Origin: a virus
DNA length: 33,556 nt
Direction: 5' to 3' (one strand)
IMG/VR virus record: IMGVR_UViG_3300021963_000400
Location: 1 to 33,556 of that record
Translations under genes and position numbers: made by a program
Part shown: in pieces, positions 1 through 33,556 of the stretch
Numbering within the stretch: the first letter of the stretch is position 1
How the letters are laid out: each line of letters opens with the position of its first letter
The notes under the pieces: model-generated
What the model saw: only the letters and a program-made list of their open reading frames with translations
The model's database searches: none
What the model was told of the DNA's origin: nothing

Positions 1-415
1 CGGCCCGATGCGCGCGGCAAGTCCGGCGAGGTGGGTATCTCGCAGATTATGCCTAGTACCGGCGCCCAGCCCGGCTATGGCCTGACGCCGATCAGCATGG
101 CCGATGCGGCAGAGCCGGAGAAGGCCATTCCGTGGGGTGCGCAGTATCTGGCCGCGCGCGCGAAGGCGCAGGGCGTCAACGACTGGAACGACCCGGACCA
201 AGCAGCGAAGGGGCTGGCGGCCTACAACGGCAGCGGCCCGGCGGCTGATGGATATGGCCGGCAGGTGGCAAGCTTGGCTGGACTTCAGGGCGCGCAGCCA
301 CCGTCGGCTGCGGCAAGCGCCGGGAGCATGCAGGCACAGTCGCAGACTGGAGGCGCTGACATGTCTGTGCCCGGGCTGCCCGGTTACACGCTCGGCACGC
401 TGACCACGCGCGTGA
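1..415. repeat. Left copy of imperfect 415-bp terminal repeat
   Basis: Identical to 33142-33556 except at bases 33 (G/A), 197 (A/C), 198 (C/G) and 289 (G/A): 411 of 415 match. The repeat marks the point where a circular or permuted genome was cut. The differences change two residues (Asp/Ala at 197-198, Gly/Ser at 289) and one silent base (33). Confidence 0.95.
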
Positions 416-1302
416 TGGAAGGGCTGGGCAGCGAAAACCCGCGCATCCGTGCGCAGGCGGAGAGGTATGTGCCGCTGCTGACCCAGCTTCGCCAGCAAGC
501 ACAGCCCGGCCAAACGGTGAAAATTAACGGCCCGCAAGGCCCGGGCGAGTATGAGCGTTTGCCGAACGGCGGCCTGCGGTTCCTGGGTGGGATTCCTGAA
601 TCGGCGCTGCTGCCGCAGCCGGTGGAAGACCAGAGAGTGCGGCTTGCTCAGGCCGGAAGGGCGAACACAAATCTTACCGTGGACCAGCGCGGGGAAAACG
701 AGGAAGCTAAGGCCTACGGCAGAGAGATGGGGCAACAGGCCTCCGCCGTTCATTCGGAAGCCAATCAGGCGCGCACCTCGCTATCACGGTTGCAGCAGTT
801 TGAGGCGCTTTCTCAGGGATTTCAGACGGGAAAGTTGGCGCCGGCGCAGACGACGGCGGGAGGATGGGCGCGGGCTCTCGGCCTTGATGAAACGAAACTC
901 GGAATTCCGGCAAACGCTGCCATTAACGGCGAGTCGCTGCGGTCAATCAACAATTCGCTTACTTTGTCGCTCATTGGCAGCGGCGGCATGCCGGCAAACA
1001 ACTTTAGCAACACCGACCGCCAATTTATAAGCGAGATCGTTCCCAGCCTGTCCAACACGCCCGGCGCCAACGCCATCATTGCTTTCGGCATGCGCAAAGC
1101 TGCGGAACGGACGGTGGAAAAGGAGGACATGTGGCTCGCGGCACGCGAGCAGGGCCAGAGCTACGGCCAGTTCCTCAAGGATTGGAACACGCACGTGAAA
1201 GCCAACCCGATCATTCGCGTAATCCAGAAGACTGAAGATGCCGAAGCGCTGCCGCGCGGCACGATCTACAGCACGCCTAACGGCCAATACGTCATCCGCT
1301 GA
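1..1302 (+). CDS. Virion lytic transglycosylase, 3' part (5' part at 32662-33556)
   Basis: This is codons 161-593 of a 593-residue protein whose first 160 codons lie at the other end of the window; the reading frame is open from base 1, so an internal ATG at base 31 is not the start. It completes an SLT-type lysozyme-like domain: GISQIMPST (residues 172-180) and AAYNGSG (233-239) match the conserved blocks after the catalytic Glu, which sits in the other piece (QQESGF, Glu157). SLT domains cleave the MurNAc-GlcNAc bond of peptidoglycan. The remaining roughly 350 residues are Ala/Gln-rich and helical without a recognised domain. The position beside another large virion protein suggests an ejection protein that opens the wall during DNA entry rather than the lysis endolysin. 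The family call is firm; the virion role is inferred. Confidence 0.85.
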   Translation, partial: RPDARGKSGEVGISQIMPSTGAQPGYGLTPISMADAAEPEKAIPWGAQYLAARAKAQGVNDWNDPDQAAKGLAAYNGSGPAADGYGRQVASLAGLQGAQPPSAAASAGSMQAQSQTGGADMSVPGLPGYTLGTLTTRVMEGLGSENPRIRAQAERYVPLLTQLRQQAQPGQTVKINGPQGPGEYERLPNGGLRFLGGIPESALLPQPVEDQRVRLAQAGRANTNLTVDQRGENEEAKAYGREMGQQASAVHSEANQARTSLSRLQQFEALSQGFQTGKLAPAQTTAGGWARALGLDETKLGIPANAAINGESLRSINNSLTLSLIGSGGMPANNFSNTDRQFISEIVPSLSNTPGANAIIAFGMRKAAERTVEKEDMWLAAREQGQSYGQFLKDWNTHVKANPIIRVIQKTEDAEALPRGTIYSTPNGQYVIR

Positions 1303-1311
1303 GGGCGCACA

Positions 1312-3525
1312 ATGTCCGATCAAACTTGGCCCGGCACGCCGCTCTCGGAATACGTTGGCCGGAACACTACGCCTCCGCCGTCTGCCGAAGCGCAGCAATG
1401 GCCGGGCACGCCGTTGTCCCAATTCGTCCAGCGCGGCAACACCGAGATGCTGCGAGGCGAACAGTGGGCACGGAATCCCGTCACCGGCTTGCCGATCCCG
1501 GGGCTGCCGGCCGGCGCGGAGGTGCAGATCCTGCGCAACGCCTCCGGCCCTGTGGCTGATGCCATGGGCAAGGACATCCGCGAGGGTGGCGCGGGCGTCG
1601 GCACCATTGCCGCCGGCAGCCTCGCCACGGACAAGGAACAGCAGCGGCGCATCGTCGCGTCGCAGATGTTCCCCAACCTGGACCTGCGTGATGCCCTCCC
1701 GAGGGTGGCCTACGCGCCGGACGGCCGCCTCTACGCTGTCGGCGAGGATGGCACGCCGGCCTACGTGGATCCTCAAAGCCTCAGTCTGAGAAAACCGTCC
1801 ACTTTCCTGCCGGGTAACCTTGTGCGCCAAGTCGCCGGGCTGGCTGGCGACGCGCTGCCGATGGCTGGTGGTATTGCAGGTGGAGTGGCGTCGGGTCCGA
1901 CTTCGCTAATTGCCGGGCCGGCCTTGGCCGCTGGTGGGGCTGCGGCAGGCGATGCGGCGCGGCAGTTTGGTGCGGCATACATGGACCCAGGTGACCCGTA
2001 CGCGAACGACGCCAAGCCCGGATATAACATCAGGCAAACAGCGATTGAAGCGGCCCTGGGCGGCGTAGGCCAAGCGGGCGGCGCACTGTTTAACCGCTGG
2101 ATGTCGCCCAACAAACTCCGGGTCTCCGATCAAGACGCGCGGACGCTAATACGCGACCCGAACGCCATCGCAAGGGCCAGACAGAACGCCCTTGAAGCGG
2201 AGGCCATCGGCGTGAATCTGACGCCAGGACAGGCCAGCAACACGCGCTCGCTGCTGCAGTATGAGGACGCGGCGATGCAGAATCCCAATCTGGTGGACCG
2301 TGCTACCAACTTCTACAGGGGACAGGGGCAGCAGCTTTCAGCGGCTGGCCAGGACGTGCTTGCGGGCATTTCGACGCAGACCGACAAGACAATGGGCTCG
2401 CAGGCGTTCCGCGAGGCGGCGGGCGATGTGCCGACGACAATCCGCCGAGCCGCCAACACGACAGCAAGGCCATTCTACCAAATCGCAGAAGAAGCCGGAC
2501 GCACACAAAACGGCGGGGACGCCATGGCAGCGGCACGCGCGCGCTGGAATAGCCCAGCGGTTCAAGACGCCATGGATCGCGCTCGGCAAACCTACCGTAT
2601 CAAGCACAAACAAGACGCGCCAATGGTGCCCGATTTTAACCTTTGGGATTTGACCCTTCGAGAACTGCGCGACTTGGGCAATGTAGCGGACCGGGAAGGG
2701 CGCCACACTCTGGCAAGTGGCTACAAGGAGGCGCTGCAGGATCTGTCCACGCAGCTGGATACAGCGTTTCCAAGCTACCCGCAGGCTCGTGCCGCCGCAG
2801 CGCCGGGCCAGCGGCTGGCGGCGACGCTGGAAGAAACGGCCACCGGCACCAGTGGCGCTACTGGCGTGGACGACCGCGCTCGAAGCATCCTCGCGCCTAT
2901 TTTTGAACGCTCAAACCCGCAGTATGTAGCCACGACACGCAAAGCTTTTTTCGAGGCCGGCCGTCTAGACGAGTGGAACCAAGGCGTTCGGTCCTACCTG
3001 CAGGACGTATTTGATCGCGCCAGCCGCTCGCAGGAGGGCCTGAACGCCAGCATGTTGCGTCGGCAGGTGTTCGGCAACGTGGACAACCGCGACGCCCTGC
3101 GCGCGGCCATGACGCCGCAGCAGTTCGAAGGTTTCGACCGTTTCCTGCGCGTCGTAGAAAACGTGTCCCGCACCTATCCGCAGAACAGCCTGACGGCCAT
3201 GCGCGGCAATGCCCAGGCGGCGCTGTCCGAGGCGGCGCAGGACACCGGCACGCGCGCGCTGGCGGTGGCGGAACGCGTTACGTCTCCAATCCGGTTTGCG
3301 GACACGCTCGGCAGCATCTTTGAGTGGGTAAAACAGGGCCGCATCGACCGGAACGCCAGCCGCATCATCGACAACCTCTTCTCGGCGGATGGCGTGGACT
3401 ATCTGGCGCAGATGGCGCGGATGGGGCCAAACACTAAGCAGGCGGCAACCTTAACGTCGTATTTTTTAACCCGGATCGGCGCGGCGGGTGGAACCGACGA
3501 AACACCCACGCTAGGCCAACAATAG
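1312..3525 (+). CDS. Large presumed internal virion / ejection protein
   Basis: A 737-residue protein starting 9 nt after the transglycosylase stop, with GAGGG overlapping that stop as ribosome site. No enzyme motif is visible. The N-terminus carries a duplicated 12-residue motif, WPGTPLSEYVGR (6-17) and WPGTPLSQFVQR (30-41). A long Gly/Ala-rich hydrophobic stretch follows at about 165-215, then Gln/Arg-rich helical sequence to the end. Length, composition and its place directly after a virion transglycosylase resemble the DNA-ejection (internal virion) proteins of short-tailed phages, which cross the cell envelope to make a DNA channel. That role is inferred from context. Its last 92 nt overlap an antisense membrane-protein ORF. 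Confidence 0.7.
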   Translation: MSDQTWPGTPLSEYVGRNTTPPPSAEAQQWPGTPLSQFVQRGNTEMLRGEQWARNPVTGLPIPGLPAGAEVQILRNASGPVADAMGKDIREGGAGVGTIAAGSLATDKEQQRRIVASQMFPNLDLRDALPRVAYAPDGRLYAVGEDGTPAYVDPQSLSLRKPSTFLPGNLVRQVAGLAGDALPMAGGIAGGVASGPTSLIAGPALAAGGAAAGDAARQFGAAYMDPGDPYANDAKPGYNIRQTAIEAALGGVGQAGGALFNRWMSPNKLRVSDQDARTLIRDPNAIARARQNALEAEAIGVNLTPGQASNTRSLLQYEDAAMQNPNLVDRATNFYRGQGQQLSAAGQDVLAGISTQTDKTMGSQAFREAAGDVPTTIRRAANTTARPFYQIAEEAGRTQNGGDAMAAARARWNSPAVQDAMDRARQTYRIKHKQDAPMVPDFNLWDLTLRELRDLGNVADREGRHTLASGYKEALQDLSTQLDTAFPSYPQARAAAAPGQRLAATLEETATGTSGATGVDDRARSILAPIFERSNPQYVATTRKAFFEAGRLDEWNQGVRSYLQDVFDRASRSQEGLNASMLRRQVFGNVDNRDALRAAMTPQQFEGFDRFLRVVENVSRTYPQNSLTAMRGNAQAALSEAAQDTGTRALAVAERVTSPIRFADTLGSIFEWVKQGRIDRNASRIIDNLFSADGVDYLAQMARMGPNTKQAATLTSYFLTRIGAAGGTDETPTLGQQ

Positions 3526-3709
3526 CCGCCAGAACCAACGCGATCAGGAACGCTGACGCGGCGCTGCTGCCTGCCGCGACGTGGCGCTCATAGGCCGCGC
3601 GCACCAGCAGATGCGCGGCGACGATCACGACAAACGGCTGGAGATTTCGCACCGCGCCAGCGTAGCGCCCGCGCGTGCTTCTGTCACTAACACAAAACGG
3701 TGAACTCAT
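3434..3709 (-). CDS. Candidate small two-TM membrane protein, antisense in the late operon
   Basis: A 91-residue ORF on the minus strand that fills the 182-nt gap (3526-3707) between the ejection protein and the fibre gene, where the plus strand has no gene. It has two hydrophobic segments (about 23-37 and 51-70) followed by a basic tail (RRFHPPRR). In the unshared part most codons end in G or C, as in the true genes here, which argues for coding. Against it, the ATG at 3709 has GAGG only one nucleotide away, the first dozen codons are AT-rich, and the end overlaps the plus-strand gene; a GTG start at codon 20 is possible. It could be a membrane protein expressed from the prophage, such as superinfection exclusion. 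No family is recognised. Confidence 0.4.
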   Translation of the reverse strand: MSSPFCVSDRSTRGRYAGAVRNLQPFVVIVAAHLLVRAAYERHVAAGSSAASAFLIALVLAAIVGLAWVFRRFHPPRRSGLKNTTLRLPPA

Positions 3710-4001
3710 GCCTCGTAACGGTGCCGGCAGCTACACACTGCCCGAAGCTGCTTTTCAATCCGGCCAGACAATCAGCAGCGCGAAGGTAAATTCCGACTTG
3801 TCGGACATCGCCACGGCGCTGACGCAATCCGTCAGCCGGGACGGCCAGACGACGATCACTGCTAATCAACCGATGGCCGGCTTCGTCCATACGGGAGTGG
3901 GCAATGCCAGCCAACGCAACCAATATGCGGCGTTCGGCCAGGTGCAGGACGGTAACGTAGGTGCGCAGATCTACACCGCACTTAACTTTGGAGGGTTTTA
4001 G
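3708..4001 (+). CDS. Tail fibre / structural protein, short N-terminal-type
   Basis: A 97-residue protein. ATG 3708 is chosen over an ATG 11 codons upstream because MPRNGAGSYTLPE is the classic start of many phage fibre and collar proteins, followed by the equally typical SAKVNSDLSDIATALTQS (about 25-42). In most phages this block is the virion-attachment end of a longer fibre; here the ORF stops after 97 residues, so distal parts may be supplied by the next genes. Its ATG shares the CATG palindrome with the antisense ORF's start. The next gene follows after 2 nt. The structural assignment is good; whether it forms the fibre base or a separate collar subunit is not known. Confidence 0.7.
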   Translation: MPRNGAGSYTLPEAAFQSGQTISSAKVNSDLSDIATALTQSVSRDGQTTITANQPMAGFVHTGVGNASQRNQYAAFGQVQDGNVGAQIYTALNFGGF

Positions 4002-4003
4002 CT

Positions 4004-4450
4004 ATGGCCGTCACCGCGACACCAATTTTTGCCCAAACACCGTATGCCAAAACACTGACGCTTGCCGCGCAGACGGCGTGCACTACTCGCGCCCCAACGG
4101 CTACAGCATCGCTTGCGGGGGCGAACATCACAGCGTTTGTTCCGGTTTCTACCAATGGGCTGAGGATTGATTCGATTCAGGTGAATGCCGTTGGCACGGG
4201 CATTAGCACCGTAAACGCGGCTCAGCTTGTTAATATCTGGATGTGGGACGGCACGACCGCTTTCATGATTTTGGAAATTGCTGTCACAGCAGTGACTCCG
4301 AGCACAACGTCGGCGGCGTTTACGACGACCTACACGTTCTCGGCACCTCTGGTGCTGCCTGCTGCATTTGCTTTGTATGCTAGCACGACGGTGACCACCA
4401 CTGCGGCTGGCACTGCGTTGCAGGTCACAGCGTTTGGTGGGGCCTACTAA
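4004..4450 (+). CDS. Hypothetical virion protein of the fibre module
   Basis: A 148-residue Thr/Ala/Val-rich protein with no charged clusters, predicted as beta-rich. GGAGGG at 3990-3995 is a strong ribosome site for ATG 4004 and lies inside the end of the preceding fibre gene, so the two are probably translated in series. There are no enzymatic motifs and no signal peptide. Proteins of this size and composition sit beside fibre genes in many phages and are usually virion surface components. I recognise no named family; the structural role rests on composition and neighbours. Confidence 0.6.
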   Translation: MAVTATPIFAQTPYAKTLTLAAQTACTTRAPTATASLAGANITAFVPVSTNGLRIDSIQVNAVGTGISTVNAAQLVNIWMWDGTTAFMILEIAVTAVTPSTTSAAFTTTYTFSAPLVLPAAFALYASTTVTTTAAGTALQVTAFGGAY

Positions 4451-4451
4451 A

Positions 4452-4844
4452 ATGCCAACAGTCTCTTCCGCATTCAATTACGCGTTATCTTCTCCTACTT
4501 TACGCGGCAATGTTTTTACGGGAGCGCAAGTTGGCAATGTTACTGCATTGAAATCTACTTCGGCGGCAACGCCAATAAACCTTGCAAATAATAATAATTT
4601 TTCATACCTGACAGTAGAAAATAGTACGCTGTCAGCGCCGTCTAATCCAGTGGCAGGTCAGTCTGGCGTAATCGTAATCACTCAAGGCGCTACTGCACGG
4701 ACGCTAGCTTACAACACATTCTGGAAATTTTCCGTGGGAACAGTTCCTACGCTGACCGCAACAGCATCTGCGGTAGACACCTTTGTGTATTATGTAGAAT
4801 CTCCAACCCGCGCAACCTGCCAGCTAATCAAGGATGTGAAATGA
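4452..4844 (+). CDS. Hypothetical virion protein of the fibre module
   Basis: A 130-residue protein. ATG 4452, one base after the previous stop, is preferred to an ATG 6 codons upstream that would overlap that gene; GGTGGGG lies about 10 nt before it. The sequence is Ser/Thr/Asn/Ala-rich and beta-like, with a run of Asn at about residues 41-45. Base composition changes sharply from here: codons ending in T or A are common, unlike the GC-rich head genes, suggesting recent acquisition together with the next gene. It overlaps the propeller gene by 4 nt (ATGA). No family is recognised; probably a fibre or fibre-associated protein. Confidence 0.6.
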   Translation: MPTVSSAFNYALSSPTLRGNVFTGAQVGNVTALKSTSAATPINLANNNNFSYLTVENSTLSAPSNPVAGQSGVIVITQGATARTLAYNTFWKFSVGTVPTLTATASAVDTFVYYVESPTRATCQLIKDVK

Positions 4845-5866
4845 TAGTCGGCGGGATACCTATGTTGTTTGGTGGGGCAAAGCAGCAGTATATATCTGTC
4901 GTTCACTCCTCTTCCCCCTACGTCACAGCTTACCCCTGGAGTAGTGCAGGTTTTGGCACTAAATTTGCTAACCCTGCTACGCTTCCTGGTGTTACTGGCA
5001 GAGGTGTAACATTTTCCCCTGCTGGTACGGAGATTGCCGTTGCTCACTCCTCTTCCCCTAACGTCACAGTTTACCCGTGGAGTAGTGCAGGTTTTGGCAC
5101 TAAATTTGCTAACCCTGCTACGTTACCTTCTGGTGGTGGTTATGCCGTAGCTTTCTCCCCCGCCGGAACAGAACTCGCTGTTGGCGCCGATGGCACTCCA
5201 TTTGTCTTTGCTTACCCGTGGAGTGGTGCAGGTTTTGGCACTAAATTTGCTGACCCTGCTACACTACCTACTTTTTCTGTTTACGGTGTAGCTTTCTCCC
5301 CAGCTGGAACAGAGATAGCCGCAGCTCATGAGACATCCCCTTACATCGCCGTATATCCTTGGTCTGGTAGTGGTTTTGGTACGAAATTTGCGAATCCAGG
5401 TACGCTGCCAACAGGCAATGGTTTTGGTGTAGCTTTTTCCAAGGCTGGCACTGAAATAGCTGTTGGGCACGCCACATCACCCTATGTCACAATTTACTCT
5501 TGGAGTGGTGCCGGATTTGGTACTAAATTTACCAATCCGGGTACGCTGCCAACAGGCACTAGTTTTGGTGTAGCTTTTTCCAAGTCTGGCACTGAAATAG
5601 CTATTGCCAGCGACCTGACACCCTACGTGTTGGCCTACCCGTGGAGTGGTGCTGGATTTGGTATTAAATTTACCAATCCTGCTACATTACCCGCTTCCAG
5701 TGCATACGGTGTAGCATTCTCCTCCACTAATACGGAGATTGCCGTTGCTCACTCCTCTTCCCCTAACGTCACAGCTTACCCGTGGAGTAGTGCAGGTTTT
5801 GGCACTAAATTTGCTAACCCTGCTACGCTACCGACTGGTGCTGGTTTTGCCGTAGCTTTCTCATAA
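4841..5866 (+). CDS. Seven-bladed beta-propeller fibre / receptor-binding protein
   Basis: A 341-residue protein that is almost wholly seven 47-residue repeats. Trp residues fall at 33, 80, 127, 174, 221, 268 and 315 with no variation in spacing. Each unit reads roughly YPWSxAGFGTKFxNPxTLP, a variable 4-residue loop, GVAFSPAGTEIAVAH. The last two blocks resemble WD40/TolB-like blades. The chain begins in the middle of a blade (ISVVHSSSPYVTAYPW) and ends just after AVAFS, so the two ends complete one blade, the usual closure of a propeller ring. Its place among fibre genes suggests receptor or glycan binding at the tail tip; that is inference. The gene is more AT-rich than the head genes, and blades 2 and 7 are nearly identical in DNA, a sign of recent blade duplication. 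Confidence 0.75.
   Translation: MIVGGIPMLFGGAKQQYISVVHSSSPYVTAYPWSSAGFGTKFANPATLPGVTGRGVTFSPAGTEIAVAHSSSPNVTVYPWSSAGFGTKFANPATLPSGGGYAVAFSPAGTELAVGADGTPFVFAYPWSGAGFGTKFADPATLPTFSVYGVAFSPAGTEIAAAHETSPYIAVYPWSGSGFGTKFANPGTLPTGNGFGVAFSKAGTEIAVGHATSPYVTIYSWSGAGFGTKFTNPGTLPTGTSFGVAFSKSGTEIAIASDLTPYVLAYPWSGAGFGIKFTNPATLPASSAYGVAFSSTNTEIAVAHSSSPNVTAYPWSSAGFGTKFANPATLPTGAGFAVAFS
4892..5863 (+). repeat. Tandem 141-bp repeats encoding propeller blades
   Basis: Seven direct repeats of 141 bp inside the propeller gene. Bases 5026-5122 and 5731-5827, exactly five units (705 bp) apart, differ at one base in 97 (T5070 against C5775). The other units are more diverged, mostly in the short loop after the TLP motif. 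Such repeats can expand, contract or convert by homologous recombination. Confidence 0.9.
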
Positions 5867-5878
5867 CAAGGAAAACAA

Positions 5879-6184
5879 ATGAAATACACACAGCTCCCCC
5901 AAACCTACTGCGACGATGTTTTGGCTGAGGCTATCTACGGGCGCGAAGTTGAGTTTTTTCACTTTGAATTTGACCGCATCAATTTTGCCAAACTGCTGGA
6001 AACATTGCCCGATGGCCCGTATCGCGACAATGTGCAACAACGACACGACGAAACATTAAACCGCATGGATATGGTAAATGATATTTACGCCGCACTGGTA
6101 TCACAGATTACCGACCCCGCAGCACACGCCGCAGCTATTACGCGCACAGTCAAAAAAAGGGAAAACCATGTTCCTGCTAAATAA
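5879..6184 (+). CDS. Hypothetical protein of the fibre module
   Basis: A 101-residue, mainly helical charged protein, 12 nt after the propeller gene, with AAGGAA at 5868-5873 as ribosome site. It has no membrane segment or enzymatic motif. Its 3' end overlaps the next gene by 17 nt. Lying between a presumed receptor-binding protein and a fibre-assembly chaperone-like protein, it could be a second chaperone or connector, but this is only positional. I recognise no family. Confidence 0.6.
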   Translation: MKYTQLPQTYCDDVLAEAIYGREVEFFHFEFDRINFAKLLETLPDGPYRDNVQQRHDETLNRMDMVNDIYAALVSQITDPAAHAAAITRTVKKRENHVPAK

Positions 6185-6590
6185 TATTAAAGTGCATCAA
6201 GACGTCCAGCGCACCATTGGGGATGTGCAATATCCCGCTGGCTGGTTTAGTCACGACGCTGCGGCTCGCGCCAAGGTAGGCATGATTGAAGTGCCCGATA
6301 TTCCGAGGCCGGATGACAACCTTTTTACATCGGTTGAAAACCCAGACGGCAGTTGGACGGCAACACCGCGCACTGCTGATGATATTGCGGCAAGACTTGC
6401 TATTGCAAACACCCAGCAGGCGGCTGCTGTTCGTGCAGATCGTAACGCCCGCCTTGCTGCAACGGATTGGACACAGATCGCCGACAGCACGGCGGACAAG
6501 CCCGCATGGGCCGCCTACCGTCAGGCGTTGCGGGATGTGCCATCGCAGGTTGGGTTTCCGCAGAGCGTGACTTGGCCGCAAGAGCCGTGA
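6168..6590 (+). CDS. Tail-fibre assembly chaperone-like protein
   Basis: A 140-residue protein. ATG 6168 with an A-rich AAGGG site just before it is chosen over an upstream in-frame ATG at 6078 that lies deep inside the previous gene. The C-terminal half carries the pattern RNARLAATDWTQIADSTADK, then AWAAYRQALRDVPSQ and GFPQSVTWP, typical of the Phage_tail_APC family, small proteins that help fibres fold or assemble and are found directly after fibre genes. The N-terminal half (about 1-65) is probably the fibre-specific part. The placement supports the neighbours being a real fibre module. Confidence 0.75.
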   Translation: MFLLNNIKVHQDVQRTIGDVQYPAGWFSHDAAARAKVGMIEVPDIPRPDDNLFTSVENPDGSWTATPRTADDIAARLAIANTQQAAAVRADRNARLAATDWTQIADSTADKPAWAAYRQALRDVPSQVGFPQSVTWPQEP

Positions 6591-6601
6591 AGGGTTAGAA
6601 G

Positions 6602-6847
6602 ATGACCGACGTCGAGCTGAACGCGATGATCGAGAAAGCCGCCGAGTGCGGGGCACGGCGAGCGCTTGCCGCAATCGGGCTCTGCGACGAAAAAGCGGCT
6701 GGCGACATGCGCGATCTGCGCGGGGTGCTGGAGGCGTTTCGGTTGGCTAAAAGCACGGCGTGGACGACAATCGTGCGCCTAGTCACAGCCGCAATTTTTG
6801 CGGCGATTATTGCGGGCGTTGGCGTTGCGACTTGGCCAAAAGATTAG
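6602..6847 (+). CDS. DUF6127-like small membrane protein, lysis cassette
   Basis: An 81-residue protein with a soluble helical N-terminus (GARRALAAIGLCDEKAAGDM, 18-37, then a Leu/Arg helix) and one membrane segment at about 56-77. The layout (an RALAxxGL block, a charged helix, then a single C-terminal membrane span) resembles DUF6127 proteins of alphaproteobacterial prophages. It opens the lysis cassette directly before the spanins, so a holin-like or holin-regulating role is possible, but a single span with a large cytoplasmic domain is not a classic holin. The start follows AGGG with 7 nt spacing. Confidence 0.6.
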   Translation: MTDVELNAMIEKAAECGARRALAAIGLCDEKAAGDMRDLRGVLEAFRLAKSTAWTTIVRLVTAAIFAAIIAGVGVATWPKD

Positions 6848-6852
6848 GCGCC

Positions 6853-7251
6853 GTGTTTCCGGCGTTTCTGATCGGCCCGCTTGCCGGTGCCGCTGGCATG
6901 GCGCTGGCGGGTGCGGCGTTTTTCGGTTGGCTCATCTTGATCCACAACCCCGCCATTCGCGCCGCCCAGGTGGCCGAGATTGCTGCCGTGGTGGCGCAGG
7001 AGCGATTACGCCAGCACGAGGCCGCTACGGCCGCGCTGGAGGCTCAGGCGACCGCACAGGCCGCGCTAGATGCCGCTCTCGCGCCAACTCGCCGGAGGAT
7101 TGCCAGTGCGCTTGTGTCGTCTGCCTGCGTGTCTAGCGGTCCTGTGCGCGCTGCACTTGACGGGTTGCGCCAACCCCGGCCCGCCGGTGCTGCTGCGCCC
7201 GGTGGTGCCGGCCAGCCTGTTGATCTGTCAGCCCCAGCCCGTGCCCCCTAA
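6853..7251 (+). CDS. Rz-like i-spanin (inner-membrane subunit)
   Basis: A 132-residue protein read from GTG 6853, 5 nt after the previous stop; an in-frame ATG at 6898 would cut into the membrane segment, so GTG is preferred although its ribosome site is weak. One N-terminal membrane segment (about 4-30, ending GWLILIHNP) is followed by an Ala/Gln/Glu-rich coiled coil (about 36-80). This is the design of Rz, which spans the periplasm and pairs with an outer-membrane lipoprotein to fuse the membranes at lysis. The lipoprotein partner is encoded inside its 3' part in another frame, which makes the assignment strong. The last 50 residues are disordered and under constraint from the overlapping gene. 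Confidence 0.75.
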   Translation: MFPAFLIGPLAGAAGMALAGAAFFGWLILIHNPAIRAAQVAEIAAVVAQERLRQHEAATAALEAQATAQAALDAALAPTRRRIASALVSSACVSSGPVRAALDGLRQPRPAGAAAPGGAGQPVDLSAPARAP

Positions 7252-7360
7252 CAGCGACGACACCGCGCTGGCGTTGTGGATCATGGATTTAGCGGCGGCT
7301 GGCGAGGATTGCCGGGGGCGGCTGGTGCGGGTCAGGGCGTTGGTGGGGGATCGGCCTTGA
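7106..7360 (+). CDS. Rz1-like o-spanin lipoprotein, nested in the Rz-like gene
   Basis: An 84-residue protein from GTG 7106, chosen because GGAGG (7094-7098) lies 7 nt upstream; the upstream in-frame ATG 7070 lacks such a site. The N-terminus is a lipoprotein signal peptide: basic start, hydrophobic core LAVLCALH, lipobox LTGC with the lipidated Cys at residue 21. The mature part is Pro-rich at first (NPGPPVLLRPVVP), as in Rz1. The first 146 nt overlap the Rz-like gene in another frame, and the rest runs past its stop. Together the two should form the spanin complex. The mature chain, 64 residues, is longer than lambda Rz1. Confidence 0.8.
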   Translation: MRLCRLPACLAVLCALHLTGCANPGPPVLLRPVVPASLLICQPQPVPPNSDDTALALWIMDLAAAGEDCRGRLVRVRALVGDRP

Positions 7361-7421
7361 GCGCTTTGAGCCGGCGATCCGGCCACGCAGCGACATTATC
7401 TGGCGGACCGCGAGGCGCGCC

Positions 7422-7658
7422 ATGAGCAATCCTGCAGTTTCAACGCCGCCCGGATCATGGAAATTCCGCCGCCGGATCATCCATTGGGTGCTGATTTACT
7501 GCGCCGTCGCGGTGCCCGGCCTGACCATCTGGCGCCCTGATGCGCCGCTCGTGGCTCAGGTGGTGATGGCTCTGATTGGGTTGGCGACGACGGTGGTGGT
7601 TACGTATGTGATCGGCGCCGTAATCGACGACAAGAACGCTAGGAGCGCCGCACAATGA
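7422..7658 (+). CDS. Holin-like two-TM membrane protein
   Basis: A 78-residue protein with two membrane segments (about 19-37 and 43-66) separated by a short turn containing RPDAP. A basic motif (KFRRR) precedes the first segment and a charged tail (DDKNARSAAQ) follows the second. This fits a class II holin or the many small phage membrane proteins that begin with KFRRR. The location between spanins and a cell-wall-type protein supports a lysis role: a holin would open the inner membrane to trigger lysis. The ATG follows AGGCGCGCC, and the 3' end overlaps the next start by 4 nt (ATGA). Confidence 0.65.
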   Translation: MSNPAVSTPPGSWKFRRRIIHWVLIYCAVAVPGLTIWRPDAPLVAQVVMALIGLATTVVVTYVIGAVIDDKNARSAAQ

Positions 7659-8074
7659 ACATCGTCCTGACCCGCCGCGCCTCGGCCAACGGTTGGACCC
7701 AGGGCCAGTTGTCCTGCGATGGCGTACACTCCTGCTACACGTGCGAGGACGTGATCCGGCCGCCCGGCGAAAAGGTGCTGGGGCAAACCGCCATCCCCCC
7801 CGGCCGGTATCAGGTCATCATTACGGAATCGCCGAGGTTCGCCCGCCGCCTGCCGATCCTGCTTGCCGTGCCGGACTTCTCCGGCGTTCGCATCCACCCC
7901 GGCAACACCGCCCGCGATACCGAGGGCTGTATCCTGCCCGGCAGAGGGTTTACACCCGCCGGCGTGACGCAATCGGTGCTGGCGTTTGACGTGCTGTTTG
8001 CGCGGATTGATTCGGCGCTGATCGTGGGGGAGGAGGTTTGGATTGAGGTCAGAAATTCGGCAAACGCGGGCTGA
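7655..8074 (+). CDS. DUF5675 family protein, possible lysis enzyme
   Basis: A 139-residue protein, coupled to the holin-like gene by ATGA. The block GRYQVIITESPRF (50-62), then GVRIHPGN (78-84 region) and DTEGC (88-92), is characteristic of DUF5675, found in phages and bacteria. The pairing of His81 with Gly91-Cys92 recalls the His...GC core of YkuD-type L,D-transpeptidases, which act on peptidoglycan; that comparison is mine and unproven. It is the last gene of the late unit, in the place where an endolysin would be expected, and no other endolysin is seen in the window. No signal peptide or membrane segment, so export would need the holin. Confidence 0.7.
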   Translation: MNIVLTRRASANGWTQGQLSCDGVHSCYTCEDVIRPPGEKVLGQTAIPPGRYQVIITESPRFARRLPILLAVPDFSGVRIHPGNTARDTEGCILPGRGFTPAGVTQSVLAFDVLFARIDSALIVGEEVWIEVRNSANAG

Positions 8075-8162
8075 TTCGTGGCCACATCTCCCGGCCGGTT
8101 GTCAAGTCAACTCGTTGAAAAACAACACTCCGCATATTTTCATCACGTAGATTGCCCGCATT
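8075..8162. other. Gap between late genes and int: candidate attP region
   Basis: These 88 bp separate the last late gene from the convergently transcribed integrase stop. The right half is AT-rich (TTTTATATCC near 8160, ATATTTTC near 8137), unlike its surroundings, and GTTG-A5-CAAC near 8114 can form a small stem. In lambda and many temperate phages attP lies immediately beyond the 3' end of int, exactly this position. The core cannot be defined without host att sequences. Confidence 0.35.
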
Positions 8163-9134
8163 TTATATCCCTATTTTCAATGGTTTGCGTGGTATAGTTG
8201 TCCGGTTTACTTTTTGTTCTGACAACCGACTGAGCGCGCTTCCTGCCAGCTTTTCTTGGTCTACGCTGCGGGTGTAGAGCGCGACCATGCTCAGGGTCCG
8301 GTGGCCAGTCACGGCGGCGATCTCATGCGTGCTTGCCCCCCGGTCGGCAAGGTTCGCGGCCATCAGTTTCCGCACGCCATGGATACCCAGCCCGGCCATG
8401 CCGATCTTGGCCAGCGCGCGGGCAAGTTGCTCGGTCAGGCGTGGCGCAACCCATGGCGCGCCGTCGCCATTGTCGAGGATTGTGAGGGTGCAGCGCGTCC
8501 GGCGCCAAGCGTCCAACTCGGCGCGCAACTCAGGGCCAACTGGGATCGCCATTTCGGCGCTCGTCTTTTGCTGCCGGAATCGCAGCACTTTGCCATCATC
8601 GGCATCCCAGCGCATTGCCACCAAATCGCCGCGGCGTTGCCCGGTGTGCAGCGCCAGCACTACGGCGCGGCGTAGCGGCTCGCTTAGGCGGGCTATGGCG
8701 TGCGCGGCATGGCCGGCGCTCCACGGCGGCAGGCTGCCACCGGGCAGGCTCTTGATGCGGGTGACGGGAGTGTTGTCGATCCACTCCCGATCAACGGCCC
8801 ACGAAAATAAGGCGGAGGCGGCGCGGATGAATCCGGTTGCCGCGCCGTTGCCTCGCGTGGTGGCGATGGCATCACGCAGGGCTAGGATATCGCGCCGGGT
8901 GACGGCCGACGCGCGGGTGTGGGGATCAGCCTCCAAGGCCTTGAGATAGACATTATAAGTCCGGTGGGTAGCTTCGGCCAGCTTAGCCCATTCCGGGCTT
9001 TGCTTGTAGGCGAGGATCAGCGCGCCGAGCGTGTCATCGTCGAAGCGCGATTGCTGCGCCTTGCGGGCGTACGTGTAGGTTTTGACCGTGCCGTCTGCCA
9101 GCCGCTTTTTGACGACCCGCTGCGAGGACCGCAT
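8163..9134 (-). CDS. int: Tyrosine recombinase, phage integrase
   Basis: A 323-residue integrase. The catalytic set is complete: Arg167 in TGQRRGDL, Lys190 in RQQKTS, His252 and Arg255 in HGVRK, His278 in TGHRT, and the nucleophile Tyr287 in ALYTRS. A core-binding domain (about 35-125) precedes the catalytic domain, and a basic N-terminal strip (RVVKKRLADGTVKTYTY) may bind arm sites. ATG 9134 is supported by GGAG 7 nt upstream. It cuts and joins attP and the bacterial attB to insert or, with an excisionase, release the prophage. It is the distal gene of the leftward early operon, and its first 101 nt overlap the presumed excisionase. Confidence 0.92.
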   Translation of the reverse strand: MRSSQRVVKKRLADGTVKTYTYARKAQQSRFDDDTLGALILAYKQSPEWAKLAEATHRTYNVYLKALEADPHTRASAVTRRDILALRDAIATTRGNGAATGFIRAASALFSWAVDREWIDNTPVTRIKSLPGGSLPPWSAGHAAHAIARLSEPLRRAVVLALHTGQRRGDLVAMRWDADDGKVLRFRQQKTSAEMAIPVGPELRAELDAWRRTRCTLTILDNGDGAPWVAPRLTEQLARALAKIGMAGLGIHGVRKLMAANLADRGASTHEIAAVTGHRTLSMVALYTRSVDQEKLAGSALSRLSEQKVNRTTIPRKPLKIGI

Positions 9135-9357
9135 TAATTGCTCCGCTGAGTGGCCGAGGTTGCGACGTTGGTCCGCCCGTCATCGTCGCGTCAAGGGCGG
9201 CCCGGTCCCAGCGCGGGGTCCGTGCGCCAAGCTGGTAGGACGGCTGGGGTAGGCGGGCGGCTTTGACGCGGCGGAGGAACTCGGCCTCGCGTAGACCGAC
9301 ATAGGCGGCGGCTTCGGCGCCGTCTAGCCATCGGTGGGGCTCAAGCATCGGCGTCAT
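9034..9357 (-). CDS. AlpA/MerR-like small DNA-binding protein, probable excisionase
   Basis: A 107-residue protein with an N-terminal winged-helix pattern: WLDGAEAAAYVGLREAEFLR (10-29), then LPQPSYQLGARTPRWDRAAL, as in AlpA/excisionase-type proteins that bend DNA at att sites. AGGAGG lies 3 nt before ATG 9357 and 12 nt before a second ATG at 9348; either could be used. The last 33 codons overlap the integrase gene in another frame, and the sequence there is basic and low-complexity, so the functional domain is probably the first 60-65 residues. Position just upstream of int supports excisionase or integrase regulator. Confidence 0.65.
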   Translation of the reverse strand: MTPMLEPHRWLDGAEAAAYVGLREAEFLRRVKAARLPQPSYQLGARTPRWDRAALDATMTGGPTSQPRPLSGAINAVLAAGRQKAAGRRHGQNLHVRPQGAAIALRR

Positions 9358-9598
9358 CAGCCTCCTGTGCTGCTGCGATCATCGCGCGGTAAATCCCGGC
9401 GTAGAACAGGCCGTTGCCGTTGTCGCTGATGTCTGGGCGCTCAATTGCCGCCACGATCATTGCGGTTGTGGGTTCGGTTGGCACCAATGCAAACGGCATG
9501 TCTGCGACCAGCGCGCGGGCGAAAGCAAGGCGTTCGGTAGGCGTGGGCGTGCCGTTTTTGTCGTATTCGGTGCGCTCTTTGAGCGGTTCCTCGGTCAT
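9341..9598 (-). CDS. Hypothetical early protein
   Basis: An 85-residue acidic protein. ATG 9598 has GGAG 8 nt upstream. A longer version starting at ATG 9826, overlapping the upstream stop as ATGA, is also open (161 residues), but its extra 76 residues are low-complexity Pro/Thr/Arg produced by the GGTGCGGG repeats, so the short form is preferred. No motif recognised; the middle (TERLAFARALVADMPFALVP) is helical. It overlaps the excisionase-like gene by 17 nt, within the leftward operon. Confidence 0.6.
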   Translation of the reverse strand: MTEEPLKERTEYDKNGTPTPTERLAFARALVADMPFALVPTEPTTAMIVAAIERPDISDNGNGLFYAGIYRAMIAAAQEADDADA

Positions 9599-9659
9599 TT
9601 CGTCGTCTCCATTTCTGACGTGCGAAAGTATCGGAGGGCTTGGGTGGCCCCGCACCGTC

Positions 9660-9682
9660 CCGCCTGTCCTATAGACAGGCGG
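9660..9682. other. Perfect hairpin beside the GGTGCGGG array
   Basis: CCGCCTGTC and GACAGGCGG form a 9-bp perfect stem with a 5-nt loop (CTATA). The right arm runs into the first repeat copy. There is no T-run on either side, so it does not look like a simple terminator; it could be an RNA structure in the leftward transcript or a protein site. Confidence 0.6.
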
Positions 9683-9811
9683 TGCGGGTGGTGCGGGTCT
9701 CGCACCAGTGCCGCCAGCGCGGGTCGGTGCGAGGCTGGTGCGAGCGCGGTGCGGGTTGGTGCGGGTTGGTGCGGGTGGCAGGATTACTCGCTGGTGCGGG
9801 TCTGGTGCGGG
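9681..9811. repeat. Iteron-like array of GGTGCGGG repeats
   Basis: Nine direct copies of GGTGCGGG or GGTGCGAG start at 9681, 9690, 9726, 9737, 9748, 9758, 9768, 9793 and 9804. Most neighbours are 9-11 bp apart, about one helical turn; two inverted copies (CGCACC near 9651 and 9701) flank the left part. The spacing is not a multiple of three, so it is not simply a protein repeat. It lies in a roughly 224-bp stretch without a well-supported gene. Origin iterons or protein-binding sites are possible. Confidence 0.6.
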
Positions 9812-9822
9812 CCTTCGGAATG

Positions 9823-10449
9823 TCATGGTGCCCCAATCTCCACCCGTTGTCGCGCCGCCATAAAAGCCGCCTCCACGTCAATTGACAGTTCGGGGCGCTT
9901 GTCCTTGAGCCACGCGCGTTGTTGCCTCACCTTTAGGTCATCGACCGCGGCATAGAGCGCGGGGGCGTCGGCGGCGGCGTCAACGCGGGCCACCAGATCA
10001 TCCCGCAAGGCCAATGCGCGGTCTGCCTTCGGCGGAATTTTTTCGACGATCATTAACGGCAGCACGCGAAACGGCTTGCGCACTTTTTTTGTGGCCGTCA
10101 GGGCCAGCGTCACGGGCTCGGTGATGTGGCTCATATGCGAGATTCTGATACCACCCACCGCCATGCCGCCCCAGGTCACGTCGGCGTCGCGGTAGAGGGT
10201 CATGGATCGACCGGCATAGGCGACAGCATCCGGGCCCCATACCGTCACCATCACGCGGCGCATCGACTTGCACGGCATGTAGGGCTTGCCTGCGTCGCCC
10301 TCAAAACTGACGGCAATCGGCTGCTCGGCGGTGCTGGCGCGGGCAACCTTGGTGATCGTCACCGTGCGACAGCCGCCCATCAGATCATCGCTGTTGAGCT
10401 GGTCACTTTTGGCCACAATGGTGTCGGTCATGTCGAGAGTTTCGCTCAT
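9823..10449 (-). CDS. Conserved phage protein, probable recombination partner of the exonuclease
   Basis: A 208-residue protein whose ATG overlaps the exonuclease stop (TGATG), so the two are co-translated. Landmarks are SDDLMGGCRTVTITKV near the N-terminus, PYMPCKSMRRV in the middle and GGIRISHMSHI at about residue 97. No catalytic motif is visible. In lambda-like recombination modules the exonuclease gene is paired with a single-strand annealing protein, and this gene has that position; the assignment to that role is inference, since the sequence does not match Bet, RecT or Erf signatures I know. The C-terminal third is helical and Ala/Asp/Arg-rich. Confidence 0.6.
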   Translation of the reverse strand: MSETLDMTDTIVAKSDQLNSDDLMGGCRTVTITKVARASTAEQPIAVSFEGDAGKPYMPCKSMRRVMVTVWGPDAVAYAGRSMTLYRDADVTWGGMAVGGIRISHMSHITEPVTLALTATKKVRKPFRVLPLMIVEKIPPKADRALALRDDLVARVDAAADAPALYAAVDDLKVRQQRAWLKDKRPELSIDVEAAFMAARQRVEIGAP

Positions 10450-11129
10450 CAGATTTCCATCTCCAGTTCAATTCGGCGTTCGGTGGGGATTAGTCGGGCT
10501 GTGCCATCCAATCGCGCGCGATATGCAGCCATTTTTTCTGAGGCCGTAGCCTCGAACGCGCGCGCGGCGTCAATGATCGCGCTCTGCACTGCATCGTCGG
10601 CATGCACGCGAATCGTCACCATGGGCATGCCGCCTGAGTAGCTGATAAAATCGCACCAGCGCCGCCCCGTCACCAGCATTCCGGTCTGCACCTGGATCAG
10701 GTAGTCGTCGGGCATCTCGCCGATGATGATCGTCTCGACCTGGGATTTGGCGCGGCGGCTTTTAATCTCGATCAGCCCGTCATCGCCCACCAGCCCGTCC
10801 GGGGAATAGCCGACGACGAACCCCCACTCGTCGTTGGTGACGAACCCGACCTCCTCGACCGGGACAAAATGTTTGACGTAGAGCGCACGAGCCTCGATCT
10901 CGTCTACCTGCCCGCGCAGCATGTCGTCGCTGATATATCGTGGTTCAACGTGGCCCGTGATCCGCTGTGCGAGCAATTCGTACAGGTGCGCGCTGGATTT
11001 TTCGTTGGTGGCTATCTTGAGTTTCGGGGTGAGAATTAGCCTCATTTCGGACGCTGTCAGCAAACCACACCGGGCAGCCATCCACGCATCCGACCCCTGA
11101 AACAGATCGCGGTGATAGGTAATTGTCAC
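10449..11129 (-). CDS. YqaJ/lambda-type exonuclease
   Basis: A 226-residue protein from GTG 11129, chosen because GTGA overlaps the upstream stop and GGTGG lies 5 nt before; an ATG 7 codons upstream lacks this. The PD-(D/E)xK nuclease signature is clear: QGSDAWMAARCGLLTASE (11-28) is the usual N-terminal block, SPDG (109-112, Asp111) and EIKS (121-124, Glu121, Lys123) are the metal and catalytic residues, and QVQTGMLVTGRRWCDF follows. These enzymes resect one strand of linear duplex DNA to make a 3' tail for annealing or strand invasion, here probably in phage recombination during replication. Confidence 0.85.
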   Translation of the reverse strand: MTITYHRDLFQGSDAWMAARCGLLTASEMRLILTPKLKIATNEKSSAHLYELLAQRITGHVEPRYISDDMLRGQVDEIEARALYVKHFVPVEEVGFVTNDEWGFVVGYSPDGLVGDDGLIEIKSRRAKSQVETIIIGEMPDDYLIQVQTGMLVTGRRWCDFISYSGGMPMVTIRVHADDAVQSAIIDAARAFEATASEKMAAYRARLDGTARLIPTERRIELEMEI

Positions 11130-11413
11130 GAAAACCACCGCGCCAACCACCCAGCCCGAGCCCGCACCGGACGCGCCACCATCTCGGCGCTTTGGATCTG
11201 TTCGGCCGTCTCGTCCATCATCCAGACCAGCCCGCGCAGGGCGACCAGCTGTTGGCTGGCGAGCCGCGCGTATTCTCCGGCATCCAGCGCTGCGTCGAGT
11301 TGCTGGGCGGCAATGCGCAGGCGTTCGGCAGGCGGGTGCGGGTCGGTCATCATGGCGCGGAGGGTGAGGCAGTTGACCGGGCGGATGGCGTGGGCGCTGT
11401 GGGTGTGGTTCAT
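11126..11413 (-). CDS. Hypothetical early protein
   Basis: A 95-residue, mostly helical protein with no recognised motif. It is joined to both neighbours by 4-nt overlaps (ATGA at 11410-11413 with the upstream gene and GTGA at 11126-11129 with the exonuclease), which is good evidence that it is translated. The middle (AERLRIAAQQLDAALDAGEY) looks like a helical bundle. The C-terminus ends in aromatic and basic residues (WLARWFS). Probably an accessory of the recombination operon; function unknown. Confidence 0.6.
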   Translation of the reverse strand: MNHTHSAHAIRPVNCLTLRAMMTDPHPPAERLRIAAQQLDAALDAGEYARLASQQLVALRGLVWMMDETAEQIQSAEMVARPVRARAGWLARWFS

Positions 11414-11658
11414 GGTGCGAATCTCCCTTCCGACTCAGGCAAAATTAGCGGCAGCGCCGGACAAATGTGGTCCATCATCTCGGCCAGATACGCGGCATCG
11501 CTGGCGATCATCTCGGCCAGCATTGCGCGGTATGCCGGATCTGCCTCGGCTGCGTGCTGGGCTATGAGAAAAGCCATGTCGCGCTCGGCGACGGCGAGGT
11601 CGTCCGCGTTGCACATGGCGTAGTGGCTGGCGGGAAGGAGGCGGCGGCTCACGGGCAC
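11410..11658 (-). CDS. Hypothetical early protein
   Basis: An 82-residue acidic, helical, Met/Ala-rich protein (AEADPAYRAMLAEMIASDAA in the middle) coupled to its neighbours by a 10-nt overlap upstream and ATGA downstream. Its start is preceded by GAGGG-like purines within the upstream gene. No domain is recognised. It belongs to the leftward early operon; small acidic proteins in this place are often host-takeover or inhibitor proteins, but nothing here shows that. Confidence 0.55.
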   Translation of the reverse strand: MPVSRRLLPASHYAMCNADDLAVAERDMAFLIAQHAAEADPAYRAMLAEMIASDAAYLAEMMDHICPALPLILPESEGRFAP

Positions 11659-11903
11659 ACCCTCCCCAAATCCCCCAACGCATCATCAATCTGCGCCGCC
11701 GCCCCATGCACGGCTTCGGTCCACGCTGCGTTGGGGCTCTCGGTGCTGTTTAGCTTAACCATGAGCGCGGCGAACTGAGGGAGCAGCGCGCGGACGTGGC
11801 GGACTTCGGCATCATGCACGGCGGCAGCGTTGCTGGTGCCCTGGGCGCGGTCGTAGGCGCGCCCGGAGAAATTATCGGGATAGGACGCGGTGCGGTTGGG
11901 CAT
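11649..11903 (-). CDS. Hypothetical first protein of the leftward operon
   Basis: An 84-residue protein from ATG 11903, which has GGAGG 5 nt upstream; the open frame extends further but would run through the operator region, so the shorter start is chosen. It begins MPNRTASYPDNFSGRAYDRA and has a helical C-terminal half. As the first gene behind the proposed PL promoter it occupies the place of lambda N, but at 84 residues it is not notably basic and has no visible arginine-rich RNA-binding motif, so antitermination is not supported. Confidence 0.6.
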   Translation of the reverse strand: MPNRTASYPDNFSGRAYDRAQGTSNAAAVHDAEVRHVRALLPQFAALMVKLNSTESPNAAWTEAVHGAAAQIDDALGDLGRVCP

Positions 11904-11933
11904 GGTGGCCTCCGTTGGGGTGCAACGAGGCGG

Positions 11934-11962
11934 AGTTTCGCGAAGCGCGAAATTTAAGTCAA
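11934..11962 (-). promoter_or_regulatory. Probable PL promoter
   Basis: Reading leftward, TTGACT (11962-11957) is a good -35; 17 nt further GAAACT (11939-11934) is a weak -10. It points at the leftward early operon beginning at 11903, and one operator occupies the spacer. Assignment is by motif and position. Confidence 0.5.
11936..11952. promoter_or_regulatory. 17-bp palindromic operator, OL-type
   Basis: TTTCGCG-AAG-CGCGAAA, a perfect inverted repeat with 7-bp arms. It matches the consensus shared with sites at 11969, 12323, 12366 and 12383 around the repressor gene and falls between the -35 and presumed -10 of PL, where a bound repressor or Cro would block transcription. Confidence 0.75.
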
Positions 11963-11968
11963 TCGAAA

Positions 11969-11985
11969 TTACGCACTGCGCGAAA
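11969..11985. promoter_or_regulatory. Second 17-bp operator, OL-type (imperfect)
   Basis: TTACGCA-CTG-CGCGAAA: right arm identical to the perfect site at 11936, left arm with two differences from symmetry. Centre-to-centre distance to the first site is 33 bp, about three helical turns. It lies just upstream of the PL -35 and 4 nt before the repressor stop codon. Confidence 0.6.
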
Positions 11986-11988
11986 TTT

Positions 11989-12315
11989 TTAATCGCGCTT
12001 GGAGAGTTGCCGGCCCATCTCAAGCCACGCTGCCCGTTGCTCGTCGTTCAGCGTTTCGAGTGTGCGCAACACGTCCCGCATTGCCTCAAATCTGGTTGGA
12101 TCGTTTGGCGTAAACAAAAGGGCCGCCGGATGCACCCCGTAAACATCCGCAAGTTTGTTGATGTCATCAAGGTCCACTGTGCGCCCACCTGTTTCCCAGC
12201 CCGATATAGTATTAAGCTTGGACCCGATGATGTTTGCAACGTTTTGGAGCGTCAACCCTCTGTGACGCCGCCATGAACGGAGGTGGATGTGAAGCGTGCT
12301 GCGTGGTCCTGACAT
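11989..12315 (-). CDS. XRE-family repressor, short CI-like
   Basis: A 108-residue protein from ATG 12315, preferred over an ATG 44 codons upstream because the longer version would cover the operator region. Residues 10-65 form an XRE helix-turn-helix domain (LTLQNVANIIGSKLNTISGW contains the recognition helices; PAALLFTP closes the domain). The remaining 40 residues are a helical tail (dimerisation likely). It lacks the S24/LexA self-cleavage domain of lambda CI. Placed between two operator clusters and divergent from a Cro-like gene, it should hold lysogeny by blocking PL and PR. AGAGG is only 1 nt before the ATG, so translation may rely on a near-leaderless transcript. Confidence 0.8.
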   Translation of the reverse strand: MSGPRSTLHIHLRSWRRHRGLTLQNVANIIGSKLNTISGWETGGRTVDLDDINKLADVYGVHPAALLFTPNDPTRFEAMRDVLRTLETLNDEQRAAWLEMGRQLSKRD

Positions 12316-12320
12316 ACCTC

Positions 12321-12349
12321 TAAATCGCGCCACGCGAGATTGCAGACAA
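12321..12349 (-). promoter_or_regulatory. Probable repressor maintenance promoter (PRM-like)
   Basis: Reading leftward: TTGTCT (12349-12344), 17-nt spacer, GATTTA (12326-12321). Transcription would start within a few bases of the repressor ATG at 12315, giving a nearly leaderless message as for lambda cI. The operator at 12323-12339 lies over the spacer and -10. Confidence 0.45.
12323..12339. promoter_or_regulatory. 17-bp operator, OR3-like
   Basis: AATCGCG-CCA-CGCGAGA: inner arms TCGCG/CGCGA match the consensus, outer bases diverge. It is the site nearest the repressor gene and overlaps its presumed promoter, the place where Cro (or excess repressor) would shut off repressor synthesis. Confidence 0.55.
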
Positions 12350-12365
12350 GCCCTACAGCGTGAAA

Positions 12366-12382
12366 TTTCGCTTGACGCGAAA
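12366..12382. promoter_or_regulatory. 17-bp operator, OR2-like
   Basis: TTTCGC-TTGAC-GCGAAA, 6-bp perfect arms. Its centre contains TTGAC, the likely -35 of PR, and it abuts the next operator without a gap, so two dimers could bind side by side. Confidence 0.7.
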
Positions 12383-12401
12383 CTTCGCACCATGCGAAGA
12401 A
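12372..12401 (+). promoter_or_regulatory. Probable PR promoter
   Basis: TTGACG at 12372-12377 is a good -35 pointing at the Cro-like gene; the -10 is poor (GAAGAA at 12396-12401, 18-nt spacer). The whole element lies within two abutting operators, so it should be fully repressible. Confidence 0.45.
12383..12399. promoter_or_regulatory. 17-bp operator, OR1-like
   Basis: CTTCGCA-CCA-TGCGAAG, perfect 7-bp arms, directly adjoining the site at 12366-12382 and ending 8 bp before the Cro-like ATG. It covers the spacer and -10 region of the presumed PR. Confidence 0.7.
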
Positions 12402-12407
12402 TCTGGC

Positions 12408-12602
12408 ATGAACCTCCGTCAATTCCGCGCTGAGCGAGGCTGGTCACTCACCAAATTGGCGGGCGAACTCGGCGTTCCCGTTTCGACCGTGCACGGCTGG
12501 ATGGCCGGGCGGCGAATGCCGTCAATGGACGCCATGGAGACAATTGCCAGGGTGACCTGCGGCGCGGTGATGCCCAACGATTTTATGCGCGCCGCCGCAT
12601 GA
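12408..12602 (+). CDS. Cro-like XRE protein
   Basis: A 64-residue helix-turn-helix protein from ATG 12408; a longer open frame from 12360 runs through the operators and is rejected. The core WSLTKLAGELGVPVSTVHGW (12-31) is a clear HTH with a recognition helix, followed by the usual closing helices. Size, position divergent from the repressor and coupling to the next gene (ATGA, 12599-12602) fit a Cro-type protein that competes for the same 17-bp operators and favours lytic growth. It lacks a good ribosome site, so initiation may be near-leaderless. Confidence 0.75.
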   Translation: MNLRQFRAERGWSLTKLAGELGVPVSTVHGWMAGRRMPSMDAMETIARVTCGAVMPNDFMRAAA

Positions 12603-13672
12603 ACACTTTTGGCGGTAGCGACACCGCCCACTCAGGCGCTGCGGTCATGGCCGCTGGCGTGGCGGGGGTGGGTATACCCCGTCTCGGCTCCTCCCCAAAC
12701 TCGGCCTCTGGCAGCAATGCCGGGGGCTCTTTTCGGAAACGCCACCACACTCCGGAGGGCTTGGCGCGGCTGCGGGAGCTTGCACGCCTAGCGATGCAGA
12801 ACCCCGAAACCGTCGCCAGGATGCGCGCCGGGATGGAAGCGAAAAACCCATGGCCGGCGCGGCTCAATGAACTTCGGCAATTGGCTGCGTCTGGCGCTTC
12901 GTTGTCTGCCATCGCGCGGCGGTTTGGGTGCAACCGGAAAACGTTAAAATTCCGATGCGAACAATACGGAATTGACGCCAAAAGTGTGCGCAATTTCCAG
13001 ATGGCGGCTGGCGAAGAGGTGTTGCGGGAAATCTATTACCGCGCGGACCTGGGCAGCGCCGAATTGATTGCACAATACAGAGTAGCCCGGCCCAAGGCGA
13101 CACTTGACGCGCTGCATCAGCACGCGCGGCGACTTGGGCTGCGGCGTCCAGATGATCGTCGGCAAGTCGGCGCTATGGCTGGTTGTAATGGGCGCGTTAA
13201 GGCGATGGCATTGCAGCGCACCGCTATGGCAGCACAGGTGCAGGGATGGCTAGATGACGGCTTGCTCTGCCAGCACATTGTAAACACGCGCGGGGTATCG
13301 CATAAGCGACTGCGCCGGATGCAGCGCGAGGGGTTGATTACAGTCCCGCCACGCCCGAAAGCCGCGCCGTATATGCGACCGTCGCGAGCTAAGGCGGTGG
13401 TTGCGGTTGCACCGTTGCACAGTCCCGCGCCTCCCAGGTTTGTGCCCATACCAGTGCCCACGCCTGTCGTTCATACCCCACTGCCCGAGCCAGTGGAGGT
13501 CATTTCATTTCCGGCGCCATCACCGAACGGCAAAATCTATGCGGGGTTCAATGCGATCCGCCAATGGGCGCAGCGGGCGGGGGTTGATTACGACGGGTCC
13601 AACATGGAGCGAGTCAACCGTGTTCGGGCTGCGGCGAATTTGCCGTTGCTGGTGCAGGACGAGGCAACATGA
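12599..13672 (+). CDS. Helix-turn-helix DNA-binding protein, early regulator or replication protein
   Basis: A 357-residue protein translated in tandem with Cro (ATGA). The first 50 residues are Gly/Ser-rich and disordered. Residues 89-125 (RLNELRQLAASGASLSAIAR then RFGCNRKTLKF) are a homeodomain-like HTH close in pattern to GcrA and resolvase HTHs. A second HTH-like block follows at about 140-182 (EVLREIYYRADLGSAELIAQ), and a third possible one at about 215-245. A Pro-rich linker (265-300) leads to a conserved-looking C-terminal segment (IRQWAQRAGVDYDGSNMERV). Several DNA-binding units in a row suggest a transcription activator or a DNA-organising protein. No exact family is recognised. Confidence 0.65.
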   Translation: MNTFGGSDTAHSGAAVMAAGVAGVGIPRLGSSPNSASGSNAGGSFRKRHHTPEGLARLRELARLAMQNPETVARMRAGMEAKNPWPARLNELRQLAASGASLSAIARRFGCNRKTLKFRCEQYGIDAKSVRNFQMAAGEEVLREIYYRADLGSAELIAQYRVARPKATLDALHQHARRLGLRRPDDRRQVGAMAGCNGRVKAMALQRTAMAAQVQGWLDDGLLCQHIVNTRGVSHKRLRRMQREGLITVPPRPKAAPYMRPSRAKAVVAVAPLHSPAPPRFVPIPVPTPVVHTPLPEPVEVISFPAPSPNGKIYAGFNAIRQWAQRAGVDYDGSNMERVNRVRAAANLPLLVQDEAT

Positions 13673-13893
13673 ACGACGTTGAAAAACAAGCCGCCTATGA
13701 GGCCAAGCGCCGCGCCTGGATGGGCATTGTTGCGCCGATAGCCGTTGTCACGCGTGAAGTCCGGCACGTCGGGTGCCAAGTGCTGGCTCATCCGCTCACC
13801 ATCACATACCGCACCGACATGCACGCCGAGGTCGTGGCGATGCTGGAACGGGCAGGCATGGCCCTGGCTGGGGATGCGGGGACGTTTTTCTGA
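13669..13893 (+). CDS. Hypothetical early protein
   Basis: A 74-residue protein joined to the preceding gene by ATGA. No membrane segment; a central beta-like stretch (VREVRHVGC-type, then HPLTITYRTDMHAEVVAMLE). The last codons (GTFF) and following bases are echoed 29 bp later by GTFH-TGATG before the helicase start, as if the gene end had been duplicated. No family recognised. It lies between a DNA-binding protein and a helicase in the rightward early operon. Confidence 0.55.
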   Translation: MNDVEKQAAYEAKRRAWMGIVAPIAVVTREVRHVGCQVLAHPLTITYRTDMHAEVVAMLERAGMALAGDAGTFF

Positions 13894-13921
13894 TGCGCGT
13901 TGAAGAAGGGACGTTTCACTG

Positions 13922-15295
13922 ATGCACTCAGATTATGCTGACTTCCTCGCCAAGAAGGCGCCGATTGCACACGCCGTCGGGATTGAGCCCGACGACATGC
14001 CTGCGCATATGTTCGACTTCCAGGCCGATTGCGTGGCGTTCGCGCTGCGGCAAGGCAGGGCCGCGATGTTCCTTGACACCGGCCTGGGGAAAACACGCAT
14101 CCAACTGGAATGGAGCGCGCAAGCCGCCGAAGCCAGCAATGGGCGCGCGTTGATCCTGACGCCGCTCGCCGTGGCGCGGCAGATCGAGCGTGAGGGCTTG
14201 GCGCTGGGCTATCCAGTGCGCGTGATCCGCAGCCAGGACGAGGCGCGCGACGGGATCAACATCTGCAATTACGATCGGTTGGCCGCGCTGGATACGATCC
14301 AGTTTGGCGCCGTGAGCCTGGATGAAAGCTCAATCCTCAAGAGCTTTACCGGCGCCACCACGCGCGCCCTGATCGCGTCATTCGCCGACCATCGTTTTCG
14401 GCTTTGCGCCACAGCCACGCCCGCGCCGAACGACCACATGGAGTTGGGCACGCATTCCGAGTTTCTCGGGGCGATGCGAAGTGCCGAGATGCTGAGCCGG
14501 TGGTTTATTAATGACACCGCAACGGCTTCGCAGAATTGGCGCGTCAAAGGCCATGCTGTTGAGCCGTTCTGGGATTGGGTGGCGTCGTGGAGTAGGTGCG
14601 CGGAAACGCCCGCCGATCTGGGCTATGATGCCTCGCGCTTCGCCCTGCCGCCGATGCACGTGATCCGGCACAAGGCCATCGGGGACGTGAAGCCGATGGA
14701 TGGGGCGTTGTTCATTCAGGAGTTGAGCGCCACCAACATTCACGACGTGAAGCGCCAGACAACGGAAGCCCGCGCCGATGCAGTGGCGGAGTTGGTGCAC
14801 GCGGAGCCCGGCGAGGCGTGGGTTGTCTGGTGCGATACCGACTATGAGAGCGATGCTTTGGCCAAGCGCATCCCGCAGGCCATCGAAGTCCGAGGCTCGC
14901 ACGCGCCAGACAAGAAAGAGGCGGCGCTCTCGGCGTTCTCTGACGGCATTGCGCGGGTTCTAATTAGCAAGCCGAGCGTTTGCGGTATGGGCATGAACTG
15001 GCAGCACAGCGCCCGCATGGCATTCGTTGGCCGCAGCTTCAGCTACGAGGCTTGGTATCAGGCCGTCCGCCGGTGCTGGCGGTTCGGCCAAACTCGCCCA
15101 GTGGATGTGCACATCATCGTGGCCGAGGGCGAAGAACAAATCGGCCGCGTGATCGACCGCAAGGCCGCCGATCATAACACGATGCGGCGGGCGATGGCGT
15201 CGGCTATGGCGCGCGCCCGCGAGACAACGGCTGAAACCAAAGTCCCATACATCCCGACACACACAGCGGAGTTGCCACAGTGGTTGTTTGCTTGA
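13922..15295 (+). CDS. SNF2-type DEAD/DEAH helicase
   Basis: A 457-residue superfamily 2 ATPase. Walker A is LDTGLGKT (51-58), motif II DESS (134-137), motif III ATATPAPN (163-170), and the C-terminal RecA-like domain ends with motif VI, QAVRRCWRFGQ (about 375-385), the signature of the SNF2/RapA class. Such enzymes translocate on duplex DNA and remodel protein-DNA complexes rather than unwind DNA. In phages they are often placed with replication or modification genes. A tiny 9-codon ORF (13893-13922) links its start to the previous gene through two TGATG overlaps. Its 3' end overlaps the methyltransferase by 16 nt, suggesting joint action. Confidence 0.85.
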   Translation: MHSDYADFLAKKAPIAHAVGIEPDDMPAHMFDFQADCVAFALRQGRAAMFLDTGLGKTRIQLEWSAQAAEASNGRALILTPLAVARQIEREGLALGYPVRVIRSQDEARDGINICNYDRLAALDTIQFGAVSLDESSILKSFTGATTRALIASFADHRFRLCATATPAPNDHMELGTHSEFLGAMRSAEMLSRWFINDTATASQNWRVKGHAVEPFWDWVASWSRCAETPADLGYDASRFALPPMHVIRHKAIGDVKPMDGALFIQELSATNIHDVKRQTTEARADAVAELVHAEPGEAWVVWCDTDYESDALAKRIPQAIEVRGSHAPDKKEAALSAFSDGIARVLISKPSVCGMGMNWQHSARMAFVGRSFSYEAWYQAVRRCWRFGQTRPVDVHIIVAEGEEQIGRVIDRKAADHNTMRRAMASAMARARETTAETKVPYIPTHTAELPQWLFA

Positions 15296-16209
15296 ACTCG
15301 GCTCACGGCAAAAGCTGGACGGCGCTTAACGGCGATAGCTGCGACGTGCTGCCGCAGTTGCCTACTGCCAGTGTAGGATTCTCAGTCTATTCGCCGCCGT
15401 TCGGGGATCTCTTCGTTTACAGCGAAAGCGCAAACGATATGGGCAACAGCGCGAGTGATGCCGAGTTTTTCGAGCATTATTGTTTCCTGATCCGCGAGAA
15501 GTTGCGCGTCACCAAGCCGGGCCGTCTGACGGCGGTGCACTGTTCCGATTTGCCCGCGCGCAAGTGGAAAGATGGATACATCGGCACGAAGCCGTTTAGT
15601 GACGACATAGCATCGGCGCACATCAAAGCCGGATGGCAGTTTGTGCGGCGCGTGACCATCTGGCGCGATCCTGTGGTGGAGATGACGCGGACGAAGGCGC
15701 TGCACCTGCTCTACAAGCAAATCCAGAAGGACAGCACATGTTCCTGGCCCGGCACGCCTGACTACCTCCTGCTGTTCCGCGCGCCAGGAGATAACGCCGA
15801 GCCCGTTGGCCACAAGCCTGCCGACTTCCCCGTTGACCTGTGGCAGAAATGGGCATCGCCGGTATGGTTTGATATCAATCAAACGGCGGTGCTGAACAAC
15901 AAGGCCGAGGCCAACAAATGGATCGGTGATCCGCTATTTCTGGACGATGCCCGCGAGGACGCCGACGAGCGCCACCTTTGCCCGCTGCAACTGCCTTTGA
16001 TCGAGCGCGCGCTCACAATGTGGAGCAACCCCGGCGACGTGGTGCTGAGCCCGTTCCTCGGCATCGGCAGCGAGGGCGTGGTTTCCGTCAAGCGCGGGCG
16101 GAAATTTATCGGCTGCGAGCTGAAGCCCAGCTATTGGTCGCAGGCTGTCCGCGCACTCAAAGCCGCCGAGCGGGATAGCGTTGACCTGTTCACGTTGGCC
16201 GCCGACTGA
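15280..16209 (+). CDS. DNA methyltransferase, beta-class (N4-cytosine or N6-adenine)
   Basis: A 309-residue methyltransferase from GTG 15280, supported by GGAG 8 nt upstream. The catalytic motif IV comes first, SPPF (38-41), and the SAM-binding motif I last, LSPFLGIGSEGVV (256-268), followed by GRKFIGCELKPSYW: the beta-class order, with a target-recognition region between. SPPF rather than DPPY is more usual in N4-cytosine enzymes but also occurs in some adenine ones. It probably modifies phage DNA against host restriction or marks DNA for replication. No restriction endonuclease is near, so it is an orphan enzyme. Overlap with the helicase suggests they work as a pair. Confidence 0.85.
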   Translation: MVVCLNSAHGKSWTALNGDSCDVLPQLPTASVGFSVYSPPFGDLFVYSESANDMGNSASDAEFFEHYCFLIREKLRVTKPGRLTAVHCSDLPARKWKDGYIGTKPFSDDIASAHIKAGWQFVRRVTIWRDPVVEMTRTKALHLLYKQIQKDSTCSWPGTPDYLLLFRAPGDNAEPVGHKPADFPVDLWQKWASPVWFDINQTAVLNNKAEANKWIGDPLFLDDAREDADERHLCPLQLPLIERALTMWSNPGDVVLSPFLGIGSEGVVSVKRGRKFIGCELKPSYWSQAVRALKAAERDSVDLFTLAAD

Positions 16210-16247
16210 GCGCGCGGATCAACTCATCAAGTAATACAGGAATCTAC

Positions 16248-16469
16248 ATGCCCAAAGAGCTTCGCATCGCCGTCACGCTGGAAATCCCCGACGACATTTG
16301 GGAGCAGGCTGACGCGCTCTCGGCAGCAAAGCCGGTCGTGGAGGCTTTTACCGAGGCAGTTAACAAGCTCGGCGGCAAGGTCGAGGCCGAGCTGGTGACG
16401 CTTAAGGCGCGCGGCGAGAAGGGCGATTCGGCGGCGCAGTATGTGGCGGCCGGCGGGAAGATGCCATGA
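16248..16469 (+). CDS. Hypothetical early protein
   Basis: A 73-residue protein with AGGA 8 nt before its ATG. It is amphipathic and helical with a central Glu/Lys-rich stretch (VNKLGGKVEAELVTLKARGE) and no recognised domain. It overlaps the GapR-like gene by 4 nt (ATGA). The first lines (LRIAVTLEIPDDIWEQADAL) may form a beta-strand and a helix. Function unknown; co-translated with a nucleoid-type protein. Confidence 0.6.
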   Translation: MPKELRIAVTLEIPDDIWEQADALSAAKPVVEAFTEAVNKLGGKVEAELVTLKARGEKGDSAAQYVAAGGKMP

Positions 16470-16720
16470 GCGAGCCGGGGCACAACAGCGGCGAGCCCGT
16501 CGCCGCTGATCGGCTGCGCGGTTTGATCGAGCGCATCGAGCGGCTGGAGGAAGAGCGGAAGGGGCTGGGCTCTGACGTCAAGGATTTGTTCACGGAGAGC
16601 AAATCCGCCGGGTTTGACGTCAAGGTAATGAAGCGGCTCATCAAGCTGCGGCGCATTCCGGCGGCCGAGGCTGACGAGCAGGACGCGCTGCTTGATGTCT
16701 ATCGCCACGCGCTGGGTTAG
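16466..16720 (+). CDS. GapR-like DUF2312 nucleoid protein
   Basis: An 84-residue protein matching DUF2312/GapR along its length: AADRLRGLIERIERLEEERK (13-32), then DVKDLFTESKSAGFDVKVMK (37-56) and a C-terminal LLDVYRHALG. In Caulobacter, GapR is an essential nucleoid protein that wraps overtwisted DNA ahead of replication forks and transcription and stimulates topoisomerases. The family is essentially alphaproteobacterial, so this gene is a main clue to the host. In a phage early operon it may manage supercoiling during replication or interfere with host GapR. The N-terminal 12 residues are a short disordered lead. Confidence 0.85.
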   Translation: MSEPGHNSGEPVAADRLRGLIERIERLEEERKGLGSDVKDLFTESKSAGFDVKVMKRLIKLRRIPAAEADEQDALLDVYRHALG

Positions 16721-16722
16721 GC

Positions 16723-17139
16723 ATGGGCGCGCGCTACACCATTACCATCCCCGGCGTGGCGCGCGGCAAGGGCAGGGCGCGGGCAACCTCGCGTGGGCGC
16801 CTCTACACGCCCGCCCAGACCGTTAACGCCGAGGCGTGGGTGAAGTCCTGCGCATTCGACCAGATCGGCCAGCCGCTGCTTACAACGCCCGTGGCGGTGG
16901 TGGTGACGATTGACGCCGAGGTGCCGGCGAGCTGGTCGAAGAAGCGCCAGTCGGCGGCATTGAGCGGCGCTGTTCGCCCGACCGGGAAACCCGACCTGGA
17001 TAATTGTATTAAATTGTTAATGGACGGTTTGAATAAGCTGGCGTGGGTAGATGATTCCCAGGTGGTGCGGCTGGTGGCCAGCAAGCGCTATGGTCCCGCG
17101 CCGCAGACAGTGGTCGAGATTGCCGAGGTGCTGCCATGA
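16723..17139 (+). CDS. rusA: RusA-like Holliday junction resolvase
   Basis: A 138-residue protein. The RusA signature is KPDLDNCIKLLMDGLN (89-104), with Asp91, Asp93 and Asp101 as metal ligands, followed by DDSQVV (110-115). The N-terminal ITIPGVARGKGRAR is the usual basic strand. RusA dimers cut four-way DNA junctions; in phages this resolves recombination intermediates and branched replication DNA before packaging. It starts 2 nt after the GapR-like gene and ends in an ATGA overlap with the next ORF. Confidence 0.88.
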   Translation: MGARYTITIPGVARGKGRARATSRGRLYTPAQTVNAEAWVKSCAFDQIGQPLLTTPVAVVVTIDAEVPASWSKKRQSAALSGAVRPTGKPDLDNCIKLLMDGLNKLAWVDDSQVVRLVASKRYGPAPQTVVEIAEVLP

Positions 17140-17363
17140 AGCCGCCCCGCATTCGCACCGGCAAGGCCAAGCCCGCACCGTTCAGCAAGACGCCGAAGCC
17201 GGTCAAGCCCAAGCCCACGCGGCGTCAGATCGCGGCGGGTACGAAATGCCGGGATGGGAGGTTGCGCCATGGACGCGCGGCAGCCCGACCTATGGCGGGA
17301 CCAGCACCAGGGCGCAGGAGTGCATTTGGTATTCGCCCGCGTGCGCGCCGTTGGTGCCGATGA
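17136..17363 (+). CDS. Small basic Lys/Pro/Arg-rich protein
   Basis: A 75-residue ORF coupled to the resolvase by ATGA. The first 36 residues (MKPPRIRTGKAKPAP..., KPVKPKPTRRQ) are strongly basic and GC3-rich. After about codon 37 the codon pattern loses its bias, while another frame (17246-17380) gains it, so the gene may effectively end or shift near 17245. It could bind nucleic acid through its charge. No family is recognised. Confidence 0.45.
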   Translation: MKPPRIRTGKAKPAPFSKTPKPVKPKPTRRQIAAGTKCRDGRLRHGRAAARPMAGPAPGRRSAFGIRPRARRWCR

Positions 17364-17380
17364 AAGGCGCGCTCCTATGA
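17246..17380 (+). CDS. Small Trp/Cys-containing ORF overlapping the basic protein
   Basis: A 44-residue ORF (begins MPGWEVAPWTRGSPTYGG) in a different frame from the ORF at 17136. It is favoured by high GC in third positions and by a perfect ATGA overlap of its stop with the next start at 17377, the coupling used throughout this operon. GGCGGG lies about 8 nt before the ATG. It might also be the 3' part of a frameshifted product of the preceding gene. No family is recognised. Confidence 0.45.
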   Translation: MPGWEVAPWTRGSPTYGGTSTRAQECIWYSPACAPLVPMKGALL

Positions 17381-17643
17381 CCCGCCAGCAAGCCAACCAC
17401 GCCCGCATCATGTTTGAGTGCGGATGCTCAATTGAGGATGTGGCGATTACGTTCGGGGTGACGTTGGATGTTGCGATTTATGCTGTGGCGCCGTCCCTGG
17501 CAGTTAACCCGCTAGAGCAGAAACGAGTGCAGCGGATACTTCGATCCATGAAACTATCCCCCCCTATCTCCGTAATACACAGGCGCGCGACGCGGCCGGA
17601 CTTGGTAGAATCGGTTCACGACGACGCGAGGATTGCAGCATGA
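17377..17643 (+). CDS. Small HTH-like early protein
   Basis: An 88-residue protein from ATG 17377 (ATGA with the preceding small ORF); an in-frame ATG at 17269 with GGAGG upstream would add 36 residues overlapping two other frames and is considered less likely. Residues 4-30 (NHARIMFECGCSIEDVAITF) have the spacing of a helix-turn-helix with a G-C-S-I-E-D-V-A core. The C-terminal half is basic. It overlaps the initiator-like gene by ATGA. Probably a DNA-binding accessory of replication; unproven. Confidence 0.5.
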   Translation: MTRQQANHARIMFECGCSIEDVAITFGVTLDVAIYAVAPSLAVNPLEQKRVQRILRSMKLSPPISVIHRRATRPDLVESVHDDARIAA

Positions 17644-18479
17644 CTGAGCACCGCTGGTCTAAGTTTTGGTGGGCCGACTGGATGCGCGACCCTTCTTTGC
17701 GCTCTTGCTCAGTGGCAGCTCGCGGCTTGTGGATGGATATGCTAGCGATTGCCTTTGACGGCGCGCCGCGCGGACACGTCACCATCGGCCGCAACCCCGC
17801 CAGCCCCAAGCAACTCGCCATTATCGCCGGTATCACGGAAAAGCAGTGCGTCGCGCTCTTGGCTGAGTTGGATCAAGCCGAAGTGTTTAGCCGCACCGAA
17901 GCAGGCGGAATCTTTAGCCGCCGCATGGTTCGTGACACAGACGCATCGGAAGCAGGGCGCGAGGCTATTACCAAACGGTGGCAAAAACCGACGAAAGAAG
18001 CGCCGGACCCTAATAGCCCTCCTAATAGCCCCACTAATAGGGAAGACCATAGCCCCCCCCATAGTCTAGAAGCAGAAGCAGATACAGAAGCAGAAGCAGA
18101 GAAGAAAGACCCCCCCTCACTTCGTTCGGGCACCCCCCAGCCGAAGGGCCGCGGTTCGCGCTTGCCGGACGACTGGCAGCCGAAGGAGCCCGACCTGCCG
18201 AGCCAACACGGCGCAGAGCCCGCAGGCACGCTGGCGCACTTCCGGGACCATTACCGGGCCAAGCCGGGGACAGCCGGCGTGATGCTGGATTGGGAGGCGG
18301 CATGGCGGAATTGGTGCAGGAAAATCAGCGACTTCAAGCGCGCGCCACCCAGCCGGCTGCCGGTCAAAACAAGCCAAATGTCCGTCCCCGACCAGAACGC
18401 CGAGCTGCTGCGGTTGATGGGCCGCCACTACGAAGCCGAGGACGAAACACCCGCAACGCAGTTGAGGATTGTGCAATGA
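17640..18479 (+). CDS. Replication initiator / replisome organiser-like protein (O-type)
   Basis: A 279-residue protein. The N-terminal domain (WSKFWWADWMRDPSLRSCSV, then ARGLWMDMLAIAF and a winged-helix-like ITEKQCVALLAELDQAEVFS) is typical of phage O-like or DUF1376-type initiators. A low-complexity linker (about 119-165, Asn/Ser/Pro then Glu/Ala repeats) separates it from a C-terminal domain with LPDDWQPKEPD, LAHFRDHYRAKPG and DWEAAWRNWCRK, common in these proteins. In lambda the origin lies inside the O gene linker, and the DNA of this linker carries five 12-bp repeats. It probably binds the origin and recruits the host helicase. Linked by ATGA on both sides. Confidence 0.7.
   Translation: MTEHRWSKFWWADWMRDPSLRSCSVAARGLWMDMLAIAFDGAPRGHVTIGRNPASPKQLAIIAGITEKQCVALLAELDQAEVFSRTEAGGIFSRRMVRDTDASEAGREAITKRWQKPTKEAPDPNSPPNSPTNREDHSPPHSLEAEADTEAEAEKKDPPSLRSGTPQPKGRGSRLPDDWQPKEPDLPSQHGAEPAGTLAHFRDHYRAKPGTAGVMLDWEAAWRNWCRKISDFKRAPPSRLPVKTSQMSVPDQNAELLRLMGRHYEAEDETPATQLRIVQ
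18011..18110. repeat. Candidate origin iterons inside the initiator gene
   Basis: The core (A/C)ATAG recurs at 18012, 18024, 18036, 18048 and 18060, exactly every 12 bp, the first three within TAATAG. A purine tract of GAAGCA/GCAGA repeats follows (about 18068-18110). This mirrors lambda ori, where iterons inside O precede a sequence with strand asymmetry. The period is also four codons, so a peptide repeat (NSPP-type) is an alternative reading. Confidence 0.45.
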
Positions 18480-18922
18480 TGGACCGCGTTAAATGGTTGG
18501 GAATGCTGGCCAAACTGGGGACACCAGCCGATCCCGTGAAGGCGTTCCAGGCGTTGGAAGCCTACCTGCCGTTCCTTTCCGCACTGCCCAACGAGGCGTT
18601 CACGCTGGCCAGCCTGGAGCACGTCGCTATGACGCCGAAGCGGCTGCATATCCCCGATTTGAGCGAGGTGAAAGCGCCGTTGCTGGCATGGTGGCGCGAC
18701 AACCGCCCAGCTCGCACGGCGTTGTCAGCAACCGTCGACAAGCCCGAACAACCCCGCGCTGAGCCGACGCAAGCCGAGCGAGAGGCCGTGGCGCGGACCA
18801 TGCGGACCTACCTCGGCCAAGTGGCGCCGGTGGTGACGGAACGGGCGACGGTGCGGGCGCACCCTGCGCCGCCAACCGTGCTTGCCGAAGCCCGCGCCCG
18901 GCTGGCGAGGGGGCGTGGGTGA
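18476..18922 (+). CDS. Hypothetical replication-operon protein, helicase-loader position
   Basis: A 148-residue protein from ATG 18476 (ATGA with the initiator, GAGG about 8 nt upstream). The N-terminal 75 residues look folded and helical (KAFQALEAYLPFLSALPNEA, LLAWWRDNRP); the C-terminal half is Ala/Arg/Pro-rich and basic. Coming right after the O-like gene it has the place of lambda P, the helicase loader, but I see no DnaC Walker motif or P-like signature. Function unassigned. It ends in GTGA overlapping the next start. Confidence 0.55.
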   Translation: MMDRVKWLGMLAKLGTPADPVKAFQALEAYLPFLSALPNEAFTLASLEHVAMTPKRLHIPDLSEVKAPLLAWWRDNRPARTALSATVDKPEQPRAEPTQAEREAVARTMRTYLGQVAPVVTERATVRAHPAPPTVLAEARARLARGRG

Positions 18923-19128
18923 TGGTGCAGGCCACGGCCGAGATCAGACGCGCCATCTGCTGCCCATCCGGCACCTGCACTTCGCTGAGCAATTGTTACG
19001 CCGAGGATCGCAGCCGCTCTTACCCGGTGCAGATCCACGAGGCGGCCGAGGCTGTGGTGCGGCTGCTGTGCAAGCAGTGGCGTTATGCGCCGCAGCGCCA
19101 GATGCGCGACGGGGATGGCCCGGTATGA
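18919..19128 (+). CDS. Small Cys-rich early protein
   Basis: A 69-residue protein from GTG 18919 (GTGA overlap); the very next codon is ATG 18922, so either may start it. Four of its cysteines lie in ICCPSGTCTSLSNC (14-27) with a possible metal-binding spacing, and another is in LLCKQW. The rest is helical and basic. Small Cys-cluster proteins in phage early operons often bind zinc and nucleic acid, but no known finger pattern fits exactly. It is joined to the next gene by ATGA. Confidence 0.5.
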   Translation: MMVQATAEIRRAICCPSGTCTSLSNCYAEDRSRSYPVQIHEAAEAVVRLLCKQWRYAPQRQMRDGDGPV

Positions 19129-19664
19129 GCCGACGCCGCCAGCCCGGAGAGAGTCAACCCGTTGACCCGCGCGTCATCGCCGAGGGGCAGGGCTACGACA
19201 TGGGCAGCCTCGCCGTGGCTGTGGTGGTCGAGGTGGTGGCAGTCGGCACGCGCGACACGATCAAGCGGGCCAGACGTGCCGACCCGCTCAACCGGGTGGA
19301 TGGCTGCACGGCCGGGATGCGGACAGCCGCGGCAATCTACCGCCAATCCGTCGAGCACATCGAGGCGGGCAGGGGCATGGGGCCGCTGCCATACGCCAGC
19401 GATGGCGTGCAGGAGCATCGGCGCGGCGATGGGACTGGCGTGGAGCTCATGGCGCAGGAGCGGGCGTTGTCGGCCGCTGACTGGCACCGGCGCGGGGTGC
19501 AGGCGATGGGGCTGGCAGCGTCGCAGGGCGTGGTGCATTGGGTGGTGGTGGCTGGGTTGCCGTTGGCCAGCTACGACGAGACGCGGAAGTGGCGGAAGGG
19601 CACGGGCTGCGGGCAGATGCTTGCTGCGCTGGAGCGGTTGGCCGGCGCATACAAGTGCACTTGA
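19125..19664 (+). CDS. Hypothetical protein in the late-regulator position
   Basis: A 179-residue protein, start ATG 19125 (ATGA). It contains a helical stretch with VIAEGQGYDMGSLAVAVVVE near the N-terminus and a C-terminal block (WHRRGVQAMGLAASQGVVHW, then PLASYDETRKWRKG, then MLAALERLAGAY) that could be a helix-turn-helix followed by a leucine-rich helix. It is the last gene before the leader of the late operon, where lambda-like phages carry Q-type antiterminators or late activators. I cannot match it to a Q family, so the role is a positional guess. Confidence 0.5.
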   Translation: MSRRRQPGESQPVDPRVIAEGQGYDMGSLAVAVVVEVVAVGTRDTIKRARRADPLNRVDGCTAGMRTAAAIYRQSVEHIEAGRGMGPLPYASDGVQEHRRGDGTGVELMAQERALSAADWHRRGVQAMGLAASQGVVHWVVVAGLPLASYDETRKWRKGTGCGQMLAALERLAGAYKCT

Positions 19665-19666
19665 CA
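19661..19666 (+). promoter_or_regulatory. Perfect -35-like TTGACA before the terminase leader
   Basis: TTGACA overlaps the stop of the preceding gene. No good -10 lies at 16-18 nt (CCAGAC at 17 nt), so a promoter here would need an activator or a different sigma factor, or the match is chance. Confidence 0.3.
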
Positions 19667-19671
19667 GCGGG

Positions 19672-19719
19672 GGGCGAATTATGCCAGACCTAGTTAACGT
19701 GCATAAGTTGAATTCGCCC
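19672..19719 (+). promoter_or_regulatory. Long-range stem competing with the leader terminator
   Basis: GGGCGAATT (19672-19680) and AATTCGCCC (19711-19719) are perfectly complementary. The right arm shares CGCCC with the left arm of the hairpin at 19715-19740, so only one of the two structures can form: an antiterminator/terminator-type arrangement. Confidence 0.5.
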
Positions 19720-19761
19720 GCCGGTGAAAGCCTGCGGGCGTTTGTCGTTTGGAGGTTTTGA
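19681..19761 (+). CDS. 26-codon leader ORF before the terminase genes
   Basis: ATG 19681 opens a 26-residue ORF (starts MPDLVNVHKLNSPAGESLRA, ends VVWRF). Its TGA abuts the terminase small subunit ATG at 19762 with no space, so ribosomes finishing it could restart on the next gene. A G-rich stretch (GCGGGGGGCG, 19667-19676) lies 5-10 nt upstream. It spans both competing hairpins of the leader. It could be a leader peptide, a small protein, or chance; the length is too short to judge by composition. Confidence 0.35.
   Translation: MPDLVNVHKLNSPAGESLRAFVVWRF
19715..19750 (+). terminator. Candidate attenuator hairpin before the terminase
   Basis: CGCCCGC (19715-19721) pairs with GCGGGCG (19734-19740), extended by GG/CC after one mismatch, with a short loop; it is followed by TTTGTCGTTT. 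The T-run is broken, so termination is likely partial. It lies directly before the late operon. Confidence 0.45.
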
Positions 19762-20019
19762 ATGGCCGGCCTGCGAAAGCGGGGGCCAGGCCGTCCGCCC
19801 GGTGCCCCAAATAAAATAACGGCGGATATTAAGGCCGCGATCCTCGGGGCGTTTTTGAAAGTGGGCGGCGAGGACTATCTGGCGCACCAAGCGCGCGAGA
19901 ACCCGCAGGCGTTTATGACGCTGCTGGGCAAGGTTCTGCCCACGCAGGTGTCCAACGGCGAAGATGGCGCCTTCCGCGTCGTGGTTGAAACCAACGTAAA
20001 CCGCACGTTGGATCGGTGA
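19762..20019 (+). CDS. terS: Terminase small subunit-like protein
   Basis: An 85-residue protein with GGAGG 8 nt before the ATG. The basic start (RKRGPGRPPGAPNKIT) and the block ADIKAAILGAFLKVGGEDYL (27-46), then PQAFMTLLGKVLP, are typical of a family of short TerS-like proteins encoded directly before the large terminase. TerS recognises the packaging site on phage DNA and regulates the motor. It is shorter than many TerS proteins (often 140-170 residues), so a separate HTH is not obvious. GTGA overlap couples it to the large subunit. Confidence 0.75.
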   Translation: MAGLRKRGPGRPPGAPNKITADIKAAILGAFLKVGGEDYLAHQARENPQAFMTLLGKVLPTQVSNGEDGAFRVVVETNVNRTLDR

Positions 20020-21338
20020 GATACGCAGCCCGGCCGGCCTTCGTTCCATTCCATGAGCGTCGCGACCGATGGTCCTGCATCGTGGCGCATCGCCGCGCGG
20101 GCAAGACAGTGGCCTGTGTCGCGGATCTGGTGCTGGGCGCGCTGCAGACGAGCAAGCCGAACGCGCGCTATGCGTACATCGCGCCGCTCTACGTGCAGGC
20201 AAAGGACGTCGCGTGGGCGTACGTGCGCCAATTCGCCGGCAGCGTGCCGGGCGTTTCGTTCAATGAGGCCGAGCTGCGGGCAGACTTGCCGAACGGCTCG
20301 CGCATCCGCCTTTACGGCGCCGACAACTACGACCGACTGCGCGGCCTCTACCTTGATGGCGTCGTCCTCGACGAATACGCCGATATGCCGCCGGCAGCTT
20401 GGGGCGAGGTAATCCGCCCGGCGCTGGCTGATCGGCAAGGCTGGGCGGTGTTCATCGGCACGCCAAAGGGCCGCAACTCGTTTTTTGACCTTTACGAGCG
20501 CGCGAAAGTTGAATTGGACTGGTTCGCGCTGATGCTGCGGGACAGCGATACTGGTCTGTTGCCAGCGAACGAGCTTGCCGCCGCCCGGGCCGAGATGACG
20601 CCTGAGCAATACAGCCAAGAGTTTGAATGCTCCTTTGAGGCGGCTATTCTGGGCTCCTACTACGGCCGCGAGATGGCCGAAGCGGACATGGCGGGCCGCA
20701 TCACGGCGGTGGACTACGAGCCGGAACTAGACGTGCATACGGCTTGGGACCTTGGTATTGGCGACAGCACGGCCATCTGGTGCTGGCAGATTGCCGGCGG
20801 GGAAATCCGCGTAATTGACCACTACGAGGCGCACGGGCAGGCGCTGCCGCACTACGCCGCGGTGCTGGCCTCCAAGCCCTACCGCTACGGCTGGGACTAC
20901 GTGCCGCACGATGCCAAAGTCCGCGAGTTGGGCACCGGCCGCACGCGCGTCGAGACGCTGCGCAGCCTGGGCCGCAAGCCGCGCTTGGTGCCGGGCCATG
21001 AGGTGATGGACGGCATTAACGCTGCCCGTTTGACCATTCCGCGCTGCTGGTTCGATGCCGAAGCCTGCCGCGACGGGCTGGAGGCGCTGCGCCAATACCG
21101 CGCGGACTATGACGACAAGGCCCGCGTGTTTCGCGACAGGCCAAAACACGACTGGACGAGCCACACGGCAGACGCTTTTCGCTACCTAGCCATGGCTTGG
21201 CGCGAGGGCCGTAAGCCCGCACCCGAGCCGCCACCCCGCTTTGACTACGGGATTCCTGACTCCACCGACGTCAAGATGGGCGTTTCCATCCGCGAACTGA
21301 TCGAGCGCGCCGAGCGCCGCCGCCGCATAGAGGACTGA
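20016..21338 (+). CDS. terL: Terminase large subunit
   Basis: A 440-residue packaging ATPase-nuclease, starting at GTG 20016 within GTGA. Walker A is AHRRAGKT (24-31), Walker B GVVLDE (115-120), and the C-terminal RNase H-like nuclease has TAWDLGIGDSTAIW (about 240-253) and HTADAFRYLAMAW (about 386-398) with the expected acidic residues. It pumps DNA into the prohead through the portal and cuts the concatemer. The sequence class and the circular permutation of the window are compatible with headful packaging, but a cos mechanism is not excluded. Confidence 0.92.
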   Translation: MRYAARPAFVPFHERRDRWSCIVAHRRAGKTVACVADLVLGALQTSKPNARYAYIAPLYVQAKDVAWAYVRQFAGSVPGVSFNEAELRADLPNGSRIRLYGADNYDRLRGLYLDGVVLDEYADMPPAAWGEVIRPALADRQGWAVFIGTPKGRNSFFDLYERAKVELDWFALMLRDSDTGLLPANELAAARAEMTPEQYSQEFECSFEAAILGSYYGREMAEADMAGRITAVDYEPELDVHTAWDLGIGDSTAIWCWQIAGGEIRVIDHYEAHGQALPHYAAVLASKPYRYGWDYVPHDAKVRELGTGRTRVETLRSLGRKPRLVPGHEVMDGINAARLTIPRCWFDAEACRDGLEALRQYRADYDDKARVFRDRPKHDWTSHTADAFRYLAMAWREGRKPAPEPPPRFDYGIPDSTDVKMGVSIRELIERAERRRRIED

Positions 21339-21339
21339 C

Positions 21340-21642
21340 ATGCAGGCATTTACACCGCTGCCGGGCGCCACCAGCGTCAGCGCAACCGCGTCCAACGTGC
21401 AGGGCACGATCACCATGCCCAGCCTCGCCAACGCGCTGCACATCGCCAACACCAGCGCCACGCTCTACGTCACCGCCAAGTTCGGCGTGGGCGCGCAGAC
21501 GGCCACGCTTGGCGGCGACGGCATCACTATACCGCCCATGTCGCATGTGCTCGTGGAGACCAACAACACCATCACCCACGTCGCCGCAATCGGCAGCGCC
21601 GCCGGCCCCACGGCCGTGGTGTTCACGCCGGCGCGGGTGTAG
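21340..21642 (+). CDS. Hypothetical head protein
   Basis: A 100-residue, Thr/Ala/Val-rich, beta-like protein without charged clusters, 1 nt after the terminase stop. The pattern (repeated short strands, ALHIANTSATLYVTAKF, VLVETNNTITHVAA) resembles small head-surface or fibre-like proteins. It sits between the terminase and the portal. No enzymatic motif or family is recognised. Structural role is inferred from composition and neighbours. Confidence 0.6.
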   Translation: MQAFTPLPGATSVSATASNVQGTITMPSLANALHIANTSATLYVTAKFGVGAQTATLGGDGITIPPMSHVLVETNNTITHVAAIGSAAGPTAVVFTPARV

Positions 21643-21647
21643 GCCGC

Positions 21648-23630
21648 ATGTCCGACGACGCCAGCACCAGCGGCGGTTCCTTGGAACGGCCCGAAGACGC
21701 GGGCAAAGGCAAGGCGGGGCTGGTCGCGCTGTGGCTTGACGCCATCGCGTTGGCGGGGAAAGAGGAATCGGATTGGCGCGACAGCGCGGCCGATGCTTTG
21801 GCGGCCTACAAGGGCGAAGTGAAGGACAAGGCCCGCGCTCAGCGCCGGTTCAATATTTTGTTTTCTAACGTCGAAACCATTGCGCCGGCCATTTACAATT
21901 CTGTGCCTACGCCAAACGTGCGCCGCCGCTTTCTTGACGACGATCCCGTGGGCCGCACGGCAGCGCAGGTGCTGGAGCGCGCGCTGTCTTCGGCAATGGA
22001 CGGCTATGGGTTCGACCCGATTATGCGCCGCTCGGTGAAGGACACGCTAATCACCGGCCGCGCCGTGGTGCGTGTGCGCTACGAGCCGACAATGGTCGAT
22101 GGCGCGCTGATCTACGAGCGCGTTGGCTGCGAGAGCGTCTACTGGGCCGACTTCCGCCGTGGACCGGCGCGCACGTGGGAGAGCGTCCCGTGGGTGGCTT
22201 TCCGGCACTTCCTCACGCGCGAGGAGCTGGAGCGGCTGAACCCGAAGATCGGCGCCACCATAGATCTGGATGCGCGCTTGCAGGGTGTCGAGGACAAGGA
22301 CGGCCAGCCGCCGGCGCAAATATTCCAGCGCGCCACGGTCTGGGAAATATGGGACCGCGACCGCCGCCGCGTGTTGTTCATCGCGCCGGCCTACCGAGAC
22401 GCGCCGCTGGTCGAGGCTGATGACCCGCTGGGGCTGGCTGACTTCTTCCCAATCCCGTGCCCGATCTACGCCATCGACACGCCCGACAGCCTCGTCCCGG
22501 TGGAGCCCTACAGGCTCTACAAGGATCTGGCGGACGAGCTCGACCGCGTGACGCGGCGCATAGCGTCGCTCACGGCGGCGCTGAAATGGCGCGGCGCCTA
22601 TGCCGACCCGACGCTGGGCGATTTCCTCGTCAAGTTTGAAAAACTGGCGGATGGCGAGTTCGCGCCAATGGATAACCCTGGCGCTTTCGCTGCGGCCAAT
22701 GGTGGGCTTGAAAAAGCCTTCTGGATGATGCCGATTGAGCAAGCGGCTAGCGTGTTGCAGCAACTTTACTCGGCGCGCCAGCAGATCAAGGCGTCCATCT
22801 ACGAAGTCACCGGCATTAGCGACATTGTTCGCGGCGCCAGCCAAGCCAGCGAGACGGCCACGGCGCAAAGCATCAAGAGCCAGTGGGGTTCGCTGCGCAT
22901 TCAGCGGCTGCAGGCCGAGGTGCAGCGGTTTGCGCGCGACCTGCTGCGCCTGAAGGCCGAGATCATCGCCGAGAAATTTGAGCCGCAGAGCCTCATGGCC
23001 GCGTCTGGCATCCCGGTGGACGAGCAGGTGATGGCGCTACTGCGAAACGACGCCATGCGCACCTATCGCGTTGACATCGAGACGGACAGCACTATTCAGG
23101 CCGACGTGGCGCGCGCGCAACAGAACGCCAGCGGCTTCATGGCCGGCTTTGGTCAATTTATGCAGGCGATAGGTCCGGCGGTCCAAGCCGGTGCGCTGCC
23201 GGTCGAAGTGGCCCGCACGATGCTGCAGAGCTTCGCGCGCAGCTTCAAGCTGGGCCGCGCGGTGGAGGACGCTATTGACAGCATCGGCCAACAGCAGCCG
23301 CAGGCCCCAGGCGCACCGCAGGCCGACGCGCAGGTTGCCGCCCAGCAGCAAGCCCAGCAGCAAGCCCAGCAAGAGGCCCAGCAGCAGGTTCAGCAGGAGG
23401 CCCAAATGAAGGCGCAGGGCGAGCAGATGAAGGCGCAAGTTTCGCTTCAGGCCGAGAATATTCGGGCGCAGGCCATGTTGCAGGCCGAGCAGATGCGCAT
23501 CGCCGCCGAGAACCAGCGCCACGCGGCCGAGATGGCCATGAAGCGCGACATTGAGCGCGAGCGACTCGCCGCCGACATGCAGGCGCGCCAATCGCGGGAG
23601 ATGGACCGCATGGTTTTGGTGCCCAACTGA
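21648..23630 (+). CDS. Portal protein
   Basis: A 660-residue protein directly upstream of scaffold and capsid genes. The N-terminal part (AQRRFNILFSNVETIAPAIY, then GYGFDPIMRRSVKDTLITGR) and the central KASIYEVTGISDIVRGAS block are typical of podovirus portals. The ring forms the channel through which DNA enters and leaves the head. The C-terminal 110 residues are a Gln/Ala-rich coiled coil (repeats of QQQAQ near 560-585, then long charged helices), comparable in place to the barrel of P22-type portals. The gene ends in TGATGA, overlapping the next start by 1 nt. Confidence 0.85.
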   Translation: MSDDASTSGGSLERPEDAGKGKAGLVALWLDAIALAGKEESDWRDSAADALAAYKGEVKDKARAQRRFNILFSNVETIAPAIYNSVPTPNVRRRFLDDDPVGRTAAQVLERALSSAMDGYGFDPIMRRSVKDTLITGRAVVRVRYEPTMVDGALIYERVGCESVYWADFRRGPARTWESVPWVAFRHFLTREELERLNPKIGATIDLDARLQGVEDKDGQPPAQIFQRATVWEIWDRDRRRVLFIAPAYRDAPLVEADDPLGLADFFPIPCPIYAIDTPDSLVPVEPYRLYKDLADELDRVTRRIASLTAALKWRGAYADPTLGDFLVKFEKLADGEFAPMDNPGAFAAANGGLEKAFWMMPIEQAASVLQQLYSARQQIKASIYEVTGISDIVRGASQASETATAQSIKSQWGSLRIQRLQAEVQRFARDLLRLKAEIIAEKFEPQSLMAASGIPVDEQVMALLRNDAMRTYRVDIETDSTIQADVARAQQNASGFMAGFGQFMQAIGPAVQAGALPVEVARTMLQSFARSFKLGRAVEDAIDSIGQQQPQAPGAPQADAQVAAQQQAQQQAQQEAQQQVQQEAQMKAQGEQMKAQVSLQAENIRAQAMLQAEQMRIAAENQRHAAEMAMKRDIERERLAADMQARQSREMDRMVLVPN

Positions 23631-23899
23631 TGACCCGCTACGTCCGGAGCGGTGGCGCCTGGGTTGAGGCGGCGCCGCGTGTGCGTGCGGCCGCGCCAAT
23701 GATCCAGGGAGACCTGCCAGCCTACAAGTCGCCGCTCGGCACCGGCTGGGTGGAGGGCCGCACCGCGCGCCGCGAAGAAATGAAGCGGCACAACGTCCGG
23801 GAAGTGGACCCAAGCGAGTTTCGCCGCAGCCCGCCGGTTGAACCGGCTTGGGTGGCGGAGTGGCGTGCCAATCGCGGCATTGCCCGCGACAAGCCTTAA
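23630..23899 (+). CDS. Hypothetical head protein between portal and scaffold
   Basis: An 89-residue basic protein, translated directly after the portal (TGATG overlap). It is rich in Arg, Pro and Trp (for example VEPAWVAEWRANRGIA near the end), without a known domain. Being enclosed by portal and scaffold genes it is probably a minor head or assembly factor. Its end is followed, 11 nt later, by the scaffold start. No family is recognised. Confidence 0.6.
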   Translation: MTRYVRSGGAWVEAAPRVRAAAPMIQGDLPAYKSPLGTGWVEGRTARREEMKRHNVREVDPSEFRRSPPVEPAWVAEWRANRGIARDKP

Positions 23900-23910
23900 C
23901 AGGAGACTGC

Positions 23911-24936
23911 ATGTCTGAGACTGTCACCGACGTCGGCGCTTCCGGCGGCGAGCAGCAGTCCGCGCCCGTTGCGGACGCCTCGTCTGCGCCTGAGACTTCA
24001 ATCCGCGAGACCATGGAGGCGGTGTTTGACGCCGCCCAGGACCGCGACGACGAGAACCCCGGCCTTGGCCACAATGGCGGGCCGGAGATAGACCGGGAGG
24101 CGCCCCAGCGCGCCCCCGATGGCAAGTATGCGCCCAGGCAGACGGCGGCACCGGAAAAGATCGCACCGCCCGAAGGCTGGAACGCCCCCGGCGTTGACTG
24201 GAACAGGCTGCCGCGCACGGTGCAGGAAAGCATTGCGGCGCGGGAACAGCAGTTTCAGGCGACGCTTACCCAGTCCGACCCGATGCGGTCGCTGGTGCAG
24301 CAGTACGAGCCGGTGTTTCGGCAGAAGGGCGTGGACCCGAGCATAGGCTTCAAAGGCCTGCTTGACACATACGTCCAACTGGAGACGCAGCCGGCCGATA
24401 CGCTGTCCTGGCTCGCGCAACGCTACGGACTGGCCGTCTACGACCCGCGCAACCCGCCACAGGCATTGCAGCAGCAACAGCCGCAGGAGTGGGTGGACCC
24501 GCAGGTTGAGGCGCTACGAAATGAGCTGGCCACGATCAAGTCGCACGTGACTTCGGCCCAACAGCAGCAGCACGCTCAACAGCAAATGGTCTGGGCGCGC
24601 GCGCAGCACGAAGCCGCCACGGAATTGGACACCTTCACCAAGGACAACCCGCACGTTGGCACCGTCTACGCTGACATGGCGGTAATGCTCCGGGAAGGCC
24701 GGGCCGAGACACTTAAGGACGCTTACGAGAGGGCCACCTGGGCCAACCCGCAGACGCGGGCCGCACTCCTGGAGGAGCAGCGGAAGGCCGAGGACGCCCA
24801 GCGAGCGCAACGCGGCCGACAGGCGCAGCGCGCTGGCGCCATCAACGTCCGAACCAGCCCCGGCACCACCCCGAGCATGCCGAAGTCCATCCGGGAAACC
24901 ATGGAAGCCACTTTCGACTCGATTCACGCGGCCTAG
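23911..24936 (+). CDS. Scaffolding protein
   Basis: A 341-residue protein from ATG 23911, with AGGAGA upstream; a longer frame from 23848 lies in the previous gene. It is acidic at the N-terminus, Gln-rich and helical in the middle, and basic near the end (RAQRGRQAQRAGA), as expected for scaffolds that line the prohead and leave before or during packaging. The same motif occurs at both ends: SIRETMEAVFD (30-40) and SIRETMEATFD (326-336). Place between portal and major capsid gene supports the call. Confidence 0.75.
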   Translation: MSETVTDVGASGGEQQSAPVADASSAPETSIRETMEAVFDAAQDRDDENPGLGHNGGPEIDREAPQRAPDGKYAPRQTAAPEKIAPPEGWNAPGVDWNRLPRTVQESIAAREQQFQATLTQSDPMRSLVQQYEPVFRQKGVDPSIGFKGLLDTYVQLETQPADTLSWLAQRYGLAVYDPRNPPQALQQQQPQEWVDPQVEALRNELATIKSHVTSAQQQQHAQQQMVWARAQHEAATELDTFTKDNPHVGTVYADMAVMLREGRAETLKDAYERATWANPQTRAALLEEQRKAEDAQRAQRGRQAQRAGAINVRTSPGTTPSMPKSIRETMEATFDSIHAA

Positions 24937-24965
24937 GAATCACCCCAATCTAGGAGACGCGGCAC

Positions 24966-25931
24966 ATGCCGTCCCCAAGCAGCACGTTCACCGAAATGGT
25001 GACGACTACCCTTCGCAATCACCCGTCCGAGATCGCTGACAACGTCTCGGCCAACAACGCGCTCTATCGATGGATGAAGCGCAAGGGCAAGGTCAAAACC
25101 GTGTCCGGCGGCTACGAAATTGTTAAGCCGCTCGACTATGCCGAAAACCAGACTTATCAGCGCTACGCAGGGTATGACACTCTCAACGTGTCGGCCTCCG
25201 ACGTTCTGAGCAGCGCTAAGTTCAACTGGGTGCAGGCTGCGGTGCACATCACGGCCAGCGGCTACGAGCTGCGCGTGAACAACGGCCGCGAACAGATTAT
25301 TGATCTGTCCGAGGCCCGCGTGAAGAACGCCATGCGCACGGCCGCTAACTACATGTCGCTGGACCTCTACTCCAACGGCTCGCTGACCAACCAGATGGGC
25401 GGATTGGCGCACCTGATCCAGACCAATGGCCAGGGCACCGTCGGCGGCATCAATTCCGCCACATACACCTTCTGGCGGAACAAGTTCCGCGAAGCGGCGG
25501 GCACCAGCACGTGGTCCAAGTCTACGATCAAGGGCGAAATGAACGCGCTCTACCTGTCGCTGGTGCGCGGCGCCGATCGGCCTGACCTGATCGTATCCAC
25601 GCACGACTTCTTTAGTGCTTTCTGGGAGTCCATGCAGGATCTCCAACGGTATGCGTCGGCTGACAGCGCCACCGCGGGATTCCAAGCTCTCAAGTTCGTG
25701 AACGCGGACGTGATTTACGACGACAATGCCAACTTCGCAACCACGGGTGAGCGGATGTATTTCCTGAACACCGAATACCTGGAGCTGGTAACGCACCGAG
25801 AGGCCAATTGGAAGCAGTTGGACGAGAAGGTAAGCGTAAACCAGGACGCCGTGGTGATCCCGGTGATCTGGCAGGGCCAGTTGGTGGCCAGCAATCGTGC
25901 CCTGCAGGGCATTCTCATCGACGAATCGTAA
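24966..25931 (+). CDS. Major capsid protein
   Basis: A 321-residue protein, 29 nt after the scaffold. The pattern TEMVTTTLRNHPSEIADNVS (9-28), GGYEIVKPLDYAENQTYQRY and NAMRTAANYMSLDLYSNGS matches a known family of phage major capsid proteins (HK97 fold expected). There is no N-terminal delta domain or protease gene, and a separate scaffold is present. It builds the icosahedral shell. GGAGA-like sites before it and the even GC composition fit high expression. Confidence 0.88.
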   Translation: MPSPSSTFTEMVTTTLRNHPSEIADNVSANNALYRWMKRKGKVKTVSGGYEIVKPLDYAENQTYQRYAGYDTLNVSASDVLSSAKFNWVQAAVHITASGYELRVNNGREQIIDLSEARVKNAMRTAANYMSLDLYSNGSLTNQMGGLAHLIQTNGQGTVGGINSATYTFWRNKFREAAGTSTWSKSTIKGEMNALYLSLVRGADRPDLIVSTHDFFSAFWESMQDLQRYASADSATAGFQALKFVNADVIYDDNANFATTGERMYFLNTEYLELVTHREANWKQLDEKVSVNQDAVVIPVIWQGQLVASNRALQGILIDES

Positions 25932-25943
25932 GGAGATTAGCAC

Positions 25944-26426
25944 ATGCCGACTCTCATTGGTGTGGACGTCTCCGCGACGTTCACCTCCGACCAACTTGCC
26001 TCCGAGGGCAAGGGCTTCTCTGTGGGTGACCGCAATGTCAACTACGACGGCAAGGAATATGTGTTTGTGCTGGCCGGCGCGGCCATCACCTCCACCTATG
26101 CCTGCCGCTACACCGCCGCCTACTCGGCGGCTCACCTGTCCACCGCAAACGACGCACGCGGCGATCTGGTGGGCGTGGCGGTTGCTGACATCGCTAGCGC
26201 CTCCTACGGCTGGGTCCAGATTAAAGGGCCTGCAAACCTGCAGGTGCTGGCATCCTGCGCCGCTAACGTGCGGCTCAACACGACTGGCACGGCGGGCGCG
26301 CTGGATGATGACGGCACCGCCACTACAATGGCGGTGGACGGCATCACCCTGTCGACCGCGCGGGCTGCCTCGCAGGGTTCTGCGGCGGCGGTGCTGAATT
26401 ACCCGAGCGTGGGCGCCACGCTCTGA
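25944..26426 (+). CDS. Head decoration / cement-like protein
   Basis: A 160-residue Ala/Thr/Val-rich, beta-type protein, 12 nt after the major capsid protein, with AAGGAG before its start. Small proteins directly behind the coat gene and before a strong terminator are usually cement or decoration proteins that stabilise the expanded capsid. Composition supports this (few charged residues, many short strands), but I recognise no specific fold. It is the last gene of the head transcription unit. Confidence 0.65.
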   Translation: MPTLIGVDVSATFTSDQLASEGKGFSVGDRNVNYDGKEYVFVLAGAAITSTYACRYTAAYSAAHLSTANDARGDLVGVAVADIASASYGWVQIKGPANLQVLASCAANVRLNTTGTAGALDDDGTATTMAVDGITLSTARAASQGSAAAVLNYPSVGATL

Positions 26427-26431
26427 TTCTG

Positions 26432-26466
26432 AAGGCGGCGGGTGACAGGCCCGCCGCTTTTTTTTC
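26432..26466 (+). terminator. Strong rho-independent terminator after the head genes
   Basis: GCGGCGGG (26435-26442) and CCCGCCGC (26450-26457) form a perfect 8-bp stem with a 7-nt loop, followed by eight T residues. It separates the highly expressed capsid genes from the tail genes, as often in phages; read-through or a new promoter must serve the latter. Confidence 0.9.
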
Positions 26467-26478
26467 TAAGGAAACACA

Positions 26479-27129
26479 ATGCTTCTCGACACTCCAAGCC
26501 CGACAGAGAACCGTCGGCCTACGGTCGTGGCGCTTGAATTCTGGCGCGACTATGAACCGGATCGCGAAAAGCCCGGCGAAATGCGCGCGGTAGACTGGGT
26601 GCGCTGGGCGCGCCGCGGCGACAACAATGCCACCAACGAAGACAAGATTTCGCGCGTCGCCAAGCCCATGCGGGCCGGGGGCGAAGGCGGCGCTCCGGAA
26701 GAAAACCCGGTGTGGCTGGGTATCCGCGGCGCTTACGAGGCGTGGAAAATTGGCCAGGAAACGCCGTTGGAAGGCACGCCGCTGGATGCTTGGCCCGCGT
26801 TGACGAAGGTGCAGGTCGAGGCGTTCCGCGCCGCGCAGTATCGCACTATTGAGGACGTGGCCGAGATCACCGACGGCCAGCTTGGCCGCGTGCGATTGCC
26901 CGACATGCGCCAGCTTCGCGACAAGGCCCGCACCTATGTAACTAACAAGGCCAACTCGGCCGCCATCGAGGTGCAGATGGCCGACCGCGACCGCCGGCTG
27001 GAGACGATGGAGGAGGAACTGGCCGAAGCGCGCGCCGCGCTCGCGCGCATGGCCAGCGACGAGCCGCGCCGTGGCCCTGGGCGCCCGCGCAAGGTTGGCG
27101 CTGAGGCTGAGGCAGAGGAAGCCGCTTGA
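26479..27129 (+). CDS. Hypothetical tail-operon protein with AT-hook-like tail
   Basis: A 216-residue protein with AAGGAAAC before the ATG. Residues 105-155 (ALTKVQVEAFRAAQYRTIED, then DGQLGRVRLPDMRQLRDKA) look like a helix-hairpin-helix-type fold, followed by a coiled coil (about 164-194, Glu/Arg/Leu-rich) and a basic RRGPGRPRK near 199-207 that resembles an AT-hook, a minor-groove DNA-binding motif. The end is Glu/Ala-rich. Located between decoration protein and connector, it may be a minor virion or assembly protein that touches DNA. No family recognised. Confidence 0.6.
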   Translation: MLLDTPSPTENRRPTVVALEFWRDYEPDREKPGEMRAVDWVRWARRGDNNATNEDKISRVAKPMRAGGEGGAPEENPVWLGIRGAYEAWKIGQETPLEGTPLDAWPALTKVQVEAFRAAQYRTIEDVAEITDGQLGRVRLPDMRQLRDKARTYVTNKANSAAIEVQMADRDRRLETMEEELAEARAALARMASDEPRRGPGRPRKVGAEAEAEEAA

Positions 27130-27830
27130 TGACGCTCCTGACCATTGCGCAAGCGGCTTGCGACATCATCGGCGTGCCTCGTCCCACCAGCGTGATCGCT
27201 GGCGCGGACCAGACGGCGCGCACGATGCTGTCTCTAGCGCAGCGCGAGGGCCGGGCGCTGGCACGGCGCTGGACGTGGACCGCTCTGCGCAAACAGCAGA
27301 CGTTTACAACGGTTGCGCAAATTGTGCAGACAAACGCTGTGCCGTCCGATTTTGACCGTATGGTTTCGGGCACCTTCTGGAACCGTGATGATCAAAAGCC
27401 CGTGCTGGGGCCGGTGACGCCGGAGGAATGGCAGGGGCTCGTGGCGTCGGTGGCGCTGCCGATCACCAGCGCCTTTCAAATGCGCGCCGGGCAAATCGAG
27501 CTGTATCCGGTGCCCACGGCTGGCGAGACGTGCGCCTATGAGTATCTAAGCAGCCAATGGTGCAAAAGCGTCGGCGACACAGGGCAGGCTGCTTGGACGG
27601 CCGACACCGACACCGGCCTGCTTGACGAGGAAATGACCACGCTTGGGCTGGTGTGGCGCTTCAAGCAATCGCGCGGCCTAGACTATGCCGAGGATTTGGC
27701 GACTTACGAGGAACAGGTGTTACAGGCCATGGCCCGCGACGGCGTGCGCCGGACGGCGCGGATGGCGCGCGAGATTGATTATGGCGCCGCGCACTATCCG
27801 CTGGTGCCAGAAGGGAATTGGGTCGTCTGA
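27129..27830 (+). CDS. Head-tail connector / adaptor protein
   Basis: A 233-residue protein from ATG 27129 overlapping the previous stop by 1 nt. The N-terminal LLTIAQAACDIIGVPRPTSV and later TTLGLVWRFKQSRGLDYAED with GVRRTARMA are typical of adaptor proteins (P22 gp4 or phage gp6-like position) that form the ring below the portal. It is also the expected place for it, directly before the hub gene. The 3' end overlaps the next ATG (TGATG). Confidence 0.65.
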   Translation: MTLLTIAQAACDIIGVPRPTSVIAGADQTARTMLSLAQREGRALARRWTWTALRKQQTFTTVAQIVQTNAVPSDFDRMVSGTFWNRDDQKPVLGPVTPEEWQGLVASVALPITSAFQMRAGQIELYPVPTAGETCAYEYLSSQWCKSVGDTGQAAWTADTDTGLLDEEMTTLGLVWRFKQSRGLDYAEDLATYEEQVLQAMARDGVRRTARMAREIDYGAAHYPLVPEGNWVV

Positions 27831-29371
27831 TGCGCCAAGCGCTTCGTCCCAACCGCAGCCGGCGGCCCTCCGCGCGCTTTGCCAGCCTGCCGGCGCCGGT
27901 GGCTGGCCTAAATTTCCGCGATGCCATCGCCGCGCTGCAGCCGACCGACGCGCTGATTCTTGACAACTATTTCCCTCACGCCTCCTACGTGGAGCTGCGG
28001 CGCGGCTACGCTGCACACGTCACTGGCTTTGGCTCGCCGGTCGAAAGCGTGTTTGACTACGCCGCCCCAGACGGCACTGCCAAGTTATTTGCGGCGGCTG
28101 GCACGGCTATCTACGATGCCACCACCGCAGGCGCTGTCGGCGCTGCGGTGGTGTCGAGCCTGACGAATGCGCGCTGGCAGACGGTGCAGTTCTCGACCTT
28201 GGGCGGCGATTTCTTGGTGGCCGTGAACGGCGCCGATGGCGTGCGGACCTACAACGGCAGCGCCTGGGCCACGCAAACGATCACCGGCGCCACGGCGGCC
28301 AACCTCGTCACCGTGGCCTCGCACAAGACGCGGCTGTGGTTCGGCGAAAACGCCAGCACGAAGGCATGGTATCTTGGCACGGGAGCCGTTGCTGGCGCGG
28401 CGACGGCGCTTGATCTTGGCTTCGTGTGGTCGCTGGGCGGCAATCTGGCTTTCATCGTGCCGATCAGCTTTCAGAACACGCAGGGCTTGGACGACGTGCT
28501 GTGCTTTGTCAGCACCGAAGGCGAGGTAGCGGCTTATGTTGGCACGGACCCCGTCAGCGCCAACACGTGGCAGCTTGCAGGCGTCTACCGCATCGGCCGG
28601 CCCGTGAACCGCCGGGCGGTGGCGCGCTTCGGCGGCGACGCCATTGTGATGACGGATGGCGGCGTGGTGTCGCTTCGCCAGATCGTGGCGGTGGACTTGT
28701 CGCAAGCCGGTAACGTGTCCATCACCGACAAGATCAACCGCGTGCTAGGCGAGCAGGTGGCGGCGGCGGCCAGCACGTTTGGTTGGGAAATGATAATTTA
28801 TCCTGCGGGCACGCGCTTAATCGTCAACGCGCCGCAAGAGGATGGCACTTATCGCCAGTGGGTGATGAACACGCTGACAGGCGCTTGGTGCCGGGCTATC
28901 GGCATGGAGGCGCTGAGCTGGGCCCTGCTGGCCGGCGCGCCCTACTTCGGCGGCGCCACAGCCGTCTATCAGGCCGACACCGACGCCACCGACAACGGCG
29001 GCAACATTGTGGGTGAGGTGAAGGGCGCTTTTTCGGTGCTGGGCGTGCCGGCGCTCAAGCGGATGACGATGTTCCGCCCGACGATGACGGCGAACGGCAA
29101 CCCAGCGCCGGCTCTGGGCATCGACGTGGATTTCAGCGACGTGACGCCGACCGACGTGCTGGTGTCGGCCGTGTCCGGCGGCCAGTGGGACGTGTCGCTG
29201 TGGGATGCGGCCGTGTTCGGTAGCACGACAAACAACTTGCGCGACTGGACGACCGTTGCCAACATCGGTCTAACGGTGGCGCCGCGGATGCGGACGGAAA
29301 CGCGCGGGTTCGACATCCAAATAACCGGGTTTGATTTGGCGTTTGAGGTGCAGGGGCTGGCGGCGCTGTGA
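27830..29371 (+). CDS. Tail hub / DNA-stabilisation protein (P22 gp10-like position)
   Basis: A 513-residue protein from ATG 27830. It is beta-rich with many short motifs ending in small residues (LFAAAGTAIYDATTAG, DFLVAVNGADGVRTYNG, ALGIDVDFSDV), giving the impression of a propeller-like hub, as in P22 gp10, which plugs the channel and carries fibres. No catalytic motif. The N-terminal 30 residues are basic. The next gene starts in GTGA. Assigned by length, composition and order; moderately sure. Confidence 0.6.
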   Translation: MRQALRPNRSRRPSARFASLPAPVAGLNFRDAIAALQPTDALILDNYFPHASYVELRRGYAAHVTGFGSPVESVFDYAAPDGTAKLFAAAGTAIYDATTAGAVGAAVVSSLTNARWQTVQFSTLGGDFLVAVNGADGVRTYNGSAWATQTITGATAANLVTVASHKTRLWFGENASTKAWYLGTGAVAGAATALDLGFVWSLGGNLAFIVPISFQNTQGLDDVLCFVSTEGEVAAYVGTDPVSANTWQLAGVYRIGRPVNRRAVARFGGDAIVMTDGGVVSLRQIVAVDLSQAGNVSITDKINRVLGEQVAAAASTFGWEMIIYPAGTRLIVNAPQEDGTYRQWVMNTLTGAWCRAIGMEALSWALLAGAPYFGGATAVYQADTDATDNGGNIVGEVKGAFSVLGVPALKRMTMFRPTMTANGNPAPALGIDVDFSDVTPTDVLVSAVSGGQWDVSLWDAAVFGSTTNNLRDWTTVANIGLTVAPRMRTETRGFDIQITGFDLAFEVQGLAAL

Positions 29372-29805
29372 GGTTGGTGTTCGGGCAGGACCAAGCCGTG
29401 GGCGCCTGGGTGGTGTCGCGCATCCCTCACGTCGAGGACGTCCGGACGCTTGGCCCGTTTGCGGCAATTGGTGTGGCCGACGATGAGAAGCTAATGGCGG
29501 GGTGCGTGTTCCACAACTACGCGCCGGCTTACGGCAACTGCGAGATCAGCTTCGCCGCCGACACGGCACGCTGGGCCACGCGCGGCACGATCCGGGCGTT
29601 GCTGTCGGTGCCGTTTCAGCAATACGGCTGCCGGCGGGTATCGCTGGTGACGCCGCACGACAACGAGCGAGCGCAGAGGTTCATCCGCGGGATCGGCTTT
29701 GTCCGCGAGGGCTGCGCGCGAGACTTCTTTGCGCCTAAGCGCCACGCGGTGCTGTTCGGGCTGCTGCGCCGGGAGTTTGACCGGCTCTTTACGAGGAAAA
29801 GCTGA
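29368..29805 (+). CDS. GNAT-like acetyltransferase
   Basis: A 145-residue protein from GTG 29368 (GTGA overlap). The order of features fits the GNAT fold: an N-terminal strand (RLVFGQDQAVGAWV), a central strand pair with AAIGVADDEKLMAGCVFHNY, a helix at GTIRALLSVPFQQYGCRRVS and the C-terminal block NERAQRFIRGIGFVREG, where an acetyl-CoA-binding site is expected. GNAT genes are common between hub and fibre genes in short-tailed phages; their targets are unknown. It may modify a host or virion protein. Confidence 0.7.
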   Translation: MRLVFGQDQAVGAWVVSRIPHVEDVRTLGPFAAIGVADDEKLMAGCVFHNYAPAYGNCEISFAADTARWATRGTIRALLSVPFQQYGCRRVSLVTPHDNERAQRFIRGIGFVREGCARDFFAPKRHAVLFGLLRREFDRLFTRKS

Positions 29806-32081
29806 TGGGAAAGAGCGCGCCCGAACCGCCCCCGGTGCCCGATCCCGTTGCCACGGCAGCGGCGCAGACACAGAGCAATCTGGCGACCGCGCGCACCAAC
29901 GCGACGCTGAACCGCGTGGACCAATACACGCCCAACGGTTCCTCTACATTTACACCGCTTGCAAACACCTACGTTGCGGACCAGTTGGCCAACCGCCGGG
30001 CGGCCTACGACGCCGACACGCGGCCGTTGTACACCGGGCCGCTGACAACTACGGTGACGACGCCAGGGACGAGAAGCCAGGGGTCTGATACTGCTGGCGA
30101 AAACTCTAGCGGCGGCAACTACTATGCCGATGCGCCTGCCACGACGGTGACGCAGCCCGTGTCAATTCCGGGCGACTATAAAACGCCATGGAACGAGGCG
30201 GCCGTCCGCACCGAGCTTGAGGCCAACAACCCGCTCGCCGACCGTTGGCGCCAAGACGTGACGCTCTCGCCGGAACAGCAACGGCTGCTGAACCTGCAGA
30301 ACCAAGCCAAGAGCCTCTATGGCACCACTGCGCTTAACCAGCTCCAGGGGTTGCAGGGCGCCCTGTCGTCACCGTTTAACCCGACGCTACCCAACGCGCC
30401 CACGGGCGTGACTTCGCAAGGTGGTGCGCTTGCCACTGGTGCGCCGACGTCGCCGACGCTGAACACCAACCTGCCGAGCGCCGCCGGCCAGCTTCAATAC
30501 AACGCCCCGACGCTTGGGCCGCAGGGCACGGTGCAGTCGCGCGCGGGCCAGCTGTTCGGCGGGACGCTGACGGCGCCGGAGCTTCAGGTTAACGCGCCGT
30601 CCGGCTTTGCCGCAACGCTGCCGGAGCAGCGCGCGCTGGAACTGGCCTATGCCTCGCGCGCGAATGAACTGGCGCGGACGTTCGGCGGCAACGTGCCGGG
30701 CATCCAGTATGGCATAGGCGACGCAGGCGCCATTCAGCGCAACGTTGACGCCGATGCGTCTAGCCGCAACCGCGTCGAGGAAGCCCTGTTCGGCCGGATG
30801 AACCCGCAGATTGAGCAGACGCGGCTGGCACTGGAAACGCGGCTGCGCAACCAGGGCCTCGCACCCGGCGGCGAAGCCTGGATGAATTCGCTGAACGACA
30901 TCCAGCGCCAGGAGAACGATGCGCGACTGGCCGTAATTGCTCAGGCCGGGCAGGAGCAATCCCGCCAGCTTGGTATGGATCTGTCGCGCGGCCAGTTCAG
31001 CAACGCCGCACAGCAGCAGGCTTTCGCGCAGGAGGTAGGGCGCCAGCAGGCGTTCAACGTTGCGCAGCAGCAGGGCTTTGGCCAGTCGCGAGACGTGGCG
31101 GGGTTCGGCAATCAGGCTTTGATGGCCGCGCAGGGTTTAGATAGCCAAGCAATGGACAGCCGCAACACCGCGCGCAACCAGATGTTTGGCCAGTCGGTTC
31201 AAGCGGCACAGATTGCCAACGACGCTGCGGCGCGTAATACGCAAATGGCGCAGCAGGCGGAGCAGATGCGCCTGAACGCGCGGATTGCGCAGTTTGGGGC
31301 GCAAGTGCAGGCGGCGGGGTTCCAGAACGCCCAGGCAGGCCAAGCGCAACAGATGGACCTTGCCAGCGGCCAGTTCAACAATCAGGCGGCGCTGGCGCAG
31401 TTCGGCGCGGGCATGCAGGGCATGGCCGCAGGCAATCAGGCGGTGCAGTCGGGTTTTGGTATGAACTCGGCAGCCGCCGGATTCAACAACGCAGCGCTAC
31501 AGCAGGGCTTCGCCAACAACCTCCAGGGCGCCACGTTTGGCAATCAGGCGCTAGGCCAACGGCAGGCGCTGGACGCTCAAGCTCAGCAATCCCAGGCCGC
31601 GTTGCGTCAGGCGGCGCTGCAGGAGCAAATGACCCTCCGCAGCGTGCCGCTAAACGAGACGGCGGCGCTGTTTGGACAGGCCGGGGTGCAATACCCGCAG
31701 TTCGGCCAGGTGCCGACGGCAAACGTGGCGACGACCGACGTGCTGGGAGCCTACGGCATGGCTCAGAACGCCGCACAGGCGGCCTACAACACTCAGGCGC
31801 AACAGGCGGCCGCGAACACGTCCGGGCTGTTCGGCGGGCTCTCCAGCCTCGGCGGCGCCGGCATCATGGCCTACGCCCTGTCGGACGAGCGCGCAAAAGA
31901 GAACGTCCGCGAAGTGGGTGAACTCGACAACGGCCTGCCCGTTTATCTGTTTAACTACAAGGGCAGCCCGACGCCGCAGATCGGCCTGATGGCCCAGGAC
32001 GTCGAGAAGAAGAAACCGAGCGCCGTGGTTAAGGGCGCGGACGGCTACAAGCGTGTGAACTACGCAATGGCAGCAAGGTAA
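29805..32081 (+). CDS. Large virion protein with C-terminal S74-type domain
   Basis: A 758-residue protein. The N-terminus is Pro-rich (about 1-20), the middle is Asn/Gln/Ala-rich helix with irregular repeats (QFNNQAALAQFG, GFNNAALQQGF and similar, 400-600), and the last 67 residues form a short Peptidase S74-like domain: LSDERAKENVREV (692-704), GLMAQDVE (727-734) and a terminal VNYAM. In known fibres S74 is a self-cleaving chaperone for trimer folding, cutting next to the Ser of this SDER-type motif; here the usual helical tail after it is missing. The rest looks like an ejection or tail protein. The function is uncertain. Confidence 0.6.
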   Translation: MGKSAPEPPPVPDPVATAAAQTQSNLATARTNATLNRVDQYTPNGSSTFTPLANTYVADQLANRRAAYDADTRPLYTGPLTTTVTTPGTRSQGSDTAGENSSGGNYYADAPATTVTQPVSIPGDYKTPWNEAAVRTELEANNPLADRWRQDVTLSPEQQRLLNLQNQAKSLYGTTALNQLQGLQGALSSPFNPTLPNAPTGVTSQGGALATGAPTSPTLNTNLPSAAGQLQYNAPTLGPQGTVQSRAGQLFGGTLTAPELQVNAPSGFAATLPEQRALELAYASRANELARTFGGNVPGIQYGIGDAGAIQRNVDADASSRNRVEEALFGRMNPQIEQTRLALETRLRNQGLAPGGEAWMNSLNDIQRQENDARLAVIAQAGQEQSRQLGMDLSRGQFSNAAQQQAFAQEVGRQQAFNVAQQQGFGQSRDVAGFGNQALMAAQGLDSQAMDSRNTARNQMFGQSVQAAQIANDAAARNTQMAQQAEQMRLNARIAQFGAQVQAAGFQNAQAGQAQQMDLASGQFNNQAALAQFGAGMQGMAAGNQAVQSGFGMNSAAAGFNNAALQQGFANNLQGATFGNQALGQRQALDAQAQQSQAALRQAALQEQMTLRSVPLNETAALFGQAGVQYPQFGQVPTANVATTDVLGAYGMAQNAAQAAYNTQAQQAAANTSGLFGGLSSLGGAGIMAYALSDERAKENVREVGELDNGLPVYLFNYKGSPTPQIGLMAQDVEKKKPSAVVKGADGYKRVNYAMAAR

Positions 32082-32087
32082 CAAACG

Positions 32088-32336
32088 ATGGACGAAGCAC
32101 TTGGTGGCGGCGGCGGCATGATGCCGCAGAGCCCGATTGTCTCGCCCGACATGGTGGGCGCGATGGACGGCATGGACCCGGGTATGCGGCGCAAACTGCT
32201 GGCCGACATGCTGATGCGCCGTGGCATGGGCGGCATGGGCATCGCGTCCAACGCCTCGCCGGTTGGCGCGGGCATGCAGGGCATCGGGAATGCGCTGCAG
32301 ATGGCGCTGATGTCTGGCAGGTTGAAAGGATTCTGA
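32088..32336 (+). CDS. Small Met/Gly-rich virion-operon protein
   Basis: An 82-residue protein with about one residue in five being Met. The central motif DPGMRRKLLADMLMRRG (30-46) is shared in pattern with the next two gene products (DP, RR, LA, LM at matching spacing). No membrane segment or enzyme motif. ATG 32088 follows AAGGTAAC with the previous stop 6 nt away. It is likely a small virion or ejection-complex component; unknown family. Confidence 0.6.
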   Translation: MDEALGGGGGMMPQSPIVSPDMVGAMDGMDPGMRRKLLADMLMRRGMGGMGIASNASPVGAGMQGIGNALQMALMSGRLKGF

Positions 32337-32337
32337 G

Positions 32338-32640
32338 ATGTCCGGTTATGTGGGCCTCCCCCAGCAGTCAATGCCTATGGACCCTGCGCAACGTCGGCAG
32401 ATGCTTGCCCAGGCGCTGATGCAGCGTCCGTGGGCAATGGACATGCCAAGCCAGCCGCCACAGATGCAGCCCGGCGCGCCGCCGCCGATGATGCCGCCCG
32501 GTGGCCCGGCGCAAATGGCGCCGCAGGCCGGGATAATGCCGCCGCAGCGCGGCCCGCAGCCCGGCATGGGCGGCCCGCGCCCGATGGCTGGTGCGCTTCC
32601 AATGGGCATGCCGGCGATACCCGGCCAGCCGCGCCGATAG
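32338..32640 (+). CDS. Small Pro/Met/Gln-rich virion-operon protein
   Basis: A 100-residue protein, 1 nt after its neighbour. The N-terminal third has DPAQRRQMLAQALMQRP (15-31), the same pattern as the adjacent gene products; the rest is disordered Pro/Met/Gly/Gln sequence (for example PPPMMPPGG). Its composition suggests a flexible adhesive or linker peptide in the virion. No family is recognised. Confidence 0.6.
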   Translation: MSGYVGLPQQSMPMDPAQRRQMLAQALMQRPWAMDMPSQPPQMQPGAPPPMMPPGGPAQMAPQAGIMPPQRGPQPGMGGPRPMAGALPMGMPAIPGQPRR

Positions 32641-32661
32641 TCTCTGGCCTAGGAGCCGCCC

Positions 32662-33556
32662 ATGTCTGGCAGCATGTATGATCCCCGAATCTCGGCTCTT
32701 GCGTTGCAAGACCCCGAGCTTGCCGCCATTGAGCGCCGCCGCGCGCTTGCTGCGGCGCTGATGCAACAGGGGCAGCAGAACCAGAAGCTGACGCACCCGT
32801 TGCAGGTGGTGGGGAACCTTGCCAACACGGCGGTGTCGGCGCTGCTGATGCGCAAAGCCGACGAGGAAGGCAAGGCGCTGGTTGACCAACAGCGCAACGA
32901 TGTGCGTAGCTTTTTCCAGCCTGGGCAGGGATCTCCAAACCCGGCGTTGACGGCTGATGCGGCGCCTACCAGCCCCGTGACGGCGCCGCTGGCGCCGGTG
33001 CAGCGCGAGACCGTGCTGCCAATAAATGGCTCGACACTGGCGGTGCCGGAGCACCTGCAACCTACCATTCGGCAGGCGAGCGATCAGTCCGGCGTGCCGT
33101 ACAACATCCTTGCCGCCAAGCTGCAGCAGGAAAGCGGCTTCCGGCCCGATGCGCGCGGCAAGTCCGGCGAGGTAGGTATCTCGCAGATTATGCCTAGTAC
33201 CGGCGCCCAGCCCGGCTATGGCCTGACGCCGATCAGCATGGCCGATGCGGCAGAGCCGGAGAAGGCCATTCCGTGGGGTGCGCAGTATCTGGCCGCGCGC
33301 GCGAAGGCGCAGGGCGTCAACGACTGGAACGACCCGGCGCAAGCAGCGAAGGGGCTGGCGGCCTACAACGGCAGCGGCCCGGCGGCTGATGGATATGGCC
33401 GGCAGGTGGCAAGCTTGGCTGGACTTCAGAGCGCGCAGCCACCGTCGGCTGCGGCAAGCGCCGGGAGCATGCAGGCACAGTCGCAGACTGGAGGCGCTGA
33501 CATGTCTGTGCCCGGGCTGCCCGGTTACACGCTCGGCACGCTGACCACGCGCGTGA
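32662..33556 (+). CDS. Virion lytic transglycosylase, 5' part (continues at base 1)
   Basis: The gene starts at ATG 32662 with AGGAG at 32651-32655. Residues 1-100 are helical and carry DPELAAIERRRALAAALMQQ (17-36), which shares the DP/RR/LA/LM pattern of the two preceding small proteins. A Pro/Thr linker leads to the SLT domain: YNILAAKLQQESGF (147-160) with the likely catalytic Glu157. The frame is open to the window end, and codon 161 equals base 1 of the window. The reading runs through the repeated 415 bp. A nearby stop is absent because the gene is cut by the window end. Confidence 0.85.
   Translation, partial: MSGSMYDPRISALALQDPELAAIERRRALAAALMQQGQQNQKLTHPLQVVGNLANTAVSALLMRKADEEGKALVDQQRNDVRSFFQPGQGSPNPALTADAAPTSPVTAPLAPVQRETVLPINGSTLAVPEHLQPTIRQASDQSGVPYNILAAKLQQESGFRPDARGKSGEVGISQIMPSTGAQPGYGLTPISMADAAEPEKAIPWGAQYLAARAKAQGVNDWNDPAQAAKGLAAYNGSGPAADGYGRQVASLAGLQSAQPPSAAASAGSMQAQSQTGGADMSVPGLPGYTLGTLTTRV
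33142..33556. repeat. Right copy of imperfect 415-bp terminal repeat
   Basis: Second copy of the sequence at 1-415 with four substitutions and no insertions or deletions. All lie within one open reading frame and keep it open. Joining the ends gives a genome of 33,141 bp. Confidence 0.95.

Follow-up and report, generated by a model that had tools for sequence, protein, structure and literature searches.

A helix shared by a wall-cutting ejection protein and its small companions probably holds them together in the head of a podovirus-type phage until injection

The DNA analyzed here, referred to as the window, is the stretch of 33,556 nucleotides that makes up positions 1 to 33,556 of IMG/VR virus record IMGVR_UViG_3300021963_000400, and it represents a podovirus-type phage. 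Its structural module is arranged in the order terminase, portal, major capsid protein, adaptor, neck, GNAT, S74-type ejection protein, an 82-residue protein, a 100-residue protein, a transglycosylase (TG) and a 737-residue protein. The record is circular and its ends overlap, and the TG gene is split between the two ends of the window. Positions 1-300 repeat positions 33142-33441 at 99% identity, and over their full length the end repeats (1-415 and 33142-33556) are about 99% rather than 100% identical, which points to a circular record with a few differences. Contig L202 bridges the junction of the window ends at 99.95% identity and yields the complete TG of 593 residues. The features used in this analysis are the following:

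21648..23630, + strand: portal protein (PHROG 12082, 4e-157), with a long Q/A-rich, helical-looking C-terminus
29805..32081, + strand: first ejection protein, S74/IVPB-like, 758 aa, upstream of the companions (PHROG 6121, 5.5e-70)
32088..32336, + strand: 82-aa companion protein; helix 1, residues 30-45, at 32175-32222; helix 2, residues 57-80, at 32256-32327; homologue in L022 at 8498-8806
32338..32640, + strand: 100-aa companion protein; helix 1, residues 15-30, at 32380-32427, followed by a P/M/G/Q-rich tail
32662..33555, + strand: second ejection protein (TG), N-terminal 298 residues; helix 1 at 32713-32775, helix 2 at 32797-32916
33064-33372, + strand: SLT domain of TG (Pfam SLT, 1e-15)
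31..1302, + strand: C-terminal remainder of TG, reached across the junction spanned by L202
1312..3525, + strand: candidate third ejection protein, 737 aa, downstream of TG; assigned by position only, as the third large ejection-operon gene in relatives

The protein encoded at 29805..32081 also matched the "DNA ejection protein" family PHROG 4287 (7e-13) and Peptidase_S74 (5.5e-7). The SLT domain of TG (PF01464) scored 57.8 bits, above the Pfam cut-off of 21.3. Judged by the neck protein, the nearest named phages include Sulfitobacter phage phiGT1, pCB2047-A/C, EBPR podovirus 2 and Myxococcus phage Mx8 as well as phages of Rhizobium and Bradyrhizobium, all below 40% identity, and a comparison of the same protein with bacterial genomes gave one distant prophage, in Rhizobium rhizogenes. 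Two further repeats were observed in the window. The candidate third ejection protein starts with a duplicated motif at 1312-1450 (WPGTPLSEYVGR and WPGTPLSQFVQRG), possibly another short docking motif. At 4841-5866 a 141-nt unit occurs six times in register and encodes 47-residue repeats with FGTKFANPATLP and YPWSSAG; this gene is close to the tail-fibre genes, and its product is a repeat protein of a propeller-like kind.

The two small proteins and TG, encoded consecutively, carry a common motif, which is DPGMRRKLLADMLMRR in the 82-residue protein (residues 30-45), DPAQRRQMLAQALMQR in the 100-residue protein (residues 15-30) and DP-ELAAIE-RRRALAAALMQQ in TG (residues 17-36). The distance from RR to LA is 4 residues and that from RR to LM is 8 residues in all three proteins. 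An earlier note on this DNA had pointed out these strings and the equal RR-to-LM spacing, and both observations are correct. Its statement that the surrounding sequence is unrelated is valid for the 100-residue protein but not for TG and the 82-residue protein, which both continue into a second helix. In the latter two the motif forms the first helix (helix 1) of a helix-loop-helix element, whereas the 100-residue protein has helix 1 only, followed by a low-complexity P/M/G-rich tail in place of helix 2. Among the + strand ORFs of the window, the looser pattern R...[LM]A..L[MLR] is confined to these three proteins.

The evidence for a common motif is modest if only the window is considered and becomes strong once relatives are added. 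Pairwise local alignments within the window gave p values of 0.018, 0.030 and 0.025 against shuffled sequences. Using a 16-residue helix-1 matrix built solely from the TGs of relatives, p values against shuffled versions were 0.008-0.016 for the 82-residue protein and 0.001-0.003 for the 100-residue protein, and TG, the 100-residue protein and the 82-residue protein ranked 1, 2 and 4 among about 218 window ORFs. Rank 3 was occupied by an unrelated early gene (12599-13672), and since this gene outscores the 82-residue protein a match to the 16-residue helix is not diagnostic by itself. When the matrix was widened to 21 residues the 82-residue protein came only 9th (p = 0.039), and its match to the TG hairpin profile of relatives reached only E = 0.48, after iteration and with a poorly aligned domain. 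The same protein is homologous across its entire hairpin to a 103-residue ORF in the corresponding position of L022 (p = 0.0003). The N-terminus of the 100-residue protein resembles that of the L022 TG (p = 0.0007).

AlphaFold2 predicted helices at residues 18-38 and 46-85 of TG, with a block pLDDT of 72-93, followed by a disordered linker at residues 90-125 and then the SLT domain. For the 82-residue protein helices 31-48 and 59-75 were predicted with low confidence (mean pLDDT 63, helix 1 about 80). A conserved hydrophobic stripe runs along the helix at positions -4, +2, +3, +6 and +7. The hairpin has a mean net charge of +3 with a basic cluster at -2 to 0, and its hydrophobic moment is moderate (0.27). 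No transmembrane-like stretch was detected in 31 hairpins, the best 19-mer having a hydropathy of 1.06 and none exceeding 1.6.

Nearly all of the inspected relatives have the same element, continued by a loop and a second helix, at the N-terminus of TG or of the protein that takes its position. A profile constructed from 12 relatives with the window left out retrieved the window TG at E = 6e-9 among 22,593 ORFs. After iteration 101 ORFs scored at E < 0.01, with the domain located in the first 40 residues in 98 of them and with no match on the minus strand. An end-to-end scan of 30 phage records, for which the hairpin query included no small protein, gave one TG hairpin match each in 28 records, positioned at the N-terminus of the ejection protein that follows the S74 gene. 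The only other clear matches (<0.001) were free-standing hairpin proteins of 80-95 aa in four records (E from 8e-13 to 6e-5), and phiGT1 had one marginal additional match (E = 0.007). The recurrence of the shared helix in ejection-operon proteins of related phages, on which the earlier note had made its suggestion of a docking or sorting helix depend, was thus found, and the distribution is not random across the proteome. The suggestion itself is partly supported, with a change of unit, which is a helical hairpin and not just a 14-residue motif. Behind this N-terminal module there are three or four types of hydrolase, with SLT, Phage_lysozyme2 and glucosaminidase among them, or no recognized enzyme. 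The module is thus retained across changes of hydrolase, and we assign it to delivery or assembly and not to catalysis. The folding and domain-swap data are compatible with a docking or sorting module.

Sequence and structure searches gave chance matches only for the TG N-terminus by tblastn against the phage collection, one insignificant match (SmhA, E = 0.06) for the hairpin profile against PDB sequences, and nothing at E < 0.001 for the TG model by Foldseek against the PDB, so that a solved homologue was found neither by sequence nor by fold. A Pfam model for the module was not found, nor was a description of it in the open-access literature. The gene order neck, GNAT, S74/IVPB-like, second and third ejection protein is the same as that around T7 gp15, P22 gp20 and the phiGT1 internal virion protein, and TG follows the IVPB gene in the order neck-GNAT-IVPB-IVPC-IVPD. 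The hairpin profile gave no significant score with P22 gp20 or T7 gp15, and TG is therefore placed in the IVPC / T7 gp15 / P22 gp20 class by gene order and not by hairpin homology. The window phage has its lytic SLT domain on the second ejection protein; T7 carries the lytic domain on gp16 instead. In the study of phiGT1 the internal virion protein genes were not analyzed in detail (PMC10386132).

Small proteins carrying helix 1 recur between the S74 gene and TG. When each small ORF in this interval was compared with shuffles of itself, helix 1 scored at p < 0.05 in 24 of 43 ORFs and at p < 0.01 in 10 of 43; the ORFs are not all independent, and the 43 include wrong-frame artefacts in L016 (11992) and L142 (5526-6401), of which L142 5526 (p = 0.016) is among the 24. 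By inspection the helix-1 companions fall into about ten families, and p55 of phage Mx8, which was scored separately, gave p = 0.0027. Two consecutive small proteins followed by TG, as in the window, are repeated in L074, L075 and L076, and also in L065, where the contig ends before TG. In L074 the motifs of the two companions and TG are SDPQRLAEMLAMQEAN, PDRPQRMAQMLAMQER and AERQRRYAELLQQQAM. The architecture of the 100-residue protein is matched by a family of P/M/G-rich companions of 112-142 aa and is found in L055, L061, L067, L074-L076, L080, L089 and L098. Helix 1 without the second half occurs in the window 100-residue protein and in the companions of L038 and L061. The companions of L008, L142 and L153 have an SF.FGGN-like start resembling the TG N-terminus, and in L049 and L060 a small protein whose gene precedes the neck gene has helix 1 at its C-terminus (p = 0.0017 and 0.0007). 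Within a genome, companion and TG helices are more alike than in shuffled pairings (p = 0.0006, with hand-chosen anchors and uncorrected for phylogeny). The small-ORF families are under purifying selection, with median dN/dS values of 0.19, 0.24 and 0.08, and the small ORFs of the window have the same codon-position G+C pattern as their neighbours and possible ribosome sites. A companion gene is absent from many relatives, among them most of the phiGT1-like ones, and companions are thus optional.

Companions searched for in named phages were not found. The small "virion structural protein" gp52 of LUZ24, encoded at the same place, was rejected since the motif is absent. The only PHROG found for companions was PHROG 33032 (function unknown, 83 aa). 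The free hairpin proteins of L142 and L153 are members of it, whereas the window 82-residue protein does not match it. The companion C-termini of L055, L061, L069, L074, L076 and others share the sequence SPGMTTPQGG.YRGDF. It was set aside as a second docking end: the DNA encoding YRGD is Shine-Dalgarno-like and is a likely ribosome site for the TG start, which overlaps the companion gene, and translation coupling may therefore account for the retention of part of the sequence. In L147 a free hairpin protein of 87 aa (18258-18521, E about 1e-6) is encoded well downstream of TG and not just before it. Metabolic-looking genes that by inspection are PAPS reductase-like (L049 5523-6239 and L085 13198-13890) or ferritin- or heme-oxygenase-like (L077 13015-13608 and L081 12881-13492) are present beside companions inside the ejection operon.

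A compact N-terminal hairpin, a flexible linker and small proteins with the same helix together fit a docking module that uses one kind of site. Our main reading, to which we assign a probability of roughly 0.55, is that the hairpin is an assembly module by which the second ejection protein, together with small adaptors, is docked to one site of the internal core, comparable to T7 gp6.7. The motif would be helix 1 of this docking module, and the N-terminal hairpin of the second ejection protein would be tied by the linker to the wall-cutting domain. Companions, which have this helix whether or not helix 2 follows, could use the same kind of binding site, copies of which may surround the portal barrel or lie on the first, S74-type ejection protein. 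They would fill or bridge sites left free by the large protein, and the core would thereby be held on the portal until injection, as is done by T7 gp6.7. The shared helix would then probably be a plug that holds the wall-cutting protein and its companions together in the virus head until injection. The portal protein is a candidate docking partner, and we infer that either its barrel or the S74 protein binds the module and that the companions are present in the virion as adaptors.

In T7 the 88-residue gp6.7 bridges the portal barrel to gp14/gp15; only short stretches of it are resolved, and it is ejected together with the core (PMC11784390). A likeness of the companions to gp6.7 is proposed for role and size only, and the gp6.7 contacts are modelled as two loops, whereas the window companions share a helix with a large ejection protein. 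The part of the phage DEV report considered here describes an N-terminal helix of the tunnel protein gp72 that packs on gp73 (PMC10925440), which resembles the proposed arrangement in that an N-terminal helix contacts a neighbouring ejection protein; gp72 belongs to a different family, and no companion protein is described in that part.

Other explanations of the shared helix were considered. The conserved hydrophobic stripe suits helix packing, and with the resemblance of companion and TG helices within genomes it would agree with TG and companion hairpins binding each other in a mixed ring or bundle, in which companions serve as spacers or caps and a separate partner is not needed. We consider this rather unlikely, since most relatives have the TG hairpin without a companion and the helix-1-only companions of the window, L038 and L061 lack the second half. 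It is unlikely that the helix acts in the envelope after ejection, as a cationic amphipathic element that attaches to lipid A or to the inner membrane and aids insertion of the ejected proteins. Its net charge and basic cluster would suit such a role and ejection proteins do enter the envelope (PMC8954989), but the lack of a transmembrane-like stretch in any of the 31 hairpins (0/31) and the only moderate moment argue against it.

That the companions are functionless leftovers, i.e. remnants of the 5' part of the TG gene that outlasted domain-swapping recombination, is suggested by their location directly upstream of TG and by their likeness to its N-terminus, including the SF.FGGN-like starts. 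This explanation is already weakened and appears very improbable in view of the purifying selection, the plausible ribosome sites, the companions' own tails that are conserved within families and the recurrence in about ten distinct families. Helices rich in A, L, M, Q and R look alike, and the within-window pairwise p values of merely 0.02-0.03 and the unrelated gene with an equally high score would be expected if the similarity were a chance or composition artefact. The composition-preserving shuffles, the independent profiles, the fixed genomic position and the replicates in L022, L074, L075 and L076 leave such an artefact with hardly any likelihood; for the TG motif it is already refuted, and for the motifs of the 82- and 100-residue proteins it is very unlikely given the relatives.

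To our knowledge, the selection, loading and retention of ejection proteins in the heads of short-tailed phages are poorly understood, above all in P22-type phages, whose ejection proteins form no ordered core. Under the docking reading, a short, recognizable module that tiny companions have in common with the large ejection protein is a concrete handle, from which it can be predicted which of the small genes without annotation are part of the core. In tractable phages, of which Sulfitobacter phage phiGT1 is an example, the module can be deleted or can serve as bait. A wider and more doubtful proposal is that one transferable docking helix is a loading tag widely used by ejectosomal podoviruses, with its bearers being placed on the portal core and injected. 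If this were true, phages would freely vary the set of tagged passengers and adaptors.
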